From a bacterium (GTDB taxonomy: Bacteria; Patescibacteriota; Saccharimonadia; Saccharimonadales; Saccharimonadaceae), in NCBI GenBank assembly GCA_030530385.1, contig JAUMVB010000004.1:1-51988 (forward strand): a stretch of 51,988 nt of DNA, read 5' to 3'. The translations under genes and the position numbers were made by a program. Under the pieces are notes generated by a model that was not told where the DNA came from, did not search any database, and saw nothing but the letters and a program-made list of their open reading frames with translations. This document shows positions 1 through 51,988 of this stretch, piece by piece (within the stretch, counting starts at the first letter, position 1; the number at the start of each line of letters is the position of its first letter).

Positions 1-578
1 GCGAAGGCTATGCCCTTCATCCAAAAGCTGTCAAAATTATGGCACGCAAAAGCGGAATTCCTGGTCAGCATTCAGGAAGCCGTCAAGGAAAACCAAGCTT
101 GTACTCAGTTCAGTTGCGCGAGAAACAAAAAGTTCGCCGACTTTACGGATTGCTTGAAAAGCAATTTGCTCGCCTAATGAAAGAAGCATCTCGTCGAGAT
201 GGTCTAGCTGGTGAAAACCTTCTACAGCTTCTTGAATTGCGACTTGATAACGTAATTTATCGTGCAGGCTTTGCAACTAGTCGTCGACAGGCTCGACAAT
301 TGGTAAGTCACGGTCATTTTATGCTTAATGATCGTCGGGTGGACATTCCATCGATTCGCGTTAAAGCTGAAGACGAAATTGTAGTTCGACCAAAAAGTCA
401 AAAATCAGGCTATTTCTCAAATCTTGAGAATGTAGTAGTAGACGCAAATCAACCAACTTTGAGCTGGTTAAAATCAGACAGTAAAAAGATGACGGTTAAA
501 GTTACTGGCCTTCCAAAACGAGAAGAAGCGGAAGCCGGAATAAATGAACAGCTAATCGTTGAGTACTACTCACGATAA
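1..578 (+). CDS. rpsD: 30S ribosomal protein S4, 5'-truncated by window edge
   Basis: Primary rRNA-binding protein of the small subunit that nucleates assembly of the 30S body. The frame is open from base 3 with no start, and residues before the ATG at 39 already fit S4 (a stretch leading into the conserved PGQHG-like PGQHSG motif), so that ATG is internal and the true start lies upstream of the window. 191 residues are visible. After QLREKQKVRR comes the S4 RNA-binding domain (about visible residues 100-160, RLDNVIYRAGFA, then RQARQLVSHGHF). It is followed by rpoA after 21 nt, the usual order at the end of a ribosomal operon. Identification is certain; only the length is unknown. Confidence 0.97.
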   Translation, partial: EGYALHPKAVKIMARKSGIPGQHSGSRQGKPSLYSVQLREKQKVRRLYGLLEKQFARLMKEASRRDGLAGENLLQLLELRLDNVIYRAGFATSRRQARQLVSHGHFMLNDRRVDIPSIRVKAEDEIVVRPKSQKSGYFSNLENVVVDANQPTLSWLKSDSKKMTVKVTGLPKREEAEAGINEQLIVEYYSR

Positions 579-599
579 GGGTAAGGAGCTAAAGTTTAT

Positions 600-1523
600 A
601 TGTCAAAATTAATTCATAATCCAGCGCTTGCTGAAATTCAGGATATTAGCGAAACAGCTGCAACTTTTGTAGTTAAACCGCTTGAACCTGGCTACGGCAA
701 TACGCTCGGCAACAGTTTGCGTCGTGTTTTACTCTCGAGTATTAACGGTGCAGCAATTGTTGCGTTTAAGATTGAAGGTGTTAGCCATGAATTTACTACA
801 GTCAATGGAGTAAAAGAAGATGTGGTTGATATCATGCTTAATCTTAAAAATATTAAATTTAAAGCTCATACTGATGAGCCAGTAGAACTACGACTTGAAA
901 AATCTGGTGCAGGAGTTATTACTGCTGCTGATATTGAAGCTGATGCTGATATGGAAGTTGTAAATCCAGATCAAATTATAGCAACTATTGATGATGCTAA
1001 AACAAAGGTCGTTATGAACTTTGTTGTTGAATCTGGACATGGTTACAAAACTATCGAAAGCGCGAGCGAAGATAGACTTCATAGTGATATGATCGCCTTA
1101 GATGCAATTTTCAGTCCAGTCTTGCGAGTTCGTTATAAAGTTGATAATACTCGTGTTGGTCAGAATTCAAATCTTGACCGCCTTGATATTACTATTGAGA
1201 CTGATGGTTCAATTACTCCTCGTGAGGCTTTTGAGCAAGCGGCTGCAATTTTAGTAAATCAATATTCAGCTCTTGCTGGTTCTACCGAAATGCAGGCTGC
1301 TCCAGCTCTTGGTGAAGAAGAGGACGAAGGAGCTAGTGAGCTTCTTGCGCTAATCGAAGATTTAAACTTAACAGCTCGAACAACAAATGCGCTTGTTAAT
1401 AACAACATTCGCACTGTTCACGATTTGATTAACCTTACCGAACAAGATTTGCGTGAACTTAAAGGCTTTGGAAGCAAAGCTTTGGATGAAGTAAAAGATA
1501 AAATAGCGGAGTTAAATTTATAA
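600..1523 (+). CDS. rpoA: DNA-directed RNA polymerase alpha subunit
   Basis: Alpha subunit that dimerises to scaffold RNA polymerase assembly; its C-terminal domain contacts upstream promoter DNA and activators. 307 aa, near the usual 310-330. The N-terminal dimerisation/assembly domain spans about residues 1-230 (LEPGYGNTLGNSLRRVLLSS is the diagnostic segment at about 28-47). After an acidic linker the alpha-CTD covers about 245-307 (helix-hairpin-helix segment LKGFGSKALDEVK). A purine-rich GGTAAGGAG precedes the ATG. It sits between rpsD and rplQ, with rplQ starting 1 nt after the stop, so translational coupling is likely. Confidence 0.98.
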   Translation: MSKLIHNPALAEIQDISETAATFVVKPLEPGYGNTLGNSLRRVLLSSINGAAIVAFKIEGVSHEFTTVNGVKEDVVDIMLNLKNIKFKAHTDEPVELRLEKSGAGVITAADIEADADMEVVNPDQIIATIDDAKTKVVMNFVVESGHGYKTIESASEDRLHSDMIALDAIFSPVLRVRYKVDNTRVGQNSNLDRLDITIETDGSITPREAFEQAAAILVNQYSALAGSTEMQAAPALGEEEDEGASELLALIEDLNLTARTTNALVNNNIRTVHDLINLTEQDLRELKGFGSKALDEVKDKIAELNL

Positions 1524-1524
1524 T

Positions 1525-1908
1525 ATGCACCGACATGGATATAAAGGGCGAAAATTTGGTCGTGAACGTGACCAGCGCCGTGCGCTCCTCAAAGGCTTAG
1601 CGACTTCGTTAGTCATTCATGGCAAAATTGAAACAACTTTGCCAAAAGCCAAAGAGACTTTGCGCTACACAGAAAAGCTTATCACTAAAGCAAAAAAAGG
1701 TGATTTACATAACCGTCGTCAAGTTATGGCTAAGCTTGGTAATATTGACGCGGCAAATAAATTAGTAGACACTATCGCTCCACAACTTTCGAAGCGAAAT
1801 AGTGGTCATTTACGAATTGAACGAACTCGAATTCGTCGTGGTGATGCAGCAGAAATGGCTACAATTGAATTTGTTGATGAAATTAAACACGAAAGTGAGG
1901 ATAAGTAA
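1525..1908 (+). CDS. rplQ: 50S ribosomal protein L17
   Basis: Large-subunit protein near the exit-tunnel outer face. 127 aa, usual size. The N-terminus MHRHGYKGRKFGR followed by RRALLKGLATSLVIHGKI is the family signature, and the C-terminal RNA-binding part contains RIERTRIRRGDAAEMA. It starts 1 nt after rpoA and ends immediately before rplM, so the segment is probably one transcript. Confidence 0.97.
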   Translation: MHRHGYKGRKFGRERDQRRALLKGLATSLVIHGKIETTLPKAKETLRYTEKLITKAKKGDLHNRRQVMAKLGNIDAANKLVDTIAPQLSKRNSGHLRIERTRIRRGDAAEMATIEFVDEIKHESEDK

Positions 1909-2355
1909 ATGGCTGTAAATGCAAAAACTTATTCACAAAAGCCAACTGAAGTTGAGCGAAAATGGATCTTGATTGATGCTGCTGAATCAGCTACTCTTGG
2001 TCGGCTTAGTGCCAAAATTGCTACTTTCTTGACAGGTAAAAATAAACCAACTTACACACCGCACACTGATGGTGGTGATTACGTTGTAGTTATTAACGCT
2101 AATCAAGTTAAAGTCACGGGCAACAAAGAAGAAGATAAAATGTATTATAGTCACAGTGGTTTTCCGGGAGGTCTAAAAGAAGCTTCTCTTAAAGAACTCC
2201 GCGAGAAAAATGCTACTATGATAATTGAAAAAGCAGTAGCTGGAATGCTTCCTAAAAATAAACTTCATGCCGACCGTATGAGTCGACTTAAGGTTTATTC
2301 TGGAGCAGAACATGCTCACAATGCACAAAAACCACAGAAAGTTGAGGTTAAATAA
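1909..2355 (+). CDS. rplM: 50S ribosomal protein L13
   Basis: Early-assembly large-subunit protein. 148 aa. Family features include WILIDAAESATLGRLSAKIA near the N-terminus, YTPHTDGGDYVVVINA, and VAGMLPKNKL in the second half. Its ATG directly abuts the rplQ stop; a GAGGATAAG stretch in the rplQ tail is the likely ribosome binding site. rpsI follows after 2 nt, the classic rplM-rpsI pair. Confidence 0.97.
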   Translation: MAVNAKTYSQKPTEVERKWILIDAAESATLGRLSAKIATFLTGKNKPTYTPHTDGGDYVVVINANQVKVTGNKEEDKMYYSHSGFPGGLKEASLKELREKNATMIIEKAVAGMLPKNKLHADRMSRLKVYSGAEHAHNAQKPQKVEVK

Positions 2356-2357
2356 TT

Positions 2358-2756
2358 ATGGCTGAATCTAAATATTTTTACGGACTTGGCCGACGCAAAG
2401 CTGCAACAGCTCGCGCTCGCCTTTTCTCCGGTAAAGGAAATCTAACTATTAACGATAAGCCTGCTGCAGATTATTTCAACGGTAACAAAACTTTGTTAGC
2501 CGAAGTAACTGATCCGCTCGCGCTTGTTGGTAAACAAAAAGAGTACGATATTACTATCAAAGTAAATGGTGGTGGTCTAGCGGGACAAGTTGATGCAATC
2601 AAACTTGCTATCTCGAAAGCCCTTACTCTAGCGCATGCTGACTTACGACCAGTACTTAAGAAGGCCGAGCTTCTAAAGCGCGATCCACGCGAAAAAGAAC
2701 GCAAGAAATATGGTCTTCGTTCTGCACGTAAACGCGAACAATTTTCAAAACGCTAA
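2358..2756 (+). CDS. rpsI: 30S ribosomal protein S9
   Basis: Small-subunit head protein whose C-terminal tail reaches the P-site tRNA. 132 aa. Diagnostic segments are YGLGRRKAATARARLF at the N-terminus, VNGGGLAGQVDAIKLAISKAL in the centre, and the basic tail ending KYGLRSARKREQFSKR, which matches the family ending KKxR. Last gene of the ribosomal transcript: a good rho-independent terminator begins 26 nt after the stop. Confidence 0.97.
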   Translation: MAESKYFYGLGRRKAATARARLFSGKGNLTINDKPAADYFNGNKTLLAEVTDPLALVGKQKEYDITIKVNGGGLAGQVDAIKLAISKALTLAHADLRPVLKKAELLKRDPREKERKKYGLRSARKREQFSKR

Positions 2757-2782
2757 GCAAGACTCGACTTGTCAATACTATT

Positions 2783-2819
2783 CAAAACAATCACTCTTAC
2801 AGGTGGTTGTTTTGTTTTA
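2783..2819 (+). terminator. Rho-independent terminator of the rpsD-rpsI operon
   Basis: A 12-bp stem (2783-2794 with 2803-2814, one T-G wobble), 8-nt loop, then TTTT. It lies directly downstream of rpsI. Confidence 0.85.
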
Positions 2820-2871
2820 GGGCGCTTTTAGGGGGTGATAACGATTCCTGATTTATTTTTTAGTCTAAATA

Positions 2872-2880
2872 TGGTAATAT
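2872..2880 (+). promoter_or_regulatory. Extended -10 promoter, predicted leaderless start
   Basis: TGgTAATAT ends 7 nt before the ATG of the cysteine desulfurase at 2888. No Shine-Dalgarno fits in the gap, so transcription should start at or near the A of the start codon. Confidence 0.6.
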
Positions 2881-2887
2881 ATAAGTA

Positions 2888-4069
2888 ATGAAAAAAGAAA
2901 TTATTTATCTTGATCATGCTGCCACTACTCCTGTTAGTGAAAAAGTCATGAAGGCGATGTTGCCATATTTTAGTGAGAAATTTTATAATCCAAGCGCACC
3001 ATATGTTCAAGCGTTAGAGGTACGGCACGATTATGAAGATGCTAAAAATGAAATTGCGCAATGTATAGGTGCAAAGGGTGATGAGTTGGTTATGACCGCT
3101 GGAGCTACCGAAAGTATTAATTTAGCATTTTCTGCTAGTTTTCGGGAGGAAGGTGATGAGATTTTAATTGGAGCGTTTGAACATCACGCTGTGCTTAATT
3201 CGGCAGATAAATATGGTGTAAGGAAATTTATTAACGTTAAAAAAGATGGCGTTATAGATCTAGAAGATTTACGGTCTAAAATCTCACCGAAGACTAAACT
3301 TGTAAGTGTGATGTTAGCCAACAATGAAACGGGTGTAGTTCAACCTATTACAAAGATTGCCGAGATTATTCGAGAAGAACGCGCGAGAAGACTACAAAAT
3401 GGCGAGACCCTTCCAATTTTTCTTCATTCTGATGCTAGTCAAGGTGTCGGCCAATTGGATGTTTCAGTTTCGCGACTAGGAGTAGATATGCTTACTCTTA
3501 ATGCCGGAAAAATCTATGGCCCAAAACAAACTGGCTTACTTTGGGCGAGTCGAGAGATTGAGTTTGAGGCACAAATCGTAGGTGGCGGACAAGAAAGAGG
3601 ATTGCGGAGCGGAACTGAAAATGTCGCTAACGTGATTGGATTTGCTAAGGCAATTCAACTAGCAGAAAAACATCGCAAAAAAGAAGTAGAAAGACTGCGT
3701 AGGCTGAAGGCGATTTTCGAGAGTACTTTTCGAGATAACTTCAAAGAAGGCGAAGAATTCTTTTTTATAGGCAACCATAAAAAACAATTAGCGAGCCATA
3801 TATCTGTATCTTTTCCTGGAGTTGATGCCGAAAGAATTATTTTTGCGGCCGAAACAAAAGGTGTGCTAGTAGCGACGGGGTCAGCTTGTGCCGCAAATAA
3901 GGGTACTCGTTCTCAAACTTTGACAGCGATGGGCTTGTCACCAGAGGAAGCTGATGGCAGTCTGAGAATTTCACTTGGGGCACTTTCTAGTGAAGAAAAT
4001 TCCCAAGCAGCAGCTAGTATCTTATGTGATCTAATTCGTAACGAAATAGAAAGAGTTAGCGCGCGATGA
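2888..4069 (+). CDS. Cysteine desulfurase (IscS/NifS family)
   Basis: PLP enzyme that removes sulfur from cysteine as an enzyme-bound persulfide. 393 aa, standard length. Visible landmarks are YLDHAATTP (residues 7-15), the GATES cofactor segment (72-76), EHHA with H100, the Schiff-base lysine K208 in AGKIYGPKQ (the usual His before this Lys is Gly here), and the persulfide cysteine C334 in ATGSACAANKG. It heads a tight operon with a DUF218 protein (ATGA overlap) and mnmA, so the likely sulfur acceptor is MnmA for tRNA s2U34. No IscU/SufU scaffold gene is seen nearby. Called by family rather than as iscS. Confidence 0.93.
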   Translation: MKKEIIYLDHAATTPVSEKVMKAMLPYFSEKFYNPSAPYVQALEVRHDYEDAKNEIAQCIGAKGDELVMTAGATESINLAFSASFREEGDEILIGAFEHHAVLNSADKYGVRKFINVKKDGVIDLEDLRSKISPKTKLVSVMLANNETGVVQPITKIAEIIREERARRLQNGETLPIFLHSDASQGVGQLDVSVSRLGVDMLTLNAGKIYGPKQTGLLWASREIEFEAQIVGGGQERGLRSGTENVANVIGFAKAIQLAEKHRKKEVERLRRLKAIFESTFRDNFKEGEEFFFIGNHKKQLASHISVSFPGVDAERIIFAAETKGVLVATGSACAANKGTRSQTLTAMGLSPEEADGSLRISLGALSSEENSQAAASILCDLIRNEIERVSAR

Positions 4070-4686
4070 GCGGATTTCTAAAAACAATCTTAGTTTTCGG
4101 TTTAATTATGGCGATTTTTATTTTTTCGACTACTAGGATAATTGTGGCTCAAAAAGACTATTCTATTTTCTGCAAAAATGGTGATACGTCTAGATCATGC
4201 GACGCAGTGGTGGCAATCTCTGGCGGTAATACCTCTGAGCGAACCGCTAAAGCTGTTGATATATTTAAACAAGGGTATGGCAAGAAGCTAATATTTTCGG
4301 GAGCTAATTCTGATCCTGATACTATTAGCGATGCTGCCCAAATGGCAAAGCAAGCTCGTGGATCTGGCGTATCTACCAACGATATTCTGATGGATCAGCA
4401 AGCTAAAAATACTTATGAGAATGCTAAGAATGTAGCTGCTATTATTAAGGAGCAAAAGTATAAAACTATCATACTAGTAACTAGTCCATATCATTCAACT
4501 CGCGCTGCTTTAGAATTTAAAAAAGCTTTTATGAATACAGATGTTAGAGTATTTTCTGCACCTGCGGATAATGATCCCGAATGGAACGATTTATGGTGGA
4601 CTAATACAAGAGGATGGTATCTTGCTTTAAGCGAGTTAGTTGGAATTTGTAGATTTTATATAGGAGCATCGAATTTAAATGGATAA
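4066..4686 (+). CDS. DUF218 (YdcF/SanA-type) membrane-anchored protein
   Basis: 206 aa with one N-terminal hydrophobic segment (about residues 5-25) acting as signal anchor, then a DUF218 fold: DAVVAISGG (beta1 loop), ERTAKAVDIFKQG, KLIFSGA, ENAKNVAAIIKEQ and ILVTSPYHSTRAALEFKKAF. The SPYH and TxxNA-like motifs match the family. DUF218 members (YdcF, SanA, ElyC) act in envelope functions, and the exact reaction is not established. The start overlaps the desulfurase stop (ATGA) and the end overlaps mnmA by 8 nt. Its place inside a thiolation operon may be only co-transcription. Confidence 0.85.
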   Translation: MSGFLKTILVFGLIMAIFIFSTTRIIVAQKDYSIFCKNGDTSRSCDAVVAISGGNTSERTAKAVDIFKQGYGKKLIFSGANSDPDTISDAAQMAKQARGSGVSTNDILMDQQAKNTYENAKNVAAIIKEQKYKTIILVTSPYHSTRAALEFKKAFMNTDVRVFSAPADNDPEWNDLWWTNTRGWYLALSELVGICRFYIGASNLNG

Positions 4687-5791
4687 TTCAAAAATTAAAG
4701 TTTATGTTGGTATGAGTGGTGGTGTTGATTCATCTTTGACGGCGGCACTTTTAAAAGAACAGGGCTATCAAGTTGTGGGTGTATATATGAAAAACTGGTC
4801 GCAAGATCTGCCAGGAATGAAGTGCCCGTGGGCAGAAGATTTAGCCGATGCTAAGCGGGTAGCGGTGCAACTCGGGATTGACTTTAAGGTATTTGATTTT
4901 GAAAAAGAATATTGTGAAAAGGTCGTTCAATATATGATTGATGAGTATACTTCAGGCCGAACTCCGAACCCTGATATTATGTGTAATCAAGAAGTTAAAT
5001 TTAAATTGTTTCTAGAGGCTGCGCTAGAAGACGGTGCTGATCTAATCGCAACTGGGCATTATGCGGGGGTTAAAAATAAATTTACATCACACAAAGATCT
5101 TGGGGATGATTTTAACTTTTCAAAAAGTGGAGCTGGCGAATTACTTCGCGCTAAAGATGAAAATAAAGATCAGACTTATTTTCTATATCGCGTGCGAGGT
5201 GAGGCATTGGGGCGAACTTTGCTTCCATTAGGTGAATTTACTAAACCAGAAGTTCGCGAAATGGCGAAAGCGCGTGAGCTTTTTACAGCGCGAAAAAAAG
5301 ATTCTCAAGGAATTTGCTTTGTTGGTAAAATTGGCATTCGTGATTTTTTAAAGCAGTTTATTCCTGAGCAAAAACCAGGTAAGATTATAAATAAAAAAAC
5401 TGGTGAAGTCTTAGGTTGGCATGATGGCGCGATTTTTTATACGCTTGGTCAACGCCATGGTTTAAATATTGGAGGTGGTCTGCCGTTTTATGTTTGTGAT
5501 AAAAATATGGAAACTAACGAAGTTTTTGTGACGACGGATTTAAACACAAATGAGCTATGGACGAAAGAAATTAAGATTGGCGCACTTCACTGGATTAATT
5601 CTGCACCGAAAAATGGCGCTTCTATACAGATTCGCGTTCGTCATCGGGCTCCACTTATTGAAGCGAAGATATTTTTCGATGGAGATACCGCGTGCCTTCA
5701 GCTAGAAAATGAACAGCGCGCCATTACCGCTGGACAAAGTACTGTGATTTACGACGGTAATGTTTGCCTGGGTGGTGGTATTGTGGTATAA
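4679..5791 (+). CDS. mnmA: tRNA-specific 2-thiouridylase MnmA
   Basis: ATP-dependent enzyme that thiolates U34 of tRNA-Glu, -Gln and -Lys. 370 aa, typical. The PP-loop SGGVDSS lies at residues 13-19; the catalytic cysteines are C102 (in NPDIMCNQEVKF) and C213 (in GICFVG); YTLGQRHGLNIGG and a C-terminal beta domain complete the family pattern. Located downstream of its likely sulfur donor, the cysteine desulfurase; a target tRNA-Glu gene is also in this window at 35005. The last codons contain a -10 element for the next gene. Confidence 0.96.
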   Translation: MDNSKIKVYVGMSGGVDSSLTAALLKEQGYQVVGVYMKNWSQDLPGMKCPWAEDLADAKRVAVQLGIDFKVFDFEKEYCEKVVQYMIDEYTSGRTPNPDIMCNQEVKFKLFLEAALEDGADLIATGHYAGVKNKFTSHKDLGDDFNFSKSGAGELLRAKDENKDQTYFLYRVRGEALGRTLLPLGEFTKPEVREMAKARELFTARKKDSQGICFVGKIGIRDFLKQFIPEQKPGKIINKKTGEVLGWHDGAIFYTLGQRHGLNIGGGLPFYVCDKNMETNEVFVTTDLNTNELWTKEIKIGALHWINSAPKNGASIQIRVRHRAPLIEAKIFFDGDTACLQLENEQRAITAGQSTVIYDGNVCLGGGIVV

Positions 5792-5792
5792 T
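5784..5792 (+). promoter_or_regulatory. Extended -10 promoter embedded in the end of mnmA
   Basis: TGgTATAAT overlaps the mnmA stop codon (5789-5791). The predicted start near 5799 leaves a leader of about 43 nt before the membrane protein gene, with GAAAGAGAAGG as a possible ribosome binding site. Confidence 0.6.
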
Positions 5793-5841
5793 CGCTTAGA
5801 GTTCTTATTTTATTTTTTTAGAAAGAGAAGGTACTTTTTTC

Positions 5842-6504
5842 ATGAATAATAGTGGTCTTCTATCAAAACAAAAAAGCCTAAGTGCTTTTTATGCTAGGGT
5901 TTATTCTTTAGTATCAGTAGCTGTTGGTATATCAGCTTTGACATCATTAATATATTTATATATGATGCCTCAAAGCATAGTTTATGCTATGCAGAATATT
6001 ATCATAATATGTATCGTGATTGTTATTCAGATCTGTTTAGCTATAGCCGCTCGTTTTTTGAGTGATAGTAAATGGAGTATTCCAATATTTGTGGGATATT
6101 CTGGGATTAATGGCTTTTTGCTGAGCATAGTGATATCAAAATTCACTCAAGGAACAGTGCTTGCCGCATTAATATCTAGCACTCTGCTTTTTTCCGTTAT
6201 GGCCCTGATAGGTGTGATTGTTAAGCGTGATTTATCCGGTGTTCTAGCGCTACTTATACCTTTAATTATTGGAGTCATTATTGCGAGTATCGTAAACTGG
6301 TATTTAGTTAGCGATATGGTATCTTTGGTAATTAGCTACGTGTCTGTCGTTATCTTTTCATGTTTAGTTGCTTACGATAACCAAAAGATTAAGCAAGCAT
6401 TCTATGAAAATGGTTACTCCGATAGATCCGCCTTAGATAGGGCTATGGCTCTATATCTAGATTTGATTAATATTTTTTTAGATATGCTGACAATATCTAA
6501 ATAA
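5842..6504 (+). CDS. Bax inhibitor-1 family membrane protein
   Basis: 220 aa, almost entirely hydrophobic, with about seven transmembrane helices. The N-terminal FYARVYSLVSVAVGISAL, the central GYSGINGFLLS and the C-terminal ALDRAMALYLDLINIFL are characteristic of the BI-1/YbhL/YccA family, in which the acidic residues of the last helix are linked to pH-gated Ca2+ leak. The bacterial role is poorly defined. It is monocistronic by its own promoter; the following helicase gene has a separate promoter. Confidence 0.85.
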   Translation: MNNSGLLSKQKSLSAFYARVYSLVSVAVGISALTSLIYLYMMPQSIVYAMQNIIIICIVIVIQICLAIAARFLSDSKWSIPIFVGYSGINGFLLSIVISKFTQGTVLAALISSTLLFSVMALIGVIVKRDLSGVLALLIPLIIGVIIASIVNWYLVSDMVSLVISYVSVVIFSCLVAYDNQKIKQAFYENGYSDRSALDRAMALYLDLINIFLDMLTISK

Positions 6505-6581
6505 ATGAATTTCTCACTAAGAACTCGTGGATTTGCTCAGTCAAATCCTTTTTTATTTACCTCGAAATTCACTTCGAAAAA

Positions 6582-6590
6582 TGCTAGAAT
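6582..6590 (+). promoter_or_regulatory. Extended -10 promoter deciding the helicase start
   Basis: TGcTAGAAT ends 7 nt before ATG 6598. An upstream in-frame ATG at 6505 lies before this promoter and would not be on the transcript, so 6598 is taken as the start. Confidence 0.65.
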
Positions 6591-6597
6591 ATATATT

Positions 6598-9500
6598 ATG
6601 AACGACTTCGATAAAACTTTTGAAAAAAACTACAGAATGTTAAATAATGAACAGCGTAGTGCGGTAGATACGATTGACGGGCCGGTTTTGGTGATTGCTG
6701 GTCCGGGGACAGGTAAAACGCAGTTGCTCTCGACGCGTATTGCTAATATTTTGCGACAGACTGATACTTCGGCCGATAACATTTTAGCGATGACTTTTAC
6801 TGATGCTGGCGCTCAAAATATGCGCGAGCGACTTTCGACGCTGATTGGAGCTGAATCTTATAAAGTCGGGATTTTCACTTATCATGGTTTTGCGAATGAA
6901 ATTATCCAAAATTACCGCGAGTTTTTCCTCGATAAAAATCTAGAAAATCAAGCTGATGATTTAAAAAAGATTGAAATTTTAGCAGCTATAAGAGAAAATC
7001 TACCAGCAAATTCTGGATTAAAATATGTTGAATTAAAGAATTTCGCAAAAGTAATCTCTGAAATGAAAAGAGCATTGATTACGCCAGCCGAATTAAAACA
7101 TATTGCTCGAGCCAATATCGCCGAGCAGGACTCTTTTCATGAAAAAATCAAAGGTTTGCGAGTTTCTGGTTCCAGCTTTGCCAAGGTTGAGCCATTTTAC
7201 CGTGCTGTTCGTGAGGCGCTAAAGAGTTCTATTTCTAATCAATTAGACGGAACAAAATTCAAAAGTAATCTTGTTTTTTATCTTGAAAAACTAAACGAAG
7301 CGTTTTTAGAGGGCGAAGAAACAGGAAAGTCAAATTCGCTGACTGGCTGGAAAAATAACTTTCTAAAAGAAAAAGATCGCAATGATAATTTTCAAATAAC
7401 CGATGTTTATAAAAACAAAAAACTACTTGAATTTACCGATTTTTACGAAAACTTTAATAATGAAATGAAATCTCAAGGCCTCTATGACTTTGATGATATG
7501 ATCTTGGAAGTTATTGATACAGTTGAGAAAAATAACGACCTCCGTTTTACGCTGCAAGAAAAATACCAATATATCCTTCTTGATGAATATCAAGATACGA
7601 ATGACGCTCAGGCAAAAATGATCGAGTTGCTTACGGATAATCCTGTTGTTGAGGGCAAGCCGAATGTTCTGGCCGTTGGTGATGATGATCAAGCGATTAT
7701 GGCTTTTCAAGGGGCAAGCAAATCAAATATGATTGATTTTTATAATCGCTTCGGTAGCAATACGAAAGTTATTAATTTAACCAAAAATTATCGCTCGCAC
7801 GGTGATATTTTGAGCTCGTCTAAAAAAGTAGCGGATACGATTTCTGGTCGATTGACCAAAAATCTCCCGATCGCAATCGAGAAAGATATCTCGGCAGAGA
7901 AAGATTTTAGTGGTGAACAAATTAAGATCGAGCGAATTAATTTTGCGAGTCAAATTGCAGAGTTTTCTTGGATTGCTGAAGAAATTTCAAAGCTTATAGA
8001 AAAGGGTACTTTGGCTAGCGAGATCGCTATAATCGCACCGAAGCATAAGATTTTGCAAGCCCTTTCACCATATATTAAAAACCGAAATGTGCCAGTTAAA
8101 TATGATAAACGTGAAAATATTTTAGAAGATAAAACAATCCTGCAGTTAATTAAAATATCGAAATTGGTTTTGGCAATTCGTGATAAAAATGAAGACCAAA
8201 TGGCTGAGCTTTTCCCTGAAATATTAAGTTTTGATTTTTGGAAAATACCGACAGTTGAAGCTTGGAAAATGAGTTGGTCAGCGAAAGATAAACGTGAGTT
8301 TTGGATAGAGGCTATCTTGAGAAGTGATTGTTTAGCTATTCGAAGGCTAGGAGAAATTCTAGTGGCTCTGGCGGAGCTTTCATATGTCAATTCCTTCGAG
8401 GAAATGTTTGATTATATTTTAGGCTCGCGAGCAATTTTTGACGCGGAAGATGAAGGGTCTGATCAAGGAAATACTCTTCGGTCTCCGATCCGTGAATATC
8501 TTTCGGAAAAATCTGACGAAGAACTTTTTGATGTTATTTCAAATTTGACAGTCTTGCGGGATCATTTGCGAGAATTTTCTAAAGAGCAAAATAATGATTT
8601 GAGTGTACTTATTAAATTTGCCGACGCCTACAATAGAGCAGATCTAAAAATCCTCAATACAAATCCACATGCTTCGGATGAAAATGCCGTTCAGCTAATG
8701 ACACCGTTCGTGGCAAAAGGTCTAGAGTTTGATCATGTATTTTTACTTTCACTAAACCAAGAAGTCTGGAATAGATCAAGCGGCGGCTCTAAAACGATCT
8801 CGATGCCAATTAACTTAAAGTTCACAAATATTGAAGATGAGGGTGAAGATACTCGCAAACGATTACTTTTTGTGGCTATGACTCGCGCCAAAACTCACCT
8901 CTATCTCACAAATTATACTAGTGATTTTAGCGGTAAAAATACAAAATCGCTCGCTTTTCTTGACGAGCGTGAAGAAGATAAAATTCTAAAATCAAAAATT
9001 CTACCCGAGAAATGGCAAAATATATCACACAATAAAAAAGATGCTCTCGAAATTTCAGACTTAGAGCTTGACTGGCATGAATTCTACGCTGCAAAAAATG
9101 AATCAATGCGTAATCTTTTGCATCCACGGATTCAGAATTTTAAAATGAGCCCTACTAATCTAAATTCATTTATCGATATTGAGTATAGCGGGCCGCAAGC
9201 TTTTTACGAAAATAATATTTTATGTTTCCCTGAAGCTTATGGCGCATCGGCAACTCTTGGTACGCTTGTTCATGACGGTTTTAATTATATTCAAGATAAA
9301 ATTAATGCGGATGAAATACCGAGTTTTGATATTCTTCATAATCGCTTTATTGATAGAATTTCCAAATATCCAATCTCGGAAAAAGATCGGACAGATATTA
9401 CTGAACGATTTGATAGAATATTTAGTGACTTTTTCGAGAATCGATTGAATGAATTTAAAGCTGGCAATATTGCTGAAAAGAATTTTTCAAACTCTGGCGT

Positions 9501-9948
9501 TGTGATTGGTGATGCACTTTTGACTGGAAAAATTGACTTGATCCGCATTAATCGTGAAGATAAAAAAATTGTCGTAGTTGACTATAAAACTGGTTCAATT
9601 CCTCTAAAAAACGGCAAGATTGATAAAAGTAATTCTAAGATACATAAATACGAACAGCAGCTTTATTTCTATAAAATTCTTATTGAAAACACGCCAGAAT
9701 TTGCTGGCTATCAGATAGAGAAAGGCATTATAGAGTTTATTGAACCGTCAAATAAAACTGGCGAAACTTATAATTATGAAGTTTATTTCGATCCTGAAAA
9801 AGAAAATAACTTAAAGCTTTTGATTCAGGCTGTTTGGTCGCGGATTAAGAACTTTAATTTTGAATTTGAAACTGATAAATATCCAAAGAATCTGAAGGGA
9901 ATTAAGCAATTCGAAGCTGATTTGATTGACGAATTCGAAAACCGATAG
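6598..9948 (+). CDS. UvrD/AddA-like ATP-dependent helicase with C-terminal RecB-family nuclease
   Basis: 1116 aa superfamily 1A helicase-nuclease, probably acting on DNA double-strand ends or stalled forks. Walker A GPGTGKT is at residues 35-41, DEYQDTN (motif II) at 329-335, GDDDQAIMAFQGA (motif III) at 361-373, and the motif VI region FVAMTRAK at about residue 758. The C-terminus carries a PD-(D/E)xK nuclease: GTLVHDGF, GKIDLI and VVDYKTGS (D near 995, K near 997). The iron-sulfur cysteine cluster of AddB-type nucleases is absent. No AddB/RecC partner is adjacent. The start was chosen from the leaderless promoter; 6505 is the longer alternative. Confidence 0.9.
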   Translation: MNDFDKTFEKNYRMLNNEQRSAVDTIDGPVLVIAGPGTGKTQLLSTRIANILRQTDTSADNILAMTFTDAGAQNMRERLSTLIGAESYKVGIFTYHGFANEIIQNYREFFLDKNLENQADDLKKIEILAAIRENLPANSGLKYVELKNFAKVISEMKRALITPAELKHIARANIAEQDSFHEKIKGLRVSGSSFAKVEPFYRAVREALKSSISNQLDGTKFKSNLVFYLEKLNEAFLEGEETGKSNSLTGWKNNFLKEKDRNDNFQITDVYKNKKLLEFTDFYENFNNEMKSQGLYDFDDMILEVIDTVEKNNDLRFTLQEKYQYILLDEYQDTNDAQAKMIELLTDNPVVEGKPNVLAVGDDDQAIMAFQGASKSNMIDFYNRFGSNTKVINLTKNYRSHGDILSSSKKVADTISGRLTKNLPIAIEKDISAEKDFSGEQIKIERINFASQIAEFSWIAEEISKLIEKGTLASEIAIIAPKHKILQALSPYIKNRNVPVKYDKRENILEDKTILQLIKISKLVLAIRDKNEDQMAELFPEILSFDFWKIPTVEAWKMSWSAKDKREFWIEAILRSDCLAIRRLGEILVALAELSYVNSFEEMFDYILGSRAIFDAEDEGSDQGNTLRSPIREYLSEKSDEELFDVISNLTVLRDHLREFSKEQNNDLSVLIKFADAYNRADLKILNTNPHASDENAVQLMTPFVAKGLEFDHVFLLSLNQEVWNRSSGGSKTISMPINLKFTNIEDEGEDTRKRLLFVAMTRAKTHLYLTNYTSDFSGKNTKSLAFLDEREEDKILKSKILPEKWQNISHNKKDALEISDLELDWHEFYAAKNESMRNLLHPRIQNFKMSPTNLNSFIDIEYSGPQAFYENNILCFPEAYGASATLGTLVHDGFNYIQDKINADEIPSFDILHNRFIDRISKYPISEKDRTDITERFDRIFSDFFENRLNEFKAGNIAEKNFSNSGVVIGDALLTGKIDLIRINREDKKIVVVDYKTGSIPLKNGKIDKSNSKIHKYEQQLYFYKILIENTPEFAGYQIEKGIIEFIEPSNKTGETYNYEVYFDPEKENNLKLLIQAVWSRIKNFNFEFETDKYPKNLKGIKQFEADLIDEFENR

Positions 9949-9982
9949 AAATAAATACCCATTTGAAAAAGCTTAATTAAAA

Positions 9983-9991
9983 TGATAAAAT
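9983..9991 (+). promoter_or_regulatory. Extended -10 promoter, predicted leaderless start
   Basis: TGaTAAAAT ends 6 nt before ATG 9998 of the DUF2797 gene. Confidence 0.6.
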
Positions 9992-9997
9992 CAAAGG

Positions 9998-10927
9998 ATG
10001 AACGAACAGCTTTTCGAGAAAGATTTTCTTTTAACGCGCGTAGATTTTGACCGCAAAAACCAACCAAGATTAAAGCTTGGCGATATGAATACTAGCGATA
10101 TTTTTACTTTCATTCCACAATTTGAAACGCCAATTACATTAGAAATTGATTTAGGAGACCGATACTGCATCGGCTGGCATGATCTAAAAACTGGGGAAGA
10201 TTTTCTTTGCCCAGAAAATTCTAAAGTTGATAAAAAGTATGAGCAATGTCCTCAATGCCAGAAGAGGACAGGTTTTAATCCAGCGTTTTACAACGCGGCT
10301 GACGGAGATATTTCAAAACAGCAAATAGAACGAAATTCGCAGCCCCATTTTGTTTATCTAGCTTACTTTTCGGATGAAGTTGTTAAGGTTGGAATAAGTT
10401 TTGCTGGCCGAGGGGATGCTCGATTATTAGAGCAGGGTGCGCGTGCAGCTTTGATTTTAAGTGAATTTTCAAGTGCAAATGTTGCTCGAAGTTACGAAGA
10501 GAAAATTTCAAAAATGCCAGAATTCTGCGAGAATGTTAAAGCTTCGGCTAAAATCAAATTATTAGAACAAGAGTTTAGCTTTGATCACGCATCAAATATT
10601 TTACTTGCATCAAAAACTAGAATAGAAGAGAGGTTCAAAGTTAAATTCGATCAAAATAAACCAATAAATTTAGATAATTTTTATTCATTAGAGCCAAAGA
10701 TTCCAAGCGGGGAAATAATTTTAGCGAGTGATTGTCAGCAGAACTCTAATAAAATAATATTCTCTGGAATTCTAAAAGCGCAGGTTGGCTATATTCTTCT
10801 CGCTGAGCAGCAACATGAAATCCTTGCAATTCCGCTTCGTAAGTTTACAGGCTATAAAATTAAAATTACCCCCCAAATCACTGAGCTAGAACTGCCTGAG
10901 CGCCAAGCGTGTTTATTTAATTTTTAA
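9998..10927 (+). CDS. DUF2797 protein (GIY-YIG-like, putative Zn-binding)
   Basis: 309 aa. Four cysteines near the N-terminus (C57, C71, and the pair C84-x2-C87) look like a metal knuckle. The stretch from HFVYLAYFSDEVVKVGIS (about 117-134) to R-x-LEQGARAAL is the DUF2797 core, which resembles a GIY-YIG nuclease fold. Function is unknown; a nucleic-acid role is plausible but inferred. It sits between the helicase and dnaX, each with its own promoter. This is one of the few proteins in the window that keeps a cysteine metal site. Confidence 0.75.
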   Translation: MNEQLFEKDFLLTRVDFDRKNQPRLKLGDMNTSDIFTFIPQFETPITLEIDLGDRYCIGWHDLKTGEDFLCPENSKVDKKYEQCPQCQKRTGFNPAFYNAADGDISKQQIERNSQPHFVYLAYFSDEVVKVGISFAGRGDARLLEQGARAALILSEFSSANVARSYEEKISKMPEFCENVKASAKIKLLEQEFSFDHASNILLASKTRIEERFKVKFDQNKPINLDNFYSLEPKIPSGEIILASDCQQNSNKIIFSGILKAQVGYILLAEQQHEILAIPLRKFTGYKIKITPQITELELPERQACLFNF

Positions 10928-10950
10928 TTTTTGCGTAGAATTTAAAAAAA

Positions 10951-10959
10951 TGCTAGAAT
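10951..10959 (+). promoter_or_regulatory. Extended -10 promoter, predicted leaderless start of dnaX
   Basis: TGcTAGAAT ends 7 nt before ATG 10967. It is identical in sequence and spacing to the element before the helicase gene. Confidence 0.65.
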
Positions 10960-10966
10960 AGATAAA

Positions 10967-12472
10967 ATGAGTCAGGCGTTTTATAGAAAATATCGAAGTA
11001 AAAATCTCGGCGAAGTAGTTGGGCAAAATCACATTACAGAGATTCTTGAAAAGTCTCTTGCTAAGGGCAGGGTTTCGCATGCTTATCTTTTTACTGGTCC
11101 ACGAGGTGTTGGTAAAACTTCAATTGCGCGAATTTTAGCTCATCAGATTAACAATTTGCCTTACTCTGAAGAGGATCAGCATCCTGATATTATTGAAATT
11201 GATGCAGCTAGCAATAATGGTGTTGACGAGATCCGGAATTTACGTGAACAAATTCAAGTTGCGCCATTTTCGGTAAAATATCGAGTGTATATTATTGACG
11301 AAGTTCATATGCTATCTAAAGCTGCTTTTAACGCTTTACTTAAAACGCTTGAAGAACCGCCCGAGCACGCTATCTTTATTTTGGCGACAACTGACGCTCA
11401 TAAAATCCCAGCAACCATTATTTCTAGAACTCAACAGTTCGTATTTCACTATATTTCAAAAGCTGATATTGTAAAGCACCTAGCTTTTATTGCTAGGCAG
11501 GAGAATATTAAAATTCCACCCGAAGCTTTAGAGATTATCGCCGAGCGTGGAGGCGGAAGTTTTCGCGACTCGATAAGTATGCTTGATCAGCTTTCTAGTA
11601 TTTCTAATGAGGAGATCACGGCCAGTCAAATTGAAGCAATTCTTGGACTTGCACCCAAAAAACAAATTGCGGACTTAATTATGGCCTACGAAATCCAAGA
11701 TATTGCTGACATTTTAAATCAGATTGAAACAATCCGCAACTCTGGCGTTGATTTGAGAATTTTTACTGAGCAACTTATTAGCGAGATTAAGAATGTGCTA
11801 AGCGACCGTCCACATTTAGTAAAATTACTTATGCCGCTTCAAAAAGCTAAAAACTCAAACTTTTTAGATTTAGAGTTGATTTCAATTTTAATCGAGTCGG
11901 GCAATAAGCCTGCTACTCTAAATATCAATAGTCTGCAAAATAAGACTAACCCGCCCCAGTCTATCAAACGGGAGCCAGATTTAAAGCAAGAAGTCACAAT
12001 AAATGACACACCCACCCAAAATACAAAACCTAAAGAAGAACTCATAGGAAATAATCTAAAGACTAAAAAATTATCGACTGAATCTATCAAAAATACAGAA
12101 TTCAATGATAATTTAGAAAAAAACTCCTCTTCAAGTAATAAGAACGAGACTTCAAAAGAATTAAAAGATTTTAATTGGCATGATTTTCTTCAAGCAATAA
12201 AGGCTAAAGAAATGGGGATAGGGACAATTTTAGCCGGTAGAGCCTATGAGAAGAACAACGGAAAAATTATAATTTACACTGAACGACCACTTCATAAAAA
12301 ACAGCTTACAAAACCCACATCCATACAAGCAATTAATGATACTCTACGTGAGATCGGTGGAGATGGTTGGCAAATTGAAATCATTGCAGGTGCAAAACCT
12401 CCACTCGATGCAGATACAGCGAAGGTTCTTGAAATAATGGGGGGAGGAGAGGAGGTAGAAATTAATGAGTAA
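10967..12472 (+). CDS. dnaX: DNA polymerase III clamp-loader subunit gamma/tau
   Basis: AAA+ ATPase that loads the beta clamp. 501 aa. Walker A GPRGVGKT is at 44-51, DEVH at 111-114, LKTLEEPP at about 125-132, and the SRT trans-finger at 153-155. The zinc-binding cysteine module normally found between the Walker A helix and the EIDAAS segment is missing: only a short acidic linker (residues 63-73) is there and it has no cysteine. A low-complexity Asn/Ser/Lys/Glu linker (about 325-395) leads to a C-terminal domain that could be a tau-like partner-binding region. The end overlaps dnaB by 8 nt. Confidence 0.94.
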   Translation: MSQAFYRKYRSKNLGEVVGQNHITEILEKSLAKGRVSHAYLFTGPRGVGKTSIARILAHQINNLPYSEEDQHPDIIEIDAASNNGVDEIRNLREQIQVAPFSVKYRVYIIDEVHMLSKAAFNALLKTLEEPPEHAIFILATTDAHKIPATIISRTQQFVFHYISKADIVKHLAFIARQENIKIPPEALEIIAERGGGSFRDSISMLDQLSSISNEEITASQIEAILGLAPKKQIADLIMAYEIQDIADILNQIETIRNSGVDLRIFTEQLISEIKNVLSDRPHLVKLLMPLQKAKNSNFLDLELISILIESGNKPATLNINSLQNKTNPPQSIKREPDLKQEVTINDTPTQNTKPKEELIGNNLKTKKLSTESIKNTEFNDNLEKNSSSSNKNETSKELKDFNWHDFLQAIKAKEMGIGTILAGRAYEKNNGKIIIYTERPLHKKQLTKPTSIQAINDTLREIGGDGWQIEIIAGAKPPLDADTAKVLEIMGGGEEVEINE

Positions 12473-13805
12473 TTCAGAAAAAAATGCGGGAAAAGTTCCC
12501 CCACAAAATATAGACGCAGAAAAAAGCTTACTTGGCGCTATTTTGATTGACGAAGAAGTCTTGATAGATGTCGCTGAGATTGTTAAGCCAATCGATTTCT
12601 ACGACAAACGGCATGCCATAATTTATGGTGGTATTATTCGCTTATTCGAGAAGCATTCACCTGTGGACTTATTGACTTTAACTGATGAACTAAGTAAAAA
12701 AAATGAACTAGACAGTGTTGGTGGAGCAAGTTATCTCTCTGAATTAACTAATCACGTCCCAACCGCCGCCCATGCTAAATCTTATGCAGAAATCGTCTCT
12801 CAGGCCGCTGTTCGTCGCCGATTAATTAAAGCTAGCTCGGATATCTCAGAGTTGGCCTTCAATGAAGACTTAACCGTCCCAGAATTACTCGGACAAAGTG
12901 AAGCTGAGCTTTTTGGCGTTTCTGATACTAGCTTAAAAAATGATTTAACTTCTATTGAAGATATCTTAGATCAAAGCTTTGAGCGTATTGATGAATTATT
13001 CCGTAATAAAGGTCAGCTTCGTGGAATCCGCACTGGGTATCGCGATCTCGATAATATCACTGCCGGTCTTCAGCGATCAAACTTAATCATTCTTGCAGCT
13101 CGCCCAGCAATGGGTAAAACCACACTCGTAACTAACCTTGCCTATAATGTCGCGACTATCGAAAAAAAACCCGTTCTATTTTTCTCGCTAGAGATGAGTA
13201 AGGAGCAGTTAATTGACCGAATGCTGGCCGATGCGGCTGGTGTTGATAGCTGGAATATTCAAACTGGAAATTTAAGCGAAGAAGATTTCTCGAAGCTATC
13301 TGACGCTATGGGCGAAATGGCTGAAGCACCAATCTATATCGATGATACGCCAGGAATTACTGCGCTCGAACTACGCACTAAAGCACGGCGACTTGCTCAC
13401 GATGGCGAACTTGGTTTGATCGTAATCGACTATCTGCAGCTTCTTGAGCCAACCACTAAGACTGGCAATCGCGTTCAGGAAGTTTCTGAAATTTCCCGCT
13501 CACTGAAATTGATTGCCCGCGAGTTGAACGTGCCCGTAATTGCGCTTTCTCAGCTTTCGCGCCAAGTTGAAAGCCGCGAAGATAAGCGGCCACAGCTTGC
13601 TGATTTGCGTGAATCTGGGTCAATCGAGCAAGATGCAGACATCGTGATGTTTATTTATCGTGAAGCATATTACAATCCTGAAACTGAACGCGAAAACATA
13701 ACCGATCTAATTATAGCTAAGCACCGTCAAGGAACTGTTGGCACGATTGAGCTTTACTTCCACCCAGAACGTCTGCGATTTATGTCACTCGACCGCAAAC
13801 ATTAG
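12465..13805 (+). CDS. dnaB: Replicative DNA helicase DnaB
   Basis: Hexameric 5'-3' helicase of the replication fork. 446 aa. The N-terminal DnaB domain (about 12-115) has PPQNIDAEKSLLGAIL; the RecA-like domain has Walker A ARPAMGKTT (212-220), LFFSLEMSKEQL, and Walker B VIDYLQLL. ALSQLSRQVESR and LRESGSIEQDADIV match family motifs H3 and H4. Translationally coupled to dnaX by an 8-nt overlap, with the GGGGAGGAGAGG run in the dnaX tail as its ribosome binding site. No intein is present. Confidence 0.96.
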   Translation: MSNSEKNAGKVPPQNIDAEKSLLGAILIDEEVLIDVAEIVKPIDFYDKRHAIIYGGIIRLFEKHSPVDLLTLTDELSKKNELDSVGGASYLSELTNHVPTAAHAKSYAEIVSQAAVRRRLIKASSDISELAFNEDLTVPELLGQSEAELFGVSDTSLKNDLTSIEDILDQSFERIDELFRNKGQLRGIRTGYRDLDNITAGLQRSNLIILAARPAMGKTTLVTNLAYNVATIEKKPVLFFSLEMSKEQLIDRMLADAAGVDSWNIQTGNLSEEDFSKLSDAMGEMAEAPIYIDDTPGITALELRTKARRLAHDGELGLIVIDYLQLLEPTTKTGNRVQEVSEISRSLKLIARELNVPVIALSQLSRQVESREDKRPQLADLRESGSIEQDADIVMFIYREAYYNPETERENITDLIIAKHRQGTVGTIELYFHPERLRFMSLDRKH

Positions 13806-13848
13806 TCAAGATGTGCACACTGGCATTTTTGCTTTTTGAAAACTCTTA

Positions 13849-13857
13849 TGCTAAAAT
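13849..13857 (+). promoter_or_regulatory. Extended -10 promoter deciding the kinase start
   Basis: TGcTAAAAT ends 7 nt before ATG 13865. The in-frame ATG at 13811 lies upstream of it. Confidence 0.6.
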
Positions 13858-13864
13858 ATCAATC

Positions 13865-15157
13865 ATGGAAAGTGAGCAAAATCCTGAATGCGAAACATTC
13901 TTTAAAATTATCCTCGCCGCAATAATATTTTTTTCTGAAATTGTAATTATAGCCATAAGTTATGAGCTGGCTATATCGAAACAAATCTTTATTATTTTAG
14001 CGATAATTTTCTTGAATATTGCCTTTGTTTCTTTTGGGATTTGGAGAAGGATAACTCGCAAGGAGCTCATAAATTCACGCAAAAAAGAAATCCACGAGCG
14101 TGAGCGTATCCTCACAATTATCAATAGTCTACCTGACGGTATCTTAAGCGTTAGTCCAAAAGGAGAAATTGAACTTTTTAATTCTGCCGCCATGAGCCTG
14201 CTTGATACAAATACAAATCTACTTGGACAAAATATAAATAAAATTCTTACCTTAAAAAATCTAAGTGGTGATAAATTTAACTTCCGTGAAGTTTTTCGAA
14301 AAGGTGCGCCATTTTTTAGTGCTAACGACCTGATCTTTGAACAGAATGGCGACAAGCTACGAATTGAGATTGAAATTTTATCGATTCGCGGATTTTATAC
14401 TGGCGAACAAAAAACTCAAAAAAGTTTTGCGGTAATTTTGCGTGATATTACCAAGCAAAAAACACTTGATGAGGAGCGCGATGAATTTATTAGTGTAGTT
14501 AGTCATGAGCTACGAACGCCAGTCGCGATCACCGAAGGCGCTATCTCTAATTTACAAATGATGATCGCCAAAAATGCCCCACAAAATCTACTTGCCAAAA
14601 CTGTTGATATGACCTATAAGCAAATTTCGTTTTTAGCTAATATGGTTAATGATCTCTCAACTTTATCACGCGCAGAGCGTGGTGTTGGCGATAAATTCGA
14701 GAATTTTTGCCCTAAAAAACTTGCAGAAGATTTATTTTCCAAATATCAAAAATCCGCTGAAGAAAAAGGCCTTCAGCTTAATCTTAAAGTAGCTCCGAAT
14801 CTTGAAAAAATCCGCACTAGCAAACTCTACATCGAGGAGCTTCTGCAAAACATCATCACTAATTCTATCAAATACACTCACGAAGGATCAATATTGATTA
14901 AGATTGAACGAGCTGGCGACAAAGCACGGTTCTCGATTAAAGATACGGGAATCGGAATTAGTAAAACCGACCAGGCTAAAATATTTGAAAAATTTTATCG
15001 AAGCGAAGACTACCGAACTCGTGAAACTGGCGGGACTGGCCTAGGTCTTTATATTTCAGCAAAATTAGCCCGCAAACTCGGCACGCAAATCGAATTAAAA
15101 AGTCGCCTAAATCACGGTTCGGAGTTTTCTTTCGAGATTCCTTTTGCTAAAGATTAG
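13865..15157 (+). CDS. Membrane sensor histidine kinase with PAS-like domain
   Basis: 430 aa. Two transmembrane helices (about 12-32 and 40-60) separated by a very short loop, so there is no extracellular sensor domain. A PAS-like domain follows (about 82-200, starting ILTIINSLPDGILSVS). The HisKA phospho-acceptor is H214 in SHELRTP; the HATPase has the N box NIITNSIKYTHEG, DTGIGIS and GGTGLGLYIS. The domain order resembles WalK/PhoR kinases. No response regulator is adjacent, so it is an orphan here. The start at 13865 is set by the promoter; 13811 would add 18 residues. Confidence 0.9.
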   Translation: MESEQNPECETFFKIILAAIIFFSEIVIIAISYELAISKQIFIILAIIFLNIAFVSFGIWRRITRKELINSRKKEIHERERILTIINSLPDGILSVSPKGEIELFNSAAMSLLDTNTNLLGQNINKILTLKNLSGDKFNFREVFRKGAPFFSANDLIFEQNGDKLRIEIEILSIRGFYTGEQKTQKSFAVILRDITKQKTLDEERDEFISVVSHELRTPVAITEGAISNLQMMIAKNAPQNLLAKTVDMTYKQISFLANMVNDLSTLSRAERGVGDKFENFCPKKLAEDLFSKYQKSAEEKGLQLNLKVAPNLEKIRTSKLYIEELLQNIITNSIKYTHEGSILIKIERAGDKARFSIKDTGIGISKTDQAKIFEKFYRSEDYRTRETGGTGLGLYISAKLARKLGTQIELKSRLNHGSEFSFEIPFAKD

Positions 15158-15189
15158 TTTTAATACTGCTTGATTTATTAAAATTAAAA

Positions 15190-15198
15190 TGCTATACT
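15190..15198 (+). promoter_or_regulatory. Extended -10 promoter of secE-nusG
   Basis: TGcTATACT. The predicted start near 15205 gives a leader of about 49 nt. A small hairpin (AAGCC 15208-15212 with GGCTT 15218-15222, then a T-rich run) would sit at the very 5' end of the RNA. Confidence 0.55.
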
Positions 15199-15253
15199 TG
15201 ACATATCAAGCCAAATAGGCTTTTTAATTTTGAAATAATTTCAAAGGAGAAGA

Positions 15254-15622
15254 ATGGCAAAAGAAACTAAAATTAGTCGCGTCAAGGCAAAAGAATCAGA
15301 AAAAACGGCGGTTGCCAAAGATTCAAAAAAGACAGAAATGAGTAAATACGCTGCCAAAGTTGCTGGAGTAAAACCAAAGAAAGCAAAAAAATTGCTCCCA
15401 AAATGGCTTTCGGCAATACTAACACCATTTAAAATTTTCGCACCAATCAACCGGTATTTTATAGATTCTTGGCGAGAGTTAAAATTAGTTCGTTGGCCAA
15501 CCCGAAAAGAAACGTGGAAAATGACTGCCGCAGTGTTAATATTTTCGATAACATTTGCAATTTTTGTGGTAGTTTTGGATGGACTTTTCACTTTTATGTT
15601 TAAATCAATTTTAGGTAAGTAA
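15254..15622 (+). CDS. secE: Preprotein translocase subunit SecE
   Basis: Small essential subunit of the SecYEG channel. 122 aa; the first about 60 residues are very lysine-rich and variable. The conserved part starts at FIDSWRELKLVRWPTRKETWK (about 73-93), the cytosolic amphipathic helix, and is followed by one transmembrane helix (about 94-118). AAAGGAG lies 6 nt before the ATG. nusG follows after 10 nt, the classic secE-nusG pair. Confidence 0.93.
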   Translation: MAKETKISRVKAKESEKTAVAKDSKKTEMSKYAAKVAGVKPKKAKKLLPKWLSAILTPFKIFAPINRYFIDSWRELKLVRWPTRKETWKMTAAVLIFSITFAIFVVVLDGLFTFMFKSILGK

Positions 15623-15632
15623 AGGAGTAGAA

Positions 15633-16181
15633 ATGGCAAAGCAACAACGATATGCAGACGATTCTCGTCAGTGGTATGCGGTAACAACTTATGCTGGGTA
15701 TGAAGATAAAGTAGCTGAGAGTTTGCGTCAAAAAATTCAAGGTGTCGATATGGCGGATAAAATTTTTGACACTCTTGTCCCAAAAGAAAAACAAATTGAA
15801 GTCAAAAACGGCAAGCGTAAGGTAGTTGAACGAAAGATCCTTCAAAGTTATGTCTTAGTAGAGATGCGATTAACCGAAGAAACTTGGTTTGCTGTCCGTA
15901 ACACCCCTGGAGTGACTGGATTTGTAGGAAGCGATCAGCCAACACCAGTTAGCGAAAAAGAAATGCGCGATATCCGTAAACGAATGGGCACGGAAGAACC
16001 AAAATACGATATTAATTTTGCAGAAGGTGAAGTTATTAGTATTATTGATGGGCCGTTCAAAGGGTTTGAAGGTGCTGTTAGCGAAGCTGATCCAATCAAG
16101 GGTAAGATTAAAGTTATGGTTTCAATGTTTGGGCGTGAAACTCCCGTTGAGCTCGACGCTCTTCAAGTTAAAAAAATCTAA
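15633..16181 (+). CDS. nusG: Transcription termination/antitermination factor NusG
   Basis: RNA polymerase-associated elongation factor. 182 aa. The NGN domain carries QWYAVTTYAGYEDKVAESL (about 10-28), LVEMRLTEETWFAVRNTPGVTGFVG and an acidic-basic linker. The KOW domain near the C-terminus has EGEVISIIDGPFKGFEGAV. The ribosome binding site AAAGGAG precedes the ATG. Unlike most bacteria, rplK-rplA does not follow directly: an inverted gene intervenes. Confidence 0.96.
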   Translation: MAKQQRYADDSRQWYAVTTYAGYEDKVAESLRQKIQGVDMADKIFDTLVPKEKQIEVKNGKRKVVERKILQSYVLVEMRLTEETWFAVRNTPGVTGFVGSDQPTPVSEKEMRDIRKRMGTEEPKYDINFAEGEVISIIDGPFKGFEGAVSEADPIKGKIKVMVSMFGRETPVELDALQVKKI

Positions 16182-16202
16182 TTTTAAATTTTCGAAAAAT
16201 AA

Positions 16203-16230
16203 AAAACGCTCAAAAAAATGGGCGTTTTAG
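16203..16230. terminator. Bidirectional terminator after nusG
   Basis: A 9-bp stem (16203-16211 with 16220-16228, one wobble). T-rich tracts follow on both strands, the stronger one on the minus strand. Confidence 0.7.
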
Positions 16231-16245
16231 TTTGGCTTAAAATTA

Positions 16246-16270
16246 AAAATCTCGCCAAATTCAGCGAGAA
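16246..16270 (-). terminator. Terminator of the nucleotidyltransferase-like gene
   Basis: CTCGC (16251-16255) pairs with GCGAG (16264-16268), followed on the minus strand by ATTTTTAATTTT. The stem is short; it stands just beyond the stop at 16275. Confidence 0.5.
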
Positions 16271-16274
16271 AAAA

Positions 16275-16784
16275 TTACTTTTTGGCAACAACGTTTTTAT
16301 TAATCTTGAGAGCTTTTTCTATCATATATTCAGGATTTGATAAATTGTTATTAATAAGCTTAAGTTTATGCGTTCGAGAATATTCGTGAAATTCAGGTGT
16401 AGCCAGAATCATCCCATCTTCAACACAAATACAAACCTGGTAAAGATTAAATCCAAATGAGGAAATTAAATCTGTAATATTGCGATATTTTCGCTCAAAA
16501 CCTTGTTTGAAAATTGCATCCGTATCTTTAATTCGCCAAATATCAAAAAGTTGGCCGTGGTAATTAATTCGAAAACCCTTGTGAGTATTATTTTCAACAA
16601 AAGTTCCACCCAGATCTTCAAGCCGTTTACGAATTTTTGAGACAGCTATATCTGTTTTTACCACGATATCAATGTCGTGATTTTCAACCGAATCAATGCA
16701 GAGAGCTTTATAGATTGCAAAACTTCCCACAATATAAACCCGCCCAAAATCTTTTAGAGCCTCAATTACTTCACGATTTTTCAT
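16275..16784 (-). CDS. Nucleotidyltransferase-fold protein
   Basis: 169 aa from the ATG at 16784, chosen because GGAG lies 6-7 nt upstream and the promoter (16813-16821) excludes longer forms (a frame start at 16841 precedes it). The sequence VYIVGSFAIYKAL followed by HDIDIVV matches the GS...DxD signature of the polymerase-beta/MNT nucleotidyltransferase superfamily; the second half has FRINYHGQLFDIWRIKD. Substrate is unknown: it could be a stand-alone antitoxin-like or tRNA/antibiotic-modifying relative, but no HEPN partner is adjacent. Oriented against the secE-nusG and rplK genes around it, it looks like an insertion into the ancestral nusG-rplK order. Confidence 0.65.
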   Translation of the reverse strand: MKNREVIEALKDFGRVYIVGSFAIYKALCIDSVENHDIDIVVKTDIAVSKIRKRLEDLGGTFVENNTHKGFRINYHGQLFDIWRIKDTDAIFKQGFERKYRNITDLISSFGFNLYQVCICVEDGMILATPEFHEYSRTHKLKLINNNLSNPEYMIEKALKINKNVVAKK

Positions 16785-16812
16785 TTTTAAATCTCCAAAG
16801 CATGATTTTAAG

Positions 16813-16821
16813 ATTGTAACA
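16813..16821 (-). promoter_or_regulatory. Extended -10 promoter of the nucleotidyltransferase-like gene
   Basis: On the minus strand TGtTACAAT. It leaves a leader of about 22 nt containing TTTGGAG before the ATG at 16784. Confidence 0.5.
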
Positions 16822-16850
16822 TAATTAACAATTAAAAACAAGAAAAACCA

Positions 16851-17026
16851 AATTGAAGCTGAGGGCTATAGAGGTTTATATTAAACTAATGCCATTTCTG
16901 CGAAAAATGTACTTTAACAATATTTTTCACGCTAATCACATTTTCACATTCGTAATTTGCCGTCGAATAATCTTCGCAATATTTTATATAATGAGTCAAT
17001 AGCCCTAAAATAAACGAATTGAAGCT
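16851..17026. repeat. Intergenic segment with nested direct and inverted repeats
   Basis: AATTGAAGCT occurs at 16851-16860 and again at 17017-17026. Just inside these, AGGGCTAT (16862-16869) is complementary to ATAGCCCT (16999-17006). No ORF or recognisable RNA gene lies in the enclosed AT-rich stretch. The geometry recalls a short non-autonomous element with target duplication, but chance is not excluded. Confidence 0.35.
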
Positions 17027-17045
17027 TGAAATTTTTAAAAAAATA

Positions 17046-17054
17046 TGCTAAAAT
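17046..17054 (+). promoter_or_regulatory. Extended -10 promoter of rplK
   Basis: TGcTAAAAT; predicted start near 17061. The leader of about 40 nt holds a small hairpin (ACTTG/CAAGT around 17068-17082) and AAAGGGA before the ATG. Confidence 0.6.
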
Positions 17055-17100
17055 TTATACGTTACGCACTTGTTTATCAAGTAATTAAAAAGGGAATAAA

Positions 17101-17526
17101 ATGGCAAAGAAAGTTATTGGAAATTTGAAACTTCGAATTCCGGCTGGTCGTGCAACAGCAGGTCCTCCAGTTGGTTCAACACTTGGTCAGTGGGGGCTAA
17201 ATATGATGGATTTTATCAATCCGTTCAACGAAGCAACCAAAGACATGATGGGTAAAGACGTAATTGTTCACCTTCAAGTTTTTGAAGACCGAACATTCGC
17301 ATGGAAATCACTCGGTCAACCAGTTGATGATATGATTCGCGACCGAGCAGGCATTCAAAAGGGCGCCAGTAATTCAAAAACCAACAAAGTTGGTAAAATT
17401 ACAAAAGCTCAATTGCAAGAAATTGCTGAAGCTAAAATGGAACACCTGAATGCTGTTTCAATTGAAGGCGCAATGAAGACTATCGCCGGTTCAGCTCGAT
17501 CAATGGGCGTTGAAATCGTAGAATAA
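17101..17526 (+). CDS. rplK: 50S ribosomal protein L11
   Basis: GTPase-associated-centre protein binding 23S helices 43/44. 141 aa, standard. The N-terminal domain carries LRIPAGRATAGPPVGSTLGQ (about 12-31), the conserved factor-binding loop; the C-terminal rRNA-binding domain has KITKAQLQEIAEAKM and the final GSARSMGVEIVE. It has its own promoter and its own terminator, and rplA (L1) does not follow as it does in most bacteria. Confidence 0.97.
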   Translation: MAKKVIGNLKLRIPAGRATAGPPVGSTLGQWGLNMMDFINPFNEATKDMMGKDVIVHLQVFEDRTFAWKSLGQPVDDMIRDRAGIQKGASNSKTNKVGKITKAQLQEIAEAKMEHLNAVSIEGAMKTIAGSARSMGVEIVE

Positions 17527-17531
17527 ATAAT

Positions 17532-17564
17532 AAATCTCGTTCAATTTCTGAGCGAGATTTTACT
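17532..17564 (+). terminator. Rho-independent terminator of rplK
   Basis: AAATCTCG (17532-17539) pairs with CGAGATTT (17553-17560), extended by three inner pairs; a T-rich tail follows. Confidence 0.85.
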
Positions 17565-17594
17565 TTTCTTGATGTTTATTTTTAACCTATAAAA

Positions 17595-17603
17595 TGATAT
17601 AAT
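17595..17603 (+). promoter_or_regulatory. Extended -10 promoter, predicted leaderless start
   Basis: TGaTATAAT, a perfect extended -10, ends 7 nt before ATG 17611. Confidence 0.7.
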
Positions 17604-17610
17604 ATCACAA

Positions 17611-18426
17611 ATGCTAGACAAAATTCTTCATAAAAATCTAAAAATCCCCTATCTACTGAATTTCAAGACCTTACGTTCAGGTCGGCAGTCAAAAGGCACA
17701 ATAATTTTCTTGCACGGAATTGCGAGCTCTCTTGGAGTATGGAAGGATGCGATAAATGAAATAGGCGACAATTTTGATATTTTAACCGTAGATCTGATTG
17801 GGCACGGACATTCTCCGTCTCCAGAGTGGCATGGTTCGCAAACTTTGTCCGCGCAAGCTCGGGCTGTAGCAAGAACTATGCTGCACACTAGAAGTATTAA
17901 AAAACCAATTTTTATAGTTGGTCACAGCATGGGATCGTTAGTCGCGGTAGAATTCGCCAAAAAATATCCATTTCTCGTTAATCAAATCATACTTCTTTCG
18001 CCGCCAATTTATCGCGAAAAGCCAAGCAAGCAGATCGCTCAAGAAAGGCTACTTAAAAAAGGCTATCAAGATATAGTCGAGAATCCAGAGAAGTCATTTG
18101 ATTTTGTGAATCTAGTAATAAAAATGGGGTTAGTAGATGTTAAACCTATCAAAGACACTAAATATTTTGATAATTTAAGAGAAAGTTTACAAACAGCAAT
18201 TGTTGAACAAGATACATACGCAGTCCTCTCTAAAATAAAAACTCGAACTAAAATAATCTACGGTGCACTTGATCCAGTTGTAATAGGTAGAACAATTCGC
18301 AATCTAGGTAGAAAAAACCCCAATATTACAACTACACGAGTGTTAGCAAGTCACGATCCAACAAAAACAATGATCAAAGAAGCTCATAAATCAATTAATA
18401 AATTCATAAAGGAGAAAAATGGCTAA
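17611..18426 (+). CDS. Alpha/beta-hydrolase
   Basis: 271 aa single-domain alpha/beta-hydrolase. The oxyanion segment FLHGIASS is at 33-40; the nucleophile elbow GHSMGS is at 104-109 (S106); the likely acid is D221 in YGALDPV; H248 (ASHDP) is the candidate catalytic histidine. No signal peptide, so cytoplasmic. Substrate cannot be told; esterase or acyl-transfer activity is typical of the family. First gene of an operon: its end overlaps trpS by 8 nt. Confidence 0.88.
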
Positions 18427-19450
18427 AAAAATTATTTTAACCGGAGATCGACCAACTGGGCGGTTACACCTTGGTCATTACGTTGGTTCACTTAAAAATA
18501 GAGTAGAGCTTCAAAATTCAGGTGAGTTCGAAACTTTTATCATGATTGCAGATGCTCAGGCGCTCACCGACAATGCTAAAAACCCAGAAAAAGTGCGTCA
18601 AAATGTACTTGAGGTTGCGCTCGATTATTTAGCTGTTGGAATCAACCCAACGAAAAGCACTATTTTTATCCAGAGCCAAATTCCAGAATTGCCCGAGCTC
18701 GCAATGTTCTACGCAAATCTCGTTTCGATTGCTCGCCTCGAGAGGAATCCGACCGTAAAAACTGAAATTAAGCAAAAAAACTTCGGCGAAGGAGTCCCAA
18801 GCGGATTTGTGTTTTATCCTATCTCTCAAGCGGCCGATATTACAGCTTTTAAAGCGACTCACGTTCCCGCAGGTGAAGATCAAGCGCCAATGATTGAACT
18901 AACTCGTGAAATCGTCCGTTCATTTAATCAAACATATCAGCAAGATGTATTGATTGAGCCAGAAATGATTTTAGCTAGCGAAGAGCTAGAGCGTCGTTTG
19001 CCGGGAATTACAGGCATGAATGATAAAATGAGTAAAAGCCTCAATAACGGTATTTATTTGAGCGACACTTACGAAGAAATGCGCGATAAGGTAATGAAAA
19101 TGTACACCGACCCCAATCACATTCATGTTGAAGATCCTGGAAAAATTGAAGGCAATGTAGTGTTTGCCTATCTTGATGTATTCGCAAGAGACAAAAATAA
19201 GGTTGCCGAATTAAAACAGCAATATCAGCAAGGTGGTTTAGGTGATGTAGCTGTTAAGCGATATCTAATAGAGGAACTTGATATCGTCCTAAAGCCAATC
19301 CGTGAGCGTCGAGCTGAGCTAGCAAAAAATCCAGATGCTATCTATGACATTTTACGCCAAGGAACAGATCGAGCGAAAAATGTTGCCGCACAGACTTTGG
19401 AGGAAGTTAAAAGCGTGATGAAGATTAATTATTTCGAGGGCGAGAATTAA
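18419..19450 (+). CDS. trpS: Tryptophanyl-tRNA synthetase
   Basis: Class Ic synthetase charging tRNA-Trp. 343 aa, typical. The HIGH-type motif is seen as [12 protein letters not shown] near residues 14-25, the KMSKS loop is present as NDKMSKS, and the C-terminal anticodon-binding region follows. GGAG in the tail of the preceding gene (AAAGGAGAAAAATG) provides its ribosome binding site. It abuts the downstream pseudouridine synthase with no gap. Its substrate tRNA-Trp(CCA) lies at 29470-29545. Confidence 0.96.
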
Positions 19451-20641
19451 ATGGCAAAGTTTAATTCGAGCGATATTCTAAAGATATTACGAAAATTTAA
19501 AATCGCTAGCGATAATCATGTGCCGCGCAATATTGAAGAGCTCAAAAAAAGTACACCCGACGAATTCTCGGAGATTTTTAGTTTTAAATTTTTAGGTGAT
19601 AAATTTTTCGTAATCAATGACGGAACGGCCGAAGATGATGAATTTTATATATTGGAATTATTACGCCAAAATTATGGTGAGCTTGAAGGTAAAATAATTG
19701 AAAATCCTCAAGATGATCTCAAAAGCTTCGCGATGCCTTTTGAAGGTAAGGATATTTATTTATTCCGTATCATACCAAGTAAAATTCGCCTCGACGTAGC
19801 TCTAAAAGAAAAATATCCAGAGCTTTCACGAGCGTCAATTCAGAAATACATAAAAAACGGTTTTGTTAAGATTAATAATAGCCCCGCGGATAAACCTAGA
19901 ATTTTAGTTTCTAGAGAAGATAAAATTAGTCTTGATATCCCGGAAAAAACTAGCAAGCAGATCAATTTTACAATTATTTTTGAAGACAAAAATGTAATCG
20001 TGATCAATAAACCTCAAGGAATATTAACTCATTCTAAAGGTGTTCTGAATGATGAATTTACCGTGGCCGATTTCTTTAAGACACACGGATCGAATTTTGC
20101 AAATAATACCAACCGCATTGGAATTGTCCACCGGCTAGATCGAGAAACATCTGGCGTAATTATCGGCGCTAAAAATGAATCTTCTGCAAAAAAACTCCAA
20201 AAACAATTTAGTGAACGGACTACTAAAAAAACTTATTTTGCGATAGTAAAGGGATCCTTGAATCCTAAAAAGGCACTTATCAATCTGCCAATTGCGCGCA
20301 ATAATTCTGCGCCAAGCACTTTTATAGTTAGCCCAAAAGGCAAGCCAGCTCAGACTAAATACGAGGTTATTAGTGAAAATAATCGTTATTCATTAGTGAA
20401 GCTCACTCCCAAGACTGGTCGGACGCACCAATTGCGTGTTCATATGAATTATATTGGCCATCCAATTTTAGGCGACAAAGTTTACGATAAAAATATCACT
20501 AAAGACGAGAGTAATGAACGAATGTTCCTTCATGCAGAGAGTCTAGAAATTACGATTCCGCCAAAGACTAGTGAGAAAGATTCCCAACGCAAAATTTTTA
20601 GGGCGACACTGCCAAAAGAATTTAAAGATAAAATCCAATGA
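19451..20641 (+). CDS. RluA-family pseudouridine synthase with N-terminal extension
   Basis: 396 aa, against about 300-330 for RluD/RluC relatives. Residues 1 to about 108 match nothing I recognise: charged, soluble, with a possible helix-strand fold. An S4 RNA-binding domain follows (about 111-165, RLDVALKEKYPELSRASIQKYI). The catalytic domain has VINKPQGILTH and HRLDRETSG (catalytic D230), then GRTHQLRVHMNYIGHPILGD. It should isomerise specific uridines in 23S rRNA or tRNA; the extension may set specificity. It begins right after the trpS stop and overlaps the next gene (ATGA). Confidence 0.9.
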   Translation: MAKFNSSDILKILRKFKIASDNHVPRNIEELKKSTPDEFSEIFSFKFLGDKFFVINDGTAEDDEFYILELLRQNYGELEGKIIENPQDDLKSFAMPFEGKDIYLFRIIPSKIRLDVALKEKYPELSRASIQKYIKNGFVKINNSPADKPRILVSREDKISLDIPEKTSKQINFTIIFEDKNVIVINKPQGILTHSKGVLNDEFTVADFFKTHGSNFANNTNRIGIVHRLDRETSGVIIGAKNESSAKKLQKQFSERTTKKTYFAIVKGSLNPKKALINLPIARNNSAPSTFIVSPKGKPAQTKYEVISENNRYSLVKLTPKTGRTHQLRVHMNYIGHPILGDKVYDKNITKDESNERMFLHAESLEITIPPKTSEKDSQRKIFRATLPKEFKDKIQ

Positions 20642-21435
20642 ATGAAGATTTTTTGAAATCCACTGTTTTAAACTCACACGCAGTAATTTTAGAAATTCCG
20701 CACGGGTTCGGTTTTGAATTCGCCAAAAAGAAGCTAGACATACCTAAAAAATCAGAGATATTAGATATCCTTCCGCGTATCCACGACAAGCAAAAAACTG
20801 AAACTATCAACGTCGAAGATATTGAAGATCTCCAAAAGAAAATGCGCGTCAAAAATCGCACTCAACAGTTTTTAATTTTTCATAATGCCGAAAAAATGAA
20901 TGAACAAGCTCAAAATAAGTTTTTGAAACTTCTCGAAGAGCCACGACAAAATTTACATTTTATTTTAATGACGAATTCCGTGGAGTCGCTCCTTTTGACC
21001 GTTCGATCACGCGCGCAGAAAATTAGAATCCCGCCAATCTCACGTAATGAATCTATTAAAATTCTTAAAAAGTACAAATTATATGAAAAACAGATTAGCC
21101 AAATAATCTTTTTAGCAGATGGCCTGCCCGCCGAATTACAAAAATTAGCTTCCGACAAAAAATATCTTAAGCAAAAAATCGAGTCAGTTGAAATTGCTAA
21201 AAAATGGCTAAGTGGTTCAAAATTCGACAAGCTAGTTACCGCTAATTACTTCAAAACAGACAGGGAAAAAGTACTCAGCTTCATAGAGCAATGCTTGAAT
21301 ATTCTGCGAGCCACAACAAATCAGAAAACAGCCGCACAAAACACAAAAGAGCTAAAAAAACTATTGGCTTGCTATTATAAAATTCAGCAAAACGGAAATA
21401 TTAGATTGAATTTACTTAGCCTAATTTTGAATTGA
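20638..21435 (+). CDS. DNA polymerase III delta-prime-like clamp-loader subunit
   Basis: 265 aa. The segment FLIFHNAEKMNEQAQNKFLKLLEEP followed by FILMTNSVESLLLTVRSRAQ is the conserved AAA+ delta-prime/gamma core (about 80-125). The Walker A P-loop is absent, as expected for an ATPase-dead stator subunit. It is shorter than HolB of E. coli (334 aa) and the N-terminal region is degenerate. The start overlaps the previous stop by 4 nt. An unspecified AAA+ fragment is the alternative, but the motif order favours delta-prime. Confidence 0.8.
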   Translation: MNEDFLKSTVLNSHAVILEIPHGFGFEFAKKKLDIPKKSEILDILPRIHDKQKTETINVEDIEDLQKKMRVKNRTQQFLIFHNAEKMNEQAQNKFLKLLEEPRQNLHFILMTNSVESLLLTVRSRAQKIRIPPISRNESIKILKKYKLYEKQISQIIFLADGLPAELQKLASDKKYLKQKIESVEIAKKWLSGSKFDKLVTANYFKTDREKVLSFIEQCLNILRATTNQKTAAQNTKELKKLLACYYKIQQNGNIRLNLLSLILN

Positions 21436-21445
21436 TAATGCTTTG

Positions 21446-21454
21446 TGATATAAT
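21446..21454 (+). promoter_or_regulatory. Extended -10 promoter, predicted leaderless start
   Basis: TGaTATAAT ends 6 nt before ATG 21461; it lies just after the delta-prime stop. Confidence 0.65.
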
Positions 21455-21460
21455 TTAATT

Positions 21461-22114
21461 ATGTATGTTGTAATTTTATTCCTCATTTTAGCGGGATATA
21501 TTCTTTGGAAAAAACCAGAACAGACAAGGTCTAAACTTCCAGACAATCTTTCATCGAAGCTAGATAAACTTTGGCGAGCAGCTCAAGAAGCAATTATTGA
21601 TAAAAAATACCTTCGCGCTGAAAAAATTCTTTTAACAATCTTACGATTCGACGAGCGAAATGCTACCGCCTATAATCGGCTCGGGATAATTTACGCCGGA
21701 CAAAAGAACTTCGAAGAGGCAATTGAGTGTTTCGAAATCGCGCAAAGCCTTGAATCTTCGCCATCTAGCCTTCATAACGTCGGTTTAATTTATCTAGAGA
21801 CTCAGGATTATCGCAAAGCGGCATTAGCTTTCGAGCAGGCTCTGGAGCTTGAAAATAACCTGCCTACGCGCTATGTGGCCTACGCTAAGGCACTAGAAAG
21901 CTTAAAAGAATATAAAACTGCCGCTCAAGCTCTAGAAAAAGCTATTGAGCTTGATAACAGGCCGCAAATTTTACGGCTACTTGGTTCAATCTATCTTAAA
22001 GCTGGAGAAACAGAGAAAGCCCAAGAAATTAAAGCTAAGCTCGACGAAGTTAAAGCCAATCGGAAAGTTATTCGCCAAAATCGCTTAGATCAATCATCAA
22101 TCAAAAAAATCTAA
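21461..22114 (+). CDS. Membrane-anchored TPR protein
   Basis: 217 aa. An N-terminal hydrophobic helix (about 1-15) is followed by at least four tetratricopeptide repeats (about 37-190), seen as repeated A-x-x-x-A-Y-x-x-L-G and F-x-x-A-L-x-L patterns (for example AFEQALELENN and ALEKAIELDNR). The repeat domain probably faces the cytoplasm and mediates protein contacts. No enzymatic domain. Short hydrophobic end plus TPRs resembles YciM/LapB-type layout, but without the rubredoxin domain, so no specific name is given. Transcribed from its own promoter and ended by a strong hairpin. Confidence 0.8.
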   Translation: MYVVILFLILAGYILWKKPEQTRSKLPDNLSSKLDKLWRAAQEAIIDKKYLRAEKILLTILRFDERNATAYNRLGIIYAGQKNFEEAIECFEIAQSLESSPSSLHNVGLIYLETQDYRKAALAFEQALELENNLPTRYVAYAKALESLKEYKTAAQALEKAIELDNRPQILRLLGSIYLKAGETEKAQEIKAKLDEVKANRKVIRQNRLDQSSIKKI

Positions 22115-22140
22115 TCAGCTCAAAAAGCTGATTTTATTTT
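22113..22140 (+). terminator. Rho-independent terminator of the TPR gene
   Basis: AATCAGCT (22113-22120) pairs with AGCTGATT (22126-22133), followed by TTTATTTT. Confidence 0.85.
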
Positions 22141-22144
22141 ATAT

Positions 22145-22174
22145 AAAAAGAACTCCCAAGCGGGAGAACTTTTT
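22145..22174 (-). terminator. Terminator of rpmG
   Basis: CTCCC/GGGAG core with outer AAAAAG/CTTTTT pairing across a 2x2 internal loop. It lies directly beyond the rpmG stop and has T-runs on both strands. Confidence 0.7.
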
Positions 22175-22380
22175 TAGCCTTTGCGTGGCTTAACTTCGTT
22201 TCGGCCGAGGGATTTTTTAGTCTCGGTGAAAACTTCGTGCTTTCGGGTTTTTGGGTTATATTTTCGCAAAGAAAGCTTTTCAGGAGTGTTCTGAGTATTC
22301 TTGCGAGTGTAGTATAATCGTTGACCAGTAGCTTCGCTAACTAATCCGATAATCTTTCGTTTCGTATTCTTTTTTGCCAT
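22174..22380 (-). CDS. rpmG: 50S ribosomal protein L33, cysteine-free type
   Basis: 68 aa from the ATG at 22380 (MAKKNTKRKIIGLVSEATGQ). The longer frame from 22425 overruns a normal start and is not used. The family pattern is TGQRLYYTRKNTQN, then KLSLRKYNPKTRKHEVF. None of the four zinc-binding cysteines is present, so this is the C-minus type. The tail ETKKSLGRNEVKPRKG makes it somewhat longer than the usual 49-55 aa. AAGAGAGA lies before the start. Confidence 0.92.
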   Translation of the reverse strand: MAKKNTKRKIIGLVSEATGQRLYYTRKNTQNTPEKLSLRKYNPKTRKHEVFTETKKSLGRNEVKPRKG

Positions 22381-22415
22381 AATCTCTCTTAAATTAATAT
22401 TTACAATTCTTAACC

Positions 22416-22424
22416 ATTCTATCA
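22416..22424 (-). promoter_or_regulatory. Extended -10 promoter of rpmG
   Basis: Minus-strand TGaTAGAAT; predicted leader of about 30 nt before the ATG at 22380. Confidence 0.55.
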
Positions 22425-22500
22425 CAACAAAAAGATAAAATCAAGTTATTTTATTAGCAATAATTACTTTCAATCATAAAATAAATACATCATCTAAACA

Positions 22501-22528
22501 TTGACTAACAGCGGTAAAATAATAATAT
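22501..22528 (+). promoter_or_regulatory. Possible promoter of the orphan locus
   Basis: TTGACT (22501-22506), 16-nt spacer, TAATAT (22523-22528). It would give a leader of about 180 nt containing the two hairpins described next. Other AT-rich -10 candidates lie nearby. Confidence 0.35.
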
Positions 22529-22597
22529 AACAAAAATTGTATAGTTTAGACTTTAAGAGTATTTATAAATTGGCTACATATATCTTTTAATAACCAA

Positions 22598-22711
22598 TTT
22601 TTTGAGTAGTAATGAATCTATTTTTAATTAAAGTAGGTTTACTGCTGCTCAAAAAAGTAGCAACCAATGTGAGAAAAAATTCTCTTAATCTTACAGGGCA
22701 TTGGTAAGGAG
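22598..22711 (+). promoter_or_regulatory. Structured 5' leader with two hairpins ending at the ribosome binding site
   Basis: Hairpin 1: TTTTTTGAG (22598-22606) pairs perfectly with CTCAAAAAA (22648-22656), with AGTAA (22608-22612) pairing TTACT (22639-22643) inside. Hairpin 2: ACCAATG (22663-22669) pairs with CATTGGT (22699-22705), enclosing GAGAA/TTCTC. GGAG (22708-22711) starts 2 nt beyond hairpin 2. The arrangement could control access to the ribosome binding site. No known riboswitch class is recognised. Confidence 0.45.
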
Positions 22712-22717
22712 TATCTA

Positions 22718-23023
22718 ATGACAGTACTTACGCTATCTGAGGTTGAAAGCCTCTATAAAACAACACATTGTCATGAAACGGAAAATTGCTTTCTAGTACA
22801 TGATTATGGAAAGTACAAGCCTAATGTGACATTTGTGCTATCTAAGGATTTTCACCTAAATAAAGATAGGAAGCCAATAGATCCACTAAGCTATACAACA
22901 GATTCTAAAATAACAGACAATATGAATATTCCCTTTAATGGGGATGCTAATTTTATTTTTGGAGATTTCTGGATAAGCAAAAAAGGTAATAAGTGCTTTA
23001 AACCAGAAGATCCGCTAAAATAA
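22718..23023 (+). CDS. Orphan protein, 101 aa
   Basis: Not recognised. MTVLTLSEVESLYK start, then a mixed charged/aromatic sequence with three cysteines or so in the first half (HCHETENC) and WISKKGNKCFK near the end; no membrane helix or signal peptide. A clear GGAG lies 6 nt before the ATG, so translation is credible. It is the first of three consecutive coding-like stretches in three different frames (22718-23023, 23094-23360, 23344-23502). The set may be a small operon or a decayed longer gene. It lies in the gap between rpmG and tRNA-Thr, a typical place for acquired DNA. Confidence 0.55.
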   Translation: MTVLTLSEVESLYKTTHCHETENCFLVHDYGKYKPNVTFVLSKDFHLNKDRKPIDPLSYTTDSKITDNMNIPFNGDANFIFGDFWISKKGNKCFKPEDPLK

Positions 23024-23093
23024 ACATCTACTCATACGGGTAAGCTGAGGTGGAAGCTACAGCTACACTCGAGGAAACTATAGAGGAGAAAAA

Positions 23094-23360
23094 ATCAAAG
23101 GAGTCATATACTTCCATAGAGCCTCATCAAATACAGGAGGATCTGGGTATGATTATTATATTGTACCAGTACGTTTTAAAAATAAAATTTTTAACATCGG
23201 GCTACGCGAAGAGATTAGTAAATTAAACTACGAACGTAGAAAGGTGCACTCTATTCAAAGAAAGAGCTTGATTAGAGAAGCTGAGATTTTTCTTGACAGC
23301 ATACCGGAATCAGCTAGACAGAAGTCAAATTTCGAAGAAAGCCATGATGAAACCTCATGA
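23094..23360 (+). CDS. Coding-like frame with possible ATC start, or pseudogene segment
   Basis: The frame is open from 23049 (after a TGA at 23046) to the TGA at 23358-23360 but has no ATG, GTG or TTG in its first half. Its translation looks like real protein: IKGVIYFHRASSN, then GYDYYIVPVRFKNKIFNIGL, then a helical ERRKVHSIQRKSLIREAE. GAGGAG (23083-23088) stands 5 nt before an ATC codon at 23094, the ideal spacing for a non-canonical start giving 88 aa. The alternative is that it is a fragment of a broken gene. Function unknown. Confidence 0.4.
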   Translation: MKGVIYFHRASSNTGGSGYDYYIVPVRFKNKIFNIGLREEISKLNYERRKVHSIQRKSLIREAEIFLDSIPESARQKSNFEESHDETS

Positions 23361-23502
23361 CAGGCTTCATATGGATACTAATTACTTTGTATACGCAGGA
23401 AATAACCTGTACACAGAAAGTAACTTACAAAATCTAGAAGAAAAATATAAACATCTGACTAATGAGCTAGCAAAACAAGATTCTTTGATCTCATTAGTCT
23501 AG
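23344..23502 (+). CDS. Short orphan ORF, 52 aa
   Basis: Starts MMKPHDRLHMDTNYFVYAG and ends in a helical, charged stretch (NLEEKYKHLTNELAKQ) with coiled-coil character. It overlaps the preceding frame by 17 nt, and GAAGAAAG upstream is only a weak ribosome binding site. It may be a coupled gene or the C-terminal part of the preceding frame shifted by +1. A longer form from a TTG at 23293 is less likely. A strong terminator begins 17 nt after its stop, so the locus ends here. Confidence 0.4.
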   Translation: MMKPHDRLHMDTNYFVYAGNNLYTESNLQNLEEKYKHLTNELAKQDSLISLV

Positions 23503-23518
23503 AGTAAAATATAGTACA

Positions 23519-23545
23519 CCCTCGAATAAATATTCGAGGGTTTTG
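23519..23545 (+). terminator. Rho-independent terminator of the orphan locus
   Basis: Perfect 10-bp stem (23519-23528 with 23531-23540), 2-nt apparent loop, then TTTTGTT. Confidence 0.85.
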
Positions 23546-23593
23546 TTAAATATATAAAAGTAAGTAGCTGAATAGTTATATTTTAAAAATATT

Positions 23594-23669
23594 TGGAGCC
23601 ACGATCGGGGCTTGAACCCGAGACCTCATCCTTACCATGGATGCGCTCTACCAGCTGAGCTATCGCGGC
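23594..23669 (-). tRNA. tRNA-Thr (anticodon GGT)
   Basis: On the minus strand the acceptor GCCGCGA pairs with TCGTGGC (one G-T). The D-arm is GCTCAGCTGGTAGAGC; the anticodon stem CATCC/GGATG encloses ATGGTAA, giving GGT. The T-arm is present with GGTTCAAG. CCA is encoded at the 3' end (23594-23596), discriminator T. Flanks the orphan locus 22.5-23.5 kb. Confidence 0.96.
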
Positions 23670-23708
23670 GACAGTCCAATTATATCATACGAGATACAAA
23701 AATTGAAA

Positions 23709-23981
23709 CTATTTTTGTTTTTTAGAGGAGGGTTTTTTAGATAGCGAAAAGGTCTCAAGCAGAGCTACACCGATCACCCAAATAATTGAATTAACCAGAA
23801 AAAGACCAGACGCTAAAATTGACAAAAATATAATTAGATGGCCTAATCCCTGATTGATAAGACTAACTACACTCGCTACACAAAAGCTTGTTACAGCGAG
23901 AATAATATAAAACCTCTGCATTTTTATACGCTCATTTGTAGTCTCTAGGTATTTTGAAAATGTTTTTCGAAAATTATTCAT
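23709..23981 (-). CDS. Small two-helix membrane protein
   Basis: 90 aa, not assigned to a named family. Basic N-terminus (MNNFRKTFSKYLETTNERIK), two transmembrane helices (about 22-43 and 48-75), and a Ser/Lys-rich tail ending KKPSSKKQK. The minus-strand promoter TGgTATAAT (23988-23996) ends 6 nt before its ATG, so it is predicted leaderless. It lies between the glucan cluster and tRNA-Thr. Confidence 0.6.
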   Translation of the reverse strand: MNNFRKTFSKYLETTNERIKMQRFYIILAVTSFCVASVVSLINQGLGHLIIFLSILASGLFLVNSIIWVIGVALLETFSLSKKPSSKKQK

Positions 23982-23987
23982 AGCTTG

Positions 23988-23996
23988 ATTATACCA
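23988..23996 (-). promoter_or_regulatory. Extended -10 promoter, predicted leaderless start
   Basis: Minus-strand TGgTATAAT, 6 nt before the ATG at 23981. Confidence 0.65.
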
Positions 23997-24035
23997 TATT
24001 TATCTAGATAGGTCAATTTAATTCCGAAATAAGTT

Positions 24036-25982
24036 TTATTCTTCCAGCGAAATTAAGTCAAGTAGTGCCGAAACAAATTCAGCCTGACTCCAAGTTAATG
24101 GAGCTACAGAAAGCCATTCAAGATCGCACGGATTGATTTGTTCTGGCAAAAATCCAGTAGAAGAGCTCCTTGCCACAACCCAATCTAATATCCGCTCAGC
24201 CTGTCGTTTATCGCCTTTTGCAATATAAAATTCCACTTGCCAAAGTGTTGAAATTATCCAAATATTAGAATTATAATCATCAGAGAAACGATAATAAACA
24301 TCATTTTCAAAACGAGGAATGCCAATATTTCGTTCCGCTTCAAAATACTTCTTTAGAGATTCAAAAGATCTCTCAATTTCAGATGAACTAAAATCAAAAA
24401 GTCCAAACATAAATGCGCCATAAAAACTCGATGTATCAATCTTAGGATCTTTTTCACCAGAAGGCCAAATTCCACGATAGAAATAATTTAAATCTGTGTT
24501 AAATAATTCCCGATTTGCCGCTTTCTTAATTTTATCAACAGCCGCTCGCCAGCGATAAGCGTCTTGAGGCTTACTAAAATCTCGAGCAAGATCCGCGGCG
24601 GAATTTAACGCAGCAAAAACAATTGCATTCGAATATGTTGTAGAAAGAAAATCCATCTCCCATAGTTCATAGTTTGGTTTAACGAGATTATTTCCATTCA
24701 GGAAATTAGCCAAAAAATCACTCATTGGTTTGATTAGCTCTGGGTAGAATTTTTCTAATGCCGAATAATTATGGAATTTAGCATGAAATTGCGCATAAAG
24801 AAAAATGATACTGGCAGTCTCGTCAATTTGAATCGGTAGATTTTGCGAATCTCCACCCTGGGAGTAAGGATGCCAACTAGGGCCAAGTTCGCCATTTGGT
24901 AGATATTTATGATTCATGAAGCCTGCTGGATTTTTCGCTTCAAGACAAAACTCAAAGAATTTTTCCGCTTCATTAAAATAACCAATTCGAATCAATGGCC
25001 AAAGTGCATAAAGAGCGTCTCGTGGCCAACAATAAGAATAATCATCTCGAGCATGGTGTAACATCTCACTATCATTACTCGCAATTGGCGCGCCAGAACT
25101 CGCAATATGAGATTTAACCAGCATGACAGATTGAATGAATTTATTGCGGTATTTCTCAGGGAGTTTTTGCGATATTTTAAGAGCAGGGGATAACCATTTA
25201 CGCCAATAGTGTTGAGTTTTTTCAAAATACTTAATAAAACCTTCGCCACTCAGCAAAGCTGAATTCCGAAAGGCTAAATCGTGATTATCTGCACATGAAA
25301 TCGTATATTGAAAAATCGTTTCTTGATTCGAGCTTAGGCCAAAATCAAATCCTAAAGCCGAGTCAGTTTGCCCGTGCTCAACATTAGACCCGCTTAAAAT
25401 TCCATCTTCGCAATCAACCCACGAACCAAGTTTATTTTCAATGCCAAATAATCCAACCGTATGCTGAGAAAAACTTCGAAAGATATTATTCTCGGTGTCT
25501 TTTCGCTCAGCAGAAACCACAAAAGCCCGCTTGCCGCGATAATGAAGAATGCTTTTTTGCTCAGGAATAAACTGAACAGTATCAGCAAAATGCTTCCCAC
25601 TATTTATTGCAAAATTTTGATAGAAGAACAATTGAAAATAGCGATGAGATGGCGCTAAATTAACCACTTTAACTTGGCGTAAAAATACATCACAACCGCT
25701 TGCAACTGCATCTTGAAACTCAATGCGGACTTGAAGTTGATTGTTGACTGCTACCGTTTCAGAAATTAAAGCATCGGGTAAATATCTAAATTCAAATTGC
25801 CAGCCATCATCATTCATCCATGAAAATTCGCTATCAACTCGCACTCCAATTCGATGAACCAGTTCATCTCCGAGCGTGTGATTCTCATATCCATTATCAG
25901 GGAAATAAAAATCAGCAACCATCGCATGATTGTTTAGTCCGATATTTAAATTGCCATTACTTAGAATTACAGATCTAGCCAT
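24036..25982 (-). CDS. Glucoamylase-like glycoside hydrolase (GH15)
   Basis: 648 aa. The N-terminal beta-sandwich domain (about 1-260) is typical of prokaryotic GH15 enzymes. The (alpha/alpha)6 catalytic domain carries YCWPRDA (317-323), QIDETA (385-390, with the general-acid Glu candidate), YELWEMD, LPEQINP and PLTWSQAEFV near the C-terminus. It should release glucose from the non-reducing ends of alpha-glucans or act on short maltooligosaccharides. No signal peptide, so intracellular. It overlaps the upstream GH57 gene by 8 nt, last gene of the GT-GH57-GH15 operon. A trehalase-type specificity cannot be excluded. Confidence 0.88.
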   Translation of the reverse strand: MARSVILSNGNLNIGLNNHAMVADFYFPDNGYENHTLGDELVHRIGVRVDSEFSWMNDDGWQFEFRYLPDALISETVAVNNQLQVRIEFQDAVASGCDVFLRQVKVVNLAPSHRYFQLFFYQNFAINSGKHFADTVQFIPEQKSILHYRGKRAFVVSAERKDTENNIFRSFSQHTVGLFGIENKLGSWVDCEDGILSGSNVEHGQTDSALGFDFGLSSNQETIFQYTISCADNHDLAFRNSALLSGEGFIKYFEKTQHYWRKWLSPALKISQKLPEKYRNKFIQSVMLVKSHIASSGAPIASNDSEMLHHARDDYSYCWPRDALYALWPLIRIGYFNEAEKFFEFCLEAKNPAGFMNHKYLPNGELGPSWHPYSQGGDSQNLPIQIDETASIIFLYAQFHAKFHNYSALEKFYPELIKPMSDFLANFLNGNNLVKPNYELWEMDFLSTTYSNAIVFAALNSAADLARDFSKPQDAYRWRAAVDKIKKAANRELFNTDLNYFYRGIWPSGEKDPKIDTSSFYGAFMFGLFDFSSSEIERSFESLKKYFEAERNIGIPRFENDVYYRFSDDYNSNIWIISTLWQVEFYIAKGDKRQAERILDWVVARSSSTGFLPEQINPCDLEWLSVAPLTWSQAEFVSALLDLISLEE

Positions 25983-27408
25983 TTTTACCTCGTTTTACTA
26001 CAAAATCCCAATTTTTCTTCATATTATTATAATTAAAAGGTGGCCGAGGAATAGATTTAGCCATCTTCCTATGCTGTTTATTCTGTAGAGAAGATTTATT
26101 TCCAGCGTCAGAAGAATTATTATTTATGCTCTTAGCTTCAATCGAATCTTTTTGAGGATCAACTGAAATCTCTTTAGATGAAATTGAATTGTTCACTCGA
26201 ACCTTAACGCCCCTTAATCGATAATCCATATCCCGCAAAGCATCCATATAGCACAAAAAAGCATCATAAGGCGATTTGTAAGAGGAGAAATAAGCATGAA
26301 CATCGCCATCATTCCAAAATTTAGTGCACATATAATAAGCATGATCACTAGTTTGAAGGCGGCGCCAATCTTCAGCTAGTAAGCCATCTCCGCAATTATA
26401 GATACGAGATTTAAGTGAATAGAGTAGTCGCATTGCTTCTTGCTGCATAGAATTGCCCAGCCAAGCCGTTAGGTCGCGTTCTGTATCCGCCCAAGTAACA
26501 GTATTTGGCATGGAAATTTCCGCCACCGGCTCACGCTCAGCAGCTTGAGAAACGGTTTCAAAATCATGGTTTGGGTTATTCTTTAGCCACTCCCCAACAA
26601 AGCTTTCAAAAAAATTAAAAATACCACTTTCAGCCCATTGATGCTCGCCAAAAGTTTCATAATCCATAAATAAATTAATAATATCGCCGTGATAGCTAGA
26701 CGCATTAAGCCATTCAATATATTTTGCGGTTGTTAGCGGATATTCTTCCCAATTATGATTCGAAAAACGAAAAGCTAAGTCATCGCTAAGTTTATAATTC
26801 TTAAGAAGCAAGCGAATATTTTTCGTATTCGGTGGACGATAAACATGATTTGGGGTTCGCCACTGCAAAATTGAATCCCAGCCTTCCGCTAAAATCGCTT
26901 TAAAACCAAATTCGTCAACCCATTTAGCAAGCTCATCATTATACGCTAGCTCAGTATTTCTGAAGGCAGTTGGCGTAACACCAAAAGTTTCTTGAATTTT
27001 TGCCATATGCGCTCGAACTTGGGTCTCAAATTCTTCGCTATCAAAAAAGAAAGCCAAGCTATGATAGTAAGTTTCGGCCACAATCTCCACACGACCAGTT
27101 TTGATAAGTCGTTTAAAACTGTCCAATACTTCGGGAGCGAATTTTTCCGCCTGATCAATAAAAGTCCCCGTAATTGAAAGCGAGAATTTAAAATCGGGAT
27201 AGCGCGCCAAAAGTTTTTCTAGCAAATTATTCATCGGCAAGTAGGACTTTTCAGCAACTTTTTTAAAAATCGCCCCGTTGGTGTTGCTGTCATTTGGTAG
27301 ATCTTTTTTGAAATATTTAGAATTTTTACCAACTTCAAAAAGATTATAGTAATCATTCACTCGCCATGGCTGATGAACATGGAGATAGAGGACTATTGAT
27401 TTTTTCAC
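25975..27408 (-). CDS. GH57 family glycoside hydrolase (alpha-amylase-like)
   Basis: 477 aa from the GTG at 27408, which overlaps the upstream stop as GTGA; a longer frame from 27468 would overlap the glycosyltransferase by 64 nt. The family begins HVHQPWR (about 10-16), then ITGTFIDQAE. FRNTELAYND holds the candidate nucleophile Glu and MDYETFGEHQWAES the candidate acid Asp. After about residue 400 a Ser/Asn/Lys-rich tail is non-conserved. No signal peptide, so it acts on internal alpha-1,4-glucan. Position between a glycogen-synthase-like GT and GH15 fits glucan turnover. Confidence 0.87.
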   Translation of the reverse strand: MKKSIVLYLHVHQPWRVNDYYNLFEVGKNSKYFKKDLPNDSNTNGAIFKKVAEKSYLPMNNLLEKLLARYPDFKFSLSITGTFIDQAEKFAPEVLDSFKRLIKTGRVEIVAETYYHSLAFFFDSEEFETQVRAHMAKIQETFGVTPTAFRNTELAYNDELAKWVDEFGFKAILAEGWDSILQWRTPNHVYRPPNTKNIRLLLKNYKLSDDLAFRFSNHNWEEYPLTTAKYIEWLNASSYHGDIINLFMDYETFGEHQWAESGIFNFFESFVGEWLKNNPNHDFETVSQAAEREPVAEISMPNTVTWADTERDLTAWLGNSMQQEAMRLLYSLKSRIYNCGDGLLAEDWRRLQTSDHAYYMCTKFWNDGDVHAYFSSYKSPYDAFLCYMDALRDMDYRLRGVKVRVNNSISSKEISVDPQKDSIEAKSINNNSSDAGNKSSLQNKQHRKMAKSIPRPPFNYNNMKKNWDFVVKRGKNG

Positions 27409-28622
27409 TTTTTTAACCTCGCTAAAGCCATAAACTCGTCCATAATTTGTTCGGCAATTTGCGACCAAGAAATTCGTGCGTATTCTTTTTTGACACCGAT
27501 CTGAAGATCATGGAGTAATTTTGGCGAAGTTGAAACCGCCAAAATATGACTAGCTAATTTTTCCGTATCCCAAAAATCATAAGTTAGAATGCTTTTAAGG
27601 ATCTCGCTCACGCCAGATTGTTTTGATAGAATTAAAGCATTATTAAAATGTGCAGCCTCAAGCGCTGTTAGGCCAAAAGGCTCATTAATTGAACTCATAA
27701 TAAAGATGTCAGCCGCCCCATAAGAGTCGCGCCATTTTTTGCCACGCAAAAATCCTGTAAAAAATATTTTGTCAGAAATTCCATAAGCTGCCGCCATTGC
27801 AATAAGCTCATTACGCTGTTCACCATCACCAACCAAGAGTAGGGCGATCTTCGGATTTTTTTGCGCCGCAAGCGCCACCGATTTCATCAAATAGCTGAGT
27901 CCTTTTTGAGCGGTAAATCGCGTTAAGGTCATAAGCACGGTATAACCTTGAGACTTTAAAAATTCAAGATATCTATAAGTCTGAGCGTCATAATCTTCAG
28001 GATTACCAAAAGCTTTTGACTCAATCGCATTGTAAACCACACTAACTTTCTCTGGCGTAATTTTATATTTTTCAAGAATAACTTGGCGAGTATTTTTTGA
28101 CACAGCGAAAACTTTATCGCTCCCGAGAATTCCGCGATATTCAATATCATGGACGATCTTATTTCCAGCTTGACCACCAGCGCGATCAAATTCAGTAGCG
28201 TGAATATGCGAGATTAGCGGCGCACCCGTAATTTTCTTAGCGAGCAAACCAATTTCCATCGTAAGCCAGTCATGAGCGTGAATTACATCTGGCCAATTTT
28301 CTTTATCAGCTAAAAATCTTCCAATAAATTTCTTATAATCTTCTTGAATAGAATAAATATCTGGTGCAACTTTTTCGGCAGTATGTGTTTTATAATAATT
28401 AGACGAATCGTAAGCGCCGCAACCATTAAAATTATCAAATGAATAATTGGTAGCATGAATAACATTCATAAAATCAATCTCAGAATGTTTGTTTTTATAA
28501 GGCACAACGAAGTCAATATCTGCACCTTGTTCACTCAGAGCTTTGGCCATATAAAAACACGCTACACCTAAACCACCACTGTTATAAGGAGGAAGCTCCC
28601 ATCCGAGCATCAAGATTTTCAT
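27405..28622 (-). CDS. Glycosyltransferase, glycogen-synthase-like (GT-B fold)
   Basis: 405 aa. The N-terminus MKILMLGWELPPYNSGGLGVAC is the substrate loop of glycogen/starch synthases and related GT4/GT5 enzymes; VIHAHDWLT follows (about 112-120). The C-terminal nucleotide-binding domain has LTRFTAQKGLSYLMKS, LLLVGDGE and the E-x7-E type segment NEPFGLTALEAAH. The donor is probably ADP- or UDP-glucose, building alpha-glucan. First gene of a minus-strand operon whose other two members degrade such glucans; a synthesis plus turnover module. Confidence 0.88.
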   Translation of the reverse strand: MKILMLGWELPPYNSGGLGVACFYMAKALSEQGADIDFVVPYKNKHSEIDFMNVIHATNYSFDNFNGCGAYDSSNYYKTHTAEKVAPDIYSIQEDYKKFIGRFLADKENWPDVIHAHDWLTMEIGLLAKKITGAPLISHIHATEFDRAGGQAGNKIVHDIEYRGILGSDKVFAVSKNTRQVILEKYKITPEKVSVVYNAIESKAFGNPEDYDAQTYRYLEFLKSQGYTVLMTLTRFTAQKGLSYLMKSVALAAQKNPKIALLLVGDGEQRNELIAMAAAYGISDKIFFTGFLRGKKWRDSYGAADIFIMSSINEPFGLTALEAAHFNNALILSKQSGVSEILKSILTYDFWDTEKLASHILAVSTSPKLLHDLQIGVKKEYARISWSQIAEQIMDEFMALARLKK

Positions 28623-28654
28623 CGGCCGCCTTTTGTTTTAATTTATACTTAACC

Positions 28655-28663
28655 ATTTTATCA
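28655..28663 (-). promoter_or_regulatory. Extended -10 promoter of the glucan operon
   Basis: Minus-strand TGaTAAAAT; leader of about 26 nt with AAAAGGCGG as ribosome binding site before the ATG at 28622. Confidence 0.55.
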
Positions 28664-28691
28664 CATTCAACAAAAAAGCGCAAGCAAAATG

Positions 28692-29384
28692 CTAAATACT
28701 GGGTGAGAACTGCTTCATTTCTTGAACATATTTTTTATAATTCGGACAGTATTTTTTAACTTCCGCCCAGAATTTCTGCGAATGATTCATTTGATGAGTA
28801 TGGCAAAGCTCGTGAATAATCACGTAGTCAATTAAATGATGCGGTAAATTCATCAGCGCAATATTAAGTGAAATTGTTCCACTAGAAGAACACGATCCCC
28901 AACGCGTACCAGTGTGCGAAAAACGCAATTTCTGAAATTTAAAATCATACTTTTCAGCCAAAAAATTGATCCGACGCGATAAATAAGCCTTGGCTTGCTT
29001 GCGAAGGATTTTAACAACTATTTTGCGAATTTCCGCTTGAACTAACGAATCGCCAAAAGTTAAGCATTCTGGAACTTGAACTAAAATCTGATTCCCGTCG
29101 ACTGAAACTTTAGTTTCTTTACTCAAAAAATGACGGATAAAAAGTGTATGAGTTTTACCAATTAAATCGCCATCTCGATAAATATTTTGAGAGTTATGCT
29201 GAGTAAGCATCTGGCGAATTTCTGCACGATTATGATTTATTAGCCGTTTAACCGCAAATTCCGGCGAATAATAGGGAATTGACGCTCGCAAAATTCCGTC
29301 TACGCCAACAGATATTTTCACTCTACGCGCAAGCTTATTTTTGCGAATTTTAATTTCGCCAAATTCTTTGTCGACTATTGACAT
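28692..29384 (-). CDS. YgjP-type zinc metalloprotease-like protein (DUF45)
   Basis: 230 aa. The HExxH metal motif HELCH lies at 191-195, followed by HTHQMNHSQKFW, and RWGSCSSSGT (161-170) is the hallmark of the YgjP/DUF45 (M48-like, WSS) family. The N-terminal half is a beta-rich domain with KLARRVKISV. Cytoplasmic; peptidase activity is inferred from the motif, substrate unknown. It retains all three expected metal ligands. Its promoter ends 9 nt before the ATG, so little or no leader is expected. Confidence 0.88.
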   Translation of the reverse strand: MSIVDKEFGEIKIRKNKLARRVKISVGVDGILRASIPYYSPEFAVKRLINHNRAEIRQMLTQHNSQNIYRDGDLIGKTHTLFIRHFLSKETKVSVDGNQILVQVPECLTFGDSLVQAEIRKIVVKILRKQAKAYLSRRINFLAEKYDFKFQKLRFSHTGTRWGSCSSSGTISLNIALMNLPHHLIDYVIIHELCHTHQMNHSQKFWAEVKKYCPNYKKYVQEMKQFSPSI

Positions 29385-29393
29385 ATTAATTCT

Positions 29394-29402
29394 ATTTTAG
29401 CA
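29394..29402 (-). promoter_or_regulatory. Extended -10 promoter of the YgjP-like gene
   Basis: Minus-strand TGcTAAAAT, 9 nt before the ATG at 29384; near-leaderless. Confidence 0.6.
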
Positions 29403-29469
29403 CTTTCGAGAATGTTTTAAAAATATACAAAATAAAAACCGCCTAACCTGCGGAAAATAAATGCATTTT

Positions 29470-29545
29470 TGGCACGGGCAGAGAGACTCGAACTCCCGAC
29501 ACCAGGTTTTGGAGACCTGTGCTCTACCAACTGAGCTATGCCCGT
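29470..29545 (-). tRNA. tRNA-Trp (anticodon CCA)
   Basis: Minus-strand acceptor ACGGGCA pairs with TGCCCGT; discriminator G and encoded CCA (29470-29472). The D-arm is GCTCAGTTGGTAGAGC; the anticodon stem CAGGT/ACCTG encloses CTCCAAA, giving CCA. The T-arm has GTTCGAGT. A CCA anticodon with TGA stops elsewhere confirms the standard reading of TGA. Confidence 0.96.
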
Positions 29546-29599
29546 ATGAAAATATTTTAGCACAAAACTCAGTCTAGTTCAACCGCGTTATGCACTTGC

Positions 29600-29628
29600 T
29601 TGACATTTTGAGCTAAATATGATACAGT
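29600..29628 (+). promoter_or_regulatory. Sigma-70-type promoter of the orphan pair
   Basis: TTGACA (29600-29605), 17-nt spacer, TACAGT (29623-29628) with an extended TGa. Consensus -35 and spacing; weaker -10. The predicted start near 29635 lies right at the base of the first leader hairpin. Confidence 0.65.
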
Positions 29629-29639
29629 TTTAATTAGTT

Positions 29640-29737
29640 GAAAGCTTAACTAATGAATGAGCTTTTGGCTCGCTCATTATAAAGCTTTCTAAAAAAGAAA
29701 GGACTCACTCGGTTCCATTTGCGAGTGAGTTAAGGTG
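29640..29737 (+). promoter_or_regulatory. Structured 5' leader with two strong hairpins
   Basis: Hairpin 1: GAAAGCTT (29640-29647) pairs with AAGCTTTC (29682-29689), enclosing AATGAGC (29656-29662) paired with GCTCATT (29672-29678). Hairpin 2: ACTCACTCG (29703-29711) pairs perfectly with CGAGTGAGT (29722-29730). AAGGTG (29732-29737) begins 2 nt after hairpin 2. There is no T-run after either, so this looks like translational control or RNA stabilisation rather than termination. No known riboswitch class is recognised. Confidence 0.6.
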
Positions 29738-29743
29738 AATAAA

Positions 29744-30148
29744 ATGGAAACATCATTTGAATCGAAAGATTTTTCGGCCCTAAATGAAGGGGTTGAAGAA
29801 ATCATGTCCAATAAAATATTTGCAGCTAATAAAGAAAGCTGTAGATTAGAAAATTCTTTTGGCTACGCCCCAGAGCTATTAGATAGCGAAAGGGCAAAAG
29901 AAGCTGGAAAATTGCTAAACGATCTGTGTCGTTTAGCAATAGAAGCATATCATAGTAGATTAAAAAATCTATTCAATCAGGCATATAGATTTTTTGCCTC
30001 TAATCTAATTTTTTCATCTGGCATAGAAAAACCCATTATTGACCAGATGACTAGGTTGCGGAGGTTTTATCTCAGGTATGAGATAAAGGGACCATTCACA
30101 ACAGCTCCTCAACGAGCTCTAGATGAAGTCCTAAAGAACTATTTTTAA
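29744..30148 (+). CDS. Orphan protein, 134 aa
   Basis: Not recognised. The start at ATG 29744 is preferred because AAGGTG lies 6 nt upstream; a GTG at 29735 would add three residues but sits inside that site. Soluble and probably mostly helical: a helix-rich middle (AKEAGKLLNDLCRLAIEAYH, RLKNLFNQAYRFFAS) and a basic segment TRLRRFYLRYEIK. One cysteine cluster is absent. A strong promoter and structured leader imply regulated, possibly high expression. A terminator separates it from the next orphan gene, which has its own promoter. Confidence 0.6.
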   Translation: METSFESKDFSALNEGVEEIMSNKIFAANKESCRLENSFGYAPELLDSERAKEAGKLLNDLCRLAIEAYHSRLKNLFNQAYRFFASNLIFSSGIEKPIIDQMTRLRRFYLRYEIKGPFTTAPQRALDEVLKNYF

Positions 30149-30152
30149 AGTT

Positions 30153-30180
30153 AAGCCCTCGCACGAGGGCTTTTAAATTT
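30153..30180 (+). terminator. Rho-independent terminator of the first orphan gene
   Basis: AAGCCCTC(G) (30153-30161) pairs with (C)GAGGGCTT (30164-30172), then TTAAATTT. Confidence 0.8.
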
Positions 30181-30198
30181 GCTATAAAACGATAGATA

Positions 30199-30207
30199 TG
30201 TTAAAAT
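30199..30207 (+). promoter_or_regulatory. Extended -10 promoter of the second orphan gene
   Basis: TGtTAAAAT; predicted start near 30214, leader about 26 nt with AAAGGAGG. Confidence 0.6.
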
Positions 30208-30239
30208 ATATTTATCTTTTTTCCAAAGGAGGAACAAAA

Positions 30240-30896
30240 ATGGAAAGTACTTTAACTACCTTAGTCGAGAGAATCGACTACCTACTTAGTAAATCTGATC
30301 TAAAAGGAGTAGTGGAGCTCCTCTGTAGTCTCAGCGCAAAAGAAAAAACAGCTTTTGCAAGTTTCTGCAGACAACACGGGCTACAATACGATAGTTATTT
30401 GCAAGCTATCGAGCTTATTCCAGATCAGTCCTATAAGGGATTGGTAGACTCGATTTATCGCTTCCGGAACTGTAATATTTATAGTTGCAGAATAGTGGAA
30501 GCGAGAATCAATCTGTTAAGCCAGCTTCTGTATTACCGACTCATTGAAGAGGGTAAATCAGAGGCGGAAGCATTAAATTTATCCTCAATCCAAGAACTAC
30601 GAATGAGACTAGATCTCATGTCTAAAAAAAGTTTTTGGATTAGCAGCGAGAATATAAGTCGTTGCTGGGATATTGTAGAGAGTCTAAATACTCCAGACTC
30701 GGCAATACTCCTAGGTAGGTCTATAAAGAGTAGATTAGCCACAAATACTCTTAATTTTGTGGCTAAAGATAAAAAACACAGAATGAGGCTATTAAAACCA
30801 AGTCATGTATTAATAGAATATGTGACAAATAACAGCCATTTCTTCTCGAAAAGGAGAAGGATTTTAAAAAGATGGCAAAAAGCAAGAAAAAAATAG
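30240..30896 (+). CDS. Orphan helical protein, 218 aa
   Basis: Not recognised. The start at 30240 has a perfect AAAGGAGG 7 nt upstream; the frame from 30198 would begin within the promoter. The sequence appears almost fully helical (LTTLVERIDYLLSKSDLKGVVELL, then AIELIPDQSYKGLVDSIYRF), with a very basic C-terminus (FFSKRRRILKRWQKARKK) that could bind nucleic acid or membrane. Cysteines occur singly, not as a metal site. It lies next to the first orphan gene and convergent with the ABC exporter operon. Confidence 0.6.
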   Translation: MESTLTTLVERIDYLLSKSDLKGVVELLCSLSAKEKTAFASFCRQHGLQYDSYLQAIELIPDQSYKGLVDSIYRFRNCNIYSCRIVEARINLLSQLLYYRLIEEGKSEAEALNLSSIQELRMRLDLMSKKSFWISSENISRCWDIVESLNTPDSAILLGRSIKSRLATNTLNFVAKDKKHRMRLLKPSHVLIEYVTNNSHFFSKRRRILKRWQKARKK

Positions 30897-30925
30897 AGAG
30901 TTCATAGAACTCTCTTTAACTTTAT
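30895..30925. terminator. Bidirectional terminator between orphan gene and ABC exporter
   Basis: AGAGAGTTC (30895-30903) pairs with GAACTCTCT (30907-30915). A T-rich tail follows on the plus strand and a long T-run on the minus strand. Confidence 0.8.
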
Positions 30926-30945
30926 ATAAATCTTTACAATCTAGA

Positions 30946-32730
30946 CTATTCAGCGAACTGAGATTGATAAAGTCTAGCGTAATTACCACCCAAGGAGAGT
31001 AATTCCTCATGAGTGCCTTGCTCAACAATATTACCTTTTTCGAGCACAAGAATTAAATCTGCATTACGGATCGTAGATAATCTATGCGCGATAACAAAAC
31101 TTGTGCGTCCATGAGTCAGATTATCCATTGCTGACTGAATGGCTACTTCTGTTCGTGTATCAACAGAGCTGGTCGCCTCATCAAGAATTAGCATAGGAGA
31201 ATCTGTCAAAATAGCCCGCGCAATCGTGAGGAGCTGTTTTTCGCCAGCCGAAATATTATCAACATCCTGCGAAATAATAGTATTATAACCATCAGGCAGA
31301 GTGCGAATAAAATGATCAACGTGAGCCTTTTTTGCAGCTTCTACGACTTCTTCGTGAGTCGCATCTGGCTTGCCGAATTTCAAATTCTCCTCGATAGTTC
31401 CATTAAAAAGCCACGTATCTTGAAGAACCATACCGAACAAACTTCGAACCTCACCCCGAGAAGCTTTTGATGTATCAATACCGTCAATTTTAATCTTGCC
31501 GCTATCAACATCATAAAATCGCATCAATAGATTAACCAAGGTAGTCTTTCCAGCGCCAGTTGGCCCAACTATAGCTACATTTGAATTCGGTTTAATTTTA
31601 GCATTGAAATTTGAAATAACTGGCTTATTCTTTGAATACGAAAAGTTAATATTATTAAATTCAACTTCGCCACGAATTTCTTTATTAAAACGGCCTGAAA
31701 AGTCTTCAGCTGGTTCTTCGTCCGCATCAAGAATATTAAACACTCGCTCGCTCGCAGCCAATGTAGTTTGTATTTGAGTCATGGAATTAGCTATCTGCGA
31801 TAAAGGCTGATTGAAGCGATTCATATATTGCATAAACGCTGATATGTCACCAATTGAAATTTGACCACTAGCAGCACGAATACCACCGATAACCGCAATT
31901 GTTAAAGTTGAGAGGTTATTTATGAATCCCATAACAGGATAGATTAATCCACCGAAGAACTGAGACTTCCAGCTTGAAGAAAACATCTCTTCGTTAATTT
32001 CGTTAAACGAAGAAATTGATTTTTCCTCACCATTATAAGCTTTCAAGATTTCGTGAGAAGAAAGCATTTCTTCTGTATGACCGTTTAATTTTCCTGTAAA
32101 TTTTTGTAAATCGCTAAAATATACTTGACTGAATTTTGAAATTAAGCCAATTAGACCGACCGAAATTACACCGGTAGCAAAAGTTACTAAACTAAGTTCG
32201 AAAGAGATTCTAAGCATCATGATTATCACACCCACAATCGTAATAAGCGAATAGGTTACTTGATTTATAGTTTCACCAAGATTGTTACTAATCGTCTCCA
32301 CATCATTAGTTATTACAGATACTATATCGCCAGTTTTACGCTTATCAAAGTATGAAAGTGGCAATTTCGATATCTTTTTGGATGTTTCATCACGTAAATT
32401 AAATACAATAGTCTGCGCCATTTTAGCCATTAGCCAATTTTGAAGATACCCTAAAATTCCACTAATTCCATATATCGCAACCAATAGAGCTCCCAACTCT
32501 CCAATCTTTTTGAAATCCGGAGTAAATTTGGGGCCGGTAGCTGTCATTCTGGGGTTTTCAGTGATTAAATTTATTAAATCACCAATAATTTGCGGCGCAA
32601 AAATAGCCAAAATAGCACCAGCTGATACGGACAAGATAAACAGAGCCACCAACAACTTAAACTCTGAAAAATATTTTAATAATCTTATTGCTGTTTTGAG
32701 AGATATTTTTTGTTTTTCAGATTGGGCCAT
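30946..32730 (-). CDS. ABC exporter half-transporter with consensus catalytic site
   Basis: 594 aa, six transmembrane helices then a nucleotide-binding domain. Walker A is GPTGAGKTT, Walker B MLILDEATSSVD retains the catalytic Glu, the H-loop is FVIAHRLSTI, but the signature is ISAGEKQ rather than LSGGQ. The start overlaps the upstream half's stop by 1 nt (TAATG), with GAAAGGAG upstream. It pairs with the next gene as a heterodimer of the LmrCD/BmrCD/TM287-288 type that exports drugs, lipids or peptides. No C39 peptidase domain, so it does not process a leader peptide itself. Confidence 0.93.
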   Translation of the reverse strand: MAQSEKQKISLKTAIRLLKYFSEFKLLVALFILSVSAGAILAIFAPQIIGDLINLITENPRMTATGPKFTPDFKKIGELGALLVAIYGISGILGYLQNWLMAKMAQTIVFNLRDETSKKISKLPLSYFDKRKTGDIVSVITNDVETISNNLGETINQVTYSLITIVGVIIMMLRISFELSLVTFATGVISVGLIGLISKFSQVYFSDLQKFTGKLNGHTEEMLSSHEILKAYNGEEKSISSFNEINEEMFSSSWKSQFFGGLIYPVMGFINNLSTLTIAVIGGIRAASGQISIGDISAFMQYMNRFNQPLSQIANSMTQIQTTLAASERVFNILDADEEPAEDFSGRFNKEIRGEVEFNNINFSYSKNKPVISNFNAKIKPNSNVAIVGPTGAGKTTLVNLLMRFYDVDSGKIKIDGIDTSKASRGEVRSLFGMVLQDTWLFNGTIEENLKFGKPDATHEEVVEAAKKAHVDHFIRTLPDGYNTIISQDVDNISAGEKQLLTIARAILTDSPMLILDEATSSVDTRTEVAIQSAMDNLTHGRTSFVIAHRLSTIRNADLILVLEKGNIVEQGTHEELLSLGGNYARLYQSQFAE

Positions 32731-34511
32731 TATTTTTCTCCTTTCTTCTTGGTGGATTCTGATCTTTCAAATGCTTTAATTTGTTTTTCGATTTCATCAT
32801 CAGATAACTGGCTAGAAGCAATCTCTCGGTAAAGGTCGCTTGTTTTCAGCAGTTTGCCATGCTTACCGTGAGCAGAAATTTTACCATCGTCAAGAACTAT
32901 AATATGATCGGCGCTAGCAATAGAGGATACCCGTTGAGCAACTATAAACTTAGTTTGATTTTTGGTTTTTTTGGTTAGTTCGGCACGCAAAAGAGAATCG
33001 GTTTTATAATCAAGCGCGCTAAAACTATCGTCAAAAATTAGAATTGGCGCATTGGTCGCAATCGCGCGTGCAATTGAGAGCCGCTGTTTTTGGCCGCCAG
33101 AGAAATTTTTCCCGCCTTGTGAAACTTTTTCATCCAAATCATTAGGCAATCCTTGAACAAAATCCCAAGCTTGAGCTATTTTTAACGCATTAATAATTTG
33201 TTCATCCGATATATTGGTCTTTCCGTAAGCAATATTTTCACGAATCGTCCCAGAGAAAAGTTGCGCTTTTTGCGGTGCGTATCCAATGACTTCATGGAGG
33301 TCTTTTTGTGCGAAATTTTTAATATTAATATTACCAATAGTAATTTCCCCGCTATCGATATCGAAGAAGCGTGGGATTAGTTTTGCTATAGTACTCTTAC
33401 CAGAACCGGTTCCACCAATAACAGCAACTGTCTGACCCTGCTTAATCTTAAAGCTGATGTTATCAAGAACTTTTTCTTCACTATCAGGGTAGCTAAAATT
33501 AACATTCTTAAACTCAATATCGAAAAACTCTGGAATTCTTTGCGTGTATTTTTTATCTTTAACAGAAACTTGCGTGTCAAGAACTTCACGAATACGTTTT
33601 AAGGAAACAAACATTCTCGGCAAAAACACCAAGATCATTGAAAGCATAGAAAAAGCAAAAGTAACCTGAGCAGTATATTGGGTTAGAGCAAAAATATCAC
33701 CAATCGATATAGTATTGTTAGCCACAAAATACGACCCGATCCACGCAACAGCAACAAGAGAAAAGCCCGAAATCATTGTCATAAAAGGGGAGATTAGCGA
33801 AAAAACTCTATCGATAAAGATATTAAGTTTCAAGCTATCGGAATTAATCTTGTCGAACTTAGATTCTTCAATTTTATCTTTGCGATAGGCCCGAATAACT
33901 CTCAGTCCAGTAATTGTTTGGCGTGACTGTAGATTCATTTTATCGATAAATTTTTGAATTTTGCTGAGGTTAGGCATGGCAAAAATAGAAATGACGGCGG
34001 TTAGAGATATAATCGCGACAACCGTCGCTGCCACAATCCAGCTCATAGATGCAGAAATCGAAAAAACATTAATCACTGCGCCAGCCCCTACTATTGGTGC
34101 ATAAATTCCCATTCGCATAGTCATAGTAAATGTTTGCTGAAACTGTCGTGCATCATTTGAGATCCTTGTAAGCAGACTAGAAACAGGAAATTTACCAAAT
34201 TCGCTCATCGAAAAACTCTCGATCTTAGCAAAAGTATCACGTCGTAAATCACGCGCCATTCCACCGGCAGAACGTGCCGCAAAAAAGATACTAGCCAGCA
34301 TAAGTCCTCCAGCTATTAACGACAAGCCAATCATCATAAAGCCATTAGAATAAATAGCTTCCATATTTTTCATGGCTACACCTTCAGAAATAATTTTTGA
34401 AGTGTATTGCGGTAATTCTAAGTTAATTTTTGCTGAAAAAATTGTCAAGATAAGCATAGTCACTATCTCAAGCCAATATTTTCGAGCATATTTAAGAATA
34501 AATTTTAGCAT
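32730..34511 (-). CDS. ABC exporter half-transporter with degenerate catalytic site
   Basis: 593 aa from the ATG at 34511 (a TTG just before it is not needed; AAAGGAG lies 5-6 nt upstream). Six transmembrane helices, then a nucleotide-binding domain with Walker A GGTGSGKST and signature FSGGQKQR. Walker B ILIFDDSFSALD has Asp instead of the catalytic Glu, and the H-loop is FIVAQRVSSI with Gln instead of His. Together with the partner's altered signature this is the asymmetric pattern of heterodimeric exporters such as TM287/288, where one ATP site is non-hydrolytic. Substrate unknown. Confidence 0.93.
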   Translation of the reverse strand: MLKFILKYARKYWLEIVTMLILTIFSAKINLELPQYTSKIISEGVAMKNMEAIYSNGFMMIGLSLIAGGLMLASIFFAARSAGGMARDLRRDTFAKIESFSMSEFGKFPVSSLLTRISNDARQFQQTFTMTMRMGIYAPIVGAGAVINVFSISASMSWIVAATVVAIISLTAVISIFAMPNLSKIQKFIDKMNLQSRQTITGLRVIRAYRKDKIEESKFDKINSDSLKLNIFIDRVFSLISPFMTMISGFSLVAVAWIGSYFVANNTISIGDIFALTQYTAQVTFAFSMLSMILVFLPRMFVSLKRIREVLDTQVSVKDKKYTQRIPEFFDIEFKNVNFSYPDSEEKVLDNISFKIKQGQTVAVIGGTGSGKSTIAKLIPRFFDIDSGEITIGNINIKNFAQKDLHEVIGYAPQKAQLFSGTIRENIAYGKTNISDEQIINALKIAQAWDFVQGLPNDLDEKVSQGGKNFSGGQKQRLSIARAIATNAPILIFDDSFSALDYKTDSLLRAELTKKTKNQTKFIVAQRVSSIASADHIIVLDDGKISAHGKHGKLLKTSDLYREIASSQLSDDEIEKQIKAFERSESTKKKGEK

Positions 34512-34546
34512 CAAGCTCCTTTGTTTTTAGTTTTAGTCGTTAACGT

Positions 34547-34555
34547 ATTTTAACA
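34547..34555 (-). promoter_or_regulatory. Extended -10 promoter of the ABC exporter operon
   Basis: Minus-strand TGtTAAAAT; leader of about 30 nt with AAAGGAG before the ATG at 34511. Confidence 0.6.
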
Positions 34556-34561
34556 TATTTA

Positions 34562-34593
34562 GAGAAAAGAAAAAAGAGCGCATAATTGCGCCC
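34562..34593 (-). terminator. Terminator of the 53-aa ORF transcript
   Basis: Minus-strand GGGCGCA (34593-34587) pairs with TGCGCTC (34582-34576, one wobble), loop ATTA, then CTTTTTTCTTTT. It stands between the small ORF and the ABC promoter. Confidence 0.8.
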
Positions 34594-34711
34594 TGACTGA
34601 ACCTCGCATATAAATGTAACAGATTGCTGCAAAAAACAAGCAACTGCGAAGCCCAGATATTAACTAGCTGTACATTGGAGCCACCCCCTTTCTATAAAAA
34701 TGACTTGATTC

Positions 34712-34873
34712 TTAATACCTATCAAATTGGCTAGAAATATATTTAAGATCGTTGGATTGTTCTTTTATTTCTCCATCGACCTCTAAGGCGTAATCTACGC
34801 CTAGCAAGCCGCTAAACTTAACTATTTTAATTAGCTGGCCATACTTTTCTTTTACATCTAGAGTCTCTCTCAA
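34712..34873 (-). CDS. Hidden small ORF, 53 aa, TTG start
   Basis: Not recognised. Reads MRETLDVKEKYGQL at the start and ends SSQFDRY; acidic overall, with a hydrophobic centre (KFSGLLGVDYALEV). Support for expression is strong for its size: near-consensus promoter (34923-34950), leader of about 43 nt, GGGGG 8 nt before the TTG, and a terminator about 120 nt after the stop. It is too short for many gene finders. A second GAAAGGGGGTGG site after the stop (34681-34693) precedes only a 6-codon frame and then stops. Confidence 0.5.
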   Translation of the reverse strand: MRETLDVKEKYGQLIKIVKFSGLLGVDYALEVDGEIKEQSNDLKYISSQFDRY

Positions 34874-34922
34874 TCATCTCACCCCCTTCTGTAAATTTGC
34901 TTTTAGCTAGTTAACACTCAAT

Positions 34923-34950
34923 ATTATACAACTTTCATCCACAAAGTCAA
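34923..34950 (-). promoter_or_regulatory. Sigma-70-type promoter of the 53-aa ORF
   Basis: Minus-strand TTGACT (34950-34945), 16-nt spacer, TATAAT (34928-34923). It is divergent from the tRNA-Glu promoter, with -35 boxes only 17 nt apart. Confidence 0.7.
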
Positions 34951-34967
34951 TAGTCTCTACAAAAATA

Positions 34968-34996
34968 TTGATTTTGCTAACAAAATTTGTTAAAAT
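34968..34996 (+). promoter_or_regulatory. Promoter of tRNA-Glu and dus
   Basis: TTGATT (34968-34973), 17-nt spacer, TAAAAT (34991-34996) with extended TGt. The tRNA begins 8 nt after the -10, so the primary transcript has almost no 5' leader. Confidence 0.7.
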
Positions 34997-35004
34997 TTCT
35001 GTAT

Positions 35005-35079
35005 GGCCTCATCGTCTAACGGTTAGGACACAAGGTTCTCATCCTTGCAATCGGGGTTCGATTCCCCGTGAGGTCACCA
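35005..35079 (+). tRNA. tRNA-Glu (anticodon CTC)
   Basis: Acceptor GGCCTCA pairs with TGAGGTC (one G-T); D-arm with AACGGTTAGGAC; anticodon stem CAAGG/CCTTG encloses TTCTCAT, giving CTC. T-arm CGGGG/CCCCG with TTCGATT. CCA is encoded at 35077-35079. dus begins 25 nt downstream, probably on the same transcript. An isoacceptor with TTC is expected elsewhere. Confidence 0.96.
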
Positions 35080-35104
35080 CAATTCTGATTTTTAAATTTT
35101 TATA

Positions 35105-36115
35105 ATGAAACACGATTTTTGGCAAAAAATAATCAGCAGCACAGGCGAGGAAAACGGTAAGAAACTACCATTTTTTTCGCTTGCACCAATGGAAGCTGTG
35201 ACTGATGTAGTATTTCGACACGTAGTTTCGAAAGCGGCACGACCAGACATTTTTTATACCGAGTTCACGAACTCGTCAAGTTTCGCTAGCCCAAAAGGAA
35301 TCCATAGTACGCGAGGGCGGCTAACTTTTACACCAGATGAGCAGCCAATTATTGCCCAAATTTGGGGATCGCGACCAGACGACATTAAATTTATGTGCGA
35401 GAAACTACCAGAACTTGGATATCAAGCAATCGATATCAATATGGGCTGCCCAGATAAAGCCGTAATTAAGAGTGGCGGCGGAAGTGATTTGATTCGAAAC
35501 CCTGAACTCGCTGCCGAAATCATCAAAAGTGCGAAAACTGGCGGTTTACCAATTTCGGTTAAAACGCGGCTTGGTTTTTCGCGAGTAGAAGAGTGGCACG
35601 ATTGGCTTAAATTTTTGTTAGAGCAAGAAATTGCAGTTTTAACAATTCACCTTCGAACCAAGAAAGAAATGAGCAAAGTTGCAGCGCATTTTGAATTGAT
35701 TCCTGAAATCTTAGCACTACGCGATGAAATTGCGCCAGAAACTCTAATTCAGATTAACGGCGACATCAAAACCCGCCAGCAAGGCTTGGAACTTTGGCGA
35801 AAATATCCAGAAATTAATGGAATCATGATTGGCCGCGGTGTTTTCGAAAATCCATTTTGCTTTGAAAAAAATCCGCCAGAAATTGCTCAAAATTTAAGCG
35901 ATTATTTAGATCTTCTTGAACTTCAACTTGATTTATTTGAAAAATATTCTCGCGAACTCGAAAAACGCCGTTTTGAACCATTAAAGCGATTTTTCAAAAT
36001 TTACGTGCGAGAATTTGCTGGTGCAAGCGAATTACGCGCAAAATTAATGGAAACAAAATCAGTCGACGAAGTTCGAGAAATCTTGAAGGATTTTCGAAGT
36101 GCCGCGCAAAAATAA
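35105..36115 (+). CDS. dus: tRNA-dihydrouridine synthase
   Basis: Flavin enzyme that reduces specific uridines in the tRNA D-loop. 336 aa. [15 protein letters not shown] (about 26-40) is the FMN-binding start of the TIM barrel; the catalytic acid is C115 in [25 protein letters not shown] and GVFENPFCF follow, and a helical C-terminal domain completes the family length. No Shine-Dalgarno is visible; the gene starts 25 nt after the CCA of tRNA-Glu, so maturation of that tRNA would leave a short leader. Subfamily (DusA/B/C) not decided. Confidence 0.93.
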
Positions 36116-36293
36116 TAAACAGAAAGTTAAATTCCAACGGTTCCAAATACAAGCCTCACAACAAAATAAAAAACGTTATAGTAGTGAAAGAGAGGCTCGC
36201 GCCGCCGCTGATTATCTAGAGCTCACTAGAGGAATTGAACTCAATGTTTATCGCGATATTGACGGCGGTTGGTATTTAACAAGTAAAAAATAA
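36099..36293 (+). CDS. Small basic protein, 64 aa
   Basis: Not recognised. It starts with GTG inside the end of dus (17-nt overlap) with AAGGA about 8 nt upstream, so it is probably coupled to dus. The N-terminal half is very basic ([15 protein letters not shown]). The second half, [23 protein letters not shown] followed by GGWYLTSKK, has the look of a compact alpha/beta RNA-binding or SPOR-like fold. Family unknown; a translation-related role would fit the context but is inference. Confidence 0.55.
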
Positions 36294-36325
36294 TCTCGGC
36301 TTTTAATGATTTTTTAAGGTTTGTA

Positions 36326-36334
36326 TGTTAAAAT
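36326..36334 (+). promoter_or_regulatory. Extended -10 promoter, predicted leaderless start
   Basis: TGtTAAAAT ends 6 nt before ATG 36341. Confidence 0.65.
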
Positions 36335-36340
36335 TTCTAT

Positions 36341-36592
36341 ATGGAGAAAAAAGTTATAGTTTATTCAACAAGCTGGTGCGGATTTTGTTCCGCCGAAAAA
36401 GACTGGCTTGAACACAACGGTATAAAATTTGAAGCTAAAGATGTCGAAAATGATTCAGTCGCTCGAGACGAACTACTCGCAAAAATGGGCGGGGAGTTTC
36501 GTGGCGTGCCAGTGACAGATATAGATGGCGAAATTGTACTTGGTTTTGATCGCGCTAAGCTTTCTCAGCTACTTGATATTAAGCGTTTTTAA
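36341..36592 (+). CDS. Glutaredoxin-like thioredoxin-fold protein
   Basis: 83 aa, the size of a class I glutaredoxin. The redox motif is C13-G-F-C16 in STSWCGFCSAEKDWL; the cis-proline loop is RGVPVTDI (about 64-71), followed by GFDRAKL. The motif CGFC rather than CPYC/CGYC resembles NrdH/YruB-type proteins. It should reduce protein disulfides in the cytoplasm or serve ribonucleotide reductase; no partner is adjacent. A single gene unit bounded by its own promoter and terminator. Confidence 0.9.
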   Translation: MEKKVIVYSTSWCGFCSAEKDWLEHNGIKFEAKDVENDSVARDELLAKMGGEFRGVPVTDIDGEIVLGFDRAKLSQLLDIKRF

Positions 36593-36613
36593 GATCTAAT
36601 TATAACATATTTT

Positions 36614-36644
36614 AACTGTCCGCGAGCTGGACAGTTTTTTATTT
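36614..36644 (+). terminator. Rho-independent terminator of the glutaredoxin gene
   Basis: AACTGTCC (36614-36621) pairs with GGACAGTT (36629-36636), followed by TTTTATTT. Confidence 0.9.
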
Positions 36645-36655
36645 AATATAAGGTG

Positions 36656-36684
36656 TTGACAAGACCTTTGGTTAGCGTTAGAAT
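36656..36684 (+). promoter_or_regulatory. Consensus sigma-70-type promoter of the 63-aa ORF
   Basis: TTGACA (36656-36661), 17-nt spacer, TAGAAT (36679-36684). One of the two best -35/-10 matches in the window; predicted start near 36691. Confidence 0.75.
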
Positions 36685-36727
36685 GGTGAAGCTGAAGAAC
36701 AGCAAAAAAAGAAAAGGGGTGTGAAAT

Positions 36728-36919
36728 ATGGCAAATAAAATTCTCCATGGCGGCATTAATTCTCAAATTGATGCTGGTACATATGTACCTAGCTACACAC
36801 AAGTTGATTGGAATGAAATGTCCCAACAAACATTTAAGGACGTTAGAATTCTAGGAATTAAAGGACAACAATCAGCTATGAATGCAGCTCATGGGCTGTC
36901 AGCGTGGCAAAATTGGTAG
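36728..36919 (+). CDS. Strongly promoted small orphan protein, 63 aa
   Basis: Not recognised. MANKILHGGINSQ start; polar, Gln/Asn/Gly-rich, no cysteine, no membrane helix, ends HGLSAWQNW. Expression signals are strong: consensus promoter, leader of about 37 nt, AAAAGGGGTG before the ATG, and a terminator hairpin 5 nt after the stop. The length and composition suggest a small abundant protein (structural, regulatory or DNA-associated); no homolog is known to me. The last codons overlap a tRNA-Leu-like sequence. Confidence 0.6.
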   Translation: MANKILHGGINSQIDAGTYVPSYTQVDWNEMSQQTFKDVRILGIKGQQSAMNAAHGLSAWQNW

Positions 36920-36941
36920 ATACAGGAGCTTTCAAGCTCCT
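36898..36941 (+). other. tRNA-Leu 5'-half-like sequence at the end of the 63-aa ORF
   Basis: GTGGCAAAATTGGTAGA (36904-36920) matches the position 8-9 plus D-arm sequence typical of bacterial tRNA-Leu (GTGGCGGAATTGGTAGA), and a hairpin follows where an anticodon arm would be. No T-arm, matching acceptor strand or CCA follows, so it is not a functional tRNA. It may be a relic or a chance similarity within codons for AWQNW. Confidence 0.3.
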
Positions 36942-36947
36942 TTTTTC
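36924..36947. terminator. Terminator of the 63-aa ORF
   Basis: AGGAGCT (36924-36930) pairs with AGCTCCT (36935-36941), loop TTCA, then TTTTTC. The convergent ABC-F gene ends at 36946, inside this element. Confidence 0.85.
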
Positions 36948-38640
36948 ATTTTTCGCCAATTTTTATAATTTGATAATTCTTGTAGCCAGATTTCATCGCT
37001 TTTCGAAAATAGTCATCGTGGCTCACAAAAATAATCGCACCAGAATAATTCTTCAAAGCCCGTTCAAGCTCCTCAATACTCGGCAAATCTAAGTGCGAAG
37101 TTGGCTCATCTAGAATTAGAACCTGCGGACCGTTAGAAAGCATTTTGATCAGTTGAAATCTCGCCTTCTGTCCTCCAGAAAGTTCACGAATAGGCGTCTC
37201 AAAGTCCTCAGTGGAAAAGAGATATTGATGCAAAATTCGGTAAATTTCCTCTTCAGAAATAGAAAGATTTTGGTCGAGGTAGATTTTCTCAATTGCATCT
37301 TTTAGATTCATTTCGAAAAATTCAGAACCGATTTCTTGGCTATAAACTCCAATTCTCGCTGTCTCATCAAGAAAAATCTTGCCGTCGTAGATCTCCGCTT
37401 TTTCGTTTTCTGCGCCAAAAATCGTTTTAATTAAGCTGGTTTTTCCAACGCCGTTTCGACCAAAAATCTCCAAAATTCCACCAACTTTTAAATCAAAATT
37501 TACATTTTCAAAAAGAATTTTTGCGCCATTTTTGCTCTCAAGTGCATCTTCAAGCGAACCATAGCCGAGCGCAAGATTTTCTGCCCGCACTAAACTTCGC
37601 ACCGAACGCGTTTCTTCATTTTTAATACCGATTTTAACATTTTTGGCCTTAAATTTTTGATAAGATTTTGCCGCCTTAAAACCTAGTTTTTCAACATTTG
37701 CTTGATCAATCCAAAAACTCGGTTTTTCAATCAGCTCCAGATCCGCGAGCTCTTCGCGCGATTTATTTTCGAGCCGCTTAAACCGTTGAATTGTACTTGG
37801 ATCACGAGCCTTCTCCTTCATCCGTTGATATTCACGAACTTTATCTTTTAAATTTGCAATTCGGCGCTGAATACTTTCAAAATCTTGAATTTGATTAGTC
37901 GTCGAAAACATATTCGCCCGCAAATAATCGTCATAATTTCCTTTAAAAATATAAGTTTTGCCGTCACGAATTTCAATAATTCTATCAACTTTCGAAAGTA
38001 CATCACGGTCGTGCGTAATCACTAAAACCGCTTCGTTAGAATTATTCATCCAGTTTAAAAAACGATTTTTGGCGTGCGAATCCATAAAGTTAGTCGGCTC
38101 ATCAACGAGCGCCAAATCAGCTTTCGAATGGATAATTTTAATCGTATCGACTAAGCGCTTCTGACCGCCCGAAAGTGTTTTCATTTGCCGATTCTCAAAA
38201 CCACCGAGGCCAAAATCGCGAAGTCCGGCTTTAATTTTATCTTCAATAAAGTGGAAATTTTTCTCTTGAAATCGATTTAGCGCATCAGTATATTTTTCGA
38301 TCAGTACCATGTTTTCGCCCATTTTTTCAGGAAGTTCACGCAAAAGTTTCGAAAGATGAGCGTATTCCGGCAGATCATTCAAGATGAAATCAAGCACAGT
38401 CTGCTCACCAACGCTGGAATATTCCTGTTGCGTGCTGGCAATAACTGAGCCTTTTCGAAAAATCACTTCACCCGAAAAATCTTGGTCACGACCAAGCAAA
38501 ATACCAAAAAGTGTGGATTTTCCAATCCCGTTTCTCCCAATTAAACCAACTTTTTCACCTTCATCAATGCTAAATTTTATGTTCTGAAGGAGTTGTTTGT
38601 TGCCAAAAGATTTTTCAGTAATTTCTACACTAAGAATCAT
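36946..38640 (-). CDS. ABC-F family ATPase
   Basis: 564 aa with two nucleotide-binding domains and no membrane helix. Walker A motifs GRNGIGKST (35-43) and GRNGVGKTS, signatures LSGGQKRLV and LSGGQKARF, Walker B motifs LVDEPTNFMD and LILDEPTSHLD. The inter-domain linker (about 235-330, many Lys/Arg/Glu, RDPSTIQRFKRLENKSR) is the ribosomal P-site tRNA interaction motif region. ABC-F proteins act on the ribosome as translation factors or as antibiotic-resistance factors; the sequence alone does not decide which. It starts 1 nt after the stop of the glycosyltransferase, same strand. Confidence 0.92.
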   Translation of the reverse strand: MILSVEITEKSFGNKQLLQNIKFSIDEGEKVGLIGRNGIGKSTLFGILLGRDQDFSGEVIFRKGSVIASTQQEYSSVGEQTVLDFILNDLPEYAHLSKLLRELPEKMGENMVLIEKYTDALNRFQEKNFHFIEDKIKAGLRDFGLGGFENRQMKTLSGGQKRLVDTIKIIHSKADLALVDEPTNFMDSHAKNRFLNWMNNSNEAVLVITHDRDVLSKVDRIIEIRDGKTYIFKGNYDDYLRANMFSTTNQIQDFESIQRRIANLKDKVREYQRMKEKARDPSTIQRFKRLENKSREELADLELIEKPSFWIDQANVEKLGFKAAKSYQKFKAKNVKIGIKNEETRSVRSLVRAENLALGYGSLEDALESKNGAKILFENVNFDLKVGGILEIFGRNGVGKTSLIKTIFGAENEKAEIYDGKIFLDETARIGVYSQEIGSEFFEMNLKDAIEKIYLDQNLSISEEEIYRILHQYLFSTEDFETPIRELSGGQKARFQLIKMLSNGPQVLILDEPTSHLDLPSIEELERALKNYSGAIIFVSHDDYFRKAMKSGYKNYQIIKIGEK

Positions 38641-38641
38641 A

Positions 38642-39952
38642 TTATTTCTTTAATTTTCGAGAGAGTTTTTCAAGCCAATTTTTTGGCTCATTCTTTTTCT
38701 TTTCGATAACGAAATTATAAATTTCTTCAAATTTTGAAATTGTAAAATTCAAATCGTGCTGCTTGATAATCTCAAGCCCATTTTTTGAAAAATCTGCCGC
38801 AAGTTTTTTATCGTTTAAAATCTTCGAAATGCTTTCGGCAATTTGTTCAACATTATCAGTTTCACACAAAAAACCATTCATGCCATCTTGACAGATTTCC
38901 TTAACCGCGCCAACATCGACACCAATTACAGGCTTGCCACAAGCTGCTGCTTCAAGAAAAACAATTCCTTGAGTCTCAGTTGGGCTTGCCGACACAAATA
39001 CGCTAGCTGCACGGTGAAAATTCACTAAATATTCACCAAGTTGCGTGCCCATAAAGTGCACATTTTTCGAAATTCCCAGTTTATAGACCAAATTCTCAAG
39101 ATTCGGGCGATCAGTCCCATCACCAACAATCACTAGCTGAGCTTTTTTGTTATTTTTTAATACTTCATTAAACGCTAAAATCAATGTTGAAATGTGTTTT
39201 TCAGCATCAACACGACCAATATTCATTACAATCGGTGAATTTTGAGCTAAATCAAATTTTTCAAAAAATTCTTTTGGCGGTTTTTCAGGAGTAAATCGGC
39301 TTAAATCAATACCGTTCGAAACAGCCTCAATCGGCATTTTAGCTTTTTCTGGATTTCGAAAATGGCGCTCAATCGCTTGGCGAGTTGGCATCGTAGCATA
39401 ATCTGCTTGAAGCGCAAAGCGTTTAGTATAAAGTAAAACTGTTCGGTTAATGATCGGCGAGAATGGCGCAAGCATTTTTAAATTATCGAATAAATTCTCG
39501 GGGCTGGAATGATTAGTGATTACCACTGGAATATTATGTTTTCGCGAAAAATCGATCATCGCCTGGCCCACAAAAAGTTGCAATTGAATATGTGAAACAT
39601 CTGGCATAAAATTATTTTCTTTACAAAATTTGCGGATTTCGCGGATTGGAAGAAGAGAAAGTCGATAGCCATTATGAAGATAAATTCGTGGAATAGTAAT
39701 TCGGCCACCAGCAATTTTGCGAGGCTCAGGCAGAGTTTCGGTCTGGTTTGGATAGAAAGGAAAATTAATTGAGCTTAGACGAACTACGCGATAGCCGTCT
39801 ACTTTTTCTATATAATATTCGCCAGTCTGGCTTGGCGCAAAAACCACAACTTCATGACCACGAGCAGTCATTTGCTCAGCCAAATTTTTAGAAAAAACCG
39901 AGATACCATTAATCATCGGCCAAAATAAATCAGATGCAATCGCAATTTTCAT
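38642..39952 (-). CDS. Glycosyltransferase family 4
   Basis: 436 aa from the ATG at 39952, fixed by a promoter ending 7 nt upstream (the frame from 39988 begins before it). GT-B fold: MKIAIASDLFWPMINGISVFSKNLA with the acceptor-loop Gly/Val pattern, NIGRVDAEKHISTLI, LVIVGDGTDRPNLE, and FVSASPTETQGIVFLEAAACGKPV with the E-x7-E pair. The start resembles mannosyltransferases and diglucosyl-diacylglycerol synthases, so a lipid or cell-envelope glycan target is likely. Tail is basic (KNWLEKLSRKLKK), suitable for membrane association. Co-transcribed with ABC-F. Confidence 0.88.
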   Translation of the reverse strand: MKIAIASDLFWPMINGISVFSKNLAEQMTARGHEVVVFAPSQTGEYYIEKVDGYRVVRLSSINFPFYPNQTETLPEPRKIAGGRITIPRIYLHNGYRLSLLPIREIRKFCKENNFMPDVSHIQLQLFVGQAMIDFSRKHNIPVVITNHSSPENLFDNLKMLAPFSPIINRTVLLYTKRFALQADYATMPTRQAIERHFRNPEKAKMPIEAVSNGIDLSRFTPEKPPKEFFEKFDLAQNSPIVMNIGRVDAEKHISTLILAFNEVLKNNKKAQLVIVGDGTDRPNLENLVYKLGISKNVHFMGTQLGEYLVNFHRAASVFVSASPTETQGIVFLEAAACGKPVIGVDVGAVKEICQDGMNGFLCETDNVEQIAESISKILNDKKLAADFSKNGLEIIKQHDLNFTISKFEEIYNFVIEKKKNEPKNWLEKLSRKLKK

Positions 39953-39959
39953 AAGCTTA

Positions 39960-39968
39960 ATTATAACA
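39960..39968 (-). promoter_or_regulatory. Extended -10 promoter, predicted leaderless start
   Basis: Minus-strand TGtTATAAT ends 7 nt before the ATG at 39952. The stretch from here to the topA promoter (about 200 nt) holds a small palindrome TTACTGAGTAA near 40037 but no gene that I can see. Confidence 0.7.
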
Positions 39969-40165
39969 GATTTCGTAGTAAGTTTCAAACCAAATCAGCT
40001 ATGATTAAAAGTTTCAAGACAACCTTCGATAGCTTCTTACTGAGTAACCAAAAACCTTATCACCAACTCATGTTTGTGCCTTTTTAATCAAAAAATAATT
40101 TTCTTCATAAGAACCCAGAATTCTGTAAAATTGCAATTTTAAAATTTGTAGAAAAACTTTGAAAG

Positions 40166-40174
40166 TGTTAAAAT
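40166..40174 (+). promoter_or_regulatory. Extended -10 promoter of topA
   Basis: TGtTAAAAT, 11 nt before ATG 40186; leader of only about 4 nt. Confidence 0.6.
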
Positions 40175-40185
40175 AAATTAAGCTT

Positions 40186-42531
40186 ATGAAGAATTTAGTA
40201 ATCGTAGAGAGCCCTGCCAAGGCTAAAACTATCGAAAAATATCTCGGCAAAGACTTTACAGTAATGTCCAGTGTTGGGCATATTCGCCAGATTGCCAAAA
40301 AAAATAAAGATGGTGGGCGACCAATAGAAACAAACAATAAATATAAAATTACTTTTGAAGTTGACCCTGGCAAGAAAAAAGTTGTCACAGAACTTCGAAA
40401 AGCCGTTAAATCCGCCAAAGAAGTTTGGCTTGCAACCGATGAAGACCGCGAAGGGGAAGCAATCGCGTGGCACCTTTGCGAAGTTTTGAAATTAGACCCA
40501 AAAACTACCAAGCGAATTGTTTTTCATGAAATTACTAAAAATGCAATTGAAGAAGCGATTAAAAATCCACGAAAAATTGACATGAAAATGGTTGAAGCTC
40601 AACAAACTCGCCAAACTTTAGACTGGCTGGTTGGTTTTGATCTGAGCCCTGTTGTGTGGCGGAAAGTTCCCGGTGGCAAAAGCGCTGGCCGTGTGCAAAG
40701 CCCAGCAGTAAAATTACTCGTGGAACGCGAGCGCGAAATCGAAAAGTTCGGAGCAAAAAGTTCGTTCAAAATTACTGGTAAATTTATCGTACCAAATTCT
40801 GGCGAGATCCTAAAAGCCGAACTTAATAAAAAATTCGAAACCGAAAAAGCCGCAACTGATTTTCTCGAAAGTCTAAAAACGGCTAGCTTTAAAGTTGCAA
40901 GCGTCTCGAAAACTCCCGGCACCCGCAACCCAAGCGCACCATTCACAACTTCAACCCTTCAACAAGAGGCTAACGCACAGCTCGGATTTTCAGCCAAAAG
41001 CACCATGGCCGCCGCACAAAAGCTCTATCAATCCGGTAAAATCACCTACATGCGAACCGACAGCGTAAATCTGAGCGGATTCGCAATTAAATCCAGTGAA
41101 GAATTTATTAAGAAAACTTTTGGCGAAAAATATCACAAAGCACGTAATTTTGCCACAAAATCAGCCGCAGCACAAGAAGCGCACGAAGCAATTCGACCAA
41201 CTGTAATGGCGAATGAAAAAGCTTCAACTAGTCAAGATTTACAAAAGATTTATACGCTGATTCGAAACCGCACGCTTGCTAGCCAAATGGCGCCAGCAAA
41301 AATCGAAAAAACTACTGTTAAAATTGAAATTTCTGGTCAAGAAAATTATTTTGAAGCTAAAGGTGAAATAGTTGTTTTTGATGGATTCTTGAAAGTTTAT
41401 TCTAACGGAAAGAAAGATGAATTCTTGCCAGAACTTACAAATGGTGACAATTTGAATTTTAATGAAATTATGGCAAAAGAAGTCTTCTCGCGTCCACCAG
41501 CACGTTATACCGAAGGTTCGCTCGTTAAAAAACTCGAAGATCTCGGAATTGGCCGCCCATCAACTTATGCTACAATTCTAGATACGATTCAGGCTCGTGG
41601 CTACGCTCTGAAAGGTGAAGGCGAAGGAAATCCACGCGACACAATTCAAATTTCACTTTCGAAAAATAAAATTAACCGCGAAGTTATTCAAGAAAAAACT
41701 GGTTCAACTAAAGGAAAACTGTTGCCAACTGCGAGCGGTGAAGTTTTGAGTGATTTCTTGAACGATTATTTTAACCAGGTAGTTGATTATGGCTGGACAG
41801 CAAATCTTGAGAATGACTTTGATAAAATTGCTATAGGTGAAGAAAATCGCCTCGAAGTTCTTGACGACTTCTACAAGCCCTTCCATAAATTAATTATGGA
41901 TTCGGGCGAAATCGACCGCAATGCTGTAGCGCCCGCTCGCGAAATTGGAGTTGACCCAAAAACTGGACGAAAAGTTTTTGCACGATTCGGTCGTTTTGGC
42001 CCAATGATTCAGCTTGGCGATAATAAAGTTGAGGGTGAAGAAGTTAAATTCGCACCAATGCCAGCTGGCGAAAAAATTGAAACAGTTTCACTTGAGAATG
42101 CCTTAAAAATGTTCCTTTTGCCACGAAAAGTTGGCAAAACCGAGGACGGTAAAGAAATTACAGCCAATATTGGCCAATATGGCCCATATATTAAAATTGA
42201 AAATACTTTTGTAAGCATTAAGCCAATGTCTCCTTTCGAAATTACCGAAACTGAAGCGCAGATGCTTTACGAAGAAAAATTAAAAGCTGACGAAAAGCGA
42301 ATTTTAAAGAAATTTAAAAACGGAATTACGATTTCTCGTGGCGGATTCGGAAGAAAATATATTACTGATAACGAAATTAAAGCACTACTTCCAAAAGACT
42401 TAGATATTGAAAAAATTACTGAAAAACAAGCCGCAGAATTAGTTGAAATTGCAAAAACACGCAAGTCCGGAAAGAAAGCATCCACAAAAAAGAACACCAC
42501 AAAACGAAAATCTCCAGCCAAGAAGAAATAA
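40186..42531 (+). CDS. topA: DNA topoisomerase I (type IA)
   Basis: Relaxes negative supercoils. 781 aa. The Toprim domain starts LVIVESPAKAKTIEKYLG and has the acidic triad ATDEDREGEAIAWHL (83-97). The catalytic tyrosine is Y288 in GKITYMRTDS. The gate/fold domain has APFTTSTLQQEA, RPPARYTEGSLVKKLEDLGIGRPSTYA. The C-terminus has Topo_C-type repeats (GRFGPMIQLGD, GQYGPYIKI, GGFGRKYI) and a lysine-rich tail, without the four-cysteine zinc ribbons of E. coli TopA. Terminated by a strong hairpin. Confidence 0.96.
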   Translation: MKNLVIVESPAKAKTIEKYLGKDFTVMSSVGHIRQIAKKNKDGGRPIETNNKYKITFEVDPGKKKVVTELRKAVKSAKEVWLATDEDREGEAIAWHLCEVLKLDPKTTKRIVFHEITKNAIEEAIKNPRKIDMKMVEAQQTRQTLDWLVGFDLSPVVWRKVPGGKSAGRVQSPAVKLLVEREREIEKFGAKSSFKITGKFIVPNSGEILKAELNKKFETEKAATDFLESLKTASFKVASVSKTPGTRNPSAPFTTSTLQQEANAQLGFSAKSTMAAAQKLYQSGKITYMRTDSVNLSGFAIKSSEEFIKKTFGEKYHKARNFATKSAAAQEAHEAIRPTVMANEKASTSQDLQKIYTLIRNRTLASQMAPAKIEKTTVKIEISGQENYFEAKGEIVVFDGFLKVYSNGKKDEFLPELTNGDNLNFNEIMAKEVFSRPPARYTEGSLVKKLEDLGIGRPSTYATILDTIQARGYALKGEGEGNPRDTIQISLSKNKINREVIQEKTGSTKGKLLPTASGEVLSDFLNDYFNQVVDYGWTANLENDFDKIAIGEENRLEVLDDFYKPFHKLIMDSGEIDRNAVAPAREIGVDPKTGRKVFARFGRFGPMIQLGDNKVEGEEVKFAPMPAGEKIETVSLENALKMFLLPRKVGKTEDGKEITANIGQYGPYIKIENTFVSIKPMSPFEITETEAQMLYEEKLKADEKRILKKFKNGITISRGGFGRKYITDNEIKALLPKDLDIEKITEKQAAELVEIAKTRKSGKKASTKKNTTKRKSPAKKK

Positions 42532-42550
42532 CCATGACCGTAACCATATT

Positions 42551-42599
42551 ATGCTATAAAAGTTTAAAAAATAAATTTTTATAGCATTTTTTGTTTTTT
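42551..42599 (+). terminator. Rho-independent terminator of topA
   Basis: 11-bp stem (42551-42561 with 42577-42587), then TTTTTGTTTTTT. Confidence 0.9.
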
Positions 42600-42611
42600 G
42601 TCGCAAAATTG

Positions 42612-42620
42612 TGTTATAAT
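42612..42620 (+). promoter_or_regulatory. Distal promoter of the sigma4/HARE gene
   Basis: TGtTATAAT, a perfect extended -10. It would give a leader of about 93 nt. Confidence 0.6.
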
Positions 42621-42646
42621 AGTTCTAGAAAAAGAGAGAATGAGTA

Positions 42647-42675
42647 TTGACAATTATTAAGTATTATTTTAGAAT
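42647..42675 (+). promoter_or_regulatory. Proximal consensus promoter of the sigma4/HARE gene
   Basis: TTGACA (42647-42652), 17-nt spacer, TAGAAT (42670-42675). Predicted start near 42682; leader about 38 nt with AGGGAAAG before the ATG. Confidence 0.7.
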
Positions 42676-42719
42676 AATATTTAATTTGAAAGTATTAATT
42701 TTAACCAAATAGGGAAAGT

Positions 42720-43778
42720 ATGGAAAATAACAACCAGATTCAAAACGAAAAAATCCAGCTGATCGAAGCCCTTGTTCACAAATCTCTCCAAATAATTGGA
42801 CAACCACGAGAGCAAGAAATTATCACACGTCGCTTTGGACTTAATGAAGCGAAAGAAACACTTGAACAGATTGGTGAGCGTCTCGACATCACTCGCGAAC
42901 GGGTTCGTCAGCTTGAAAAAGCTGCTTTAATTCGCCTTAAAATATCTGCCGAAAAAGGTGAAATTGAGCACCTAGCCGAAATAGAAAAGGTACTCATTAG
43001 ACATCTAGCAGAATCTGGAAGAATATCAAAAACTAAAAATCTAGTAGAAAAATATCTTGAAAAAACACCTACAGAGCAAGATATTTCGAATTTATTATTT
43101 ATCGCAGAAATTAGCAGTAAACTTGTAGTAGTTCAGGAGAATGATAAATACTTTAGTGCTATCGCAAATGCAGAGTATGGCGACGAGCGAAAAATAAAAT
43201 CAGCAATCGATGAAATTGTCAATATCATCAAAAAGAATAAAAGTCCAATGACACTAGATGAACTAGATTCAAAATTATCTTATGAACACCCAAGTCAAAT
43301 TGAAGCAATTGCTAGCGTCTCAAAGAATCTAGCCTCCCTAAACAACCTATGGGGGCTTGAGAAATGGCCAAGTGTCAATCCAAAAAATATTCGCGATAAA
43401 ATATTTGTGATTCTAGGAACGAAAAAAGAGCCGATGCATTTTTCTGAAATCGCAAAAGAAATTCGCGAAAGTGACTTTAGCCGAAAAGATGTCACCACTC
43501 AAGCAATCCATAACGAATTAATCAAAGACAAAAGATTTGTTTTGATTGGTCGTGGAATTTACGCACTCGACGATTGGGGTTTTAAAAAAGGCACTGTGGC
43601 AGACACAATTACAGCCGTCCTAGAAGAGGCAGGCGAGCCACTTTATCGCGACGAAATAGTTAAGCGCGTATTAGAAAAGAGAAAAGTCAAAGAAACAACA
43701 GTTCTTCTAAATCTTCAAAGCAAAAAAGAATTTGTACGAGTTGCTAAAGCTACCTACGGTTTAGCGAAAAATATCTAA
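42720..43778 (+). CDS. Sigma-70 region-4-like protein with HARE-HTH domains
   Basis: 352 aa. Residues 28-74 are a textbook sigma region 4.2-type helix-turn-helix (REQEIITRRFGL, then TLEQIGERLDITRERVRQLEKAALIRLK), the part that reads -35 boxes. There is no region 2, so it is not a complete sigma factor. About 155-350 hold repeated winged-helix units of the HARE-HTH (RNA polymerase delta) type, clearest at FVLIGRGIYALDDWGFKKG and FVRVAKATYGL. A role as RNA polymerase-associated or DNA-binding regulator is inferred. Two tandem promoters precede it. Confidence 0.8.
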   Translation: MENNNQIQNEKIQLIEALVHKSLQIIGQPREQEIITRRFGLNEAKETLEQIGERLDITRERVRQLEKAALIRLKISAEKGEIEHLAEIEKVLIRHLAESGRISKTKNLVEKYLEKTPTEQDISNLLFIAEISSKLVVVQENDKYFSAIANAEYGDERKIKSAIDEIVNIIKKNKSPMTLDELDSKLSYEHPSQIEAIASVSKNLASLNNLWGLEKWPSVNPKNIRDKIFVILGTKKEPMHFSEIAKEIRESDFSRKDVTTQAIHNELIKDKRFVLIGRGIYALDDWGFKKGTVADTITAVLEEAGEPLYRDEIVKRVLEKRKVKETTVLLNLQSKKEFVRVAKATYGLAKNI

Positions 43779-43790
43779 AAACAAAAGGTG

Positions 43791-43819
43791 AGCCTCCATA
43801 GTGAGGCTTATTTTATTTT
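43791..43819 (+). terminator. Terminator of the sigma4/HARE gene
   Basis: AGCCTC (43791-43796) pairs with GAGGCT (43803-43808), then TATTTTATTTT. Confidence 0.75.
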
Positions 43820-43827
43820 GATAGCCG

Positions 43828-43836
43828 TGGTATAAT
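43828..43836 (+). promoter_or_regulatory. Extended -10 promoter of the P-loop kinase gene
   Basis: TGgTATAAT; leader of about 31 nt with AAAGGAG before ATG 43874. Confidence 0.65.
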
Positions 43837-43873
43837 GTTTTTAATTTTAGAACTTTTCGAAAGGAGAATAAAT

Positions 43874-44383
43874 ATGAAAATTTTTATCACTGGATTTGTG
43901 GCGGCAGGCAAAACTACTTTTGGGAATAAGATATCAAAAAAATTAGAAATACCTATCTATCATCTCGATAGAATCCGTCATCATAAAGATTGGAAAAAGA
44001 AAAATCCTATTATAGTTGATGACGAGATTCATCGAATCTTAAAACACAAATCGTGGATTATTGAGGGAGGGACGAAAAGCGAAGATTTTATGACTGACAT
44101 TCAAGATCAAGCTGATAAAATTATTATCTTCGACTTACCTTTTCATAATTGCTTTTTTAATTTTTTCAAAAGAAATCGGCAAGACTATGGTAAGCCAAGG
44201 CAAGACTTGCCAGAAGGTCATGTTCAGCGATTATACTTAGGGTCTATCCTATGGATATTTCGGGACAGATTTCCTGATAAATATTTAAAAATGCGACAAA
44301 TAAAAAATTGCTATAAAAATAAAACTATCCTAGTCAAGGATTGGAAAGATGCAGATATTATCCTCCGAAATTTTGATCTCTAA
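43874..44383 (+). CDS. P-loop kinase-like protein (FlaR/adenylate-kinase-related)
   Basis: 169 aa from ATG 43874, chosen because AAAGGAG lies 7-8 nt upstream (the frame from 43835 overlaps the promoter). Walker A is GFVAAGKT (7-14); YHLDRIRHHKDW follows, then WIIEGG and KIIIFDLP. The architecture resembles the so-called DNA topology modulation protein FlaR and shikimate/adenylate-kinase-like P-loop proteins, including YxxLDxxxW. A small-molecule or nucleotide kinase role is likely, substrate unknown. Confidence 0.75.
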   Translation: MKIFITGFVAAGKTTFGNKISKKLEIPIYHLDRIRHHKDWKKKNPIIVDDEIHRILKHKSWIIEGGTKSEDFMTDIQDQADKIIIFDLPFHNCFFNFFKRNRQDYGKPRQDLPEGHVQRLYLGSILWIFRDRFPDKYLKMRQIKNCYKNKTILVKDWKDADIILRNFDL

Positions 44384-44457
44384 TAAGCCTAGACTTCTAA
44401 GCTTTATATATTTTCATGCCTAAACGCAAGCGCCATCTTGATTTTTTGCTAATTTTG

Positions 44458-44466
44458 TGCTATGAT
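44458..44466 (+). promoter_or_regulatory. Extended -10 promoter deciding the VirD4-like start
   Basis: TGcTATGAT. An in-frame ATG at 44462 lies inside this element, so the first usable in-frame ATG is 44477, 10 nt downstream. Confidence 0.55.
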
Positions 44467-44476
44467 TAATGCACTT

Positions 44477-47242
44477 ATGGAAGCATTTTTTACCTTTTTA
44501 TTTAGTCCGATTGTATGGATTCCAATCGTTATGATTTTGGCTTATTTAACGCGTCAAAATTATAAAAAAATCGACAAATTACAAACACTAAATACTGACG
44601 CTGTTCTCTTATCATTAGAAATTCCAAAAACTAATGATAAATCAGAACTCGCTGCCGAACAAATGCTAGCTTCGATCCACGGAATCCTGCGTGATGCTCA
44701 AGAGCTAAAAAATAACGGTGGGATTCAAGAGCATTTAAGCTTTGAGATTGTCTCTGTTAATGGGGTGATTCGTTTTTATGTCTGGGCGCCTCGAATCTTG
44801 CAAAACTTTATTGAAGGCCAGATCTATTCGCAGTACCCAACAGTTCAAATCTATGAAGCGAAAGAAGATTATATAGGAACAGCTCAACTCAAGCCAGTTG
44901 TTTATTCAGCTGATATTGATTTAGTAGATAATGAAGCACTGCCGATTAAGACTTTTGATGGCTTTGAAGTTGACCCTCTAGCTGGTATTACTGGTACTTT
45001 AGCAAAGTTAGACGGAACAAATTCGCAAATGTGGGCGCAAATTTTAGTTCGGCCAATAGCAGATGATTGGCATAAAGAATCAGACAAATGGATAAAAAAT
45101 ATAAAATCTGGCAAAAAACCATTTAGTTTTGATCTAAAATGGTTATTAGGAATGTTTGAAGCGCTATGGAAAGCGCCAGAATCAGGTAAAGACGATACAA
45201 AGAAGGAGCTTTCTGAACGCGATAAGACTAGAGTATCCAAGGCCGAAGAAAAAGCCACTAAATTAGGTTACAAAGTAAAAATTCGTATCGCATTCTTGGG
45301 CGATGACGAGACAACCGCTCGACTACAAATTCAAGCACTCACCGGAACATTTAAGCAATTTAATAGTACAAATCTAAATGGTTTTAAGATGGTGAACGCA
45401 ACCTTTGACAGATCAAGGATTAGTAAATTTGAAAATCGTGAGTTTTTCGATGGTGGCTTTATTTTAAACATCCAAGAGCTTGCTAGTATCTGGCATTTAC
45501 CGCACACTAATGTGGAAACCCCAAATATTGTCTGGGCATCAAGCAAAACTGCTGAGCCGCCAGCTAAACTACCTATTTTAAATGGCGACCCTGCGCACGA
45601 CGAGAATATCTCCGCTTTTGGATTAACTAATTTCCGCGGAATCAATCACCAGTTTGGAATGTTCAAGCGTGATCGGTCGCGCCATCTCTACATCATTGGT
45701 CAAACAGGAACTGGTAAATCTGGATCGCTAGAGCTTTTAGCGCTTTCTGATATTTATCACAATGAAGGCTATGCGATTATCGACCCGCACGGTGATTTTG
45801 CAATGAATAATATGCGATTCATTCCTGAAAATCGATTAAAAGACGTTATTTATTTCAACCCAGCTGACACTGAATTTCCACTTGGTTTTAATCCGCTTGA
45901 AGTTTACGATCCAAGTAAAAAGTCAAACATTTCATCCGAAGTTATTGGCGTACTGAAGCGCATGTTCGGTGATTCTTGGGGTCCACGTCTTGAATATATC
46001 TTGCGATATTCACTTTTGGCACTGCTTGATCGGCCAGAGCCAACAATGCTCGATATTACTCGAATCTTAACCGACGGCGATTTCCGTAAAGATACTTTAA
46101 CTTATTGCAAAGACCCAAGTGTGCTTCAATTCTGGAAACAAGAATTTGGTCAATGGAGCGAAAAACAAGTTAATGAAGCAATCGCGCCAGTTCTAAACAA
46201 GGTTGGAGCATTTACCGCAAATCCTATTATCCGCAATATTATCGGTCAGCCAAAATCAACTTTTGACATCCGTAAAATTATGGATGAGGGCAAAATCCTA
46301 GTCGTCAACCTCTCTAAAGGTCTGATCGGCGAAGACAACGCCGCGATTCTTGGTTCGTTTCTTGTAACCAAAATTCAGCTTGCTGCAATGAGTCGTTCGG
46401 ATATCGAAAGACTAGAAGATCGCCGACCATTTCATCTTTATGTTGACGAGTTCCAGAACTTCGCGACCGATTCATTTGCTGTAATTCTTTCAGAAATCCG
46501 AAAGTATGGCTTAACTCTAACAGTGGCCAACCAATATGTTTCACAAATGACAGAAAGCGTTAAAAACGCAGTTTTCGGAAACGTTGGCTCGATTATCTCA
46601 TTCCGAGTTTCTGTTGAAGATGCGCCAATTCTCGCTAAACAGTTCGAACCACAATTTGATGCTAGTGATTTAATGGGTTTAAACAACCGTCATTTTGTAA
46701 TGAGCATGATTATTAATGGTGAGAAATCTACGCCTTTTAGTGCTACAACTCTCACTTTACCAAAGCCATTCAATGATCTAAGTGATAAAATCATTGAAAA
46801 TACACGGCGAAATTATGGAACTCCACGACCAGAAATAGAACAACGAATCCGTGATATACTCTTACCTCCAAAACAATTAGTTAATAAAGCTATGGCTGAG
46901 CGCCAAGGTTTACAGTGGACAGCACCAACCCAAAATGTAGCTCCACGACCTAACCAAAACAATCAAAAACCAGATCGAAAAGTGCCAAAATCAGAATTAA
47001 AACCGATTAAACCAATGTTTAATTCGACAAAAGTAGATTTTTCAAAGCAGCCGATCAACCCAAAAAGAATTAGCCCAAATAATGCCGAACAAAAGGATTC
47101 AGTTAATAATCTAAAAGACCTGTCGAAAATTCTAGCAGAGAAAGGTGTAGTAATATCTAACGATCAGAAAAAGCGTCGTAAGCCACGACATAAAAAACCA
47201 AACCATACCCAAGATAACGATTTAAAAATCCCAAGAAATTAA
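44477..47242 (+). CDS. VirD4/TraG-like membrane ATPase (type IV secretion coupling protein family)
   Basis: 921 aa from 44477. One N-terminal transmembrane helix (about 8-25), a large domain of unknown fold (about 40-380), then a FtsK/HerA/VirD4-type ATPase with Walker A GQTGTGKS (408-415), IIDPHGDF, VVNLSKGLIGEDNA, and Walker B HLYVDEFQNF followed by the conserved Gln-containing TVANQYVSQM. This is the TraM-recognition/TraG-D C-terminal form. The tail (about 800-921) is Pro/Asn/Lys-rich and disordered. No relaxase, VirB4 or pilus gene is adjacent, so a DNA or protein pumping role outside classical conjugation is possible. Confidence 0.85.
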   Translation: MEAFFTFLFSPIVWIPIVMILAYLTRQNYKKIDKLQTLNTDAVLLSLEIPKTNDKSELAAEQMLASIHGILRDAQELKNNGGIQEHLSFEIVSVNGVIRFYVWAPRILQNFIEGQIYSQYPTVQIYEAKEDYIGTAQLKPVVYSADIDLVDNEALPIKTFDGFEVDPLAGITGTLAKLDGTNSQMWAQILVRPIADDWHKESDKWIKNIKSGKKPFSFDLKWLLGMFEALWKAPESGKDDTKKELSERDKTRVSKAEEKATKLGYKVKIRIAFLGDDETTARLQIQALTGTFKQFNSTNLNGFKMVNATFDRSRISKFENREFFDGGFILNIQELASIWHLPHTNVETPNIVWASSKTAEPPAKLPILNGDPAHDENISAFGLTNFRGINHQFGMFKRDRSRHLYIIGQTGTGKSGSLELLALSDIYHNEGYAIIDPHGDFAMNNMRFIPENRLKDVIYFNPADTEFPLGFNPLEVYDPSKKSNISSEVIGVLKRMFGDSWGPRLEYILRYSLLALLDRPEPTMLDITRILTDGDFRKDTLTYCKDPSVLQFWKQEFGQWSEKQVNEAIAPVLNKVGAFTANPIIRNIIGQPKSTFDIRKIMDEGKILVVNLSKGLIGEDNAAILGSFLVTKIQLAAMSRSDIERLEDRRPFHLYVDEFQNFATDSFAVILSEIRKYGLTLTVANQYVSQMTESVKNAVFGNVGSIISFRVSVEDAPILAKQFEPQFDASDLMGLNNRHFVMSMIINGEKSTPFSATTLTLPKPFNDLSDKIIENTRRNYGTPRPEIEQRIRDILLPPKQLVNKAMAERQGLQWTAPTQNVAPRPNQNNQKPDRKVPKSELKPIKPMFNSTKVDFSKQPINPKRISPNNAEQKDSVNNLKDLSKILAEKGVVISNDQKKRRKPRHKKPNHTQDNDLKIPRN

Positions 47243-47259
47243 TCTAGAAAGAAGTAATA

Positions 47260-47949
47260 ATGTCAAAAAATATTATTGAAGTAAAAAATTTAGTAAAAAT
47301 TTATCAGGATGGCAGCGAACAATTTCGTGCGCTCGATGACGTATCACTCAATATCAAAGAAGGGGAAAGTGTTGCCATCATCGGTAAATCAGGTAGCGGT
47401 AAATCCACTTTAATGCATCTTCTTGCAGCGCTCGACAAACCTAATGAAGGTGAGATTTTTATTAACGGTAATAATATCGCCAAAATGAAAAAACGTGAAT
47501 TAAATAAACTTCGAAACCAAACTTTTGGGTTTGTCTTCCAGCAGTTCTTCATGAACCCAAAAGACACAGTTTTACAAAGCGTAATTTTACCGCTAAAAAT
47601 CGCAAAAATCAGTCCACGAAAGCGTAAAGAAACTGCTATGAAAGCACTTGAAGCCGTAGATCTAGTAGATAAAGCTAGAAATAAAGCATCTAATCTTTCT
47701 GGCGGACAAAAGCAACGAGTATGCGTAGCCCGCGCAGTCGCTAACTCGCCAAAAATTATTTTCGCCGATGAGCCAACCGGAAACCTTGACACAAATACTG
47801 GCGATAAAGTAGAAGAATTGCTTTTCGGTCTAAATAAAGAAAAAGGAATCACTCTAATTATCGTAACCCACGACGAAGCACTAGCCGAAAAGTGTAATCG
47901 CCAAATCCGCCTCCAAGACGGTAAAATTATTTCAAAAGGAGAAAAATAA
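47260..47949 (+). CDS. ABC transporter ATP-binding protein (MacB/LolD type)
   Basis: 229 aa single nucleotide-binding domain. Walker A GKSGSGKST at about 42-50, signature LSGGQKQR, Walker B IIFADEPTGNLD, H-loop IVTHDEAL. The VFQQFFMNP Q-loop and EPTGNLDT segment are typical of the MacB/LolD/FtsE group. It ends exactly where the FtsX-like permease starts (1-nt overlap, TAATG). Only AGAAAGAAG before the ATG as a weak ribosome binding site. Confidence 0.93.
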   Translation: MSKNIIEVKNLVKIYQDGSEQFRALDDVSLNIKEGESVAIIGKSGSGKSTLMHLLAALDKPNEGEIFINGNNIAKMKKRELNKLRNQTFGFVFQQFFMNPKDTVLQSVILPLKIAKISPRKRKETAMKALEAVDLVDKARNKASNLSGGQKQRVCVARAVANSPKIIFADEPTGNLDTNTGDKVEELLFGLNKEKGITLIIVTHDEALAEKCNRQIRLQDGKIISKGEK

Positions 47950-49232
47950 TGAATATTTCAGACATGATCAAAACTTCAGCCTCAAATTTGTGGCGAAATA
48001 AAGGGCGAACTTTCTTGACAATTATTGCGGTTTGTATCGGTTCTTTTACTATCGCATTAACCTCTGCCGTGAATATTGGCGTGAACGATTATATCCAAAA
48101 ACAGCTTTCGGTTTTTGGTGATGACTCTATAATTTATTTCCAGCCAAAACAGGATAATGGTGTAGCTTTTGGGCCACAAGAATACAAAGAAGGTGATTCT
48201 AAAAAAGCCGATTCACGGTATACACGACAGACCCTGAATTCTAAAGATCTCGAAAAGATCAACAAAATTGCAAATGTTAAGAATGCCCGCTTCTATAAAA
48301 TGACAACACCAGATTATATTCAATACAAAGACGGCAAAAAATTTACAATTACATCTGCTATAGTAGAAGTTGAAGGACAAAAATTTGATTTTGATTTTCT
48401 AGCTGGAGGTAAACCAAAAAGCAAAGATGAAGTAACAATTTCTCAAGACTATCTTGATCCTTTAGGTTTTAAAAATGCCCAAGCCGCTATCGGCAAAGAA
48501 ATAAAATTTCAAGTTTCAGATTCTTTAACTGGTGAAACTAAAACCTTTACTCAAAAAATTTCAGGCGTAACAGCTAAAAGCTTAATCCAATCAGCAATGG
48601 TAACAATTAACGAGCCAGCCTTTAATGAATTTTATGATTTTCAGACAAAAAGCTTACCAAAAGAGTCTAAAGAAAAAAGTATTTCTGTTCTAGCTCAAAT
48701 TGAAGGAAAAGTAACTGAAGATAAGTTAAACCAAATCAAGGAAGACGCTAAAAAAGCGGGCTATTCAGCAAATACGGCTAAAGACCAAGTCGAAACTATT
48801 ATGAACGTTGTAAATGGAATTACTGGATCTTTGATTGTTTTTGGAGCTATTGCATTGCTTGCCGCTAGCTTCGGAATTATTAACACACTTTACATGAGCG
48901 TTCGTGAACGGACTCGTGAAATTGGTTTAATGAAAGCGATGGGGCTCTCAAACGGAAAAATCTTTCAGTTATTCAGTATTGAAGCTATTTTAATCGGCCT
49001 AATCGGTTCAGTCTTAGGAATTTTATTTGCATCTTTAGCAGGAGATGCTTTGAATAATTTTGCCTCAAAAGATTTCTTGAAAGGGCTTGAAGGATTCAAT
49101 TTAACTAAATTCACGTTGCAAAATAATATAGTTATTACCATAATTATTGCAATTGTAGCCTTTTTGGCAGGTGCTTTACCATCGCGAAGCGCAAGTAAAA
49201 AAGACCCAATCGAAGCTTTGAGATACGAATAA
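47949..49232 (+). CDS. MacB/FtsX-type ABC permease
   Basis: 427 aa. One N-terminal transmembrane helix (about 22-45), a large extracytoplasmic MacB_PCD domain (about 46-275), then three helices (about 283-308, 340-365, 393-412). ARG-type sequence RERTREIGLMKAMGLSNGKIFQLF is the FtsX signature, and the end SRSASKKDPIEALRYE is typical. Without an outer membrane or MacA partner here it probably works mechanically on the envelope or exports lipids or peptides; macrolide export is only a possibility raised by the neighbouring Erm-like gene. Confidence 0.92.
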   Translation: MNISDMIKTSASNLWRNKGRTFLTIIAVCIGSFTIALTSAVNIGVNDYIQKQLSVFGDDSIIYFQPKQDNGVAFGPQEYKEGDSKKADSRYTRQTLNSKDLEKINKIANVKNARFYKMTTPDYIQYKDGKKFTITSAIVEVEGQKFDFDFLAGGKPKSKDEVTISQDYLDPLGFKNAQAAIGKEIKFQVSDSLTGETKTFTQKISGVTAKSLIQSAMVTINEPAFNEFYDFQTKSLPKESKEKSISVLAQIEGKVTEDKLNQIKEDAKKAGYSANTAKDQVETIMNVVNGITGSLIVFGAIALLAASFGIINTLYMSVRERTREIGLMKAMGLSNGKIFQLFSIEAILIGLIGSVLGILFASLAGDALNNFASKDFLKGLEGFNLTKFTLQNNIVITIIIAIVAFLAGALPSRSASKKDPIEALRYE

Positions 49233-49233
49233 A

Positions 49234-49959
49234 ATGGCTCGAAAACACCGCATTTCACAGAATTTCTTGCGTTCACCACGAATTGCACTGATGCTCGTTG
49301 GGCATAGCAATATTCGAAAACGTGATTTTACGCTAGATTTTGGTGCTGGAAGCGGTGTTTTTACTTTTGCCCTTAGCAAGAAATCAGCTCAAGTTTTGGC
49401 AATCGAATTTGACCGTGAAACTTTCAAAAAACTAAAAAACAACACTAAAAATCTAGAGAATGTTGAAGTTTTATGCGCAGATTTTCTAAACTTCAATCTT
49501 TCGAAATTACCAAAAAATTATAAAGTTTGTGCAAATATACCATTTCATTTGAGCTCACCAATTATCCAAAAGCTTGCGAATACTCAAAATTCACCAAAAA
49601 GTATTTATTTAATTTTACAAAAACAATTCGCTCACAAACTAATAGCTGGTGACAAAAACTTTACCTCAGCTTTGGGAGTGAAAGTTTTTCCATTCTTTGA
49701 AGTCAAAATAAAGAAACCTCTCCGCAAGACTGATTTCACACCACCACCGGCCGTTGAAACCGTATTTTTCGAAATGAAACGACGAGAAACTCCACTAATT
49801 TCAAAAGAGGAACAGCCAATTTTTAACGATTTTATCGATAAAATGTTTTCTACACCCGATTTTTATAAACGAAATTGTAGCCTAAAATTTAGAACTAAAA
49901 AACCGAGTGAATTAAAAGGTGAAGATTGGCTAGAAATCTGGACAGCGGCAAAGCAGTAG
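49234..49959 (+). CDS. Erm-like 23S rRNA adenine-N6 methyltransferase (KsgA/Erm superfamily)
   Basis: 241 aa. The start RISQNFLRSPRIALMLV resembles actinobacterial Erm (SQNFL). SAM motif I is LDFGAGSGVFT (34-44), acidic D60, CADFL (81-85), motif IV NIPF (101-104) where KsgA has NLPY. DFTPPPAVETVFFEMKRRETPLI is the C-terminal Erm/KsgA motif; it then ends short, without the KsgA C-terminal domain. Erm dimethylates A2058 of 23S rRNA (macrolide, lincosamide, streptogramin B resistance); KsgA dimethylates 16S rRNA. Features lean toward Erm, not proof. It begins 1 nt after the permease stop. Confidence 0.8.
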   Translation: MARKHRISQNFLRSPRIALMLVGHSNIRKRDFTLDFGAGSGVFTFALSKKSAQVLAIEFDRETFKKLKNNTKNLENVEVLCADFLNFNLSKLPKNYKVCANIPFHLSSPIIQKLANTQNSPKSIYLILQKQFAHKLIAGDKNFTSALGVKVFPFFEVKIKKPLRKTDFTPPPAVETVFFEMKRRETPLISKEEQPIFNDFIDKMFSTPDFYKRNCSLKFRTKKPSELKGEDWLEIWTAAKQ

Positions 49960-49994
49960 AAAAACAAAGGGCAATAGAAAATAACCAAAAAATT

Positions 49995-50003
49995 TGATAG
50001 AAT
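49995..50003 (+). promoter_or_regulatory. Extended -10 promoter, predicted leaderless start
   Basis: TGaTAGAAT ends 8 nt before ATG 50012. Confidence 0.65.
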
Positions 50004-50011
50004 AGGAAAAT

Positions 50012-51331
50012 ATGGCGCGAAAAATTAAATTTGAAATAGCGAAATTTGACAAAATCACTCCCGGAGGGCAAGCTCTAGGCACACTCGAAAACGGTAAAAA
50101 AATCTTCGCATGGGGCGTTTTACCTGGCGAAACAGCTAAAATCCAAATTACAAAGAATAAGTCGAGCTTTATGGAAGGGTTCGCTGTCGAAATTATCAAA
50201 AAATCTCCCAAAAGAATCAAACCACGCGACCCAGAAAGTTTTCTTTCGACTAGCCCGTGGCAAATTTTTAACTTTGATTTCGAGCAGAGCACCAAGCAAG
50301 AATTGATCCGTGAAAGTTTTCGACAAGAAAATATAGATCTACCACAACAAGAAAGCTTTTTTTCTGATGATATAATCTTTAGATATCGCAATAAAGTTGA
50401 ATTCTCATTTTGGTGGGAGAAATCTGAAGAAAACAGCGACAACGGTGAACTAAATCTAGCATTCTTCAAACGCGGAGGAAAGGGAAAAGTCCCCGTAACT
50501 GGCACTAGCCTTGCAAAAAACGAAATAAATAAAGCTGGGCAAAAAATACTAGAAATTTTACGCGCGAGACAAACTCCCAATCGAGACCTAAAAACTCTAC
50601 TAATTAGGACAAACCAAAAGGGCGAGATCTCAGCCCAACTATATGTCAAAAACGAAGACTTCAAGCTATTTAACGATGAAGAACTACACTCGCTAGGGTT
50701 CAAGAATTTTGAATTAATTTTTTCTAACCCAAAATCACCGGCAAGCGTTATAACCAAAAAACTTCAAATCCTAAACGAAGATAAACTAAGTGATCAAATC
50801 TTAGGAATTAATTTTAATTACGCTACCGAAAGCTTTTTCCAAATAAATTTACCTGTTTATGAGCAAGCTCTACGCGACATGGAGCAATTTATCGATCCTC
50901 ATAAACCAACATTAGATCTTTATGCTGGTGTTGGCTCTATTGGTCTCACGATCGGAAAGCAAGATTTAACCCTAGTCGAAATTAACGAAGGTGCGGTAGC
51001 AGAAATGAAACGCAATATTAATGAGCTGCACAGAGATAATAACGCAAAGGCAATCCTTGCGCCTAGCGAAAAAGTTCTTGATTTTATAAAAAAAGATTCC
51101 AACTTGATAGTTGACCCACCGCGCGCTGGGATGGACAAAAAAGTCTGTGAAAAAATCCTTGAAATTGAGCCGCAAAAAGTAATTTATCTAAGTTGTAACC
51201 CAACCACACAGGCGCGTGATGCAGCAATTTTAAGCGAAAAGTATAAGATAATCTATACACGCGGATATAACTTTTTTCCACGAACACCACACATCGAAAA
51301 TTTAATAATTCTAGAATTAAAATCTAATTAG
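50012..51331 (+). CDS. RlmD/TrmA-family RNA m5U methyltransferase lacking the Fe-S cysteines
   Basis: 439 aa. An N-terminal TRAM-like OB domain (about 1-70, KFDKITPGGQALGTLENGKKIF) precedes a catalytic domain with ESFFQINLPVYEQ, LDLYAGVGSIGLT (SAM motif I), DPPRAGMDKK and the catalytic cysteine in YLSCNPTTQARD. The iron-sulfur motif of RlmD-type enzymes (C-x5-C-G-G-C) is gone: the corresponding stretch after KPRDPE reads FLSTSPWQ with no cysteine. It methylates a uridine in 23S rRNA or tRNA. A separate promoter follows the Erm-like gene. Confidence 0.9.
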   Translation: MARKIKFEIAKFDKITPGGQALGTLENGKKIFAWGVLPGETAKIQITKNKSSFMEGFAVEIIKKSPKRIKPRDPESFLSTSPWQIFNFDFEQSTKQELIRESFRQENIDLPQQESFFSDDIIFRYRNKVEFSFWWEKSEENSDNGELNLAFFKRGGKGKVPVTGTSLAKNEINKAGQKILEILRARQTPNRDLKTLLIRTNQKGEISAQLYVKNEDFKLFNDEELHSLGFKNFELIFSNPKSPASVITKKLQILNEDKLSDQILGINFNYATESFFQINLPVYEQALRDMEQFIDPHKPTLDLYAGVGSIGLTIGKQDLTLVEINEGAVAEMKRNINELHRDNNAKAILAPSEKVLDFIKKDSNLIVDPPRAGMDKKVCEKILEIEPQKVIYLSCNPTTQARDAAILSEKYKIIYTRGYNFFPRTPHIENLIILELKSN

Positions 51332-51338
51332 TAAAACT

Positions 51339-51372
51339 AAAAATAACTCCCGTTACCGAGAGTTATTTTTGT
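51339..51372. terminator. Bidirectional terminator between methyltransferase and pilin
   Basis: AAAAATAACTC (51339-51349) pairs with GAGTTATTTTT (51360-51370), 10-nt loop. T-run on both strands serves both convergent genes. Confidence 0.85.
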
Positions 51373-51391
51373 TCCAGAAAGATATTTTATA

Positions 51392-51856
51392 TTATCCTTC
51401 TACGCAGTTAGCGACACCATTTTCCGTTTTAACAGAAACAACAATTGAGTTGCCTGCTACGATAGCACCGTCTGTACCACATTTAGCTTTATTAGATAGC
51501 TTCATCTCGCCAAGAGCAGTAGGTGCTGCAGTAGCCCCTGAAGCAGGTGTAACTTTATACTCTGAGTTTGTTGAAGGATCATTAAATGTTGAAGTTTGAT
51601 CGGTTGTAATATACTTCGAGATAAAGTCACTTTTCAAGTTGGCTCCAGCCCAAGGCAAGCTTCCACGGTTGTTTGATGTGTAGTCTGTTACCGCTGCTCG
51701 CAATCGTGAAGCATCATTCTTTCGTTGTGTATCTCGCTGGCTGCGCTGTAGGGCAGGTAGCGCCAAGAAGACCATCAAGAAGATAAGTCCGGCAATCGCA
51801 AGCACAAGCACGACTTCAATAATTGTGAAACCTTTTTTAGTTTGTATTTTGTTCAT
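51392..51856 (-). CDS. Type IV pilin (PilA/PulG-like)
   Basis: 154 aa. Short basic leader MNKIQTKKG, prepilin peptidase site after G9, mature start FTIIEV with the conserved Glu at mature position 5, then a hydrophobic helix to about residue 35. The globular part is Ser/Thr-rich and has a C-terminal cysteine pair (C126, C151) likely forming the usual D-region disulfide. Type IV pili in this group of bacteria mediate surface contact and DNA uptake; PilD, PilB and PilC are not in the window. AAAGGTGG lies 10 nt before the ATG; the leader holds a hairpin at 51908-51923. Confidence 0.92.
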   Translation of the reverse strand: MNKIQTKKGFTIIEVVLVLAIAGLIFLMVFLALPALQRSQRDTQRKNDASRLRAAVTDYTSNNRGSLPWAGANLKSDFISKYITTDQTSTFNDPSTNSEYKVTPASGATAAPTALGEMKLSNKAKCGTDGAIVAGNSIVVSVKTENGVANCVEG

Positions 51857-51907
51857 TGTGAAATTTCCACCTTTCTATGAACTTTAATTATTATTGGTAT
51901 TTTTATT

Positions 51908-51923
51908 TACGGCAGTTTCCGTA
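51908..51923 (-). promoter_or_regulatory. Hairpin in the pilin leader
   Basis: TACGG (51908-51912) pairs with CCGTA (51919-51923). It lies in the probable 5' untranslated region of the pilin mRNA. Confidence 0.4.
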
Positions 51924-51930
51924 TGCTTTA

Positions 51931-51959
51931 ATTAAACCACAAGCAAAATAAAAAAGCAA
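51931..51959 (-). promoter_or_regulatory. Possible pilin promoter
   Basis: Minus-strand TTGCTT (51959-51954), 17-nt spacer, TTTAAT (51936-51931). The -35 overlaps a palindrome (AAAAAGC/GCTTTTT, about 51951-51967) that may end an upstream gene outside the window. Confidence 0.35.
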
Positions 51960-51988
51960 GCTTTTTTAAGCTAATTTTAAGAAAATCT

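Follow-up and report, generated by a model that had tools for sequence, protein, structure and literature searches.

Do two neighbouring orphan genes beside a tRNA gene, the first of them preceded by a strong promoter and a hairpin-rich leader, make up one regulated system, and what do the hairpins stand for? An earlier note on the DNA analysed here (the window, a stretch of 51,988 nt, referred to below as 52 kb, from the 628-kb, 14-contig assembly of genome G000, which its size and relatives mark as probably a Saccharimonadales-like member of the Patescibacteria) had singled out the pair together with its leader. The hairpins are not special to the leader; they are spread through the coding sequences, and this density of hairpins within small orphan genes of a variable slot is a more interesting feature than the leader itself.

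The interval between tRNA-Trp (CCA anticodon; 29470..29545, minus strand; identified by ARAGORN and Rfam), which forms one border of the slot, and a convergent ABC transporter gene (30946-32730) holds two plus-strand units, p134 followed by p218. Promoter 1 (29600..29628) consists of TTGACA, a 17-nt spacer and the extended -10 element TG-A-TACAGT, and look-alikes are found at the same place in the sister genomes G003, G002 and G001. Single consensus matches as good as these are no less frequent here than expected by chance (nine found, 6.9 expected). Folding places two plus-strand hairpins in the leader: one with an outer stem of 8 bp and an inner part of 6+6 bp (29640..29689), and one with a perfect 9-bp stem (29703..29730) that stops 1 nt short of AAGG, the ribosome binding site of p134 (29732-29735). 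The orphan ORF p134 (134 aa; 29744..30148) is followed by an intrinsic terminator (30153..30172). Next comes promoter 2 (TTGCTA, 17-nt spacer, TG-T-TAAAAT; 30179..30207), whose spacing matches that of the p218 homolog in G003, and the ribosome binding site AAAGGAGG (30225..30232), which is also present upstream of that homolog. The orphan ORF p218 (218 aa; 30240..30896), predicted to be all-helical with a basic C-terminal tail, ends at a terminator-like hairpin at the junction with the ABC transporter gene (30895..30915), usable from both strands. The promoter, leader hairpins, terminator and second promoter were all accurately described before. Judged by these signals, p134 and p218 are predicted to be two self-contained single-gene transcription units, each with promoter, leader, ribosome binding site, ORF and terminator.

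Homologs of the two proteins are scarce. None was found for p134 among 325 genomes of the order, and p218 had a single one among 393, with 41% identity, in the sister species G003 (MAG JAUMUX01); a genome-contig scan recovered the same homolog as JAUMUX010000009.1. It adjoins rpsJ, which is another locus, and is not accompanied by p134; its own signals comprise a promoter (TTGCAA-17-TATAAT), a terminator and a ribosome binding site. A phylum sample of 296 genomes, which partly overlaps the order sample and does not include G003, yielded no further p218 homolog. Scans of viral and genome contigs, phages and plasmids gave no match beyond G003 (p218: none in phages, plasmids and viral contigs; p134: none in phages and viral contigs). 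Co-occurrence of p134 and p218 was not found, as the only p218 homolog stands alone elsewhere and p134 has none. Neither the co-transcription nor the co-occurrence of a toxin-antitoxin or defence pair was seen; a terminator and a second promoter separate the genes.

Differences between p218 and its homolog at codon positions 1, 2 and 3 amount to 103, 74 and 146 of 211, respectively. Since second positions change least and third positions most, p218 is a real protein gene under protein-level constraint. Both proteins are orphans, as had been claimed: neither has an accepted match in Pfam, NCBIfam, PHROG or PADLOC, and a PDB sequence search returned weak matches only. At the curated level (Pfam, NCBIfam, PADLOC) no toxin, antitoxin or defence domain was detected. 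The AF2 model of p218 is all-helical (pLDDT 75.5); used as a Foldseek query it gave no match below E 0.001 and low TM-scores, and 14-3-3 and designed repeat proteins were rejected as its fold on these grounds. The model of p134 is mostly helical and of low confidence (pLDDT 47), too poor for a fold search. According to these models, the products are probably intracellular helical proteins.

The leader of G000 folds better than all of its 200 shuffles (z -5.0). Among the sister slots, the leader of G001 (z -4.0) also beats its shuffles, and those of G002 (-1.7) and G003 (-1.6) hardly do so. The four leaders fold differently and cannot be aligned as one RNA. A DNA search with the leader returned promoter-length matches only, and a Rfam 15 scan of the window at gathering thresholds reported three tRNAs and no match in the leader. 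Judged by the criterion that the earlier note itself had set, the proposal that the leader is a conserved regulatory RNA fails, because the sister genomes have no homologous leader; with nothing to align across the sister slots, no covariation can be claimed for the two stems.

Equally strong perfect hairpins inside the ORFs had escaped the earlier note. Three lie in p134, with perfect stems of 12 bp (29911..29940), 11 bp (29962..29995) and 9 bp (30066..30087), and a hairpin scan also located one of 11 bp in p218 (30735..30766; all on the plus strand). It is p134, and not the leader, that contains the most structured 110-nt segment of the 52 kb. The 1.3-kb region contains seven perfect stems of at least 8 bp, two of which are terminators, where the average for a stretch of this length is 0.93. 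Of the five stems in the 52 kb that reach 11 bp or more, three are inside p134 or p218. Folding was compared with 150 synonymous-codon shuffles, which hold protein and codon usage fixed. The z scores were -6.3 for p134, -6.3 for p218 and -4.3 for the p218 homolog, and in no case was any of the 150 shuffles as good; dinucleotide shuffles agree (z -8.3 and -6.2). In the sense of folding better than synonymous shuffles along the coding sequence, p134 and p218 both have ordered structure. Perfect inverted repeats also occur within the coding frames beyond chance, the hairpin score being equalled by 0 of 400 synonymous shuffles for p134 and by 13 of 400 for p218.

The helices are local, with a median span of about 20 nt compared with 36-38 nt in shuffles, and show no excess of G-U pairs. 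The two strands of p134 are structured to the same degree; the z score is lower for the sense than for the antisense strand both in p218 (-6.3 vs -4.6) and in its homolog (-4.3 vs -2.3). The 11-bp hairpin of p218 is absent from the homolog, which has no perfect stem of at least 8 bp. Conservation of helices between the two was rejected: 47% of pairs are kept vs 35-45% in slid controls, two-sided changes are fewer than in these controls, and there is no covariation.

Other ORFs behave in a similar way. With 14 shuffles per ORF, which makes the scores noisy, z was -5 or lower in 7 of the 178 ORFs with a length of 100-330 aa in a 350-kb sample of G000, in 3 of 141 ORFs of G003, and in none of 98 ORFs of the sister genome G004 and none of 34 of E. 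coli K-12. When the seven G000 ORFs, none of which has an accepted Pfam domain, were re-tested with 30 shuffles, six stayed at or below -6 and one moved to -3.6. The three G003 cases are SecE and both parts of a MYG1-family gene that is split over two ORFs (L089:781-1751 on contig G003:C7), the latter with the most extreme z scores of that sample (-10 and -7.2). Besides p134 and p218, four small ORFs of G000 without accepted Pfam domain score about -7 to -9 (L070:4246-4983, L076:1074-1433, L083:793-1179 and L074:6975-7328) and remain near -7 or lower when re-tested. The last of these belongs to a cluster of three small membrane-anchored ORFs of similar layout (L074:5745-6023, 6151-6417 and 6975-7328), perhaps one family. 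Across ORFs, hairpins rise from 0.045 per kb in codon-typical to 0.88 per kb in codon-atypical ORFs, the class with the lowest codon scores including ORFs that may not be genes.

The interval between tRNA-Trp and the ABC gene differs among the sister genomes. It contains an unrelated ORF of 124 aa in G003 and another of 139 aa in G001, each with a terminator and with a TTGACA promoter (pattern TTGACA-17-TA...T) pointing away from the tRNA. The contig of G002 breaks off just after the start codon that follows promoter and leader, and tRNA-Trp of G004 has no such unit. The promoter spacer word GAGCTAAATATG is common to G000 and G003, the corresponding word in G002 is TTGACATTTTGGAGCAAATGTGATACAAT, and the G001 promoter resembles the others mainly in its hexamers. 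A similar slot promoter is thus found in three sister genomes, and the gene differs in the two in which it is complete. Descent of p134 and the 124-aa and 139-aa proteins from a common ancestor was considered and rejected, as their best scores lie within the shuffle range. Searches of 325 order genomes each gave no convincing homolog of the 124-aa and 139-aa ORFs; weak order-level matches of these two and of p134, with E values of 0.001-0.045 and in many cases interrupted by stops, were put down to chance. Because a similar promoter is kept while the gene differs, the units would be accessory genes, either subject to exchange or diverging very rapidly.

Pseudopilin-like ORFs were noted in the tRNA-Trp slot of G003 (L009:1879-2445) and, in similar form, beside rpsJ in G002 (L108:1905-2399). 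As the slot and the rpsJ site both host pseudopilin-like and p218-type genes, exchange of genes between them is suggested by the four genomes compared, in one of which the slot is cut by the contig end. The G000 assembly lacks rpsJ, which leaves a relocation of p218 conjectural. Further observations concern the surroundings. An HNH endonuclease ORF (L009:3182-3892) lies between tRNA-Trp and a YgjP-like gene in G003 and is absent there in G000. With respect to the YgjP-like gene, tRNA-Trp points one way in G001 and G002 (L011:3267-3342, L012:176-251) and the opposite way in G000 and G003. Elsewhere in G003, a small ORF (L049:225-593, contig G003:C9) stands behind TTGACATTTTGCGCAAAATAGGTTAAAAT, which resembles the slot promoter, and has an internal perfect hairpin of 11 bp and a folding z of about -4.

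The account that we favour, with odds slightly better than even (about 0.55), is that p134 and p218 are two single-gene accessory units in a variable slot and that their hairpins reflect a general density of inverted repeats produced mainly by template switching. The slot, bounded by tRNA-Trp on one side and by the 3' end of the ABC gene on the other, would hold accessory units behind a similar strong extended -10 promoter. Template-switch mutation would create local inverted repeats that are tolerated in weakly constrained genes, and the resulting hairpins might be kept since they stabilise the transcript. Those of leader and coding sequence would then be part of one general density and not a specific sensor. 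Inverted repeats at the DNA level are favoured because hairpin density rises with codon atypicality, because helices are local without G-U enrichment, and because p134 is structured on both strands. Points that weigh against this account are the G001 promoter, alike mainly in its hexamers, the doubtful genes in the class of lowest codon scores, the lack of rpsJ in the G000 assembly, and the small number of genomes, four with one slot incomplete, behind the idea of exchange.

The origin of the hairpins may be mutational, through template switching in genes under weak constraint, or selective, in favour of structured mRNA. According to the latter explanation, which we regard as less likely, the coding mRNAs of these orphan genes, taken to be strongly transcribed, are selected for dense hairpins that would prolong the life of the mRNA, slow or pause translation, or protect from nucleases; the degree of structure would be kept while individual helices change, by analogy with some RNA viruses. 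The z scores unmatched by synonymous shuffles point in this direction, as does the fact that both p218 homologs are structured though their helices differ, and the class of small orphan ORFs in G000 behaves alike. The excess of sense over antisense structure in p218 and its homolog hints at RNA-level selection and speaks against template switching, and the homolog's lack of perfect stems of 8 bp or more also counts against the mutational reading. However, G-U pairs are not enriched, p134 is the same on both strands, and the most extreme G003 cases, the split MYG1 pieces and SecE, do not form one functional class. That individual helices are not conserved fits the mutational reading and selection for general structure equally. 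In a stronger form, which is rather unlikely, small lineage-specific genes of the genus would be selected for densely folded mRNA, the transcript itself would be the functional or protected product, and the slot would serve to deliver genes of this kind downstream of a strong promoter of standard type.

Recent acquisition of p134 and p218 from a phage, a plasmid or another foreign source is improbable. Their codon usage is atypical (p218 scores lower than any of the window's 37 reference genes, and the score of p134 is low), the slot content varies, and the HNH endonuclease ORF adjoins the tRNA in G003; against this, the searches of mobile and viral sequences described above were negative, and the GC content of 0.36-0.37 matches that of the window (0.373). 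A regulated toxin-antitoxin-like or defence pair under a structured leader, as first proposed, is very improbable: strong promoter, structured leader and neighbouring small orphan genes are outweighed by the terminator and promoter between the genes, the p218 homolog without p134, the lack of PADLOC, Pfam and Rfam matches, and a leader that is not conserved.

Where bacterial genomes are very small, their orphan genes are usually set aside as unknowns. Those described here share two measurable traits, namely a reused promoter slot with changing genes and a coding sequence packed with hairpins. Hairpins due to mutation would trace the way in which new genes diverge; hairpins due to selection would be a sign of mRNA control at a so far uncharacterised level. 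Perfect inverted repeats within protein-coding genes have a parallel in the mitochondrial genes of Nematomorpha, where palindromes of up to 284 bp occur in conserved respiratory genes (PMC6649704); the stems in p134 and p218, in contrast, measure 8-12 bp and belong to bacterial orphan genes. Perfect local hairpins can arise in one step through template-switch mutation (PMC8794818; for yeast proteins, PMC8604942), which could explain the clustering of hairpins in loosely constrained genes. Genome-scale ordered RNA structure is found in RNA viruses (e.g. PMC3765861). Unlike the viral case, the present one concerns genes on a bacterial chromosome, each a few hundred nt long, and any action at the RNA level is hypothetical; like it, it combines coding sequence folded far beyond chance with individual helices that are not conserved. 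Finally, bacterial hotspots for accessory genes beside tRNA genes have conserved flanks, variable small gene content and a tRNA border. The tRNA-Trp slot differs from them in that no integrase was seen and its promoter side appears to be conserved, and it resembles them in its conserved flanks, its variable small genes and the tRNA at its border.
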